Shown here: in pieces, positions 1-64,000 of the stretch | Position numbering within the stretch: position 1 is the first letter of the stretch | Layout of the letters: each line of letters opens with the position of its first letter | From: Mastigias papua | Taxonomy: Eukaryota; Cnidaria; Scyphozoa; Rhizostomeae; Mastigiidae | DNA length: 64,000 nucleotides | Direction of reading: 5' to 3' | Assembly: GCA_964019165.1 (NCBI GenBank) | Contig: OZ025287.1 | Location: 6,318,844-6,382,843 of the forward strand | Notes under the pieces: model-generated | The model's database searches: none | Told to the model about the DNA's origin: nothing | The model's input: only the letters and a program-made list of their open reading frames with translations | Made by a program: the position numbers and the translations under genes

Positions 1-1224
1 GTTGGTCTTTCTAAGTTTGCCTCCCTGAGACCACTTAATGTTCAGCCAATCACACTTTATGATCATGAGGTCTGTGTCTGCAAATACCACGAGAACATCA
101 GGCTACTACTTGATGGTGTACATAATGTTCTTCCTTCAGCCCCTACAAAACCTGAGGACTTACTGCTTTCTACTGTTTGTGATGTGCAGGATCCAAAATG
201 TATGGATAGGCTATGTTCAAAGTGTGAAGTTAAAAAAGCCGTACAAGAGCTTTTTCAGTTTGATGACAACAAACATGTGTCATACTATCAGTGGTACACT
301 AGTGATGATAGTAGAACAAGAAAAGAGAGAAAAGAATGCATTGCTGCTGATTGCAAACAAGATCTTATTGCTCAGCTGCAACCATTTGGAAGGCATGTGT
401 ACAATGTAAAGCGACAGTATAATGAGTTAAGATACTTGAAAGAGAATCTACCTCAGGGAGAAGTAATTATTCAAGAGGATTTTGCTGAGAATTTCCAAAT
501 AAAGCATCAGCAGGAAATTATGGCAGCACATTGGTCAAATGAAGTGGTCACACTGTTTCCAGCTGTTGTCTACTATAAAAGTGAAAGAGGGCACTTGCAG
601 TATGCTTCATATGCCATTGTAAGTAATGAAACTGCACATGACAAAGGTAGTGTTTATGCATTTAATGCAGCCATTCTAGAAGATGTAAAACAAATCATTG
701 AAGTACAGAAAGTCAACTACTGGAGTGATGGTCCATCCTCCCAGTTTAAAAATCGATATAATTTTTCTTGCATCCTATACCACCAGCAAGATTGTGGTTG
801 CAATGCTACTTGGAACTTTTTTGAAACGGCACATGGTAAGGGGCCATGTGATGGAGTTGGTGCTGAGGTCAAAAGATCTGTATGGCGCTCAATTCTGAGA
901 AATGCTGAAGTTGTGAACAGCCCAGAGGACTTCTTCCGGGCTGCAAAAAGAGTTTACAAGAATATCAATGTTTTGTATGTGTCTGAGAAGCAGATAAAAA
1001 ATGTAGCTAATAATCTCAAAGAAAGATGGGCTAGCTGTCAACCCATTCCTCAAACACATTCAATTCACTATGTTGCAAAGTCATCAAATTTCACTTTGAT
1101 CACAGCAAAAAACTCACAGTTCTTCCTCAAAGATGGCCACAAGGAGCACAATTTAATGACCACATCTGAAAGGCTTTATAAGGGGCAAACATCACCACAA
1201 CCAGTTGAACAAGGCCAAAACTAA
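1..1224 (+). CDS. DDE-like transposase of a DNA transposon (5' end outside window)
   Basis: The frame is open from the first base of the window to a TAA at 1222-1224 (407 codons visible), so the true start lies upstream. The N-terminal part has zinc-type clusters (C25, C27, H30; C60, C67, C72, C75). Further on are DFAENF (about residue 160), YWSDGPSSQFKN (D at about 243) and HGKGPCDGVG (about 278-287). I read the first two Asp residues as the RNase-H-fold catalytic acids, with the HGK/CDG block near the third; this assignment is inference. The next ORF continues in the same frame after a single stop and encodes a Ulp1-like protease, a pairing known from several eukaryotic DNA transposons. The element probably lies in an early intron of the V-ATPase E gene. 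The family name could not be fixed by eye. It could also be a domesticated transposase, but the downstream repeats favour a mobile element. Confidence 0.65.
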   Translation, partial: VGLSKFASLRPLNVQPITLYDHEVCVCKYHENIRLLLDGVHNVLPSAPTKPEDLLLSTVCDVQDPKCMDRLCSKCEVKKAVQELFQFDDNKHVSYYQWYTSDDSRTRKERKECIAADCKQDLIAQLQPFGRHVYNVKRQYNELRYLKENLPQGEVIIQEDFAENFQIKHQQEIMAAHWSNEVVTLFPAVVYYKSERGHLQYASYAIVSNETAHDKGSVYAFNAAILEDVKQIIEVQKVNYWSDGPSSQFKNRYNFSCILYHQQDCGCNATWNFFETAHGKGPCDGVGAEVKRSVWRSILRNAEVVNSPEDFFRAAKRVYKNINVLYVSEKQIKNVANNLKERWASCQPIPQTHSIHYVAKSSNFTLITAKNSQFFLKDGHKEHNLMTTSERLYKGQTSPQPVEQGQN

Positions 1225-1248
1225 ACAAACACCTCTGTTAAGATAGAG

Positions 1249-2244
1249 TTGAGTGTACCACCACACCTCTCTTCAAAGTTAAGTGATGCTTCTCATTCTT
1301 TCATGGTGCCTCTGCACACAATGTCCTTAGTAAAAGGCATTCTTGATGGTCACATTAAGTTTAAAGGTAAAGGCATTATCTCTGCAAGAGATCTAGCTTC
1401 TCTTAATGGTGGTTATGCTGAGGCTGAAGAAAACCACCTGACAAATTTTGTGCTTGATGCTTACCTAGACCTTGTGAAAGCCAAACATAATGTAAGTGGT
1501 GTGACCTTATTTTCCTGGGAAATATTTGAAAAATTTGTCACAAAGAAGCTCCTTTCTGATGAAAACCTGCTCAAACAAGACATCATTCTTGTGCCATGTA
1601 ACACTGCACAAACTGAGCATTGGTTTCTTCTTGTAGTTCTACCACAGGAAAAGCTTATGACTGTGCTTGACAGCATGGCTAGTACATTTGTCAAGCCAGC
1701 TGCACAAGTAGCAGTGCAAAAAATGTGGAGGCTACTCCAAATGGTTGATAGAAGCCTTGATGTTAATCAGTGGCAGTTTTTTGCAAATCAAGCACGTGAT
1801 CTCCCCCAGCAGAGTAACTCATATGACTGTGGAGTGTTTGTTAGCTTTTATGCAAGGTGTTTGGTGGTCAATGATGCCATGCTTTGTCAACCAAGTATTC
1901 AACACTTTAGGAAACACATGATTGCGGAACTCCACAAGAAGACTTTGCTCACAATTTCACCAATTATCAGGGTTGGTGATTACTACGCTGTTGACTATGT
2001 CAGTATTTTTTACATAGGTAGAGCTCTTGAGTGTGGTGACAATCAATTCACAAGATTCAAATTCTTGCATAAATCTGGAGCAAAGAGGTTCGATTGGCCA
2101 AGGCGTGATGATGTTGATGAGAAGCACAGCACTTGTGTATTCTATGGGCCAGTAAGTTTACAGGGAAATGGCCCTTTTGAGATTGATGAGCTGGATGAAA
2201 TAGAAGCTGTTTTTAAAAATTACATTGCCAAAAAGGGTCACTAG
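1249..2244 (+). CDS. Ulp1/SENP-like C48 cysteine protease ORF of the same transposon
   Basis: The frame is open for 331 codons from TTG at 1249; the first in-frame ATG is at 1303. It shows the C48 (SUMO protease fold) catalytic set in order, counted from 1249: His124 in TEHWFLLVV, Asp141 in TVLDSM, Gln188 in LPQQSNSYDCG and Cys194 in YDCGVF. The fold cleaves isopeptide or peptide bonds after SUMO-like proteins; in transposons the substrate is unknown. The ORF is in the same frame as the upstream transposase. Only the TAA at 1222-1224 and eight codons lie between that stop and the TTG, so the two may be one protein interrupted by a nonsense mutation, or may be joined by readthrough. No splice pair that would remove the stop was obvious. 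All catalytic residues are present, so the protease part looks undecayed. Confidence 0.7.
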   Translation: MSVPPHLSSKLSDASHSFMVPLHTMSLVKGILDGHIKFKGKGIISARDLASLNGGYAEAEENHLTNFVLDAYLDLVKAKHNVSGVTLFSWEIFEKFVTKKLLSDENLLKQDIILVPCNTAQTEHWFLLVVLPQEKLMTVLDSMASTFVKPAAQVAVQKMWRLLQMVDRSLDVNQWQFFANQARDLPQQSNSYDCGVFVSFYARCLVVNDAMLCQPSIQHFRKHMIAELHKKTLLTISPIIRVGDYYAVDYVSIFYIGRALECGDNQFTRFKFLHKSGAKRFDWPRRDDVDEKHSTCVFYGPVSLQGNGPFEIDELDEIEAVFKNYIAKKGH

Positions 2245-2658
2245 CACTGTACACATTATGAATTTAAGTCTTAATTTATTGCAGCTTTTTTGTTCATTCT
2301 TAATAGTTTTCATCTCTAGGGGTCAATTTTCATTATTAATACTGTGTGCCTTCTAAAGAAAGATGTAATGTGCTACTAGTTAATTTCATTGAACACATGA
2401 AGTATAATTGAAACATCATTATCATGAACCAGTCCTAGTTTTGTATTATTTTAGCTGAAAATAATTGTCACAAAGGCATATTTACATGGTCACAATATAA
2501 AAACTTCATGATTTTTCAAAATAAGAATTCTTCAGAATATTACGTATGAGTATCTGTTAGATGAAAATCCATTATGTCTTTGATGTTTTCAATAATTATT
2601 TAGCATTAGTCCGTCATTTTTGCTCATTTTGCTTGTTGTTGTAATAAGAATACTTTTG
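2245..2658. other. 3' noncoding region of the transposon
   Basis: AT-rich sequence between the protease stop and the 14-bp repeat array. No ORF, repeat or RNA gene is seen here. Confidence 0.4.
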
Positions 2659-3054
2659 GTAGTCTCCGCAACGTAGTCTCCGCAACAGCACCATTATGCT
2701 TATTTTTGTAATTTTCTAAACAATGTAATGGACCCTAATGAAACACTTTGGCATAAGAGTAAAGAAAATGGAATAGTCTTCCATGCAAGCCAAGAAGGCA
2801 TTTTTGATTTATTCTAGATTCAGAGTAATTTGCGCATAAATTTTGTTCATCAAAGCAAGGAGGTTTTCTGTGTAGTCTCCGCAACACCTATCTAACTCTC
2901 TGTAGTCTCTCCCTCCTTTGATTTTAATTAAATTTTTATACATTGCTATGAAGCCCTCATAGAAGCCTATGATACAAGTTGAAAATAGGTTTGTTTTATT
3001 TAATGACTGGAAAGATATCCATTATATCATTGTTCTGAATGTAGTCTCCGCAAC
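2659..3054 (+). repeat. Subterminal 14-bp repeats GTAGTCTCCGCAAC
   Basis: The 14-mer GTAGTCTCCGCAAC occurs at 2659-2672, 2673-2686 (direct tandem with the first), 2872-2885 and 3041-3054, all in the same orientation. A partial copy, GTAGTCTCTCC, lies at 2902-2912. They sit 0.4-0.8 kb downstream of the transposase/protease ORFs. Arrays of short motifs near an element end are typical transposase binding sites, so I read them as the 3' subterminal region of that transposon. The element's exact end was not found. Confidence 0.7.
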
Positions 3055-3153
3055 ATACAAAATACTGTGGAATGGCCCTTCCTTGTTGTACAAAGTGCCT
3101 TCTCTGGTAATTTCAGTTAAAGATACTTTTACTTTATTGTCTGCTACATAATA

Positions 3154-3800
3154 ATGTCACATTGCTTTCACACATACTTTACTCCGAACTCATCTGTTCA
3201 TAGAATTGTAACTCGTCAGGTAACCAGGGGTGACCTCTTTCAATCCTTAAAAAATACCACAATTTATGGTCTTAAAACAATCAAGTATTTTGGTTCCAAA
3301 CTTTGGAATACACTCCCACTTTTCATTCGGATTTCTTGTTCTGCTTCAGTATTTCGATCCAGTCTCAAGACCTTTTTTATAGACTCATATTTACGTTGAC
3401 ACTTTCATTTAGTAGCTCAAAGCTTAACGGAATTCTCACAATTGCTTGCTACTTGATACACATCTGGATCTGGTTCGTTGTAGTTTTTAATAAAATTCTT
3501 TTAGTTTTCTTTGTTTTTATTGGGGGGACTCTCTCTCGATTAGTTTATCTATTTAGAGAGTTCCTCCTTAGTCAATTAATCTTAAATACAACCTTGTAAT
3601 ATGCTTTTGTCTTTTTTGTGTTTCTTATAATCAATGTTAAATTAAATATAGTTTGTATTTAATAATGTTTTTATGTAATTACCTGTAGACTGTATTTGGG
3701 ATTAATTGATAAATGAATGAAAACTGAACTGAAAATGTATTTTAAATGATGTAAGGGATATCTATAGATATTGGCCCTAGTTCAGTTGTAACTCTCTCTC
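3154..3800 (+). pseudogene. 3' fragment of a non-LTR retrotransposon (L2/CR1-like)
   Basis: Residues encoded at 3160-3399 match the usual C-terminal tail of cnidarian LINE polyproteins: VTRGDLFQSLKNTT, then FGSKLWNTLPLFIR and a SVFRSSLKTFF end. This resembles the tail of the better copy at 46-47.5 kb (SFSYRGAKLWNGLP, SSLISFKTLL). The reverse transcriptase core is missing, so this is a 5'-truncated insertion. The noncoding sequence after 3400 is probably its 3' UTR; it includes the 14-bp perfect palindrome ATATCTATAGATAT near 3760. The 3' boundary is a guess. Confidence 0.55.
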
Positions 3801-4290
3801 TTTAAAAATTGACTTCATATTGCAGTAAGGTGAACATCTTGTACAACAATAATAATTGTGTATTGTTCCAGTGTTTAATTCAGTTGCTGTTAAAAAATAT
3901 GAACAAAATTGTTTGGAAAAAACTTACAATCATAATCAAAGTGATAGTTGTTATTGTATTTGTTTGGGAAAATTTACTAATGAAAGTTATATAATATACT
4001 TACAATATCAAGTCTAGGTAAGTGTGTTGTAACCAGTCATTTGAAACACTGTGTGTGTCATTTGAAGTGGCAGATCGTACATCTAGGGAAAGTTAGTTCT
4101 ACTAATGCAGTTTTGCTTGATTGTGTTTGATTTATATCATCAGATTACAGGTGGAAGCTGACGGAGCACAAGGGAATCATTTTCTACCCTACAGCAAAAT
4201 CTTACCCCTGGTTGCCATTGTAAACTTTTAGGTGAAGGAATGTGTTTGCCAGAAAGCTTATAATATAAATGCATACATCCATACATCCGT

Positions 4291-4365
<75 letters not shown>
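4291..4365. repeat. (AC)n-(AT)n microsatellite
   Basis: Eight AC units run directly into about 29 AT units. The IYIYIY reading frames here are products of the repeat. Confidence 0.95.
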
Positions 4366-4367
<2 letters not shown>

Positions 4368-4976
4368 ATTTGACAAGTTTTTCTCTGCTACTTTTATATT
4401 CTTCATTATCAGAACAGTTTCTTTTAATTCTAAGTTCTTGCCCGCTGATCATTACATCAAAAATTGAATATTTTGTCATATTATCACCATTTATTGCTGG
4501 AAGTTGCATCTTACTTTATCAATGATGTTTTTATCTGAAATAGCTGCAAATAAACATTAGCATATACACACATAGTTAGCCTTTGGTCTAGTCTACATGG
4601 GACCACTGAAGATGTATATAAAAAGGAGTAGCAAAAAGGAATAATTAAATACACTGTGGTACTTCTTGCCTCTGTTATTGTCATTTATCCATGATTTGAA
4701 GAAGGCATCTCCATGATTCTTTGTGATTTGAGTATTGCTAATATTTAGCAATCATAGTTACTGGTATGTTATTAAGTATACATTTGGATAGTATTAATGG
4801 GGTTAAACTCATGCTATCACTTATTCCTGTAAGAAATCTTTGAATGATGATTGGATAACTATTGTTGATTTGTATATTCACTAATAACATTGTTTCCCAT
4901 TGCTCTACACAGACCCCAATTTGACTTCCCATCTGACCTGTGCAGAACTTGCCTAAAATTGGTTTGTCTCCTTTAG

Positions 4977-12692
<7,716 letters not shown>

Positions 12693-12831
12693 GATCGACT
12701 TTCTGCAGACAGATTTTTTCATTACTATATATGAATAGATTTATTTAATATTTTTATTAAGTAATCGAATTATTTTGCCGCGAATCAAAGAAGGTATATG
12801 ATGAGAAAGTGATAAAAGAGTTTGATTGCGA

Positions 12832-12837
12832 AATAAA
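12832..12837 (+). promoter_or_regulatory. Candidate polyadenylation signal of V-ATPase E
   Basis: AATAAA, 140 bases after the stop codon at 12692 and in sense orientation. It is the first such hexamer after the stop that I noticed. Confidence 0.5.
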
Positions 12838-12839
12838 TT

Positions 12840-14746
12840 GTTGTCGAGCCTTAATTTAGCCCATACTTTGTTTGGCAATGGGATTTTTGTTATTTCATAG
12901 GTTATTTGCCATAATGGACTTTATTGACTGTTCTTGATACATTTTTTGTCTATTCCCAGTATTGCCCTTTCCTTTCATAGAATTTGTGTATTCTTGAATA
13001 CTATCATATCTACCTTCAAGATCTCTAGTTCAGTCTATGTAGTGTTAAGGTTTAATTCTGAATAAGTTATTTTGTACGAAAGTACGAAAGCTTGTTTCCA
13101 GAGAGAAGAGAGCTGAATAGGCAGCAACGTATTAACGGTTTAGAATGTGCACAGCAAACGGAAAGCAGCAAAGTGTATGGAAGTATGCAATGTTAGGGTA
13201 ATCTATTTACACTCCATTTAGTCTTTATACAACAAACTTTAAAATCTCGGCTATAGGCCTTAGGCTTGTATAGCTTCAAAAGCCTTCGTAAGGGGACTGG
13301 GACAGAGGAGAATATTTCCGGGATGAGCAATAACCGGGAAGATTTCTTGTATCCGAAAATGCAAGTAAGTACATGTTCTTAACCGTTGTCTTCTGTCAGA
13401 ACGTCTTCCTGGAATCGTCACCAAGCTATCATTATCGAAAAGGTTATTTGATTTAGTACATATCAAGCTTTATAAAAGTTCGTTGTTGAAACATTGTATT
13501 TGTTGCTGCACTCTTTGGAGATAAAGCTGGATATTCTCCAAACTCTGTAGGTGCATGCGTATTAGGACGCATCGTTATGGTAACTCATTGACAGAATATC
13601 GTCATGGTAACTCCTTGCCAGAATATCGCTAAAGTTTATTTGCGAAAATGGAAAGTGAACTTGCTTTGAGTTAACTTCACGTCGATTTTGGAGAAGCGCA
13701 CTTTTGGATATAGGGATATGCCCATTCTAGAGGAAAACAGTAGATGAAATGGCTTATATGGATATGAATAACTTGGATCAAGTGCTAATAGCAAAGGGAT
13801 TGTAAAAGTATGCTGGTTTGGTGAAAGTACACCAACTCAAATTTTGCCAGAATTGCAGATTTAGTTGCTGGCGGGCAAAATTTAGTAAATGTAAACAACA
13901 AGGACATTCTATGAGGCTTACTTTACATATTGTGCAATGAAGTAAACTTCATATTTGTATCACAAAAGATTATTCCTTTAGAAGATGGATTGTTGCGCGA
14001 TTCGGGAGGGGGGGGGAGGGTTCTAGACAGCATTTATGTCTGCCACTGCGCAATAACCATCGTATATAGGACTTGGTTTATTCTGCCAGTGAATAACGTA
14101 GTCATGCCGTATGCTTCCGTTTTCAGCACAAAGTTTAAGAATGAACTTTGAACAGCGAATATTTCCAAGACATATGAAGAATTATTATTTCTCAATGGGG
14201 TGTCTAGTTAATAGAATTTTGAGCAAATTTCTCATCATTGGATTTGTTGTGCATTTCGTACACTACTAGTTATGCAAGAGGCCCCATTACTCCCCTACAA
14301 ATAGACAAGGCACGAATACTTCAAAAACCAGTTATAATCAAGAAGCGAGAGGATGCGTGATAGTTTTTCACGCTGATTTTTACCTAGCATTATTGAGCCG
14401 AATCTATTTCCTGCAAAATGCATTATCTTTGCTAAAAGAAATTGTGCGAAGGAAATGGATTTTTACCCAATGGGACGGCTGTAGCCTCCCAGTCCCTTGA
14501 CCTTTTGCTCCAGTTGCCTTCTTATTGGTAAAAGGAGGAACTTTATTTCGGCAAGATTTTCACGATATTTATAATAGTCCGTCAAAATGGGGGCAATATT
14601 TTGCACTAATTTGCCCATAAGTTTGCTATATATGTATCAACCAACTTAGAATAGAGTATTTTTTATATTGTTAGAGCAAACAGTCTTTTTCTGAAATTCG
14701 TTTAGTCAATAAAACTGTTTTCTGCTTTAAGACCAGTTAAAGTAAA
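12840..14746. other. Intergenic DNA, no gene recognised
   Basis: No exon with family similarity was seen on either strand. Two imperfect direct repeats of ATCGTTATGGTAACTC lie at about 13570-13625, and a G-run is at about 14006. Confidence 0.4.
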
Positions 14747-15306
14747 TACCGTAAATGACCGAGTAACCACCCAGTGTTAAATAACCGCCTCTGTGCGAAT
14801 AAGCCCCCTGGGGAAGGAGCAGATTTAGCAATAAGCAGCCTTGCCGAATAAGCACCCCCCCTTAAGCAGGAGGTAACTCTCATTTGAAACGATTCTACTC
14901 ACGTAAGTTTGCTTAATCAAGTCTTACGCAATAAATATGCATTCTACTGTAGCCATATAACCATGCTGCTCATTATAGTAAATTTTGATAGAGAAAGGTG
15001 AAAATCCCTTCAAAGGTAGGTGAAAATGATATTGCATTGGGTACATTTGAACTTCTCTTGGTTGATTTCGAACATGACTTTGTCGATGTTGAAGATCACA
15101 TTGTAACTGCGCTGTGTTGTTTTCGGTCTAGTTCAAGTTAACAAAAAGGGTGTTAAGTGGTTGAAAAGTTTTGTTCCTGTTACCTGTACCGAGGAATATT
15201 TAATAAGTGTACCTGCCGAATAACCGCCCCTGTCCGAACAACCACCCCGTATCGCAGGCAACATTTTGAATAAGCGCCCCGGGTAGTTATTCGGTCATTC
15301 AAGGTA
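14747..15306. mobile_element. Nonautonomous DNA transposon with TACCGTAAATGACCGA termini
   Basis: The left end TACCGTAAATGACCGAGTAA (14747-14766) pairs with the reverse complement of the right end, which reads TACCTTGAATGACCGAATAA. Both ends carry further subterminal copies of GAATAACCGCCCC-like and GAATAAGCNCCCC blocks (14790-14860 and 15205-15285). There is no transposase ORF. It lies between the V-ATPase E and ApeC genes. Confidence 0.65.
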
Positions 15307-18300
15307 GATATCTTGGTATGTTTAGGTAATTGGTACCATCATTAGAGACTGCAATACTGGTGTGCTAATGAAATCAGAGATGATACGCAAAAATACAACA
15401 ATCGCTTTGAGTTAACAAAACATGTTTCGGACCTTGCTCAATCCATCTTCAGCTGCTAAATGCAAAGTTTTGTTGATAGAATATACTAACAAATGTTGTA
15501 AAATCATTGGAAGGTATAACAAAAAATGGTTCGAATAAAGAAAAGACCGAAAATCGTTATATAACTGCAAGAACGTCAGGGATTAATTATAATGCTGGAC
15601 CTGTTTATTTAAATTGCGTCCCTCCAATAGGATTTGCATAGCTTCCTTAATTTTAAGTCGATGATATGTTTTAGCTGCGTTGATAACTTAAAAACAGTTG
15701 TCACTACAGGAATCTTTACAGGCTTATATGATAATGGTATGATTTTGAAGTGACTTAGAGGTAGCCTGTAGTTCATAGACGTACAAAGGGGACTGATCAA
15801 AAGCCATCATTTCATCAAAGCATTCAAGAGTTCAATTTAAGTGTAGATATCAAGTATATTGTGAACCTTCATTTGAACCAATTTAGTACGATTTCATCAG
15901 ATCAGTTTTCCCTGGCTTAACATACTGTTCACTATTTGTTCTGATGTTAAGCTCTTAAGTTTAATCAAAAGCTAGTGATGCGCAGGAGGAATCTGTATTC
16001 TATCGGGGCACATTCCTAGTACCTGTTTGGGTAAGATTGTATAATTTGATATACGTGATAAAGAATTCCATTCATTTTCAGAAATCAAATGAGAGATAGG
16101 ATTCAATTAATAGCTAAAGTATGCTAGCAAGTTCATGCTGACAATTTCTTTAAATCATGTTGCTTTTGCATTACCTTTCATTTATTTGCTTAAAAAAATT
16201 TAAAGCATTATCTGATAAATTCATTAAAATGGCATTATTTTTGGTAAACAAAAGCATAACCCAATGTTAGTCTTCACTGAATACATGCTAACCTTAGGAG
16301 AAACTGCGAGGCAGAAACCCCAAAAGTCATGAGCGTACCTTGAACTGTCCAGATATAGAGGCCACAGCTTTGTCAAGAAAGAAGAATTCATTTTGTAAAA
16401 TTTTGCAGAAATAAGTAACTTGCATTTGCTCCATGTGTCCTGTGCAATCTTGATAGCCTATACAATGCAATGGCAAAACGTTATTTTCTTTTCAGGTTAG
16501 AATGCTACGATAATGCACCATAAATGGTAGAAATATTTGAATTCATTAGAAACTCCAAACCAAATGGTTGAAGAGATCTCTTTCCCATGGTAGAACGGCA
16601 GTGCACGGTAAGAAATTGTAGTTCTCTTCATCAACCCAAAGTTCTGACAAAACATTGTTTAGCAAAGAAACAAGTCTCACTTTTAGGATATAAACTGGAA
16701 TAATCTAGCATTCTGAATGGAAGAGCTTTCAGAGCACCAATGAATTTGATAGACAGATGAAGCATTTTGATACATAAAAATATAAATTAGGTATAAAAAC
16801 GTATATTTTTGCAGGATGAACATCTCAAAAATACTGCAGTTGTTAACTATTGTGGAAGTTGGTATCCTACATGTTTGTTATGAAATACATCTTACAAAAG
16901 TAGTAATTCAGTTACTTAAAAGCAGATCTACTTTTTTAATATTAAAATCTCAAACTATAGCTACTAGTTACATTGAAATGCTCATGAAGTTGTTTTTCGA
17001 TTTCATTATAGTTCTCGATTTTTCGAAGTCCGAGTAGGAGTTCATAATGCACCTATGCATCCATGATCATAAATGACTTTCTTGTCTGTTTAGTTTTGAT
17101 TTTTGGCAGTATCAAGGCGTAGTAAGTATTTCATGTCTACATTTAATGTTGCAACAGGAAGTGATTCTGCAACTGTTCACATGTATCCTTGTCTAGAAAG
17201 AAGCATTTCTAAATGGACGGAAACATGTGCAATTGGCAGATTTGCCAGTGGTATGTAGCTAATAGTCGATTCATCGACTAACTCTTATAATACTTTTAGG
17301 AAGTGTGTTTCATTGCCTTGACCTACTGAGTAGTTCTGGAGTTAATTACAGCTGTTCAGGAATCTCAATGTCCTGTGCTTACTTGCTATCTTTTTCTCTT
17401 GCATTTCTTGGGGACATTTTAGAGGAACTGAGCAAATTTCTATGTAGCATTTTAAAACACGATAGGAAGGAAAATATGCAATTGGTTTCTGGATTAAAAT
17501 CACCTGAAGATCTGCTTCTTCCATTTATTCGTTGCAAGGTCTCTATTACAGAGTTCTATATAATTCGATCCTCAGGATATGAAAGAAAAGCCTTCAACGA
17601 AACGGTGTCACCTAAACTTTCCAACCTTCTTAAAGGACTTACATGAGCAAATTACTATGCTTGCCACACCCTTTGGAATTTTCTTTGATTACATCCAAAT
17701 TCTCCAACCCCATGACCCACGCTTGATTCCCTACAACCTTATGCAAGAGTGAATATCTTTCACAACCAGCAAGTGCTAGAATGGCTACGTTATTCAAGCA
17801 ACTGCCATTTGCTAAGATTCAAATAGATAGCAAATGAAGAAACATGTAAAGACGAAGAATGACGCAATAGGGTGCTACACTGGCACAGTCTGCATGATAT
17901 TTCAAATATCTTGGAAATTGTATCGTTTGAAGGACAGTGTATCTAAGTCAAAAGAATAAAATTAGACTATACATAATCAAGAATAATGTCAAGAATCAAG
18001 AGGGCTTCTCCTCAAACTATCTGGAAGGCAGATTCTCTTTGCAAACTGTTCTGCCAATGCCCTCACCTATTATGCATTCCATTGAAGTAAAGTGGTTGGC
18101 ACACGTGTCGAATTATAGAATGTATTGGTTACAAACGTACACCCAACCCAGCCTGTTCCTGCTTCTTGTGAAGCAGCAATTCTGCCTAAGCATTTGCATC
18201 TAGCTTATTAATTTTGCTTGTATTTAATTGCTATTCCTTCTTGAGACTTTTATAGCTGTTTCTACTACCCTTTCTATTTCTATAAAAAGCTCATACCAAC

Positions 18301-19147
18301 ATGTGATTTGCATCATTACTCTGGCTCGGTGACACACTATAGGAATTCGAAATGGTGGGAGAGGGTGTAGCGAGAGAAATTTACCGATGCGTTTGAAACA
18401 CTAGCCACAATTGCCTTCAAGCCATTATTGCTAAGTCAATTTTTAACAACAAGCCACAAAATAGTTAAAAATTCGACAAGAAGTGGAGATGTAACACCTC
18501 CACACTCACTACTTGAGCACACCTCTGTCCTAATTATTCCTCTCTTGAAGACTTGTGAGATTTTCATAGTCTGCTTATGATGTATTTTTTACATTTTCTC
18601 TATATTAATGCATTATGCAAAACACTTAGTAGATTGTTAGCAGAATCCAGAACAACAAGCATTTCCCTTCTTAAAAGCTCTCATTCATGGAAAGCTACAC
18701 TGTTCTAAATACTGCGCATATCTCATTAGGCAATGAAAATTCTGAACTTCCATTCTTCAAATTGTACCCTTATACAATAGGAGGTAACTGTGCCATAGTG
18801 TTACTGCTTGTCTATGATCTTGTGTAGTGAAGCGTGAAGCAAGTAGCGGCTTCACATCACTAACTAGGATGGTCTTATCTGCTTTGCAGTGGTATGTCAT
18901 GAATGATTTATTAGGGCGGCTTTTATTCTCATATTGTTTGCTTTGTATTAAAAAAGCTCTACAATGAAGAAAAATAAGGACATAATCATATATCAAGATA
19001 AAAGCATAATTAATTAAGAAATGGTGCTTATTTCGTAGAAGAAAAGCTGTAGATTGGTTTGCTGAAATTTTACCGTATTTCAGCCGAGGAATTATTCTTG
19101 CTATTTCAAAAAATGCATCCAGATATAATTGGCTGCAGTTGTTTCCA
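15307..19147. other. Intergenic DNA upstream of the ApeC gene
   Basis: No confident exon. An open frame at 17305-17646 (+, 113 codons) has no family I recognise and lacks supporting splice context. The promoter and 5' UTR of the ApeC gene should lie in the last part of this stretch, but no core promoter element was convincing. Confidence 0.4.
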
Positions 19148-22100
19148 ATGACTTTGAAACTGATACTTTTTATGGTTAATGTTTTGCAATTGAAAGGTAG
19201 GTAATTATTGGGACTTTTTTCGAATTTCGTTTTGCTTTAAGCAATACTGACAGCTTACTTTGTAATATAAATGACACTCCGGTCATAATGTATGGCAATT
19301 AGGCTATGTTATTGTTAGTCCACGACATGCTTTCCTTCTAATCAACTTCAATAGAACAGTATTCGGTCATCGTCTATTATAGGAGAAAGTATATACTCAA
19401 TATGTTCTGTTAAGCCAGTGCTTCAGATCAAATTTCTCTGATGAGCTTACCTATCAATGGGATGTAGCAGAAATTACTGTAAACAGTAAATATAATTTTT
19501 ATTGTTTGGAGGTCGATATTTTTCTATCTAATTGAAATAAGTGTCTATGGTGAATGGCCGAGTCATGTTTGTAGAACATGCCAATATTATTATAATGCCA
19601 GAATCTACAGAATTGCCGTCGGTACAGTCGATTTAGCATATCATTGTGGTGATACTATCATTGACTAAACTCTGTTAGCTTTATACAATTTGCTATTTTA
19701 AAACATCCCTTGCTTATCGTTTATTTCATTTGTTATTTGATCCAAAATTAGGCCCGTTGGTAATTTTATTGAGATAGTCATTGAAATATGCATTTCCTTG
19801 AAAATTCATTTTCAAATGCTTGATCTATCATGAAAATGCATGATGAAAATGCAAGAATTTAGCTATAGCTATTAATCCACACTTCTCTAAAAGCCCGAAT
19901 TGAGATGACAGAATTCGTAGAATTATTGCTTCTTGGAACTCTCACGTTTTCAATTTTCTTCCTATTATATTTCTGATCGAGCACTCCCCTACAAAAGTCT
20001 GGCACAACCAGAACATAGAAAAAGGCATTGAATAGGGATATGCTAAAATCACAAGAAGATACATAGAAAATGAACTATTAGCAATGGCATTGCGATTGTG
20101 ATTTTAGCATATTTCCTATTCATGGCCTTTTTCTGTGTTCTGGTTGTTCGCAAATTCAACAAGATACTCAACAAAATGTTCTTGCAAATGCGTTGCACTT
20201 GCAATGTAAACAGATATGTTTACAGATTCAGCTTCCATTGTAAGGGGACCTACTATATACCACAAAGATTATTGAAAATGTCCTTGAATGGCGGCTCTGC
20301 TTTGTACTGTATGTAGCCACGTATTTAATAAACTATTAAAATTATCAGTTTTTTCTTTATAGCGCTGCCAAAGTGGCCCGAAGGTACCTATTCTCTTCCC
20401 AGGCCAATTACAGGATGTCCCTTAAATTGGAAAGAAGGCATGAGATATCAAGACACAGAAAACGTCTTGAATTCAAATCAGAAGTCAAAATCATATCACT
20501 TATCAGGCTCTATAGATCAGCACGGAATTAGACAAGATTTTTGCACTAAGATCAATGCTGAAATTGGAAGAGGTAGTTGGCCTTCTGGACAGTATTGCAT
20601 TTTTCGATATGGTGCAAAGTGCCCTGATGGTTTAATAGAGGGTAAATTAGTCATTTTTCTTGTATGACCTTTTAGCTACTTAGTAAAATTTAAGAATTTA
20701 TGAAAGTCACCTAGAAGCAAAATCTGTCAGATTGTTTTTCAATGTTTATATTAGAATGGTCATTTATTCATTAGATTAATGCAGACGGTCAATGAGAGAA
20801 TGATAGAATAATTCCTCTTCAATGGGGCTATGAACTTCTTTCTTCGTACTCTAAACAAGATAGCAATAGCAATCGAGACATCAATTTATAAGAATATACT
20901 TCAAAGTACTTTTGCTTCCAAGCATATTCTCGTTATTTTCTATATATTAAATTTCACTGAAATTTCAAAAGAGTAGTGTTTTCTTAGTATTGACTTACAT
21001 GAATCAGTTTAATTATTAATAATTGTCACAGTTTCATAATCATGGTCTACATTGTTGTCTTTGACGATGTAATTTTTATCTTACAGGCTGGATCTTTTGG
21101 GATGATGAAAATGATGAGATGATAGATGCCCAGAGTTTGTATCAGGGCTATTTGCCATCTGGAATTTATGAAAAAGATACATTGATATATACATGCTGCA
21201 GAACAGATGGCAACAAAAAGGTGAGCTTATTGTACTGTCACTAGCATATGTCAAGGATGTTAGCATGATCATAGTCTGTTGTTTGTGTATGATATAAAGA
21301 AAATTCTAGAAGTAAGCCCACAACAGCACTACTATACTTGTAAATATTGAAATCTCTTGTATTATAGATACACTTGACAATACTGTGTCTTTAAATAAGA
21401 GAGCCCACTGATAAAATTCTAGCATGTTCCTTACATGATTGCATAAATATTTCTTAACATTAAAGTTTTGGACTGAAATTGATTTTCGAAAAACGCCGCT
21501 TAGACTATAATTTGAAATGTATGGTAAAGTTCTTGGATTCAAAATATACTATTATATCTCTTTGACATCATAAGAACTTATCTAATCCAAAATTAGGATA
21601 ATATTTGAGATAGGTTTTTCATTAATAACTACGAGAACAAGAGAAAATATAATAATTTTTGAAGAATAATATAAACTCAAGGAGCAAAAAAATAAACTAG
21701 TATCTCTTGTATTACACATTGTCAGAAAATGAGGGAGGCTATTCAGTAACGTCCTTCTAAACAATAGTCACACATGTGCTTTTACTTTGTGACTCAAACT
21801 GTGCTGGGATGTTTGTAATGCTGTACTTGGATAGCTTTAACATATAGCTGCTGACCATATCATCCTAATATTACAATTCATGACTTCCAAAGCAGTGAGA
21901 TGAAACTCAAATTATATTGGAAAACTGCTTTGATGAGCTCTTTCCGAACCAGATGCAGCACTCAAATGTAACCAGGCGGAATTCACATTTCAAATATAGC
22001 GAAATATAATGAAGTTCCGCTTTTTATAAGATTTGTTCTTTTAGAATTGAGAACAGCAATCCTAACTTAGTGATGTTTTATGGTTGGAATGAATCTATGA

Positions 22101-25100
22101 TTTTAACATACCTAAGTTACTCCCTTCGAAACTCTTCTCTCATGGCATCGATCAAGGCCAGTAATTGTTGGTAAAATTAGATAATGCTAAATTGCTCATT
22201 TGGGGATATTTGAATGTATCCCATTTTGCATATTAACTTTGAATAATCACAGAGAACATCTAATATGTATTAAGATTTCTCTTGAACTACCGAACTAGAT
22301 ATGAAGCTGAATTGAATGTGAGTGAGACCTTCAGTTAGCTGTTGTATTAGCTCTCTACTGTAGCATAGTATTGGAAAATATGCTGATCATACAAACTGAG
22401 GCAAATTTTGTAACAATCCAATCAAAAGACATTCTCAACAAACAATCAGAAGCTTGGATGGTCACGTCACTTTGCATACATTTACCTGCCACTCCCTCGT
22501 TGCACTGGGGAAAAAATAGCCATACAAAAAATGGCTGTCAGCAATACATACTTGTTTGAAACTCTCCCAGTTTTTAGTAGCATTGATTTAAACAAATAAT
22601 TTAAGAATTCCTCGCGGCCCTAAGATATATATGTATAGAATTTTTCTACAGCAAAGTTCAAACTTCATCCCTTCCAAAATTATATATCAAATAGGTCTAG
22701 GTACCCAGGAAAGTGACTCCCAACTCCAAATGGACTGTTCATATTTCACCATAAGTGCCGTAAAATTCCCCAAGGAACCCTTTCTCAATAGTATCTGTTT
22801 CCTTTTATATCTCATAAGAATTTTAAAACTACATCTTACTTCGGTTTCACAAGTACAGCAAGAAGGTATACTAAGTATTCTGGCTCCAACAGAATATATT
22901 GCTTACAATTCAACACATTTACAAAAAGATAAGTAAAATTCATGTCAAGTTTTTGTACAGGAAACAGACAATGTGAACATTAGATAATTTTTAAGTGTTC
23001 CAAATAATGTCAAACCTATAGAATGAATACATACACACGACCAAAAATTCTTTACAGCTAATGTTAGATGAATTTTCTAAAACTATTATGGAAATATAAT
23101 AACGAGAGGAAAGAATAAATTAGGTGGTACGCTGCTAGTAGTTTAATAAGCTCGTCCCGCCAGTTGAGCCAATAAAATAAGTGACACTGATACTTCCAAT
23201 ATTAATCTATTAACTATATAGCCTCTTCAATTTGAAGTTAGTTTACTTTTTCTATGTCAATTTTGCCTCTCCCACCTCCGAAAAGTAGATAATGATTTGC
23301 AAATTTTAGTGAAACAGTCCTGCAAAGATAAACACCTGCTGACGAAAAAGTAGATGAAATAAATACTCTTTTAACGTAAAATAGGTTTCGTTGACGATAA
23401 TGAGAATACGTCAGGAAATCATTGAGAATTGTCCATTTACTGTAGCCACATGGAGTTCAACTCACTGAATGGAATATAGTAGTTCTAATTCACCGAGTGG
23501 CAACTTTACAACTCCCTTTTACTCAGCAATAAGTTTGTTGCGACAGATGTTGCCATGATGAAACAACTCTATGCTAAAGCAGGACTTTAATTTTCTTTGT
23601 TCTCCTTCTCCTGTGGGTTTTTGTCACTGGAAATGTGCAAAGTATTACTTAGTTCTCTGGGGTGAGAAAGACAGAGTTGCAGTTACAATAAGAGATTATT
23701 TTCAATTCAACGATGCTATTGAGAAATGATTCTCTTGAGGTATTGTACGGTATTTATGCTGAATTTTGAACAGTTCGTTAGAGACTGGGAGCCATTTTCC
23801 CTAGGTACCTAGACCTTTTTGACATATACTTTAGGAAGGATGAAATTTGAAAGCAATTTCATAAAGTCATCGCTTAGCACAGCGAGCAATTGTTAGCTAA
23901 TTCCCTGAGAAAATGCTATCAAAAGCTAGAAGGGTATCAAGGAAGTACGTGTTCATAAAGGCCGTTTTTGTGCAGCCATGTTTTACCATTGCTAGGTGGG
24001 GTGGCAAAATGTTAACAAACAACGTTACCGTTCAGGTTTCTGTTTGGTTATTGAGGATCACTTTTGATTGGCTATTACAAGATTTGCCTCTGCTCATCAT
24101 AAATATTTTAGAATTGAAGCTCACTTTGATAGTCATAATTTCAACCGTTCGGACCATTCATTAGTAGTTTTCTAATGTCTCTAAGTGCACAATCTAACAT
24201 CATCACTTGGTGCGAGCGTTTAGGGCATAGATTAAAAATGTTAGGATTCTTACCATATCAAATAGCTTAAATTGTGCACATTCTGCATATTAAAATAAGG
24301 GGAGCGACTATTATTATCAGATGAAGCGAATGATGTTTCCTAGCAGGTTTAATCTTAAGCGATATTTGTTTGCTCTAGGAATGAACTGCATGGTTGATCT
24401 CGTTCTTTTGTACCAACTGATATAGCTTTTAATAATCCCATTGGCGTACCTTTCTTGAAGACCTGCATGACTGTGAATTTTTCGTACAACAGGTGCCAAT
24501 AACTTTGCCACTGTCACAACCTTTTTACCTTCTGGCATTTGGGTCTTCAGAATGCCAGCAAGTTAATGGCGGAAGAGCCACATCAGAATTTGTAATATGG
24601 GATGATGAAGATCGAATGAATAGAAATGGTAACAGTTTGTTTGTACCTTACGATGTCAAGAAAGGAAGATGGAATACGAAAATTTACTATTGCTTTTATG
24701 AATTTGGTGAGTTTGAATTTTTCACAAGGATTGTACGTATACTCATAGATAAGCATGTATTCTCTGATTTGTGAGAAATTGTTTTATACAGTAGAACTCG
24801 CATAATTCGGATCGGCTTTATCCGGATTTCGGTGTATTCCGGACAGAATTACTAAGTCCAATTAATTTCCTATTGAATTGTACTAAATTAATTCCCATTA
24901 TCCGGATTTCCTAGTCCGGATAAATGCATAAACCGGACTATATGTTTGGGCAATTATGCTATTCTTTTACCGTAGTCCGGATAAACGATCTTAGAAATAT
25001 GTCAATGAGCACAGGTGTATTCTTCACTGTATTACCATATCCTAACTGCATACATTATAACCAATAAGTGACATGAATCCCTGCTTCAAGCAGAGGCCAG

Positions 25101-27761
25101 CGTGTTGGCAACACTTTAAAACAATACACTTTCATAATTATCATGGCTTCATAGCGAAAGCATACAGATCGTACGTACCAAGAGAAATATAGAGTAATTA
25201 AATTTTGCGATGAGAATCCGGGAATAAAAAGAAGCGACATAGCGTTAAAGTTTGGAATAAAACCACAGACTTTAAGGCATATGATGAAAGTAGAAACGAA
25301 GAAAAAAGTTTTTAATGTTGTGGAAAATCCGCCAGATGCAAGAAAGGGTACAATAAAGCGTGTAAAAAATGTACGTTTTCCAACATCGAAGCCGCTTTTA
25401 TTATTTGTCTCCGTCAGTATTGTACCGATCCGGATTTGAAAATTGATGGAGACATGCTTGTAGCAAAGGCTGACTATTTCTGAAGGAATTGGGTTGTGAA
25501 AGTTCGGAAATGACCTCGGGATGGATCCACTGATGTAGAAAACGCTACGGAATGGGGGAAATTTTGAAATCAAGCGAAGCAGGGGATACTGAAGTGTGAA
25601 AGAGTGGAAGGTAGGAAAACTAAAGGAGATCCTAAAGTTGTATGAACCAGAGAACATTTTTAGTGCTGATGAAACCGGTCTGTTCTGGCCACTGTTACCA
25701 GAAAAAGCCTAGGATTCATCGGTACAAAGCAGCATGGTGGTAAAAAAACAAGACTAGGATTACTACATTAGTTGCGGCAAACATGACTGGAAGGGAAAAA
25801 TTGCTGCTGATAGTGGTGGGCAAAAGCCAAAAGCCTCTGGCTTTCAGAAATGTGCTTCATATTCTCGTTACTTACAGGGCAAATAAGAAAGCGTGGATGA
25901 CAAGGGAACTGTTCACTGAATGGTTAATGAAACTAAACAGACAAATAAAACTTAAACATAGAAAAATTGCAATGGTAGTCGACAACTGCACAACCCATCC
26001 GTCAATAGGTATTCAGGAGTGACTTAAATTATGACATTGTACGTGAATCCGAAATATGCTGGGAGTGATCTCCAAACAACAACACAAATTTAACGGGGTC
26101 ACAGAAAAAATTTTAGCGTAATCCGGATTTGCTTTAATCCGGACGAATTTTGGCGGTCCAATTAGATCCGGATTATGCGAGTTCTACTGTATATAAGAAA
26201 GCGAATTATTGTCAATCCTCAAATTAGGCCCCTAATGGGCTTAATTATTTTTGAAACCATTTTGGGAGGGAGCTTATTTGAGGGGAGGCTATTTTAAAGC
26301 AAAGGCCTACTCGATATAGAACAGTTATAAGATTACTTGGCATGTTTTCCAAAAAATTACATTGTCAAAACATCTACTGTACATGGCATTCAAAGAAAAA
26401 TCTAGATTTAAGCATCTGTCGATATCAAAGTTTCACCATATTCTGTGCTTGGGGCTTATTTAAGGGAGGGGGTATATTAAGAATATGAGTTTCTTTCATG
26501 GAGGTTTTACCCAGTAGGATTTTGAAGGATGTTCCATTTCGAGGATTTACAGTATGTAAAAACCTGCACGTTAATAAGCTATGATTATGAAATAAGCCTG
26601 TGTATACTTTTATGGGCTAAGGCATTCCCATCAATCAGGGTAGAGGCCCCTTCTATCTCACTTATGCATGTGGCGTTCTGGGAGGATCAGTGAAGGGAGT
26701 TGATTGGCAAAAATGCTGAATATTTTGTTATTCTATGACAAAAGAACGAAGCATCTTATATAATCTAAATTAGAAAATCGTGTTGAAAAAGTCTTTTGCA
26801 ATTGGAATAAAAACAAATAATTTCAAATTGAAAGTTCTTAATAAACAAAGTTCTTACATGCAACCTTACTTGTTACCATACTTATCAAGGGACAAGTGGA
26901 TTTGTCAATATCGATTGACGTGGAACGCAAAAGACTTTAAATCTCTTAACTATTGCACAAAACCTGACTTTTAATATTGCAAGTTTACTCTGTGAAGCAA
27001 AGATGAAGATAGTGAGCACACTTAAATTCGTACATAGACGAATCGATTTTAAAGAACTAGCTAACAATATCTGGATTTTCTCATATATTAGAATCTTGCG
27101 GTATTAATGGGGCAGTCTGCCAGAATACTACTGAATTTGACAACTCACAGTCAGCAAAGAGCCAAATTGTTACAGTGGACGGGAAAAGACCAGAGGTAGG
27201 TGTATTTTCAATGATAGCAAGGCTTTATCTATTTTCATGCTTATGATACTAAAGCGTGATATACAGACAGAAGTTCAGAGATTAAATTTATGCCCATTGC
27301 TAAGATGGATAGCTTTATATCTTAGGTAGTACGTACGATTTGCTACTACAATTACATCTAGTGAATTAATGGTTTTATTACTTGAAAGTTGCTTATAGAT
27401 ATGGATTTATATAACCTGCTAAATTAAAGAGATTTTCGCGAGTTGAGATTCATAGCTATTGCTATGAATAAAGGTTTATGGTCTACTCAGCTGCACCATA
27501 ATGACAGGTAATACTTTGCCATAAAATTAACATTAATTGGTAAATTTATCATAGCTTCCTGGTTTTGCCACAACATCTCCACACTCATCAGGATTGGCGG
27601 TAGCTATTGGAAGCACTGTTGCTGGAGTGATTTGTGGAACTGCAGTATTAGCATATGTTGTGAAGCATTACTTGAATAAAAATGCTGAAAGGAAAGACAG
27701 TGGAATTTTTGATGACGAAGAGGAGGAGGAAATTTTTCCAATGCCTGACGAGATTTGGTAA
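19148..27761 (+). CDS. ApeC-domain single-pass membrane protein
   Basis: Exons: 19148-19196, 20363-20641, 21087-21220, 24493-24706, 27092-27195, 27555-27761; 328 residues, all phases consistent. Exon 1 gives a short signal peptide (MTLKLILFMVNVLQLKA) that joins in phase to LPKWPEGTYSLPRP. Residues about 18-226 form an ApeC domain: TGCPLNWKEGMRYQDTE, the YHLSG block, WPSGQYCIFRYGAKCPDG, WIFWDDEN, a LPSGIYEKDTLIYTCCR stretch, ITLPLSQPFYLL, ECQQVNGG, IWDDEDR and NTKIYYCFYEFG. ApeC domains occur in apextrin-like invertebrate proteins, some of which bind bacterial peptidoglycan. A linker with two Cys and an N-glycosylation site follows. Then comes a hydrophobic helix (about 273-296, GLAVAIGSTVAGVICGT...) and a cytoplasmic tail with FDDEEEEEIFPMPDEIW. 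Type I topology is inferred. The signal-peptide exon is the least certain part, supported by phase and composition only. Ligand and role are unknown. Confidence 0.85.
20004..20147. repeat. Perfect-style hairpin repeat in the first ApeC intron
   Basis: The arm 20004-20054 (ACAACCAGAACATAGAAAAA..., ending GCTAAAATCACAA) is reverse-complementary to 20096-20147 (TTGTGATTTTAGCATAT..., ending CTGGTTGT) with only a few mismatches. A loop of about 40 bases separates them. It could fold in RNA; it may be a tiny fold-back element. Confidence 0.75.
24789..26189 (+). pseudogene. Dead pogo/Tigger-type DNA transposon
   Basis: The termini CAGTAGAACTCGCATAATTC (24789-24808) and its inverse, ending GCGAGTTCTACTG (26189), are flanked by TA on both sides, the Tc1/mariner-pogo target duplication. 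Inside, the plus strand encodes pieces of a jerky/Tigger-type transposase: a CENP-B-like helix-turn-helix (KYRVIKFCDENPGIKRSDIA, from about 25190) and the DDE segment starting ADETGLFWPLLPEKA (about 25665). Further DDE blocks are TGREKLLLIVVGKSQKP, YRANKKAWMTRELFTEWL and IAMVVDNCTTHPS (to about 26000). Frameshifts, an internal deletion and several stops separate them. At 1.4 kb it is shorter than intact relatives. It sits in the ApeC intron between 24706 and 27092. Confidence 0.9.
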
Positions 27762-28792
27762 TGATCACTTTGAACCTTTTTGTACAAGAAAATCTACTCA
27801 AAGTACAATTTTAAAGTATGACACTGTATATGATGGAATTTAATCAGAGCTGGCATTTACTTTCAAAACAGTAGCAAATTCTCAGTAACTCGTCTATGAT
27901 ACATCAAAGCTCTGTTTCTACAGAAAAGCAATATTAGACTATCTGGAAGATATTTTTTCTGTTGAAAATAATTTATGAATGTTATTATGGAACTATGTTG
28001 TCTAATGTCTTGCATCATTTAAGGATGTCCAAGTCAGTTGTATGATAATTTATGAGTGTGACAAGGCAGAAATGAGTACAAAATACTCTGCTTTAAATAC
28101 AGCATTATCCAGAACAATTTGCAATGTATTCCCCTAAACGTAAGAGTAATCGAAACACTTCCATGCTGCTCGTAATCACGGAAAGAAACACATTGCCACA
28201 AATTATATAGTATCAATATTAGAAACGAGCATTTAAAATTGTAACTGCGTCACATAATAGCTGACAAAGTTGTCTTTGCTCAAATACGTCTTTTGTCTAT
28301 TAGTTATCATTATTTTATTGGAGATGACACGTTTATAGCTACTTTAATTGCAAAAAAGAACTTATTTAGAATCTTTTTGAACAGTAGATTGCAAAACATA
28401 TTATGCTAATGTTGCCAATGATTTGAAAATATGCTTCTTTGACTTCTATGGAGTAGCTTCCTTCGCAAAAGTAATAGTATCCTAAGGAATTTCAAATCAA
28501 TTTCACACGGACAACAATAGTTTTCTTGAGATTTCGGCTTCTTGGAAAGCCATCTAAGTTCACTTCCAATTGATATGAAAGCTAGGTTTTAAGTTTGACT
28601 GGTGAGTGAAAGTCGTAATTTTGTAAGTAGGTAAATATATAATATGACTTTTAAGTTGCTAAATTTTGAATATGAAATATAAAGAAATTGTCGTCGTAGG
28701 GTACAATGTAAGAGTACATGGTGCCAAATGAGCTATGTGTTGTAGATATACCGGCTGTATCTGATTTCAAGTTCAGTTAGATGCATGTGAGA

Positions 28793-28798
28793 AATAAA
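28793..28798 (+). promoter_or_regulatory. Candidate polyadenylation signal of the ApeC gene
   Basis: AATAAA about 1.03 kb after the ApeC stop codon, in sense orientation. It implies a long 3' UTR; other signals cannot be excluded. Confidence 0.35.
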
Positions 28799-31442
28799 CC
28801 ATGTCGAATAATGCATGTTTATTTATGTAGTTAGATGTAACTTTACTTGCCGATAGCTTGTAACGAATTGATAATGTTAAAGATGATAAAATATTACGTA
28901 TTATGAAACTCAAATTCTTCATTTCCATTTATATAGAGGCTTTTCATTTATGCTCTGTTTGACAAAATACTATACAGATTTGATCTACATTTGTACCTGT
29001 TGATATTTGTAAAAATGGAAGCAATGACCTACAGCTGATTTCATTTGAACAATTTTTACATGCATGTAAAGTACTCTGCTTCGAAGCAAGATAATTTTGT
29101 CCATGGTCTATAATATGCATTAATGGTCAGTACTTGAGAATGCTTTGTTTGTCTACAATAAATAAGATTTCTTCATGATTAACTTTATCCACCCTTTCTA
29201 CTTGGACTAGATCACTACTAAACAAGGCAGCATTTCCTGGGATACTTTAGCATAGTTGAACTACTGAGCGATTTCAGTATTAACGATAAAATGTATGGAA
29301 AGGCCTTTATTTCTCCATTAATCGACTTAATTTTTAAAAGTACGCCTTCCTCCAAGTTATTAGGGAGTTGTTTGCAAAAGAAGTGTTACGAGGCGAGCGG
29401 AAGACATTGTAGTTGGGCTTAAGGGAAAGTTTCATGCTGAGGTGTTGCATTGCCACTAAGTTTTGTGTAATAGAGTGGGCAGAGAGAAAAGTGATTTTGA
29501 ATATGATACGCATAACATTTGTTTACCAACTACTTGTGACATTTACATTGGTGTAAATTACGCCTATTTTGGCTACTTATTATGGTCACAAAGTTGCCAA
29601 TGAGAATCAATGATGCCCATTGGTTTGACCTAAAACAGGTCATCTGTTTACTAGTCAGGTCATGCAAGCTAAAAATTTAGCTTCCTGCACCAAGGGACAC
29701 AAGAAAATTGCTTTTTTGCAATTGTTAATAAAAATTGAGAACTTTAGCCTTCTTCCTCCAAAATTTCAATTTGCTTTACTTTGTGACTACTAAAAAAGTA
29801 TGAAATAAATTAGCTTTCATTCATCTTATTCATAGTCCCAACTCTCGTACTTGTCTGTGAATTTGCTGGTACTTTACCATGCATGATCAATTAGCGATGA
29901 CCTCTTGATCTTGTGTAATGATTCCTTCTTCGTTCTGACCACACGCAGTAAATATTTTCATCAATGCTTGCACCGGAATCGTAAAGTAGGCCATCCTCTC
30001 GCGCGAAAATGGAGGTAAGATTAAATGTTCTTTTGTCGCATATATAAAGGGATAAAATCTTACGTTCTATTCTAAATTTACCACTAGTTGGCTCTTGAAA
30101 CTTCAGTCGCAAATAGACACGACTATTCATAGGATACGATGAGTTGATGTTGTGATAAGCTGCATTACATCGAAATATGTTTCGTAAGTCGGCTCAGGCA
30201 CAAATCTAGGATAATTTCAACTTTCATTTTTTAAGACTTGTGTTTATGTCACCTATCAGGACAAAAATCAAGTAAGCTGTAAGACTTGTGGATCATTCAG
30301 TTAGGCATTACATTTTGTTGTGCTTGTTTTATAGTCTTTTTGACATAACCACTTTTTAAGAGAGTACACGGATGTTGCTGCATTACTGATGTGTGAAATC
30401 TTCCATCATTACAGTATTTATGGATGTACTGGTAATGCAGTCAACAAAAAAGATATATCTGCTCTTTACTTGCTTTGAGACTACTTAACAGATAGAATAG
30501 AAAATGGGGGTGAGAGGAATCCTAGCAGAGTAATCAATACTGAATACAAAATTGAAAATGGTATGGTCCTTACAACAGAACCGAAAAATGCAGTTTGTCG
30601 AAAATCTTATTTGAAAATGAACTATTATAGTCTCTAGGGAAAGAGCCTACATTAATCCTCTTCTCTGATATTAGCACTAAATAATAATGTAGATTCTGCT
30701 CCTCATATTCGAAGTTGTGAAGCAATATACTTGAACGATAATTTGACCCACGTTGTAGTGCAGGATTTTGAAAGAGTACTGGATATCTGCAAACAATATT
30801 CTGTTTCAATTGCTCTTTGGTTCCATGAATATTCAAGAGAGTTAAATCTGAAGCGAATTCAAGAAATCTTAGGAGCGAAGGTTACTTTAGAATTACACGA
30901 GAATCTTTGCACAAAACCAACAAGGAGGAATTGCTAAGACAGGCAAAGTCAGAATCTAATTGTAAATTCGTTAATAACAGAATTTTTCATTTGCGTAGGA
31001 CCTCTTTAAGTAGGATTTCTCATAACATGTTAGCAGAACATCTCATTTGTTAAGAGTAAGGACGGCATTGGGATAATTTTCTCGACATCTTACAAAATTC
31101 TGATATACGATTTATTCTCAAATCACAGATTGAAGCTCCTTCATCTATTTTATCGATTTGCCAAACGAGAATCGAAGAGAATGCTCGACAAGACAAGCCC
31201 GTATCTGCATATGAGTTTGTGCTCATGATCTTGTAGAAATATATCTGCATAGCCTTATTTAGTGCCTGGTTTAGTTCCCAGTTTGGTTTTGCTGAAAATA
31301 GATAGAATACAGTTTACATACTTTTTATAAACTCTTGAGTCCATTTTTATTTTCATGCCTGTTTTGGAGCATAAAGTATAACGTAGACATTTGCAAGCAG
31401 ATGTCAAAAACTTTAAAATGAAATTATTCCTCTAATTTGTAG
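28799..31442. other. Intergenic DNA and presumed 5' UTR/first intron of the SEA-minicollagen gene
   Basis: There is no recognised gene. An open plus-strand stretch ending at a TAG/TAA near 30937 (about 30665-30936, containing DFERVLDICKQYSVSIALWF) matches no family I know and may be a decayed element. The start codon of the following gene should be in a short exon here; several ATG-GT sites exist (for example near 29127 and 30559), but none can be chosen by eye. Confidence 0.35.
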
Positions 31443-34400
31443 GCCTTTCGAAGCCACATATTTCTAGCCCTAGTGGTGTTACTAGCGATTACATGTAAGT
31501 ACCTTCTATGTACTAAGGTAGAATTTATCTATCTGCCTTTTTCTCCTCTTCACATTTGCACGGATGTCTCAATGTGTGAAAAGCTAGCAGAATTTCCCTT
31601 AAGACGATGTTTGCGATTATCATTGGCGGACGTGAACAGTTAATGATGCTAGAATTATAAGACTCCAATATACTTTCAGTCCACTGGCTAATCAGCAAAA
31701 TCAAACAGAAATTTTGTCTGATTTATCAAAATTATTTTCTCGTTAAAAATGTATATTGCTCCATTCAAGAAGTGGCCAGTTGTACGATTCAAACAGATGC
31801 TAGCTCCATTTTCGAGCCTTTCTGTTGTTGGAATTAATCTCTTTAAGCCGTCTCCATTTGATTCTGAGTCTTATTTTGTTCATGCAGCAAAATTTTAGTC
31901 TTATGAAACACTAATTCTTCAAACAATCTACCATACTCTTCATATTTACTTGGCAACAATTTCAGCAGGGATATTAAAAGTTGACTACATATGATCTTTA
32001 TTAGTCATCACATTTTGGCCAGTATGCGTTGAAAAAATATATGTATATGTCGCTTAGCTGCAACTTCGAGCATGCAGTAAATCCTATTGGAACATTACTC
32101 TTGCGTAGTAGCTAATAGATTGGTAAACTATCCTACAATTACGGAAATGGAAACACCTTACATATTTGAATAAAGTGACTGTAAGTTTGTGTTTTCTCGT
32201 AAGATGCTGATGCTCAAAAACCAAAGCCAACAAAAAAGCCGACCACACCAAAAGTTACAACGCCAAAGCCAACAAAACCACCAACTCCCCCATCAGAAGG
32301 TAATTCTTTGCAATCAACAGTTATATACCTTGAAATAGACTGCTAATTGATAAAGAAATCTTTGATAAATGTTTGCTTAGTAAGTTAGTAAGTATAATTT
32401 GCTTTGACAGTTTCTGTGGTGGTAATCTATCAATTAGATCAAAAATGCATTCGTAATAACTGATAAGAAGTGTATTTGGAGTACAATGTACTCAAACTGG
32501 CAATAATGGAGGTTCTTTATGAAAATATACGTTAGCATATCGTTTATCCACAAACTGGTATCTAAAGCAACATTACTTGTGAAAAATGATGCATTTGGGA
32601 AAATTACTCAATATTCAATCGATACCTTACTGCTTATTCTAATAGAGGGTAATATTGAGCAATTTTGGTTTCAAGACATTTTTCTTAATAACACCAGCTA
32701 AGTTTATGGTATATGAAGGAGCACCTTTCTCTATACCTCACTCAGTTATTTCTTTTACCAGAGATAAGTCTTTCTTGATTTGGTTTGAGATGAAATCGAA
32801 TGCTTTGGTCATGTGGAAGAACATTATATTGTGGCACTTTATGAATGAATGACTGATATTTTCTTGTGAATAAGCTCAAGTTCAAAAGATAATTAATGTT
32901 ATGTCATACCCGTATTCTAAAAGGATCCAAATGAGTTGTGTCATTATGTATCGTTTAACTCCATGGTTCTATCCCACAATAAAATTTAGGAAAGGACTTC
33001 TATGTCACACTGAAGCTTCTTGGACAAGAATGCAGTGCCGACTTATCCAACGTTGCTAGTGGAAAGTTCCAAGAATTGAGGGGAAAATTGTACGATGCTG
33101 TAAGTTTCAAGAGTTATATACTGAATTCCCATCTCCTTAAATAAAATAAATTCGTATCTACGTTTCACGTGTCTATACCCATTATTAACTAAATTGCTAC
33201 TTAGTGCTAGTCCTATCATTGCTATCATTTTTTCTCTTATATTGTTCTGTTTTCTTCATGGCTTTAATGATATTGTATAGTGAGTTACTCACATGCATGG
33301 ACTATTGATGTTTAGTAACATTGCAGGGTTAGATTGTTAAACTGCTTGGTGTTGAATCTATGATGATTTGCTAGCAGTAATATTAATCAACGTGTTACAA
33401 AGCGACATTCAAATATATGTTAAATTAATATCTGTTACTCTTTAACTAATCTATGTATTTATTCCTTCAGACCCTTCAAATGTATGCTAACTACGACTAT
33501 TATCAAGATCTCCTGGTGTTGAGTTTCGAGTAAGTTATTTCACCAATATTATTCTACAAGTAATACTTTTTTCATTCTATTCAGATATCGAATCTTATGC
33601 AGTAAAGTTTCATAATCTTCAAAGTATAGCATTGAATACAGTACCATTGAATGAGAGCTCTGTTAATGTGCTATGAACTATGTACCTATATAACACCATG
33701 TGTCAAAGAAATTAGGAGAGCTATGGGGGGAAAGAGAATAGAAATGATGGTGGTTGGACAAAGAAGAAGAGGAAGACCAAAGCGGAGATAGAGAGATTGT
33801 ATAAGGAATGATATGGAGGTGATGGGGCTTAGAGAGAAGGGGTGCAAGAGAAGGAAAGATGTGGAGAAAAGCAATCCGCACCGGCGATCCCACATAGTTG
33901 GGAGTAAAGCCAGTAGAAGAAGAAGAAGAGGAATCTTTCTGATCTTTAAATCATGCCTGAAGTTAAATTACTCTTCATCCTACATTGCTGTAGGTTACTA
34001 GCTTACCAAAATTCACTTTAACAAAAATTTGGAATATATGGCGAGTCCGCTTTTCCTGTAGAGCCATGGATATCACTTATGGTAAATAATTATTTGAGTC
34101 TTAATTTACTTTGAGACTTGGTAATGACAAATCGTCTTCTTGCTATTTGCATTACTTTTTGTAAATACTAAAGGAACTGTAAAACAATGAAAATATAGGT
34201 GGTTGCTTGAATCGCAGGTGCACTGAAGGCGGCATTCTTGCACATTTTGCAATCCGATTTACAAAGAAGGCCAAAGGGCATATGAACATCTTCTCACAAG
34301 CAGTGCAAGCTGGTAAAATCGGTGAACTTGAAATTCAACCCAGTTACATCGAAGTCAGTAAGTAGAAAAATTATTCAACTGATCTAGCTATTATTTGATG

Positions 34401-35400
34401 TTACAAAATATCTAGATTTTACTTGACGAAAAGACAGAGTATCGTTATTTACTCAAGTGCATTTACAAGAGTTGCTTTCTTTACCTGTCTGCTATAACTG
34501 TTGAGTAAAAACCCAAAATAGAGAAGGTCGTAGAAAGATAGAAATTAAGACTTATGCACATGTGGCCTGCGAATCTTAATTTTTAAGCCTGGGAACTATA
34601 GACCTATTTATATTGTATTGCAATTAGGTGCACAAAGCATCATAAGATCGGTCATTTCCGTGAAAAAACGGAGTAAAATATAAAGAAGTGTTGATACTGT
34701 GATTGGCCAAAAATCTGCAAACTCAATATGGAAGATCAATGAATACAAATATGTGAAATTGAAGGAAAAATCTATATGAAAGACAAGTTAAATAAAAGGT
34801 CTTCTGCTTCAATTAACTCAGATGATCAGATGAAATCCCAGAATTACCAAGCAAATCTAATATGAAAGAAGAGTCAATCAACGAAAGTCAACTACACTAT
34901 CTATGCTACAATACCATTGGTATTGAGAATATCAGCATACCTTTCAATAGTAACATTTAAAATCAGATGAGTGTGGGAATTGTAGCAGAATGTTAAATGC
35001 ATGTAAAAGCTAAGTTATATGTAGTAGATTGTTTGCTGCAAGTTATTACATTTGAATTTCCTTTTTAGCTGATTTGGATCAAAATCTCCTGGTCGGAGGT
35101 GGTCCTGCTGGGGCAGGTTGTATGGGTGGATGTCCTCAAACATGTGCACCTGCTTGTGATGCTTCATGCTGTGGAGGAGATCAAGGGTCAGAGCAAACCA
35201 TTTATGTTCCTATTCCAATGGCACCAGCACCTCCTCCCCCAGCTGCTCCAGGCTGTGCAGTAGGATGTCCCTCAACCTGTGCCCCTGCCTGCACTCCAAC
35301 TTGCTGCTTCGTTCAGAAAAGATGGCTGGCAAAGAAAGCCAAGGCTCAAGCCAAAAGCAGGATTCATCAAAACAACAAATTTATGCGACCAAATTTTTAA
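31443..35400 (+). CDS. Secreted SEA-domain protein with two minicollagen-type cysteine-rich domains
   Basis: Exons: 31443-31494, 32204-32299, 32990-33099, 33471-33529, 34218-34357, 35069-35400; 262 residues, all GT/AG and in phase. An in-frame TAG directly precedes 31443, so the ATG must be in an earlier short exon. Order: hydrophobic signal peptide (HIFLALVVLLAITYADA, cleavage likely after residue 21); Lys/Pro/Thr-rich linker (22-49); SEA domain (about 51-152, with FYVTLKLLGQ, LRGKLYDATLQMYANY and ILAHFAIRFTKKAKGHM); cysteine-rich domain 1 (170-187, CMGGCPQTCAPACDASCC); spacer ending APAPPPPAAPG (188-214); cysteine-rich domain 2 (215-232, CAVGCPSTCAPACTPTCC); basic C-terminus. Both Cys domains have the exact minicollagen spacing, which in nematocyst walls crosslinks through disulfides. 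No Gly-X-Y repeat is present. At the SEA self-cleavage position the sequence is GGILAH rather than G-SVVV, so autoproteolysis is unlikely. Capsule localisation is inference. Confidence 0.88.
33706..33935 (+). pseudogene. 3' end of an RTE-like LINE inside the SEA-gene intron
   Basis: The plus strand reads RRRGRPKRR then RDCIRNDMEVMGLREKG and RSHIVGSKASRRRRR, the familiar C-terminal tail of RTE-type retrotransposon proteins (RGRPK..W.DCI..D). One internal stop replaces the expected Trp. It ends in an AGA-rich tract. Only the last 75 or so codons remain. Confidence 0.7.
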
Positions 35401-37790
35401 AGTGACGTTATTGTAAGAAAGTTGGGCAACAAAAAGAAGCTGCAATTATGTAATCATACGCGAACACAAACCTGAGCACAGCGCTAAATTTATTTTTATA
35501 TCATTAAGTAGAACGAATCGATTCTTTTGATCAAAGAAGTGGCACACGGTAAAAATCGTGTTGTCAACAACAGAGGGAACCATGCGCTTCTAATTGCAAC
35601 TTCTTTTGCTTGATGTCTCATTTAATATGCATTGTGCTTGACTTCACACAAGGAATTTCACTTGGTATACATCTGAATGTGCAAATTATTAGATTTGGGA
35701 ATATATAGTTGTAAATCTTCTTAGACTGTATGCAGTGTTGTACTTTATACGTTGGAAACTTATATATGTCTCTTTTTGCTCAAGATACTTTGTAGGGTGA
35801 AGAAACTTGCATTGACCTGTTTATTTTACAGAAGGGTTCCAAATAATATTTTCTAGATGTTTCTTTGCTCTTACTTCTAGGTAAATATCGTTTGCAAATA
35901 GTTACACCAAAAGGTTCTTAATATCTCATATTCAGTTTTCATCTTACTCCCTTCTGTCTCTTTAATAAGTAGCTACGATTTTTATGTAGAAATAATATGC
36001 TGGTATTTCATATACCTGCTTGATACTTTATACTTAGCACAGCTCATTAGACATCTGAAACAGAGACATCTTCTGCATTATGTCCTCTTTGTTATATCTT
36101 ATTAGAAGTTTAATTCTTTTACTTTCTTACTATAATCCTCATTTGCCCTTTTTAATCTTTGAAGTATAGATGTGTTCACCACTGACTTGTTTGTGAGGTT
36201 TACTTAAGTTTGTATGGTTATAATTGTGTTGAACATCTATACGTGTTCAGTGGTTAACCGTCATAACAGAGGCCTGGTAGCCGAGATGCAGACCCAGTCC
36301 AATATCTAATTGACGCTCTGGGGCCAGAAATTGGCAGTTAAGATATGGTCTGGGCGTGTCCTGGTTAGAGCTGGATGGAAAGGTAGGATTCTCTCAAGTC
36401 CTGGTTTGTCCAGCATAATCCGCCAAATCTTAGTTGTTTTGAGTTTATTCAAAGTCGTACTAGATAAAGCATAGTAAGAAAGTAAGGAAAGTACTTTGAA
36501 TCATTTTGTTCGACACTAATGACCGAAGGAATTCAATGAAATTGGAAAGTCAGGGCTACGTTTCCGAAATTGGCAGAGCATATCATAGTTTTGATCATCA
36601 GCTTTGCAGAATAATTGTATTATTGAAACCATGCAAGAACAAGTATGCTATAAACTCGCATTGAACTGAGAGACATTAAAAGTGCTCAAAGGAAGTTTTA
36701 CTTCTGGTTAATGTCTTATCCAAGCAAAAGAACATCCCCTACTTAGCACTTTAGAGAAATGCCATAATATTGTTGAATTCGTATTCTGAAAATATCATGC
36801 TTAAAGTACTCACTTTCAAAGCAAACAGACAAAATGTAAAACGAAAATCATGCGTAGCTGGTTGCGATCCGATATGCATCACTGACCATGGTTACACTTT
36901 GGGGCGAAACAGTCGAAGCTGATGTATTGATTCTATTCAAAATTTGATGCTAAATCGATTTAGGAAATATCTCGGCAAATCTTGAACACGTAAATTCATC
37001 TAACTTGGGAAGTACGAAACTCTTTTTATTAAAAAGTTACATGTTTGTACATGAAGTATTCAAATGAGACAAAAATTTAATATTTGAAGCGTACACACCT
37101 GCATAATACGGATGCATACAAAAGCATCAGTATCTGTATGAAAATAGGCTTAAATTTTCCATTTATAAAAAAATTCAAATGTAATGAAGAGGCAAAAAGA
37201 CAAAATAATCATGCACTAAGTCAACGCAGAATAACATTTCTAATTTAAAGTTCCAAAGTGTCGTTGAGAGGCTAGGTGCGACTTTTTGTTGGTAATGACA
37301 GAAAGGAAAGGGTGGGTGCTGTTGATTCATGTTAATGCAACAAAATTTATCCCTTAAGCAAAAATAAAAATACTTCATTAACCTGAAAGCCAGGGTCTGT
37401 AGACTGTTTTAGTAAGAAAGATAAATGATTATACTCCTTGGAAGTCTGTCTTTTAAACGGGATTTTATATTATGCACTTAATTATTGAACAATAAAGAAA
37501 GCCATTTTTAAAACAAAAAAGCTAATGTTACAAGCTACAATAAATAAGAATCTTAAATTCATGTCGGGCAAAAAAACCCAGATGACTCACCTGTGCCATT
37601 ATTTTGGCCATATCTTGAAATGTACTTTCCGAAACTTGGGTAACCCCGACATAAATACAAATAACATTAGTAAAACATTTCTGTAAAATAAATGAAACAC
37701 ATCACCAGATGTTTCACAAGGAGATTCCATTGGGAATGTTGAGAAAATGACATTGCAGGAAAATTTGCAGAAAAAGTTTTAAATACGAGT
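35401..37790. other. 3' flank of the SEA-minicollagen gene, no gene seen
   Basis: AT-rich sequence; no exon, no confident AATAAA close to the stop. A locally GC-richer block at about 36255-36430 (GGCCTGGTAGCCGAGATGCA...) looks like an inserted repeat of unknown type. Confidence 0.4.
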
Positions 37791-37799
37791 TAAAGATGT

Positions 37800-38950
37800 G
37801 AGTTTTCAATTTAGATCAAAAAACTGCAACGGAGCTAGTGCCACGGATGAGTAGGAGAGTGTTTCAAATTTTAAACCAAAATATTGAATTGCTTGAAGAC
37901 AGTACATAGTAGTATTTTTTTTAGGAATTTGAAGAGATCATCTCTGGTTGCCTGTCAGGTTCCAATCTGTTAACAGTTCCTTTAGGATGAAAATAGTTGT
38001 GGGTGTGAGAATTGGATAACTTATTAAATGCTTCATGACAAAATTCAAAATGTTTATGCGCAGAGTACCCTCAAGTTTGAGCATTTTGACAGACTAGAAG
38101 ACTGGTGCTGAGCGAACTGAGAATGGTTCAAATCTGATACAGCGTAGAACTTTCTTCTGAACTTTCTTCTGTAATTGAAATAGTGGATCAAGGTAGGATT
38201 CAAAAATAAGGCCCCATGCTTCTAGGAGAATAGAAAAGGAACCTAGGAAGTAGAAAAGATTCTCTGACCCTCTCTATCAGAGCAGTTGCTTTCTGGAGTG
38301 CCTTTAAACTTTTGAGAAAGAGCCATTGATTGGACAAACCATGCAGAAGTCTATCATTATTAAGTGTTCTTTTCTGTCTGAAAGGTAACGCACGAGGATT
38401 GGTCATTACTTACGATTTAAGCATAATGTTCTGCTCCTCCACGGAAGCTACAACAGGCTCCCATCCATTCCAGTCAAACTTTTCAGGTAGACTTGACGTA
38501 AGCAATTTTTTCCTCAAGTTTTTCAAACCAGTCATTTAAAGGTAGTAGCTTCTTGGAGCGATAAATGACCCTTGCCTAAAGCGTTTTTATTTTGTCCCGG
38601 TAGCTCAATCCATAAATGTTCCAAGTCACAAGCCTTGTTTTCAATATCTTTTCGGCGCTTGAATTTTATCGAGTCTTTGATGTAGAACCCAACTCCCCCT
38701 CCCTTCATGTTATTGCGATTTTCAGTTACAAGGTCATGCCCTGCTGGAATTTGCACAAAGTCATTAAGAGCTTTGTTTCTAGTTAGCCAGGTCTCTGGTA
38801 ATGCGACGACGTCGAAAGAGTAGTTTGAGAGGATCATTTGAAATCTATCAAACGTGGATGCAAGAGATGGGGTATTGCTATGCATAAACTTCAGTAGTTT
38901 TTCTTTCTTTTGAAGGGTTGTGACATGATCGTCAGTGAACGATTATTCCT
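37800..38950 (-). pseudogene. Internally deleted LINE remnant, endonuclease plus RT C-terminus
   Basis: Reading the minus strand from 38885 to 38532 gives an AP-endonuclease piece: FDVVALPETWLT, then NMKGGGVGFYIKDSIKF, as in cnidarian L2/CR1-like elements. Below it, after stops, come fragments resembling an RT thumb/C-terminal region (about 38406-37800, including NYFHPKGTVNRLEPD). The RT fingers and palm with the YxDD site are missing. This suggests an internal deletion of an old copy. Confidence 0.55.
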
Positions 38951-39599
38951 GAGAATCAAGGCTAAAATTCGTGTCATTTAGGTTTGGGTGACTTGGGGGC
39001 AACACTATGTGTAGGCAGTCATTCCAAGTGTGTAGCATTGGCACAGATGCAGTTGATGATTTTAATAGAAAACCTATGCATTTTGCATGCGAAGCAGAGC
39101 GATAAAATTCACAGACACAATGTTTTTGATTCGAGTGAATTGTTTTGTTGCACTCAGGGCATTTAAGAGAGGGTTCCTTTGGGCCAGGATTGATTTCAAT
39201 GTTCTTGCTGTAGAGCTATTATCACATGAAACGATGCCATGGAACTTGCATAATAAGATGTTCTTCTTTCAATTCTTTTCAATGAAATCCTTCATAGAAA
39301 ATTGTGCTTTCTTTGCTAACTGACATAACTCATAATAGCCTCAAAAACTGCAACTCTCTCTAGTATAACGACATTGGCAGGATGATGGCCTAGCAAAGCT
39401 CAGGCAGAGAGTAAACATGAATAACACTGAGAGGAATAGCATTGGGACAACCTTTTTGGTACCCATAATTCCAACTCACTTCACAAGTAATTCTCTTGGC
39501 AACAGGCTGCCAGAATGCTATTGTCAGAATGACTCTCCATTGAAACTCTTCTACTGTTTTCGAACAGTTGCAAAAAACACGTCCGCACGTAGCAGAGGC

Positions 39600-39800
39600 A
39601 TGCACAATAAAACACCGGATGCAATCCTCAACACGGCCAAACGTCTGAGCCCTGCAATAAAATTCAAATTAGAATATCCAGAAGACCGTTTATCATTTCT
39701 AGACACTATGATCATCTTACATCACCTTACATCACATCCTGTTTCTTATAAGAACAAAAACGTGCATTTGCCCATTTGCTGCTCCTCTATGGAGATTGTA
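39600..39800 (+). pseudogene. Possible Penelope-like RT fragment
   Basis: The plus strand encodes LSPAIKFKLEYPEDRLSFLD followed by TMIILHHLT and YKNKNVHLPICC. This matches the hp-IKFT-E-s---i-FLD---- block seen in Penelope-like and related RTs. It is short, and the surrounding frame overlaps a minus-strand LINE piece, so this call is tentative. Confidence 0.35.
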
Positions 39801-39819
39801 GACGGTGCCCTGAGGCTGA

Positions 39820-40125
39820 GGAATAGAATCTCACAAGCACTCAGGAGTAAACCTATTTATGATCTTATTGAATTGAACAAGTCGTCTACTCCAGCAACGT
39901 CGGAGGTCGAGCAAGCCCCAACTAAGCTTCTCATAAATTTTCCGAAAAGTTCCACCTTTCCAGGCCCCAGTTATTGCCAAAGCGGCAGAGTGCTGAACCG
40001 TTACAACCTTTTCCATTAACTTGGTCAACGTGACAGTTGAACTAAATTCACGAGTTTGTTGTAGAGTATAGTATATTATGTCACCATAATCTAAAATAGG
40101 ATAGGTCATAGCGTTTCGCACTTTT
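39820..40125 (-). pseudogene. LINE RT C-terminal fragment
   Basis: Minus-strand residues YPILDYGDIIYYTLQQT, then KVVTVQHSAALAITGAWKGG and RRCWSRRLVQFNKIINRFTP, are the standard post-palm segment of LINE polyproteins. Both ends are truncated. Confidence 0.65.
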
Positions 40126-40479
40126 GTTTAATAAATGACGCGGGAAATAGTTAGAAAGGAATTGTAGCTAATATTCCCTTTGATTTCAATTGTCATTTTA
40201 TCTTTATTTATTGCAGCAATGTGAACAACACATTCAGAAATGAACTGATTTACCAATGTGCCCTGCGTAAGCGAAAATATAACTGGCGTAATTTAAAGTT
40301 AAAAGTTACTTAAAATACCAATATAGTAGAAAAGCAAGAAACGAAAAACGAAAATATGTAAAAGAAAGTAGCTAGCAAGTAGCTAGCAAATTAAACTTTT
40401 GTGCCAAACATTGATTTAGCTTATCAACCTCTTTGATATTTCATAACGTTTCTAATTTCATTTGACAATATAAATGATC

Positions 40480-41340
40480 AAATGATTACTTTTTAATTTA
40501 ATATAATTTGAATGTAGCTAGCGAAGAAGCAGTTCTTATCTCATGGCTTAACTGATTCCAAACAGCAACTCCTCGACAAGAAAAGCTGAGGTCAGGGCTG
40601 GTGTTGTGTAAGAATCTATTACAAGATTCAGACCTGCTGTGAAACAATGATTGCATGTAGGGAGGTGCAAGTCCCTTCAAAGCATTATAAACTGTACAAG
40701 CCATCTCGAAGTCAATTCACTTCTTTGAATGTTAACCACCACTGTTGTGATATTAATGGAAACGGTGTTCTATTATTGGGACTGTTTGTGACAACACGAG
40801 TTGCTCAATTTTGAAGCTTCTGCAATTTGTCGTATTCGTATCATAAGCACATCCTCCCAACAGAGCAGCAACAACTTAATTGTGAGTCTACTATGCTGCA
40901 GTGCATGCTTTGGCTAGTTAGCAATGGAAGATAGCTCTTAGTGAATATAAGCATTCTTATGCCTCGTGAGATCTTAACGATAGCTTCGTTAATTTACTCT
41001 GTCAAGTTTACTGTCGCATCAACTTTTCTCCCAATATATTTGAGTTTTACTGTAGATTCAGTCTGTTCACCTTTTATTTGAAACAGGGTAAAATGTTCTA
41101 AGTTATTGCAATCTAATTTCCTAAGGTTAGGTTCGGTACCAAACATCATACTTAGTTTATACAGCATAACGAGTAAATGTATTTCCGGGAAGCCACAAAC
41201 TAAGAGTTTGAAGATCTGAGCTGGTAGCAATGGCTAAATCGGAAATAGATATCGAAGAAAGGGAAATTCCTTGCTTGCATTTAGAAAAAAACGATTGAGT
41301 ACTAGCAGCAAAAGACAGTTTGGAATCTAGTATAATACCA
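40480..41340 (-). pseudogene. LINE RT C-terminal fragment
   Basis: Minus strand: LYKLSMMFGTEPNLRKLD and KLKYIGRKVDATVNLTE (41230-40994), then, after frame breaks, AVWNQLSHEIRTASSLATFK (ending near 40498), which is the typical AxWNxLP...SLxxFK tail. The catalytic palm is absent. Confidence 0.6.
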
Positions 41341-41514
41341 AGGTGCCACTACACTTGTGCTCTCATTACTGGACATCACTGTAAAGGCCTTCGTAAACTG
41401 GTGGCTGAATAGGGCACTATGGGGATCATCAGACAGTTCCGAGTCTTCTTTTAGTAGGATTTCTCGTAGATACCATAAAAAGAGGGGTACACTTAAAACT
41501 CTGCAAAGTGAAGC

Positions 41515-42115
41515 TCAGTAATATGCGGTATGCTGACGTTATCTGGGGTAATCTATCAAATTCAAAAAACAGAATCCCTGCAACGTCTCCAGGACAGAGC
41601 CATTTCAATGATCCACGGGGCAAGAATAAAGGGCAACTGGACACCCAACCTCCTAGCATTTAAACGACTTACAACATTTGATCGTGCTGTTATGGTTTAT
41701 AAAATCCTGAACCAGCTCTGCCCAGAAAATCTATGGAGCAAATTCCACCTAAGATCCGACTATTCCAGATACAATACAAGATTCTGCAGAAATATCTAAA
41801 TTCCTAAGTATAATGTAGAGTGCGCCAAAAAGGATTTTCATACTCAGCTTTAAAAACTTGGAATGAAATACCCTTAAATATAAGGGCAATTCCCACGCTA
41901 AACCACTTCAAAAACAATTGAAAGTATACTTGATGAGCTGAAAAAAACCCAACACGACACCCTGGAAGACCAGCGTTAGTTTTATAGTAATTTTTCCTTT
42001 TTTACTTGTATCTAGGATAATTTATTGCATTATTTAGCATATTTATAGCTGAAGGGTATTTCGTGTATAAATATTTGTAAATGAAATAAAATGGAAACAA
42101 AAATGAAATGAAAAT
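41515..42115 (+). pseudogene. LINE 3' fragment
   Basis: Plus strand: ESLQRLQDRAISMIHGARI, LAFKRLTTFDRAVMVYKILN and LRSDYSRYNTRF (41530-41799), then in another frame QKGFSYSALKTWNEIPLNIR with a short tail to about 41940. The 3' UTR ends in AATGAAATAAAATGG-type sequence, shared in style with the other LINE copies of the window. Confidence 0.7.
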
Positions 42116-43939
42116 GAGCCACAAAGGGGTACAATTAATATCGAAACTGTGTGGTAAGGTGACCATAGTTGGTTTTGTGCTCAGAAGACAGTCAGGAAGC
42201 TTGACTGCAAAGAAAGGCGCGTAATTTCTTCAGTTTGTCATCCTCCTTCCAGCCATTGACTGTGGAACAATATTCGAAGTTACGAAGCCACGCAGTAAAC
42301 CATCACCAGTATCGAACTTCTCGGGAATGAGAAATATTCTGGTAGACATCTCAGGGCCTCGGCTCCAACCCTGTCACAAAAATGTATTGTGATTGTGGTT
42401 GGAAGAAAGAGACACTATAGAGTAAACACTTGTATGTCTTACTTGCAGTTTCCAATTTCTATAACCTGAACTGGCGATTATTGTCTATTCTTTGGCGAAA
42501 GGAACTTCTAGTTTGCACAGTACGATTTTTATATTCACATTCATATATTAACTGTTTAATTCACTAATCAAGATCAAATTAAACTATATCAAGCCTTAAA
42601 AGAGAAAAATATCTAAAAATGACAAAAAAGAAAAGAAACAAAGCTGGTCAATTGCAGCTACTTTCTTAAGTGAAGCTACTATTGTTGTAATTTATGAATA
42701 CTGACTTAAACACGGAGGCTCCACATCAAAATATCACCAGTGCTCTTCCGATATAAAGAAAGGCTAAAGATTATAGCACAATTAATATAAATTCTTTGCA
42801 GGTGGCTTCTAAAAATTAAAGCATGTTAATGCTATTGCTACAATAATTAAAGAAAACTGTATAGAATTTATATTTATAGTGCAATAGTACTTAGCCTTTA
42901 TTTAAAATGGGAAGAGAAGATGGAAGGCAACAGATTATAACACAATAAAAGTAAATCCCTCGTTACTTCTATGTAAAAGATCTATAAATTACAACGACAT
43001 AATTTACGCCACGGCTCTCTGATAAGCAGGTAAATGGACTATTTGTTCCAACTAATTACAATCGATCGAAGAACGAATTAATAACTCTACTTTCTGTCTA
43101 CGATTAAACTCTAATAAACAAATCTAACTCTGAAACGCATGAGAAACGTAAATACCTTCATATACATTAATTTTTCTATACGTGATGAGGCCAATAAGAC
43201 TATGGAAAAATTATAGAAGAATCCTTCAGGAATGGGTCACTTTTGCATTAATAACGTATTGTGTATAAATTTGTTCATAAGTTCTCTAGCTACATCTAAA
43301 TAAGTCGGAAAATTTGAAGGACTCATCTAGGGCGTAGTACAAACTGGAAAGTACTAGAGGAGAAAGAGAGAACTGGTGACAACGGTGAAAGCGAACAAAA
43401 CTCTGCCATGACCACTCTTTATGAAAAACTAGAAGAGGATCTTGCTGGTAATGTCTAATGGATCAATTTAAAAGCGGTGAAAAGAGCTGTGGCAAACAAC
43501 GCGAATAGACTTAAACGTTTGAAAAACGGAAAATGATTACTCGTGTTAAAATGCTTTCACACGCTGCATTTGACAGTTTGACAATCCAGTTTTCTGAAAT
43601 CGAAATCCTTAAAAATGTGAATTAAAACAACATTTAAAAAACCAAGATTTATAACAATTTACTTAATGAAGCATATCTTCACATTTGCAATAATATTGTT
43701 TACTTTTGGTATATGGAAGCAGGGTTATAATCAGATTCTTTTCTTTTCTAATTCACTGATAAAGATCGGAATAAGAGAAATGATGAAAGGAAAATCATAA
43801 ATGTTATGAATGCACTGAGGAGTGGTTGCTTTGTCATGTAGAAAGTCTGTTAAATGAACAAAAGATTTTACGGAAAAAACTTAAACGAGTAATAACATAC
43901 AACTTCTCTTGTTGAACTATGGTATAATATGTCAGCGCA
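42116..43939. other. AT-rich spacer, probable 3' flank of the Cys-rich gene
   Basis: No ORF with recognisable similarity. The downstream part should hold the 3' UTR of the minus-strand gene that ends at 43940. Confidence 0.35.
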
Positions 43940-46900
43940 TCATATGAACAGGAGAGATAACACTACCAAGATTCCGTACACAAAGAGCAAAGCAACATCT
44001 CCGCCAAGCACTCCAACAATATTCGGTACACTATTTGGTACATAACTGGTTTTATTTGTACTGTTTGTTGCAAATGGATCATCCACATATAAGGGTCCTG
44101 TACAATTCGGACAGGAACCCAGAAATCTACAATACGTACCGGTGGCGCATGTCAAGGTGCAATTGCCACCAAGACATGACATCAATCCACTGGTTCTGTT
44201 ACTGAGCCTAACAATACATGATCCCCCATCGCAACGTCCCTCAATAGTGGTAGAGTGAACATCTATAAGGCAGCCTCTACCTTTGCATAGTGGTTGACAT
44301 AATCCCACAGCATCTCCATCGTCACAGGTAATTCTGCAGTTGTCTTTTGAACATGTGGGGTGGCAATTCGGTGCTTTACATGTCATATCCCTACAGTTCT
44401 CCTTGCATTCTTGGCTGCAATGGGGAGACTGAAAAACAAAAGTAATCATTTATATCAAAAAGATGAGACACTGAACAGAAAGGTCATATGATATCAGTGA
44501 AAAGAAAAGTAATGAGGTTTATATAAAAAACAATAGGCATAAAAATGTTGTCAAATCTCCTTCTGTATAGATGGGAAATTCAGTAGACAAAAAAGTAGCT
44601 TTGCTTACGTCTACTAACCCTCCAATATAGATAACGTTTGGGAATGAAGAGCTAGGGCATTATATATTGTGAAAAATGAAGGTAGCGCTAGAAGTGCACA
44701 ATAGCGTAAGGTAAGACTATCATGTAGCGGGTAAAGGAAACACTATCTTCTAGACTAATCAAGTAAGCCCGCAACTCCTCATAAATGAAAGGACAGGCAA
44801 CAACAACAGGTTATATCATGCATGTATATCAAATACTAGCGCAGATTAAAGGTTATGTACCTCGTAGTTCATAAGAGCATTTTTAAACCATGACTGGCGT
44901 TGTTTAAGAGTATTTCTCATAAAAAAGTAATATTGATTATCCTACATATTCCATTGTTAAGGAAAGTACTAAACTAAAATGAAATGGGATAATTTAAGTA
45001 CCGGGTATCTCAATTCGTAATTAGAGCAAACGCTATACTTTTTAAAAACTGTGCTATGTTGATGCGTTCAAGTAAAGGTTTATTGCAAGCTATAAAGTTC
45101 GTTTAGTGACTAATATGGATGGTGATACCAAATATGAGAGATAACATGCTTTAAATTTGATTGACTGATAGCAGCTAAACCGGATGAGTATCTCTTTGTT
45201 CTCGCTGTATTACCGGTTATGGGGTGGCGATGGAATTGATCATCAGGTTTTCTTTCCGTGCTCACTCCATCGATCTCATTCTACTGAACTACTTTATTTA
45301 TGATACTTTCATTTTAATAAAAGGCAAGTTAGTTTCATTTAACTACCAAAAATCTATATTTTTCAACAATTGATGAAGGTTGACGCAGTTCAAGAGTCCT
45401 CGTGTTTCCACAAAACTGCTCGATATGCATGAGAAGTCATTTGGGTCTTTTGTCAATATGCATAATGGCGGATTGAAAGCTGATAGTATGGGGAATAAAT
45501 TCAGAATTTTATGAAGTGCAGAACAGTTTACGCTTTTCTGTTAGGGATATCATTGATCAAGATAAGATCAAAACGTTAAATGACCAGCTGAAATAAGTGG
45601 AGCTCCAGGTTTTCAATCACCATGACAGCTTAGGCCATATGCTGAACAGCCATGTGCTCAAAATCTTGCTAAATATGGCGGCCTTTAGCTGCCAAGGGCT
45701 TAATATTTATTACTGACATAAGCCTGGTTCACACTTGTCGTAACTGGCGCAAGAGTCGGGGAAGTTTGCGACTTTCTTGCCTCTCACGTTTCTTGCATCG
45801 GTGTGTTCAAATTTGTCATGAAAGTAAGCGACCTACATGCTGCGCGCCAAATAAAGCTCAGAACGGGGGCAAAGAGCTTAATCAAGATGCTTAGTAACCA
45901 CGGGAAAATACACTGTAAATCAAACTGCCGTCTGTTTTGAATTTAAAGAGGTCGAGTGCACACATATTAGAGACGCCATATGCAAGATGAAGACATCAAA
46001 GGGCTCTGGAAATGACAATATCTCTAGCTACTTTTTAAAAATTTCCCGGCCATTCATTACCAAGTCACTATGTTGCATCTTTAATAAATCAATACTAAAA
46101 TGTGTCTTCCCTGCCCAATGGAAGATTGCAAGAGTCACTCCCATTTTTAAAGAAGGAGATAAAAACGCAAAAATCGAATTATAGACCAATATCAGTTCTC
46201 CCTGTAATATCGCGGCTCTTTGAAAAGTTAGTTTACAACCAACTATATGAATATATGAGCACAAATGGCCTCATAGCATCCTGTCAATCTGGTTTTAGGG
46301 CCCATCATTCTACAACAACAGCTCTGTTAAAATGTACTGATGATTGGCTAAATGGTATAGATGCTGGAAAATATGCAGGGGTCGTATTCGTAGACTTAAA
46401 GAAAGCCTTTGACAGAGTTGATCACGGAATTCTTCTTCAAAAGCTCGCACACTATGGTGTTCAGGGCCACGAGCTAGAGTAGTTTAAGTCATACCTGTCA
46501 AAGCGCACTCAGTTCACAAGAGTCAACGGCTGCGACTCCAGAGTCCAAAGTATAAGCCTAGGAGTACCTCAGGGTTCATGTCTTGGACCCCTGCTATTTT
46601 CAATCTACATCAATGATCTCCCTATGGTCATCGATAATGCTAAAGTTTATATGTACGCTGATGACACTTGTATAAGCTTCCAAGCTGATAGCGTTGCTAA
46701 GCTAAATGAGGGATTAAACAAGGACCTTGAAGCTTTGGATTCATGGCTCAGTGGTAATATACTGTCCCTGAACGTAGCCAAAACGCAGTCAATGACCATT
46801 TCAACAAAGCACAAGCAAGCTGCATTAGAAAAGAAAAATGAACAACTTTGTCTGCAAATGCGCAATGAAACCCTAGGAGCTGTTCAAAACGCCAAGTATC

Positions 46901-47711
46901 TAGGAGTTCACATTGATAATTCTCTTGACTGGAAGAAGCATATTCAGGAAACAACTAAAAAAATTTCACGATCTCTTGGTATGTTAAAATATGCAAAAAG
47001 ATATCTTCCTTTCCATGCGCTTAAAAATCTCTACACCAGTGTCATTGATCCTAGCTTCCGGTACTGTTGTTCTGTGTGGGGTGTGTGTGGTACAGCCGAA
47101 ATCCACCAGCTACAGAAACTTCAAAATCGAGCTGCCCGAATCATCACCGGTAGCAATTACGATGCCCCTAGTAAACCATTAATAGAAAGTTTGGGTTGGA
47201 AAACGATTAATGATATGATACAGTTTGAATCGCAAGTTATGGTATTCAAATCATTAAATCGGCTCACCCCACAATACCTCTCAGACCTGTTTGTGGCAAA
47301 CTCCACCAATCCCTCATACAACCTAAGGAGTACGGACACTGATCTTACGCTGCCAAAGAGGAACACCTCGACTGGCCAGAAAAGCTTTTCGTATAGGGGT
47401 GCTAAACTTTGGAATGGCCTCCCAGATCCATCAAAGCGAGCCTCTAGCCTGATCTCCTTCAAGACGTTGTTATAGTCACTTTATGTCATCTCAGTCATCT
47501 CCTTTATTTTATTCTATTTTGTTTCCTCTAACTAGTATTTTTAATTTTTCAAATAGAACATTATATGTACTTATTGTAATTAAGAAAGTTATGTAGGATT
47601 TTACTTATTGTAATTAAGTTATGTAGGATTTTATTCCTATTTTGTAGTATATTTAGATGGAGGGCCCCTTGAAAAGCAGCTACGGCTGAAGGGCTACCCT
47701 CCCTAAACATT

Positions 47712-47761
<50 letters not shown>

Positions 47762-50700
47762 TAATAATAATAATACCTCTTGACTGGGACGCCGGGTACG
47801 TAGGGGACAGCCTATAAAAACATCCTGACACTTGTCGTCGCAAAACACGTTAGAAGAGGGATAGTGGCCGATTTCACTGACTCATACGACTACTGTGAAT
47901 TAGGCTATAACAAAAATACGACAAGTTAGGGACCCATTACATTTTAATTTTGGCGGGAAAATATTCGTTAGTTTTTAAGTGAGGCGTAAAACTCTAGTGA
48001 GATTTAATGCGGGAAAGATTAGCGAAAGTGTCGAAGGAGTGCTGTTGAATGTCTGGAAAGTGATTTAGGGATGTGGCACTAAAAATTACTGTGACAATAC
48101 GTATAAGAATATAGTTAATAGTAATATCAAGGCTTAAATTATTGAAATTTAAGACTAATTTAAGAATAATGTAGGGGTCAAGTCTCTTCAAGGTTGAGAT
48201 TTTTGTTGATTTCATCTTTCCTAGAAAACAACCTTGTCCTGTTTCAAACTCTTTACACTATGATACAACTCATTCTATTACTTGAATATAGTTTATCATC
48301 ATCATCTTACGGGAGGTTCAGAATAAACCGCCGTGGCTCTCCATTTCCTTCTATCCTGTGCCATCCTGTACAGTTGAGTCATACTTCTTCCACCAGAAAT
48401 CTCTTTGATGTTGTCGCTAAATCTAACTTTTGGTCGTCCTCACTCTCTTGTGCCATAAACCATTCCTAGTAATAAGTCACTGGCTATCTCCTTTCCCTTT
48501 AGTATTTACCCAACGAAAGCGATTGCTCTACAACTAATAGTTGCTAACAGTCTCTTGCTTATATCCGTCGTATTCAGAATCCATTCATTAGTTTTCTTTT
48601 CAGTCCAATTTATGCGTAATAAACGGCGAAAGCACCATAATTCAAATGCTTGAATCTTCTTCTTGTCCATATTTTTCAATACCCAACATCCTGAGCCGTA
48701 ACTGGCCATGCTAAAAGCTAATGTGTGTAGCAGCCTTTTCTTTGTAGCAGTAGTAATACTTTTATCTTTCAATATGTTTGTTAATGAGACCATTGCACTT
48801 CTTGCTATACATAACCTTCGGGGAACTTCTTTAGTGTCATCATAATTATTGGTGATCAGCGTTCTGAGATACACAAACTCTTCTACATTTTCAATTATTT
48901 CATTAGTATTAACTATAATGTGGTCTGCATCTTTCGTGTTCTGGTTGTTCTATTTTCATAACTTTTGTTTTATTTGAATTTAATGCCAGTCCAAACTGCA
49001 AACTTGACTCTGAATCTATTAACTAAATCCTGTAATTCATCCATGCCACTGGCTATCACACCACATCATATGCATATCTCAAATTAGAAATAGTTCTACC
49101 ACCGACCTTGATGCTACCAACTAAACCATCCAGTGCATTTCTCATTATTCGCTCCGAATAGATGTTGAAGAGATGTGGGGAAAGAATGCATCCCTGGCGA
49201 ACACCTTGCTCAATTGTAAACCAGTCTGTTAGGCCATGAGATGTTCTGACTGCTGCTTCCTGTTGTTCATAAAGCTGCTTAATTAAGTCAATAATGTCAA
49301 CAATATAGGAAAAAAGTAATAGTCAAAATCGCTAACACTTAAGAACACTTCAAGAAAATTCTTCGGCTGAAAATAAAATATCTAAGATTGGGTACTCCTA
49401 TAAGAAAGTGTGAATGCATGTTATGTTCTAAGCATCTCCTTCACAGCTACTATACGAGAACTGGCATAAAATTTATTCTCGTAATAATTTTTGAAAAGCT
49501 AGCGTACCGAATATACCGTTAAAGCTGTTAAAACGCCTTTTGTCATTATGTTTCTTGCCAAACATATTTCATGTGCATGTAGAATTGCACTAGTGGGAGT
49601 CTACACAGATTACTCTCACAGTTTACACTTTAAAAACCGGCGAAAAAGGATGTTTTCTTTGAAGAAAGAGAAAGGGTGACCATCGCGCAAGATGTACGCC
49701 ATCTATGTACACACTTTAATGCTTGTGCATGAACTTTTTGATATGCTCGTAAGGAAACAATGAGGAAAAACTGAACGGCTTACATTACATTTACAAAAAG
49801 AAATCAGATGACCTAGCTCTTGTCATTTTTGAAAGTTTAAACCGTGGAAAAATGTCAATTTTCATGCCACTAAGGCCCTGACTGCATGGGAGTTTTCACC
49901 ATAGGGCTGGAATTTCAACCCACCTACCTGAGCTGAAAATATTTGCGATTATATGGCATTTCTCACCATAGGGCTGAAATCAAATGGTACCACAAACAAC
50001 TTGGGGAATTCGCTTGTACTGACAACTATTTCAAATTTATGATCATATGATACAAGAAGCAGCTGCCATGAACATGAGTGTGGCAATGGATGCATACTGA
50101 CAACTGGAACAAACTTGACAGCTGCGTCGTATTCCTGGTTGCATTTCCGCAAGTACATTGGCTGTTGTGGATCGACGACTGCAAACATTTTTCGCTTTCT
50201 CTCTCCATTTTCAGCATTACCTATTGGGATTTTCAGAAAAGTTCAAAAACTGCACAAATTGGCACCTACTGCTGATGGCTCAACCAGGCATGTACAGCGC
50301 GTTGAGTCGAAATAGGATTACCGCTAGGTCTACTTGTTGCAGCAAACTTACAATATGGAATGTGAAGAACATGTATCAGACTGGAAAGCTAGGTAACTAA
50401 AGTTTCTTGTAGAGGAGCTAAAATGTGGAATGACCTTCCTGCCAAAACTAAGCAGGCATCTTCTCTGGCTGTTTTCAAAAAGCTTATTTAATTATTCATG
50501 TTTTTCTTTTTTCTTTTCCTATATTAGGTTTTATCTATGTAATTAAGTTTTTAGCTTTTTTTAACTATGTTTTATATTTTAGATTTAAGATATTTATTGC
50601 ATAGTTTTCAAGTGGAGGGCCCCTTGTCAATCAGCTCTGGCTGAAGGGCAACTCTCCTTAAAGGAATTAAATGAAATGAAATGAAATAAAGATAGAAGCA

Positions 50701-52275
50701 AAAAGGATGAAGTTGGATGTAGTAGGTGTGAGGGAAGTTAGGTGGATAGGGTCTGGAAATTTAATTTCAGGTGGTTGATCATTTTATTATCCGGACTTAT
50801 TCTATGAACAGCTAAACAATGCTCGAAGTCAGTGTAGATCAGGAGAAGTAACCATAGTGATGGGAGATCTAAATGCTAAAGTGGGGAAGGTTGTAGTGGG
50901 AATGTGGTTGGCAGTGTTGGACTCTATGATCGGAATGCAAGAGGAGATAAATGGGTGGGATGGTGTGAAATGGTTTGCAATCCAAATTTGCTGCGTTGAG
51001 AGCCTTTTTTGATGACCGCATCGCTATATCCACTTCTGAACTAACTTGCGGCTAATAGCGTGATAAGGGTTTTGCTCCTAATTCCTTTATAAGCTAACAG
51101 AACTGTTATTCCTGGGCACAGGCGGATAACTGGGCCTGGCTATTGGAACGGTGCCTTGGTACACAGATTGCTTTGTTGTCGTTTTCTATTTTGCTGAACT
51201 ATGTTTAAAAAAATTGTTAATGCTTCTCGTAGCCAGAACTAGATGACTCTATGTCCATTTTAGCTACGAACGGCATAGAAAATTGTAAATTTATTATTGT
51301 GGTTTTTTCCAATGATAAAAAAACAGAACTGTTGCAAAGGTGGTTGATTTTCCCAATCCACAAACTTTGGGAGGTCATTTGTCATGAATATCGAATCACG
51401 TTTCGGTACTGTAGTCTGAGCATTTATCTGTATTTATTTAGATTCTACAAAAACGACCAAATGAAGCAAAGCGTATCGTCAGCATGAAAATGTTGGTGCG
51501 CAAGGAATGCAGATACTGGGCAAAGCCATTGATACATGACATATAAAGTGAAGGAAGGAGGTCTAAACGTGAAAATTGGAGAATATCACTTGCTATCTCC
51601 AAAACTACCGATTTATGTTGAATAGTGGTGGAAAATTGCTTTCTGGAGCTTAGGAATGACGCCATAACCCAGCACTTCGATAGATACTGACAGAAACTAT
51701 TGCTATAAAGATAACGTTGGGTGACTAAAATCAGCAACCAAGCTCCATTTTACATCAGTGTGGAATCATACTTGAAAAGCTATTTTGCGTCATTGATAGA
51801 ATATCAAACATGTGTACAATGCTAAACCTCATCTATTACAGTTGAAAAGATTCATCTGATGTAAAGATGTTGCTGAACTCAGCCGTCAAACCTATGTGTC
51901 TTTGATGTATAGAAGAAAATAGGGTACAATGTTACTACATTTTGAGGAACCAATTTTCATTGTTCAAATGGTCTTATCAGTCAACATAACTAAATCATCG
52001 AAAAGAGAGAACAAAGAACTTACTGAGCCTGAAATGGATGGAATATCACAAGATAGCTTTGTGCAGCCTCCATTGAAGCAAAACATGTTGCATCCCGTTG
52101 GAGAAGCACAAGACATTTGGCAGTTGCTTGTGTAGCATTTCTGTGTGCAAACTTGAGATGTATTACTACAGGTTTTCAGGTCACACGTATTTAATGTGCA
52201 ATTCTGAAGAATGTCAGCCTCAACTGAAAATAGTGATATTGCAATAATGTACAATACACTGAATGTAGCCGCCAT
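43940..52275 (-). CDS. Cysteine-rich, probably GPI-anchored cell-surface protein
   Basis: Two coding exons on the minus strand: 52275-52024 (84 codons) and 44428-43940 (162 codons plus stop), joined in phase 0 by GT/AG; 246 residues. A further CAG acceptor at 52284-52285 suggests an intron in the 5' UTR. Residues 1-20 are a signal peptide (MAATFSVLYIIAISLFSVEA). The mature part is packed with Cys (11 in exon 1) spaced mostly 3-5 residues apart, such as CYTSNCQMSC, CNMFCFNGGCTKLSC, CHPTCSKDNCRITC, CLGGNCTLTC. There are several N-glycosylation sites (NCT, NTS, NRT, NST, NKT). The C-terminus is a hydrophobic stretch (GDVALLFVYGILVVLSLLFI) with nothing after it, typical of a GPI attachment signal. 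I do not recognise the family; it is not Ly6 or EGF by spacing. The 7.6-kb intron is full of retroelements. Confidence 0.75.
45935..47712 (+). mobile_element. Nearly intact 5'-truncated LINE (L2/CR1-like) reverse transcriptase
   Basis: From 45938 the plus strand encodes an RT: EVECTHIRDAICKMKTSKGS (fingers), NYRPISVLPVISRLFEKLVY, VVFVDLKKAFDRVDHG (motif A), SLGVPQGSCLGPLLFSIYIN (motif B), VYMYADDTCISF (catalytic YADD, about 46650), AKYLGVHIDNSLDWKKH and YRGAKLWNGLPDP at the end (stop near 47475). It is damaged only by a one-base insertion in the A-run near 46170 and a TAG at 46480-46482 where the context predicts Trp. The endonuclease domain is missing. The 3' UTR has the GGAGGGCCCCTTG...GGGCTACCCTCC stem-loop and the copy ends in an (AAT)n tract. 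It sits in the intron of the Cys-rich gene, in the opposite orientation. Confidence 0.9.
47713..47775. repeat. (AAT)n microsatellite, LINE 3' tail
   Basis: About 20 ATA/AAT units, one interrupted by a C, immediately after the LINE 3' UTR. Such tails are commonly produced at LINE integration. Confidence 0.9.
48294..49320 (-). pseudogene. RTE-like LINE fragment with mutated active site
   Basis: Minus strand, from 49320 downward: LIKQLYEQQEAAVRTSHG, WFTIEQGVRQGCILSPHLFN and ISNLRYAYDVV, where the YxDD site has become YAYD. Then at 48874-48506 come LRTLITNNYDDTKEVPRRLC, KKRLLHTLAFSMASYGSGCW and ELWCFRRLLRINWTEKK. The GVRQGC...LSP block and SYGSGCW...FELWC tail separate it from the L2/CR1-like copies nearby. 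It lacks the endonuclease and is broken by several frame changes. Confidence 0.8.
49870..50010. repeat. Possible MITE end
   Basis: TAAGGCCCTGACTGCATGGG at about 49871, with CACCATAGGGCTG(G)AA repeated twice within 80 bases. The first bases resemble the terminal repeat of the element at 52511, but no matching opposite end was found. Confidence 0.3.
50408..50688 (+). pseudogene. LINE 3' end fragment
   Basis: The plus strand encodes RGAKMWNDLPAKTKQASSLA and VFKKLI-stop (50411-50493), then a 3' UTR with the stem-loop GTGGAGGGCCCCTTG...GGCTGAAGGGCAACTCTCC and AATTAAATGAAATGAAATG. It is clearly the same family as the copy ending at 47712. Confidence 0.8.
50689..50996 (+). pseudogene. RTE-like LINE endonuclease fragment
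   Basis: The plus strand reads KIEAKRMKLDVVGVREVRWI, then GSGNLISGG, and in a second frame FYEQLNNARSQCRSGEVTIV with MGDLNAKVG and GSVGLYDRNARGDKW. These are the AP-endonuclease motifs (SEVRW and GDxNAKVG) of RTE-type elements. It abuts the preceding LINE tail directly. Confidence 0.75.
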
Positions 52276-52510
52276 TTGATTACCTGAAAAATTCAAAGAA
52301 TTTCCAAAATAAGAGCGTTAAAAAGGAATCATAAAATATAATGCTGTTGTGACTTCTGATAAAGCTACAATATATTGACACTAATGTGGTGTAAAAAAGA
52401 ATTTAGCTGTCTAGAATCAATCAGTAGAGAAGAGTAGGATTAAACAATCGAATGTGATACACTTCTGTAAACAATAATATAAAATGGCCTAAATCAGGAA
52501 GTTCTCCTTA

Positions 52511-53149
52511 AGGCCCTGATACACGGTAAGATATTCATAAGATATCTGATCATGTGATGAAGGAAAAGATATCTTAAGAATATCTTTTGCATATCTTATC
52601 GTGTAACATGACAAAAGATATTCTTGAGATATTCCGAGAAATCTCGCAAAAGATTAAAAATATTGCGAATAAAATCAATTTGTTTTGATTTTATTCTGAA
52701 TATCTGATGAAACATGAGACTATAACGAAAGTTTTCATTCATTTTCTTCCATGCGGTTTGATGCTCGGTTTGGGCTTGGCACCAAAGTGGCGATCGACAC
52801 CTGGCCCCTCTGATATTCCATCATCACAGGCCATCGCACATTTGTCTGGGCTAACGCGGACCGAAGACATATTTTCAGTGTCTCTGCTTTTCACTCCTGA
52901 TTGACATGGAAATGCCACCAAGAATGTACTCTCGCTCGTGAACCATGACATATTTTTTATATGCATAGATGGTTGCACTACATAACTCCATCGGAAGCTT
53001 CTCATATTCCATGAGATATTCTGATTTTATTCCTAATCCTTCTAGAAATATCTTTTTTCACGTTACACGAGAAAGATATTCTTAAGATATCTTATCCCTC
53101 ATTATGTGATCAGATTTCAAATCGAATATCTGACTGTGTATCAGGGCCT
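52511..53149. mobile_element. Harbinger-like nonautonomous element with TTA target duplication
   Basis: It begins AGGCCCTGATACACGGTAAG and ends with the reverse complement, CTGTGTATCAGGGCCT. It is flanked by TTA at 52508-52510 and 53150-53152, the duplication typical of PIF/Harbinger. The next 100 bases inside each end carry AAGATATTCTTAAGATATC-type palindromes. An 88-codon minus-strand frame in the middle (53005-52739) resembles no protein I can name. It is just upstream of the Cys-rich gene's first coding exon and may include or displace its promoter region. Confidence 0.85.
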
Positions 53150-53589
53150 TTATGGGTAAAATATACTACAAGCATAAAATGATCCCTAAACTTGGAGACC
53201 AGAAGTCATTCTGATCTCCTTTGTAATTAATGGGAAATGATTTCGACAGAGCTTCCTCTCTTCTGCATTTCTTTTGCCATCATCCAACGTTGATCCTGTT
53301 GATTGCAATGGGGCGGGTAACAAATGTTGACCGATCATTTATGCAACAGGACATATACTTGTTATGCTCGCCAATCAATAAGATTATAAACTGGGAAATT
53401 AATAACTGTCTTTGAGGAATAATATGGTTCACTGACAGTATTACAAATCGTTTTTACCTTTACTTCTTAAACTCTTGTGATGGTTAGGACGCGTGCAGAA
53501 TCTAACACAATGCGTAAAGTTCCCAGTGAGCTATTATCATACCTAAATCAACGATTCGACTAATTACTGTCTAATTTAGATGAGAAGTA

Positions 53590-54310
53590 AGATATAGATA
53601 AGCTACAAAATGGTGTTAAGTCTCTTATGAAGAAAATCAATGATTAACAAACGAAAATGTCATCATTCGAAAGAAAGGTGGCAGGGCAAGCTCAAGTCGA
53701 CATAGTTGACGCTAGCAACGACCTACTGGAGAGCCAAGACCTGAGGAGCTCCTGTAGCTCTTGGTTATACATGGACCAAGTCTGTCCCATGTATCGCAGG
53801 TTCGACGAATGAAAATTAAGTTTTGCTACGTAACATCTATCTTCAACAAAACTCAAAAACTAATCAATACTAGGATACATAAGCAGCTTATTAGATTAAA
53901 GGATCAATTAACAAAATAGTTCAATTGTCAGTTTGGCACATCAAAAATTAGGTACGGTGCCACAGTAATCTGTTCGTCTCTCTCAACCAATGGGGGTCGT
54001 TTCCTGCACCCTACACTCCCACGATAGTCAGGGACAATATTCTACGATACTGTGGTTGAGAATTAACGGGATGAAACTGCCTCAACAGGAGACAAGTGAG
54101 CAATGTGTGGAAGACTTTAAGTGCATATTTGAGGAACTTGAGGAAATCCTCTAGATAATGACCTAAATCGGACGCATCGAATTAGCCCTATATACATTGA
54201 AAGGCATACCAACTGGATATAACAAGATCTACCACCTGGCGTCATCACATCTGTGCGTATAGGGCACGAAAGAAAGCTTCAAATGTGAAAATAAAGTTAG
54301 ATCTTAAATA
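53590..54310 (+). pseudogene. Possible Ty1/copia gag remnant
   Basis: The plus strand has broken frames reading EQCVEDFKCIFEELEEIL and then IELALYTLKGIPTGYNKIYH. This resembles the copia gag helix segment (VxxxxxxFxxLxxxL...LLxSLPxxY). Stops interrupt it. The copia pol piece at 61.1 kb could derive from the same family, but not from one insertion. Confidence 0.35.
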
Positions 54311-54837
54311 AGTCAAGTAAATTTATTTCAGTTGGCTAGAGAAATACTACAGCGGTATCCAACGAATTCTTTGCACTTGCAGATATTAACAGTTCTACTG
54401 GTATCAACATCGATGGCAAAATCAGCTCCTTTAATTCTAAAGATCTTCTTACCTGATTGACAGAATGCAATATCTAATGGGGCCAGGGACGCCTTAAGCC
54501 TTTTGATAGAGTAGTGGGAGCTTCTCAAAAAGGGAAAATTTTCAACGATTACAAGAAATATCATCAATCAACATGTAACTGAAAGTGGCAAACGTATTTC
54601 GAATGAATTGCATTAAATGCAAGCCCTGCAGTTGGCAACGAAAGTGTCACCGAATTTTGAAGTTGCAATATGATGTATAGTTCTATAAGCATTCTTTGCG
54701 GCATTCATTTAAAGACATGATTTTGCAAGCTGCACCTGGGAATGATTAACTCTTTGTTGTACATTTGGGGCACTCTTGAAGTTCCTCTACGAATACATCC
54801 AATTTGAGAAGGTTATAAGTGAGCAAAGTCTGTTTCG

Positions 54838-54985
54838 CACTACAGAACTTCACTATAGGTCGAAAAAGCGGGAATATTCTTTATGCATGCCAAAAAGCCT
54901 TTTTAGTCTGAGAATCGTCAGAGTTCTTGTACTGAATTTAATCTTCAGAGTGCTATAGCAAAGTTCTGTACTACCAGCATAATAT
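54838..54985. mobile_element. Deleted relative of the 8548-9208 fold-back element
   Basis: ACTACAGAACTTCACTATAG, then GTCGAAAAAGCGGGAATATT and CGTCAGAGTTC, followed by the inverted end ATAGCAAAGTTCTGTACTAC. This is the terminal arm pair of the element in the V-ATPase intron with nearly all of the centre gone. Confidence 0.75.
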
Positions 54986-55133
54986 CTATGTATTCTCGAC
55001 GGAGACGCTCCAAGAAGCAGATCGAAGAGTTGAATAGCATAGTAAAGCTACGTGATAAGATCAGAACGGCTAAGTTGTCTATTTCGTTTTATAGACTTTG
55101 CTTACCGAATCGTATTTCACTAATTTCATTTCT

Positions 55134-55405
55134 CAGGCACCGCGGAACAGGGGGGACTGGGGGGGCTATAGCCTCCCCACTTTTTTCAAAAATAAACAAT
55201 AATGTTTCAAAGAGGTCAAAAGAACTCGCTAATGATTGATTACTGTAGCTTTTCCGGTACTCAAAGGAGGCATCTGAATTGAGCACTAGTATTGTGCTGC
55301 AGAGATTACTTTTTTGTTAAATCGTGACGTCAATAATAGAGTAATATAGCCACTTCGCTAAATTTTAGCCCCCCCCCCCACTCTCAGACTGCTCCGCTGA
55401 CCCTG
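55134..55405. mobile_element. Short MITE with CAGG...CCCTG ends
   Basis: The left end CAGGCACCGCGGAACAG matches the inverse of the right end, CTGCTCCGCTGACCCTG. Inside, a G-run with GGGGGGGCTATAGCCTCCCC on the left pairs loosely with TTTTAGCCCCCCCCCC on the right. No coding capacity. TTTCT flanks both ends approximately. Confidence 0.55.
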
Positions 55406-56479
55406 TTTCTGCCGAGGTTTTTATATCTCGTGCAAGGCACAGCCCTTCCATTGAATGTGCATTTCTCATCAATGGAATTGAAAAGATCAATACACAAATT
55501 TAGCGAATAAAAGGTGCATACAAACGCCAATGCATCAAAATTCACTTCTTGTCATATCCGGACTGATTTTCGATTTGATCACTACTTGAAATCGACCAGC
55601 GGACTGAAAATGGTACTAAGGAAAAGGAAAAACACAAAAGAAATATTCAACTTTTACAAAGAAAATGCTTTGGTAGCATGCTGAGTGGCAAGGAAAAACA
55701 TACTCTAAACTTTTCCGATTATTCCATTTGGGGTTTGTCCTATGAATGATTCAGGGATTTGCCTTATGCGGCTGTGGAGGTGCACAGAGATTAATGTCAG
55801 CTCATTAAAATCAGTGGCGTGCGGCTATAGGACTGGCCCATCTATCTTCATTATTCGCTTGAGTATGCCTTTATCTTTCTCTCTTTAAATCATATGGGGT
55901 TTCTTGCAGTGTCATATCAACATCAATATTTATTCTACCACTTTCAATGATCATCTCGGGTATCAGTTATATGTATGTTGTCCTTTGCAAGCTGTCGAGC
56001 TGCAGTGCTATCAAATCATGACTTACGGACTATAGAAGCATGGGCGAATAAATGGAGAATGTCTTCTAATTCTGACCTTATGAAGCAAGATATCGATGTT
56101 ATATTCCCTAGGAAACGCACCACTGTGAATCAATACTTTTCATCATGAACTAAAATCTTAAGGTTTCATCATCTCATCTATTCTCTTTCATTAATAGTAA
56201 TAAAACTCGAAGCTCTACCCCCAAAACATTGTCAACTTTATAATCAAGTACCACAAAAAAGAACCTCTGCAAGTGGTTTCTCTCTTCCTGTACTGCATGC
56301 ACCTTCTGCCTCCAATATATTTTGATATAATAATAATTTTTCAACAGGTATATCAAATGAGTTGATAAACTGTTTTCATACGAGACCCATTCGATTTGCA
56401 TTCGAGCAATGCCATGTGTCCTCTTAGACACGGGGAAAGTGATGTATAAATCTTCCTTTGGAGGAGTTTACTGACTGAC

Positions 56480-58620
56480 GATATATCTCTGACTCATACT
56501 GTGCAAATGTGTGAGTCAAATAAAAATATTGAAGATCTACAATAGGGTCTAAGAAAGCAGTTTGTGAGGGAACAGTAAGTAACGGTTGGGACTACTACCG
56601 ATTGGTAGATTTTCAAAGTCACTAGGTCGGTAATGAAAGGCCGTATTCTCTTTAGTAGGCGTATAGGGGTAGAGGCATTTCTGCATACGTCTTTTAAGTA
56701 TTCTTCCATGCTAAATGATGGTAATGATGGGCTGCGATATGTACCCGAGGTTGATTTGGCAATCTTGTTGGTTTAAACGTATTTTGCAACAAACATCATA
56801 AAAGACAAGATCATTTTCCTGCAACCAACTTGATATCGTAAGTAAATTATGAGAGGGAACCTTTTCAGTTTCTCAGTGATAGCATTTCGTTGGAGTATAG
56901 AGGAACCAGTAATGGAGGGCTCCTGGAAATCAGCATTGTTGAATGGCTACCATCCTCAAATATTTGAAATTAAATGGCGCCAAAATAGAGCTTTGGGGAG
57001 CACCATAGTATATATGGGTTGTGGTGTCGACAGTATTCCCCAAAAACTGACTTTCATTGTTCTGTCAAAAAAAGGTAGTCGGTGAGCCACGATTTGCTAT
57101 TGCCAGAAAGATTTTATCGCAAATTGACGATAGGCTTCATGAGTCAAATGCCATGCTAAGATCAATAAATAGGGAACCTACGAGATGTTAATGATCCATT
57201 GCTTTATGTATCTCATCGGTAAAAAAACAGCTGCCATTTCTGTACTTCGTTCTCTATGAAAACCAAATTGTTGCGGTGAAAGCAGATTGTGTGATGTTAG
57301 GTGGTGCAAGAGTTTACTATAGACACATTCTAGAAATAATCGGTAGCACCGAGATTCGTTTATAGTTTGAGTATCCTGACCTTTCGCCCTCTTTGTAAAC
57401 TAGTGGGACTTTGGCAGTTTTAAGTCCTTTGGGAATCTCGGCAGATTTAAAAGAAAGATTGATGCTATAGGCAATCAATGGGGCAAGCTCGTATGCACAG
57501 TCCTTAAGTAAGCAATTAGGGATTTAATTAATGCATTCTAGTTTCATCCATCTAGGTTTTTTCAGACGTTTCTGCACCTCCGGAATAGAAACGTGGGATA
57601 ATTTAAAGGTGCTCTTTGAGTTTGGTAATTTCTGGCATTAACGAGATCAAACAAATTCTTTAAGATTTATGGAAAATCTTTTAAGCCTTGAAGCTAGAGT
57701 TTGACTGAAAAATGAGAGAAGTTCTGCTATTTGCAGTTTATTGCTAATACATTTACCATCTAACTTGAATTCTGAGCAAATTATTTCGCTTTTCATTTCT
57801 GAGGGAAGCAAGTTCTTGATACACTTACAAAATTTTTCTCATTTTGTTGCATGTTATTGCAAGATGTCTTTGTGAAAAGTGAAGTTTGCTTTTTAATGAA
57901 GTTGCTTGCGTTGGTTTTCTGTTGTCTATAAGCATCCAATTTTTATCTGTTTCATTTATCTGGGTCTTACAATTTACAGCATTGTGGACGCTCATTTCGG
58001 GTATAATATTCTCCTTCAGCAACAGGAATGGTTTTTTCTTCTATAGTCTTTATTGCAAAACGGTGCTGGATTGATTGCTATGCATAATGCTTCATTTACT
58101 AAAATACCATGAATCAATTGGGTATTCACTCATAACCAGTTGCGTCCAGTATATATTCCCAACGCGCTTTTTAGTATTGTTCGTGCTGTAATATTTGTAG
58201 CCTTTAGAGCGAATTAGTTTGGGTTGAAATTTATACTTCCTTCTAATTGCCTAGTCCATTTCATGACAACTGCACTGTGAATAGTATTCTCTGGAGGATT
58301 TGTTAACATTACATCCATAATTGTAGAAGTGGCTTCAGTTACCCTTGTTGGCTTTCTAATTAAGCTGGTTGGAATCGCTTATGCTGAAAAGATTTTAATG
58401 TCACGATGGCCTTCAGTATTTGCTTAATCACAATTGGTGTCACCTATAATTACTGCTTCTTTGTTCTCATTTTGTGCAGCTTGCAGTTTATCAGTGATCA
58501 CAACTCAGAGTTAGTTTGGTTTACAATTGGCCCTGTGAAGAAAAATCCTAATTACAAAATACGTTGTCTACAACAGTATGATTTAAGTATGTAAAAATAC
58601 TTACAGTTGCAATCTAAAAT
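56480..58620 (-). pseudogene. Decayed LINE, minus strand
   Basis: Minus-strand pieces in order: a pre-palm VPLVYKEGERSG-like stretch (about 57440-57360), motif A as LFIDLSMAFDS (about 57180-57145), and the C-terminal IRLLKRIRPFITDLVTLKIY (56709 downward). Frames are broken throughout. A plus-strand fragment of the other LINE family's 3' stem-loop (GGAGGGCTCCTGGAAATCAG at about 56915) is embedded in it. Confidence 0.6.
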
Positions 58621-58689
58621 AAACTAAAAGATAAAACAGCACCGATGGATGACCGAGCTAACGTTGCTTACAAGCTTGGTAGCTTTCAA

Positions 58690-61110
58690 AGTCAACTAAA
58701 AGCAATGGAATTCATTTCATTTCAATCTTACTTCTTTAGACATGGTGACCCCTCAGATACTAAGGTCTGTTTTCCAGGAGACCACGTTGAAACTCATACA
58801 TAACATTTATAATACATGCTAAATTACAAACTTGATACAAATATTATTAAATAAGGAAATTACATAATAAATAAAGATATACTTAAATATAAAATAGAAA
58901 ACGTGTAAAAGAAAAAACTAAACAATGCGCTTGCCAATTTCTACTACTCTTCAAGCATGGTTTTAAGTTTCATCTTACATCTTAAATGTGTAGCGTGGTT
59001 AGCGTTCTAAGACTGAGAGCGAGAGAATACAAGATTGCGTATCTATGTCCATACTCAACTTCTCAATTTTAGAGACTGACTAACGTTTATGAATTCTCTA
59101 ACATCATAAGATATACAGGAAAATGCTCAATATAATGTCCATTCATTTAGGGAAAGGGACTATATTGCACTACAAATGATTGGAGAGTGTTAGTTTTCTT
59201 ACAATCGTTAGGTAGCGAATTCCAAACCATGCCCCCCCCCCTGTATGCAAAGCAGCTTTGCCCCATGTTTTGTGTTTAGTCGTGGAAGTCTTATATTTAA
59301 TTCGGAATTGCGAAGCGACAAATTTGTTACAGAGGACACTCTATTGAAGAGGTTAGTCAAATACATTGCGGCCTGATTATTTACAGCTTTATAAACCATG
59401 CTTGCAGATTCTTGATGGACCATTTCGTTGATACTAGGCAATCCACGACTTTTCAGAAGAAACTCAGCCGGTGCATCATACGGACTGTTTGTTGTTATAT
59501 GCACAGATGTATTTTGTAATCTCTCAAGACTCCTGTGTGTGCTAACCCCACAGTTGCCCCAAATCGAACTACAAAACCGTAAGTGTGGTTCGATCAGTCT
59601 GCAATAGAGCAATTTTAACGTTTCAGTGGGGAGGAACCTTTTAGTATACTGAATCATTCCTATAGTTCCCGAGACCTCGCAGATACTGACTCCACATGTT
59701 CTTGCTATGTTAACTGGTTGTCGATTTGAATACCCAAATATGTCTTTTGCAGAACAAGCTCTTCTGCTATCTTAAACTCTGCATTTACTAGTTCTCAATT
59801 GGTTTTATCTTGCCATACATTCTTTGTGCCTATCAGCATGACAGTAGTTTTGGCAACATTTCATGACAGCTTATCAGCATACAGACATTTTCCAAGACTT
59901 TCAAGTTCATAGTTCATGACATTGGATATATCACTAACACTCCTAGAAGAGTATGCCAGACAATTATCGTCAGTGTACATCTAATCTCTAAGCATCTAAG
60001 TGCGTATGGCATATCATTTATATAAAGAAGAAAGAAAAGAGGTTCAAGGCATGACCCCTGAGGGATACCGCACCAAATGTATTCAATATTAGATAATTTT
60101 CCATTAAGTTTACAGTATTACCGTCTATTATTTAGATATGAACAGAACCACTTCAGCTCAGTATTGCTAATTCCATAATGGTTGAGCATTTTTATCAGAA
60201 TTTTATGGTCCACTGTAGTGAACGCCTTTTTCAAGTCAATAAACACAATACCGGTACAGTCACCCTCATCTAGATTAAGCTACCAATCATTTGTGTTTGA
60301 TAAGAGGCATTTGACTACTGAATGGAGAGATCGAAAACCTGACACGTGCCAGTATTGGAATTCTTTTTCATAAACATAGCTATATAATTGATTCTAAGCC
60401 AGTTTCTCGAAAAGGCGTGAAAGGACTAACAATACTGATATAGGCCTATAATTATAAGTTGATTGTTTATCAGCTGAGCCTTCTTTGAATATAGGTGCTA
60501 CTATAGCAGCATTTCAGCTATCAGGGAAAGTTCCACTGAGAAGCGAGCAGCTAAAGAGGTATGATAGAAGTCTTGCAAGGAATGATATAGCAGTCTTTAT
60601 AAAAAAGCTAGAAATGCCATCTAACTCAGACCCATGAGATGTTCTAATAGTAAAGCAAATAGCGACAACATCTTCTGCAGTTATCTCTAAAAAACTACAC
60701 GATTTTAGATTATTGTTTATGCTATATATAACGGTTGCAGAGAGTTTAGCAGATAGGGTATCTTGGCTTTGAGGCTATCCCCTGCGCTGCTGAAATATGT
60801 GTTCAGTGGGGTCTCATTCTCCTCAATAATTACTTTATTACTAACTTTTATTGAATCTATCTTCGTGGTTATGATAGTTTTATCTACAATTTCATTTAGT
60901 CTTTCTTGAACTTCCTATTAAGCGAGTTCATCTTGTTTCTAACATGCCTATATGATACCATTAGATAGTTGGAATTTGATTTAATTGCCGCCTTTCTAAG
61001 CTGATATCTTGACTTTCTTAGTTTATTGAATTCTGAAACTAACCAAGGACAGTACTTTTGTGAGACTCTTCGCTGCTCAAGGGGAGCATGTCATTCAATT
61101 AAAGACATCA
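58690..61110 (-). pseudogene. Decayed but long LINE RT copy, minus strand
   Basis: Minus strand, from 61080 downward: QKYCPWLVSEFNKLRKSRYQ with LRKAAIKSNSNYL (linker before RT), motif A as GIVFIDLKKAFTTVDH (about 60245-60200), motif B as CGIPQGSCLEPL (about 60075-60040) and the catalytic site MYTDDNCLAYS (about 59985). Then 59657-59208 has FLPTETLKLLYCRLIEPHLR, FCSSIWGNCG and INEMVHQESASMVYKAVNNQ. The 3' end near 58740 carries a GGTCTCCTGGAAAACAG stem-loop and ATTGAAATGAAATGAATTCC. Several frameshifts are present. Confidence 0.8.
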
Positions 61111-61119
61111 AATCAGACG

Positions 61120-61620
61120 TCTACTGCAGTAATTGGTTTTACGAATGCTGATTGGGTAGGTGATATTGTTAAAAGGAAATCAACCTCATGATACGGAGCC
61201 CAAATTAGCGGTAGTGATATGACGCACGCCAGTTGGTCGCGGCAATCGACGCAGCAAATGTCAAGAAATAGCTGCACGATCATCTACTAAACCCGAATAC
61301 ATAGCTCTTTCTTTCGTCGCAGAAGAGCCTATGCGACTAAGGTCATTTATCAACGATTTACGATACGAGTAACAAAGTAATTTGCTTTATTTTCGAGGAC
61401 AACCAAGGGGCTATAGCTGTTTCGAAAAGCTGGAGGTCTACTCTGCACGAAGCATATTGATGTACCATATCACTACGTCAGATACTTAATCGACGAGGAA
61501 AAAGTCCAAATACAATTTTGTCTTACAAATGCAATGCCAGCTGATCTCATTACAAAATGACTCCTTCCTCCAAGCTTCTAAGAACTTTGCAAAATGCTTG
61601 GAATTGTCTATGTTTGATCA
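61120..61620 (+). pseudogene. Ty1/copia pol fragment (RNase H end)
   Basis: The plus strand encodes GFTNADWVGDIVKRKSTS, the copia RNase H signature (GxxDADWAGDxxxRKSTSG). Then in shifted frames come LSFVAEEPM and EDNQGAIAVSKSW, and a tail with PADLIT and LRTLQNAWNCL. Copia elements are uncommon in animals. Frames are broken; an LTR may follow 61620 but was not identified. Confidence 0.7.
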
Positions 61621-61789
61621 ACAGTTTACTAATTATTATAATATTTACACTTGTTCTGCTACGGATGAGAAGAAAGACTCACCGAGTGTGAGAGTTTGAG
61701 CTGACGTTTCATCTTACTATTTCCTACATGAAGTATTCTACGCACTGCTACCTTACTTCGTGGCTTTTATGTTCGATATAGCTAATTCA

Positions 61790-63440
61790 TTTTGTTGAAA
61801 GACAATGTTGTGTGCTATTCTCAGATATCTGCTTCAATCTTCCGCATAACTTTAACACTAGTAACACAAGGCACCAAATATAAGTTTATACTGAGATACT
61901 ACAATCTAATACAAAGCCATTACGCAATCTTGATTATGAATGGCCATATCTATCTGTTGGGCAAAACAACTTGCTGCAAAGACGGCAATGCCTCAACTGA
62001 AAGTAGTTGGACTTAGAAAGCGGAACTGCTGCTATCATTCACCAGTAATTTACTAAGTCTTCAGTACTTCACAAATAATTCAGTTCACATACTACTTCAT
62101 TCATGCCGTTGCAACATTTTCGCATAAAGATAGCAGGACTTTAAGTGCGTTCCTACGTCCCACTTTAGACTTTGCATATTCATTCATGTCTCGGAAAGCT
62201 TGATCACAGTCATGGTAAATGACTTCACAATTTTAGTTACTTGCCTTCAGGATATGTGGCAAAATGTTTTAAATGTTATATATTTCTTCTGCAACAAATG
62301 TACTACTATAGACAGGACTGTTGTCGTTACAAATAGCCAGACAGTTACACAAGCATTTTGCAGCTCTCGGCCCTCGATACCCTCGATATAGTCTCCGCAT
62401 ATACAGTAATAGAACGCTGTGAACATAATTGTCATCGTTCGGGCAGGTCAAGGGTCGAGGGCCAAGGACTGCAAAGTGTTTGCGTAACTGTCTGACTATT
62501 TATAAATACACCTGTAAATCGATGGCAAACAGTCAGAGTTTACAAAATGAATACTTGCAGAAGGAATATACAGTCTTTAAAACCTGTCGTCATATTTCCA
62601 GAAGGCAAATAGCCAAAGTTATTAAGTCAATTTTATAAGAACATGAGCCTCAAATTTTATGGAAAATTAAGAACAAGCTTAGGCTGAAGCACTGTGTAAA
62701 ACAATTTGAAACTGAAACAAAACTTCTTAAGCTGAACAATGTTGCTAAAAGTCCTCAAAACACTCAAATAATCAGAGTATAAAACAATTCATAAGTGCAC
62801 CAAGACTTTTAGCAAGGATTATACATCTGTAACAATGTATACCCTTTTTCTTCTGCTAATGTTATAGAAAATAATACCCTGTTCATAAACATCTAATGTG
62901 TTCTCTCATATATTGTCTAATGTCTGCATTGCATACACTCCAATAATTTAAGAACAGATTAAGAACAATTCAGCCTCAAAATTTTGGAACAATTAAGAAC
63001 AGTCAGCTTGAATCTCACTTTTACTGGTTCTTATAAAAAGAGTGTACTGGCCATGACTACGATCAAGCTTTCCTACACATGAATGAATATGCAGAGTCAA
63101 AAATGGAACCTATGAACATATTTAAGCCCTGCTATTTGTATGAGGAAATGCTGCAACAGCATGAATGAAATAGTATGTAAACTGATGTATTTGTGAAGTA
63201 CTGAAAACTTAATAAATTATTAGTGAATGATACCAGCAGTTTGGTTTCCTAGGCCTAACTACTTTCAGTTGAGACATTGTCTTACTTGCAAAAGTTGCTT
63301 TGTCCACCAAATAGACATGACCAATCATAATCAAGATTATGTAATGCTCAAGTGGCATGCTGTAGTGTCTTATTAATCAATGTTTCAGACAAAGATAATT
63401 ACTTGCAATTTCAGGTTTTCATAGAATTACGTCATTTTGT
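61790..63440. repeat. Large nested inverted repeat
   Basis: The outer arms, 61800-62216 and 63048-63440, are reverse complements at perhaps 80% over about 400 bases. For example, TATTCATTCATG with GGAAAGCTTGATC on the left is mirrored at 63060-63095, and CAACTGAAAGTAGTT at about 61995 at 63265-63280. Inside sits an independent hairpin with arms 62217-62385 and 62450-62632 (AGACAGTTACACAAGCATTT against AGACAGTTACGCAAACACTT). The region 62636-63047 contains two direct copies of a CCTCAAATTTTATGG...AATTAAGAACA block. No protein recognised. Confidence 0.75.
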
Positions 63441-64000
63441 TGTCTGTATAAGTTCATCTCAGCAAAAGGCTGAAATCAATATTACCTCATAGGACATTCA
63501 AAGCTGTGCTCACGGCCCTCAAATTTTAGGGGTACTAGGAGGGTTCCTGGGTTCAGGCCCTGTGGACCAGCTAGTAATAATGCTCCTAGATAAATTTACA
63601 AAAGCAAAACACTCTGCAAAAAGACAAATGCGGGACAAGTATAAAACTATAACCGGTACAGCATTTAAATTTTCCTGCTATGGTAACTTTTCTCTATAAA
63701 CACTGCAAGAAGATATAACAGGTAACTTTTTGGACAATATTCAAGTGATACTTTGCATACATATAGAAGTTAGTCAATATGCAGTTGAAATCAGTATGTA
63801 TGCTGATTACATGACAGTGAGGAGCTTTCACAGCATCAGGACAAACTTCTACTTAGGATTTTCACAAAATGATAGATGGTTGCTTTTCATTAACAATACA
63901 GGTTTTTACTATCGAAATAAGTCTTAAACTTGAAATAATGATGTAACAAAAGACATTGAACTATAAGATGCCAGATACCCATTACAAAATAACTTTGAAA
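63441..64000. other. No feature recognised
   Basis: AT-rich sequence with no ORF of note; the 65-codon frame at 63730 has no recognisable similarity. Confidence 0.3.

What the first reader, a model, noticed from the sequence alone, without database searches (positions are those of the whole stretch)
31443..35400. SEA domain fused to two minicollagen cysteine-rich domains
Two perfect CX3CX3CX3CX3CC domains, the wall-building disulfide units of nematocyst minicollagens, are encoded together with a SEA domain and a Pro/Thr linker, and without any Gly-X-Y collagen stretch. In classical minicollagens the two Cys domains flank a triple helix; here both lie together at the C-terminus, separated by a proline spacer, and the SEA domain takes the remaining space. 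It could be a capsule wall crosslinker or an adaptor joining glycan-rich matrix to the minicollagen network. I know of no described protein with this order, but could not search.
Basis: partly seen in the sequence, partly recalled or inferred. Interest (0 to 1): 0.88.

Follow-up and report, generated by a model that had tools for sequence, protein, structure and literature searches.

The report
SEA-domain relative of stinging-capsule protein CPP-1
This is a real, intact gene for a secreted cnidarian protein that most likely belongs with CPP-1, a known building block of the stinging-capsule wall; it pairs a SEA domain with crosslinking cysteine domains, a pairing already reported in another capsule-wall protein, NOWA.

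Summary

The claim of an undescribed layout mostly fails. A relative, P0004, matches the published antibody peptide of Hydra CPP-1, a disulfide-linked capsule-wall protein, at 19 of 20 residues and fits its mass. NOWA, another capsule-wall protein, is in print with a SEA domain followed by C-terminal repeats. Named anemone and coral relatives, mostly labelled uncharacterized or SEA domain-containing, share the layout.

I file it as a probable new member of the CPP-1 family. Main doubt: the CPP-1 paper draws CRDs at both termini, whereas here and in P0004 a SEA region precedes CRD1; I could not see the Hydra sequence. What may be new is a SEA-CRD unit common to CPP-1 and NOWA.

The parts
30009..30014 (+). 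coding part of exon 1 (ATGGAG, Met-Glu), donor gtaaga
   Evidence: P0001 begins MEAFRSH, and its upstream read-through resembles the window just 5' of this ATG
31443..31494 (+). exon 2, hydrophobic core of the signal peptide (AFRSHIFLALVVLLAIT)
   Evidence: no signal-peptide program was run
32204..32299 (+). exon 3, Lys/Pro/Thr-rich linker
32990..33099 (+). exon 4, first part of the SEA domain
33471..33529 (+). exon 5, middle part of the SEA domain
34218..34357 (+). exon 6, last part of the SEA domain; no G-S-hydrophobic self-cleavage motif
35069..35400 (+). exon 7, end of the SEA region, both CRDs, proline-rich spacer, basic tail with KR, stop TAA
35119..35172 (+). CRD1 CMGGCPQTCAPACDASCC, N-type by residues 4 and 14
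35254..35307 (+). CRD2 CAVGCPSTCAPACTPTCC, N-type by residues 4 and 14
   Evidence: weak match to PDB 1zpx mini-collagen (E 0.49)

Best explanation
The gene encodes a probable member (perhaps the ortholog) of CPP-1, a structural protein of the nematocyst capsule wall, in what is probably a medusozoan. Inferred working: it is secreted into the growing capsule vesicle; its two N-type CRDs, held apart by a proline-rich spacer, each make one disulfide link to CRDs of other wall proteins as the wall hardens; the SEA domain, which lacks the usual self-cleavage motif, stays attached as a compact folded head on a Pro/Thr stalk and sets spacing or holds a partner. Shown here: gene structure, domain layout, SEA fold of the close homolog, a family with this layout in named anthozoans. 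From papers on Hydra CPP-1: wall location and disulfide integration. Inferred only: that this gene is CPP-1, the same location in this species, and any role for the SEA head.
Against: The CPP-1 paper says CPP-1 is flanked by terminal CRDs and calls the peptide the N-terminal CRD, but in P0004 CRD1 starts at residue 165 of 260 and CRD1-to-end is only 10.3 kDa; either the paper's drawing leaves out the region before CRD1 or Hydra CPP-1 differs. The window's own CRD1 matches the peptide at only 8 of 20 ungapped; CRD1 spacing is X5 or X4 in P0004-P0007 and X3 here, and P0008 has no six-Cys CRD1. The window's spacer has no run of 5 prolines, so it is hardly a rigid polyproline. Pfam SEA is under its cut-off for the window protein. 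The first AlphaFold run, with 8 sequences, reached only pLDDT 44. No expression or localisation data for this species.
Confidence: 0.8

Rival explanations
1. A NOWA offshoot rather than CPP-1: a protein made of the SEA-plus-CRD half of NOWA, without the CAP and lectin domains, working at the capsule wall.
For: NOWA of Craspedacusta, aligned with Hydra, Hydractinia, Clytia and Sarsia NOWA, is drawn as signal peptide, CAP, LectinC, SEA (321-420), then three C-terminal repeats (PMC11565402 figure legend). That NOWA repeats are minicollagen-type CRDs is stated in other papers.
Against: P0004's 19 of 20 match is to CPP-1. I had no NOWA sequence to compare; the search for CAP domains in the genome did not complete. 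This rival does not exclude the CPP-1 reading: both could share a SEA-CRD ancestor.
Confidence: 0.08
2. A paralogue that uses the same domains outside the capsule wall, for example in mucus, mesoglea or the tubule.
For: SEA domains are usual in mucins and matrix proteins (recalled). An Acropora SEA protein whose sequence I did not see (C014-E10) is expressed in scattered ectodermal cells, concentrated orally in the planula (PMC2629781, passages).
Against: Only the window locus matched the SEA part of P0001 in the own genome (5 of 9 matches; the other 4 cover only query residues 163-269); weak, because the search goes exon by exon and counts are lower bounds.
Confidence: 0.08
3. One reading: an undescribed adaptor class joining a glycan matrix to the minicollagen network.
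For: Architecture as stated; the word SEA occurs 0 times in the main text of the CPP-1 paper.
Against: CPP-1 link and SEA plus repeats in NOWA; no test of glycan binding.
Confidence: 0.03
4. Artefact: exons of two genes joined by eye.
For: Six introns of 371-1,428 bases and a Pfam score under the cut-off.
Against: Gap-free 94% match of P0001 through all six joins on a contig too short to hold the introns; same layout in 21 of 22 relatives.
Confidence: 0.01

Closest known systems
CPP-1, cnidarian proline-rich protein 1 (Hydra nematocyst capsule wall; PMC6910907)
   Same: Two N-type CRDs around a proline-rich linker, no collagen helix, mature mass about 26 kDa, homology through P0004
   Different: Published drawing shows polyproline flanked by terminal CRDs and no SEA; the window has X3 spacing throughout CRD1 and a short, interrupted proline spacer
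NOWA, nematocyst outer wall antigen (PMC11565402, PMC2687796)
   Same: SEA domain followed by C-terminal repeats; capsule wall
   Different: NOWA also has CAP and lectin domains before the SEA and is much longer (679 aa in Craspedacusta); none of these found here by Pfam
Minicollagens (PMC4863159)
   Same: CX3CX3CX3CX3CC CRDs and proline stretches
   Different: No Gly-X-Y helix; both CRDs lie after a SEA domain; KR is in the C-terminal tail
Cnidoin (PMC4321713, PMC6910907)
   Same: Non-collagen wall protein with CRDs
   Different: Silk-like elastic core, C-type CRD folds reported at its C-terminal end, no SEA described in the passages read
MUC16 and transmembrane-protease SEA domains
   Different: No G-S-hydrophobic cleavage motif here; no transmembrane stretch apparent after the SEA; CRDs instead

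Membership tests
CPP-1 | Two six-Cys CRDs around a proline-rich linker, no collagen helix | tested here: met
   the linker has no run of 5 prolines, so it is polyproline only loosely
CPP-1 | Both CRDs N-type | tested here: met
   sequence rule from PMC4863159 applied; not measured
CPP-1 | Mature mass about 26 kDa | tested here: met
   25.7 kDa from an assumed signal cleavage
CPP-1 | CRDs at both termini, as the paper describes CPP-1 | tested here: inconclusive
   CRD1 starts at residue 172 of 264 here and 165 of 260 in P0004; the paper's mass of 26 kDa suggests more sequence than its drawing shows (inference)
CPP-1 | Full-length homology to Hydra CPP-1 | tested here: inconclusive
   Hydra sequence not available; homology is to P0004, which matches the published CPP-1 peptide at 19 of 20
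CPP-1 | Located in the capsule wall, released only by reducing agent | not testable with these tools
   published for Hydra
NOWA | SEA domain followed by C-terminal repeats | tested here: met
   layout as in the legend of PMC11565402 Figure S5; sequences not compared
NOWA | CAP and lectin domains | tested here: not met
   Pfam finds only SEA in the window protein at E<=10
Minicollagen | Short Gly-X-Y collagen helix between the CRDs | tested here: not met
   no Gly-X-Y run of 5 or more
SEA-domain proteins | SEA fold | tested here: met
   on homolog P0001; Pfam 24.1 bits is under the 26.4 cut-off
Self-cleaving SEA mucins | G-S-V-V-V-type cleavage site (recalled) | tested here: not met
   no G[ST][VIL][VIL] in the window protein or P0001-P0010

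The most novel reading that the evidence does not exclude
CPP-1, so far drawn as two CRDs around polyproline, is throughout Cnidaria a SEA-CRD-proline-CRD protein, and it shares with NOWA an ancient SEA-CRD unit of the capsule wall, in which an uncleaved SEA head is displayed on the disulfide network and docks another capsule component such as the chondroitin matrix.
Probability: 0.35. Interest if true: 0.55.

Novelty: new member of a known kind. Interest (0 to 1): 0.38.

Why it matters
It gives a probable identity to a set of cnidarian proteins now filed as uncharacterized, SEA domain-containing or even stoned-B, and points to a folded domain not mentioned in the main text of the CPP-1 paper, a protein used as a capsule-wall marker and as a biomaterial. 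Together with the SEA domain drawn in NOWA, it suggests that SEA plus cysteine domains is a recurring unit of the capsule wall, which makes the question of what the SEA head binds testable. The layout lies on both sides of the tree's main split, so it is probably ancestral to Cnidaria (inference; the window's side has no named species).

Tried and rejected
Rejected: artefact of exon joining; minicollagen membership; self-cleaving SEA. The first AlphaFold run (8 sequences) gave pLDDT 44 and is not used for the fold claim; the second (22 sequences) is. Both models are of P0001, not of the window's spliced protein. In the PDB sequence search the two best rows were ABC-transporter chains at E about 0.05, which I take as chance; the mini-collagen row had E 0.49.

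Papers. Searches: 'minicollagen' + 'SEA domain' 1 paper; 'SEA domain' + 'nematocyst' 2; 'SEA domain' + 'cnidocyte' 0; 'SEA module' + 'nematocyst' 0; four terms including LOC116618868, at least 4 of 5 needed, 0; a wider one listed 20 of 89 papers, all 20 with 0 occurrences of 'SEA domain', the other 69 not seen. I opened passages of both papers: PMC2629781 is about Acropora genes, PMC11565402 reports a SEA domain in NOWA. None that I opened describes a SEA domain in CPP-1. Only open-licence papers are held and the 2012 Hydra nematocyst proteome is not, so I cannot say it is unpublished. PMC12549020 (passages) names four Nematostella 'minicollagen-like' proteins without giving sequences in the passages; LOC116618868 may be one of them. 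Passages only were seen of PMC4863159, PMC4321713, PMC10014300, PMC8191133, PMC2687796 and PMC6161364; of PMC6910907 passages and one section.

SEA near the CRD arrays: a profile of the family's SEA region, built locally, found the window gene's exons and L001 but nothing in L007-L019, which hold the three CRD arrays and 10 kb on each side. CAP and lectin domains there were not tested.

Rows dropped: of 31 proteins returned, 22 went into A4 and the counts. Left out: P0016 (second Exaiptasia model lacking part of SEA), P0022 (Porites lobata model with a different start), P0025 (158 aa, no CRD), P0027, P0028, P0030 (frames of 146-190 aa with CRDs but no SEA in the Pfam column), P0026, P0029, P0031 (4, 4 and 5 exact CRDs, no SEA in the Pfam column).

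Full report
What is there. The window (64 kb, 35.9% G+C) lies in a 346.8-Mb genome of 172 contigs, at C27:6318844-6382843. Two exact CX3CX3CX3CX3CC motifs occur in its six frames, both in the open frame 35056-35400; 0 occurred in 100 Markov windows. Exons 31443-31494, 32204-32299, 32990-33099, 33471-33529, 34218-34357 and 35069-35400 join at AG/GT sites with fitting phases. Homolog P0001 starts MEAFRSH, and the window has ATGGAG|gtaaga at 30009-30014, which supplies exon 1. The 264-aa product aligns with P0001 over all 264 residues, 247 identical, without a gap near any join. P0001's longest contig is 1,334 bases, far shorter than the 5.4 kb from start to stop here, so it must be a spliced or intronless copy.

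Relatives. Three searches returned 31 different proteins. The named ones are Exaiptasia, Actinia tenebrosa, Nematostella (LOC116618868), Desmophyllum, Oculina, Porites lutea and lobata, and Pocillopora; Exaiptasia was looked up as an anemone, the others are anemones or stony corals from recall. Of the 22 used, 21 have two CRDs when spacing may vary slightly, 9 have two exact ones, 0 have a Gly-X-Y run, 22 have KR after the last CRD; 20 match Pfam SEA at E<=0.01. P0008 has no six-Cys CRD1. The tree puts the window with P0001-P0003 (97/96) and then with P0004-P0008 (100/100), split from 14 rows with all the named anthozoans; its root is drawn at the midpoint only, and P0024 is a long branch whose place is unsure. 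The window species is probably a medusozoan (inference).

What it is. PMC6910907 (passages and section 12) prints the Hydra CPP-1 CRD peptide used for its antibody. P0004 matches it at 19 of 20 residues; the window's own CRD1 matches at 8 of 20. P0004 from its assumed signal cleavage weighs 26.6 kDa; the paper gives 26 kDa for mature CPP-1. The paper reports that CPP-1 sits in the capsule wall, enters gels only after reduction, and has N-type CRDs at both termini. Against this, P0004 has 164 residues before CRD1, and from CRD1 to its end weighs only 10.3 kDa, so 'terminal' does not describe P0004; I think the drawing leaves out the first part, since 10 kDa would not fit the published mass, but only the Hydra sequence can tell. 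PMC10014300 (passages) also uses CPP1 as a wall marker.

NOWA. PMC11565402 (passages) draws Craspedacusta NOWA as signal peptide, CAP, LectinC, SEA at 321-420 and three C-terminal repeats, and marks SEA domains in its alignment of NOWA homologs. So a SEA domain followed by C-terminal repeats is already in print for a capsule-wall protein. Our protein is like the second half of NOWA. I had no NOWA sequence and could not test descent.

How it may work. By the rule that V/I at residue 4 and P at 14 favour the C-type fold (PMC4863159, passages), both window CRDs are N-type, as are all 43 CRDs counted in the 22 relatives. N-type CRDs make single links; a GFP fusion with two of them formed polymers while one with a single N-type CRD did not. 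So a protein with two can bridge wall chains. That the SEA head sets spacing or binds a partner is conjecture.

Limits. In the own genome, 5 of 9 matches to P0001 fall on the window gene; the other 4 cover only query residues 163-269, three of them in CRD arrays, while L009 shows no exact CRD. I therefore saw one gene of this kind, but the search is exon by exon: the Pfam SEA search of the genome returned one place, L001, and missed the window gene itself, so paralogues could be missed too.

Verdict. It is most likely a member of the CPP-1 family, not an undescribed class, and its SEA-plus-CRD pairing has a published parallel in NOWA. The useful new point is that the SEA domain runs through this whole family; the main text of the CPP-1 paper does not mention it.

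Noticed in passing
L011 (G000:C27:9478500-9484500), minus strand; L012 (C27:2804500-2809500), plus strand; L013 (C3:1915000-1920000), minus strand: Single open frames with arrays of minicollagen-type CRDs separated by Pro or Met-Pro linkers and no Gly-X-Y: 15 exact CRDs in 754 aa, 6 in 403 aa, 4 in 319 aa, with basic ends. P0026, P0029 and P0031 (4, 4 and 5 exact CRDs) look alike. No SEA of this family within 10 kb of them. NOWA-like or a separate poly-CRD class.
   Followed up: partly
window 43940-44449 (-) and 51964-52317 (-): Two Cys-rich frames that look secreted, the first with a hydrophobic C-terminus as in GPI-anchored proteins; no Pfam match at E<=0.01.
   Followed up: partly
window 46483-47475 (+) and 1225-2244 (+): Reverse transcriptase (PF00078) and Ulp1-type protease (PF02902) frames, likely from mobile elements.
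   Followed up: partly
L001 (G000:C18:3998799-3999083): The one place in the own genome that the Pfam SEA search returned: a frame with a GSVVV motif and a transmembrane-like stretch beside a Ser/Thr-rich frame, a mucin-like SEA gene of another kind.
   Followed up: partly
window 33651-34001 (+), in the intron between exons 5 and 6: Basic frames that resemble the tail of a LINE-type element; not tested.
   Followed up: no
P0010, P0012, P0013, P0014, P0017, P0020, P0024: Anthozoan family members carry source names such as uncharacterized protein, SEA domain-containing protein and protein stoned-B, the last an evident mislabel.
   Followed up: partly
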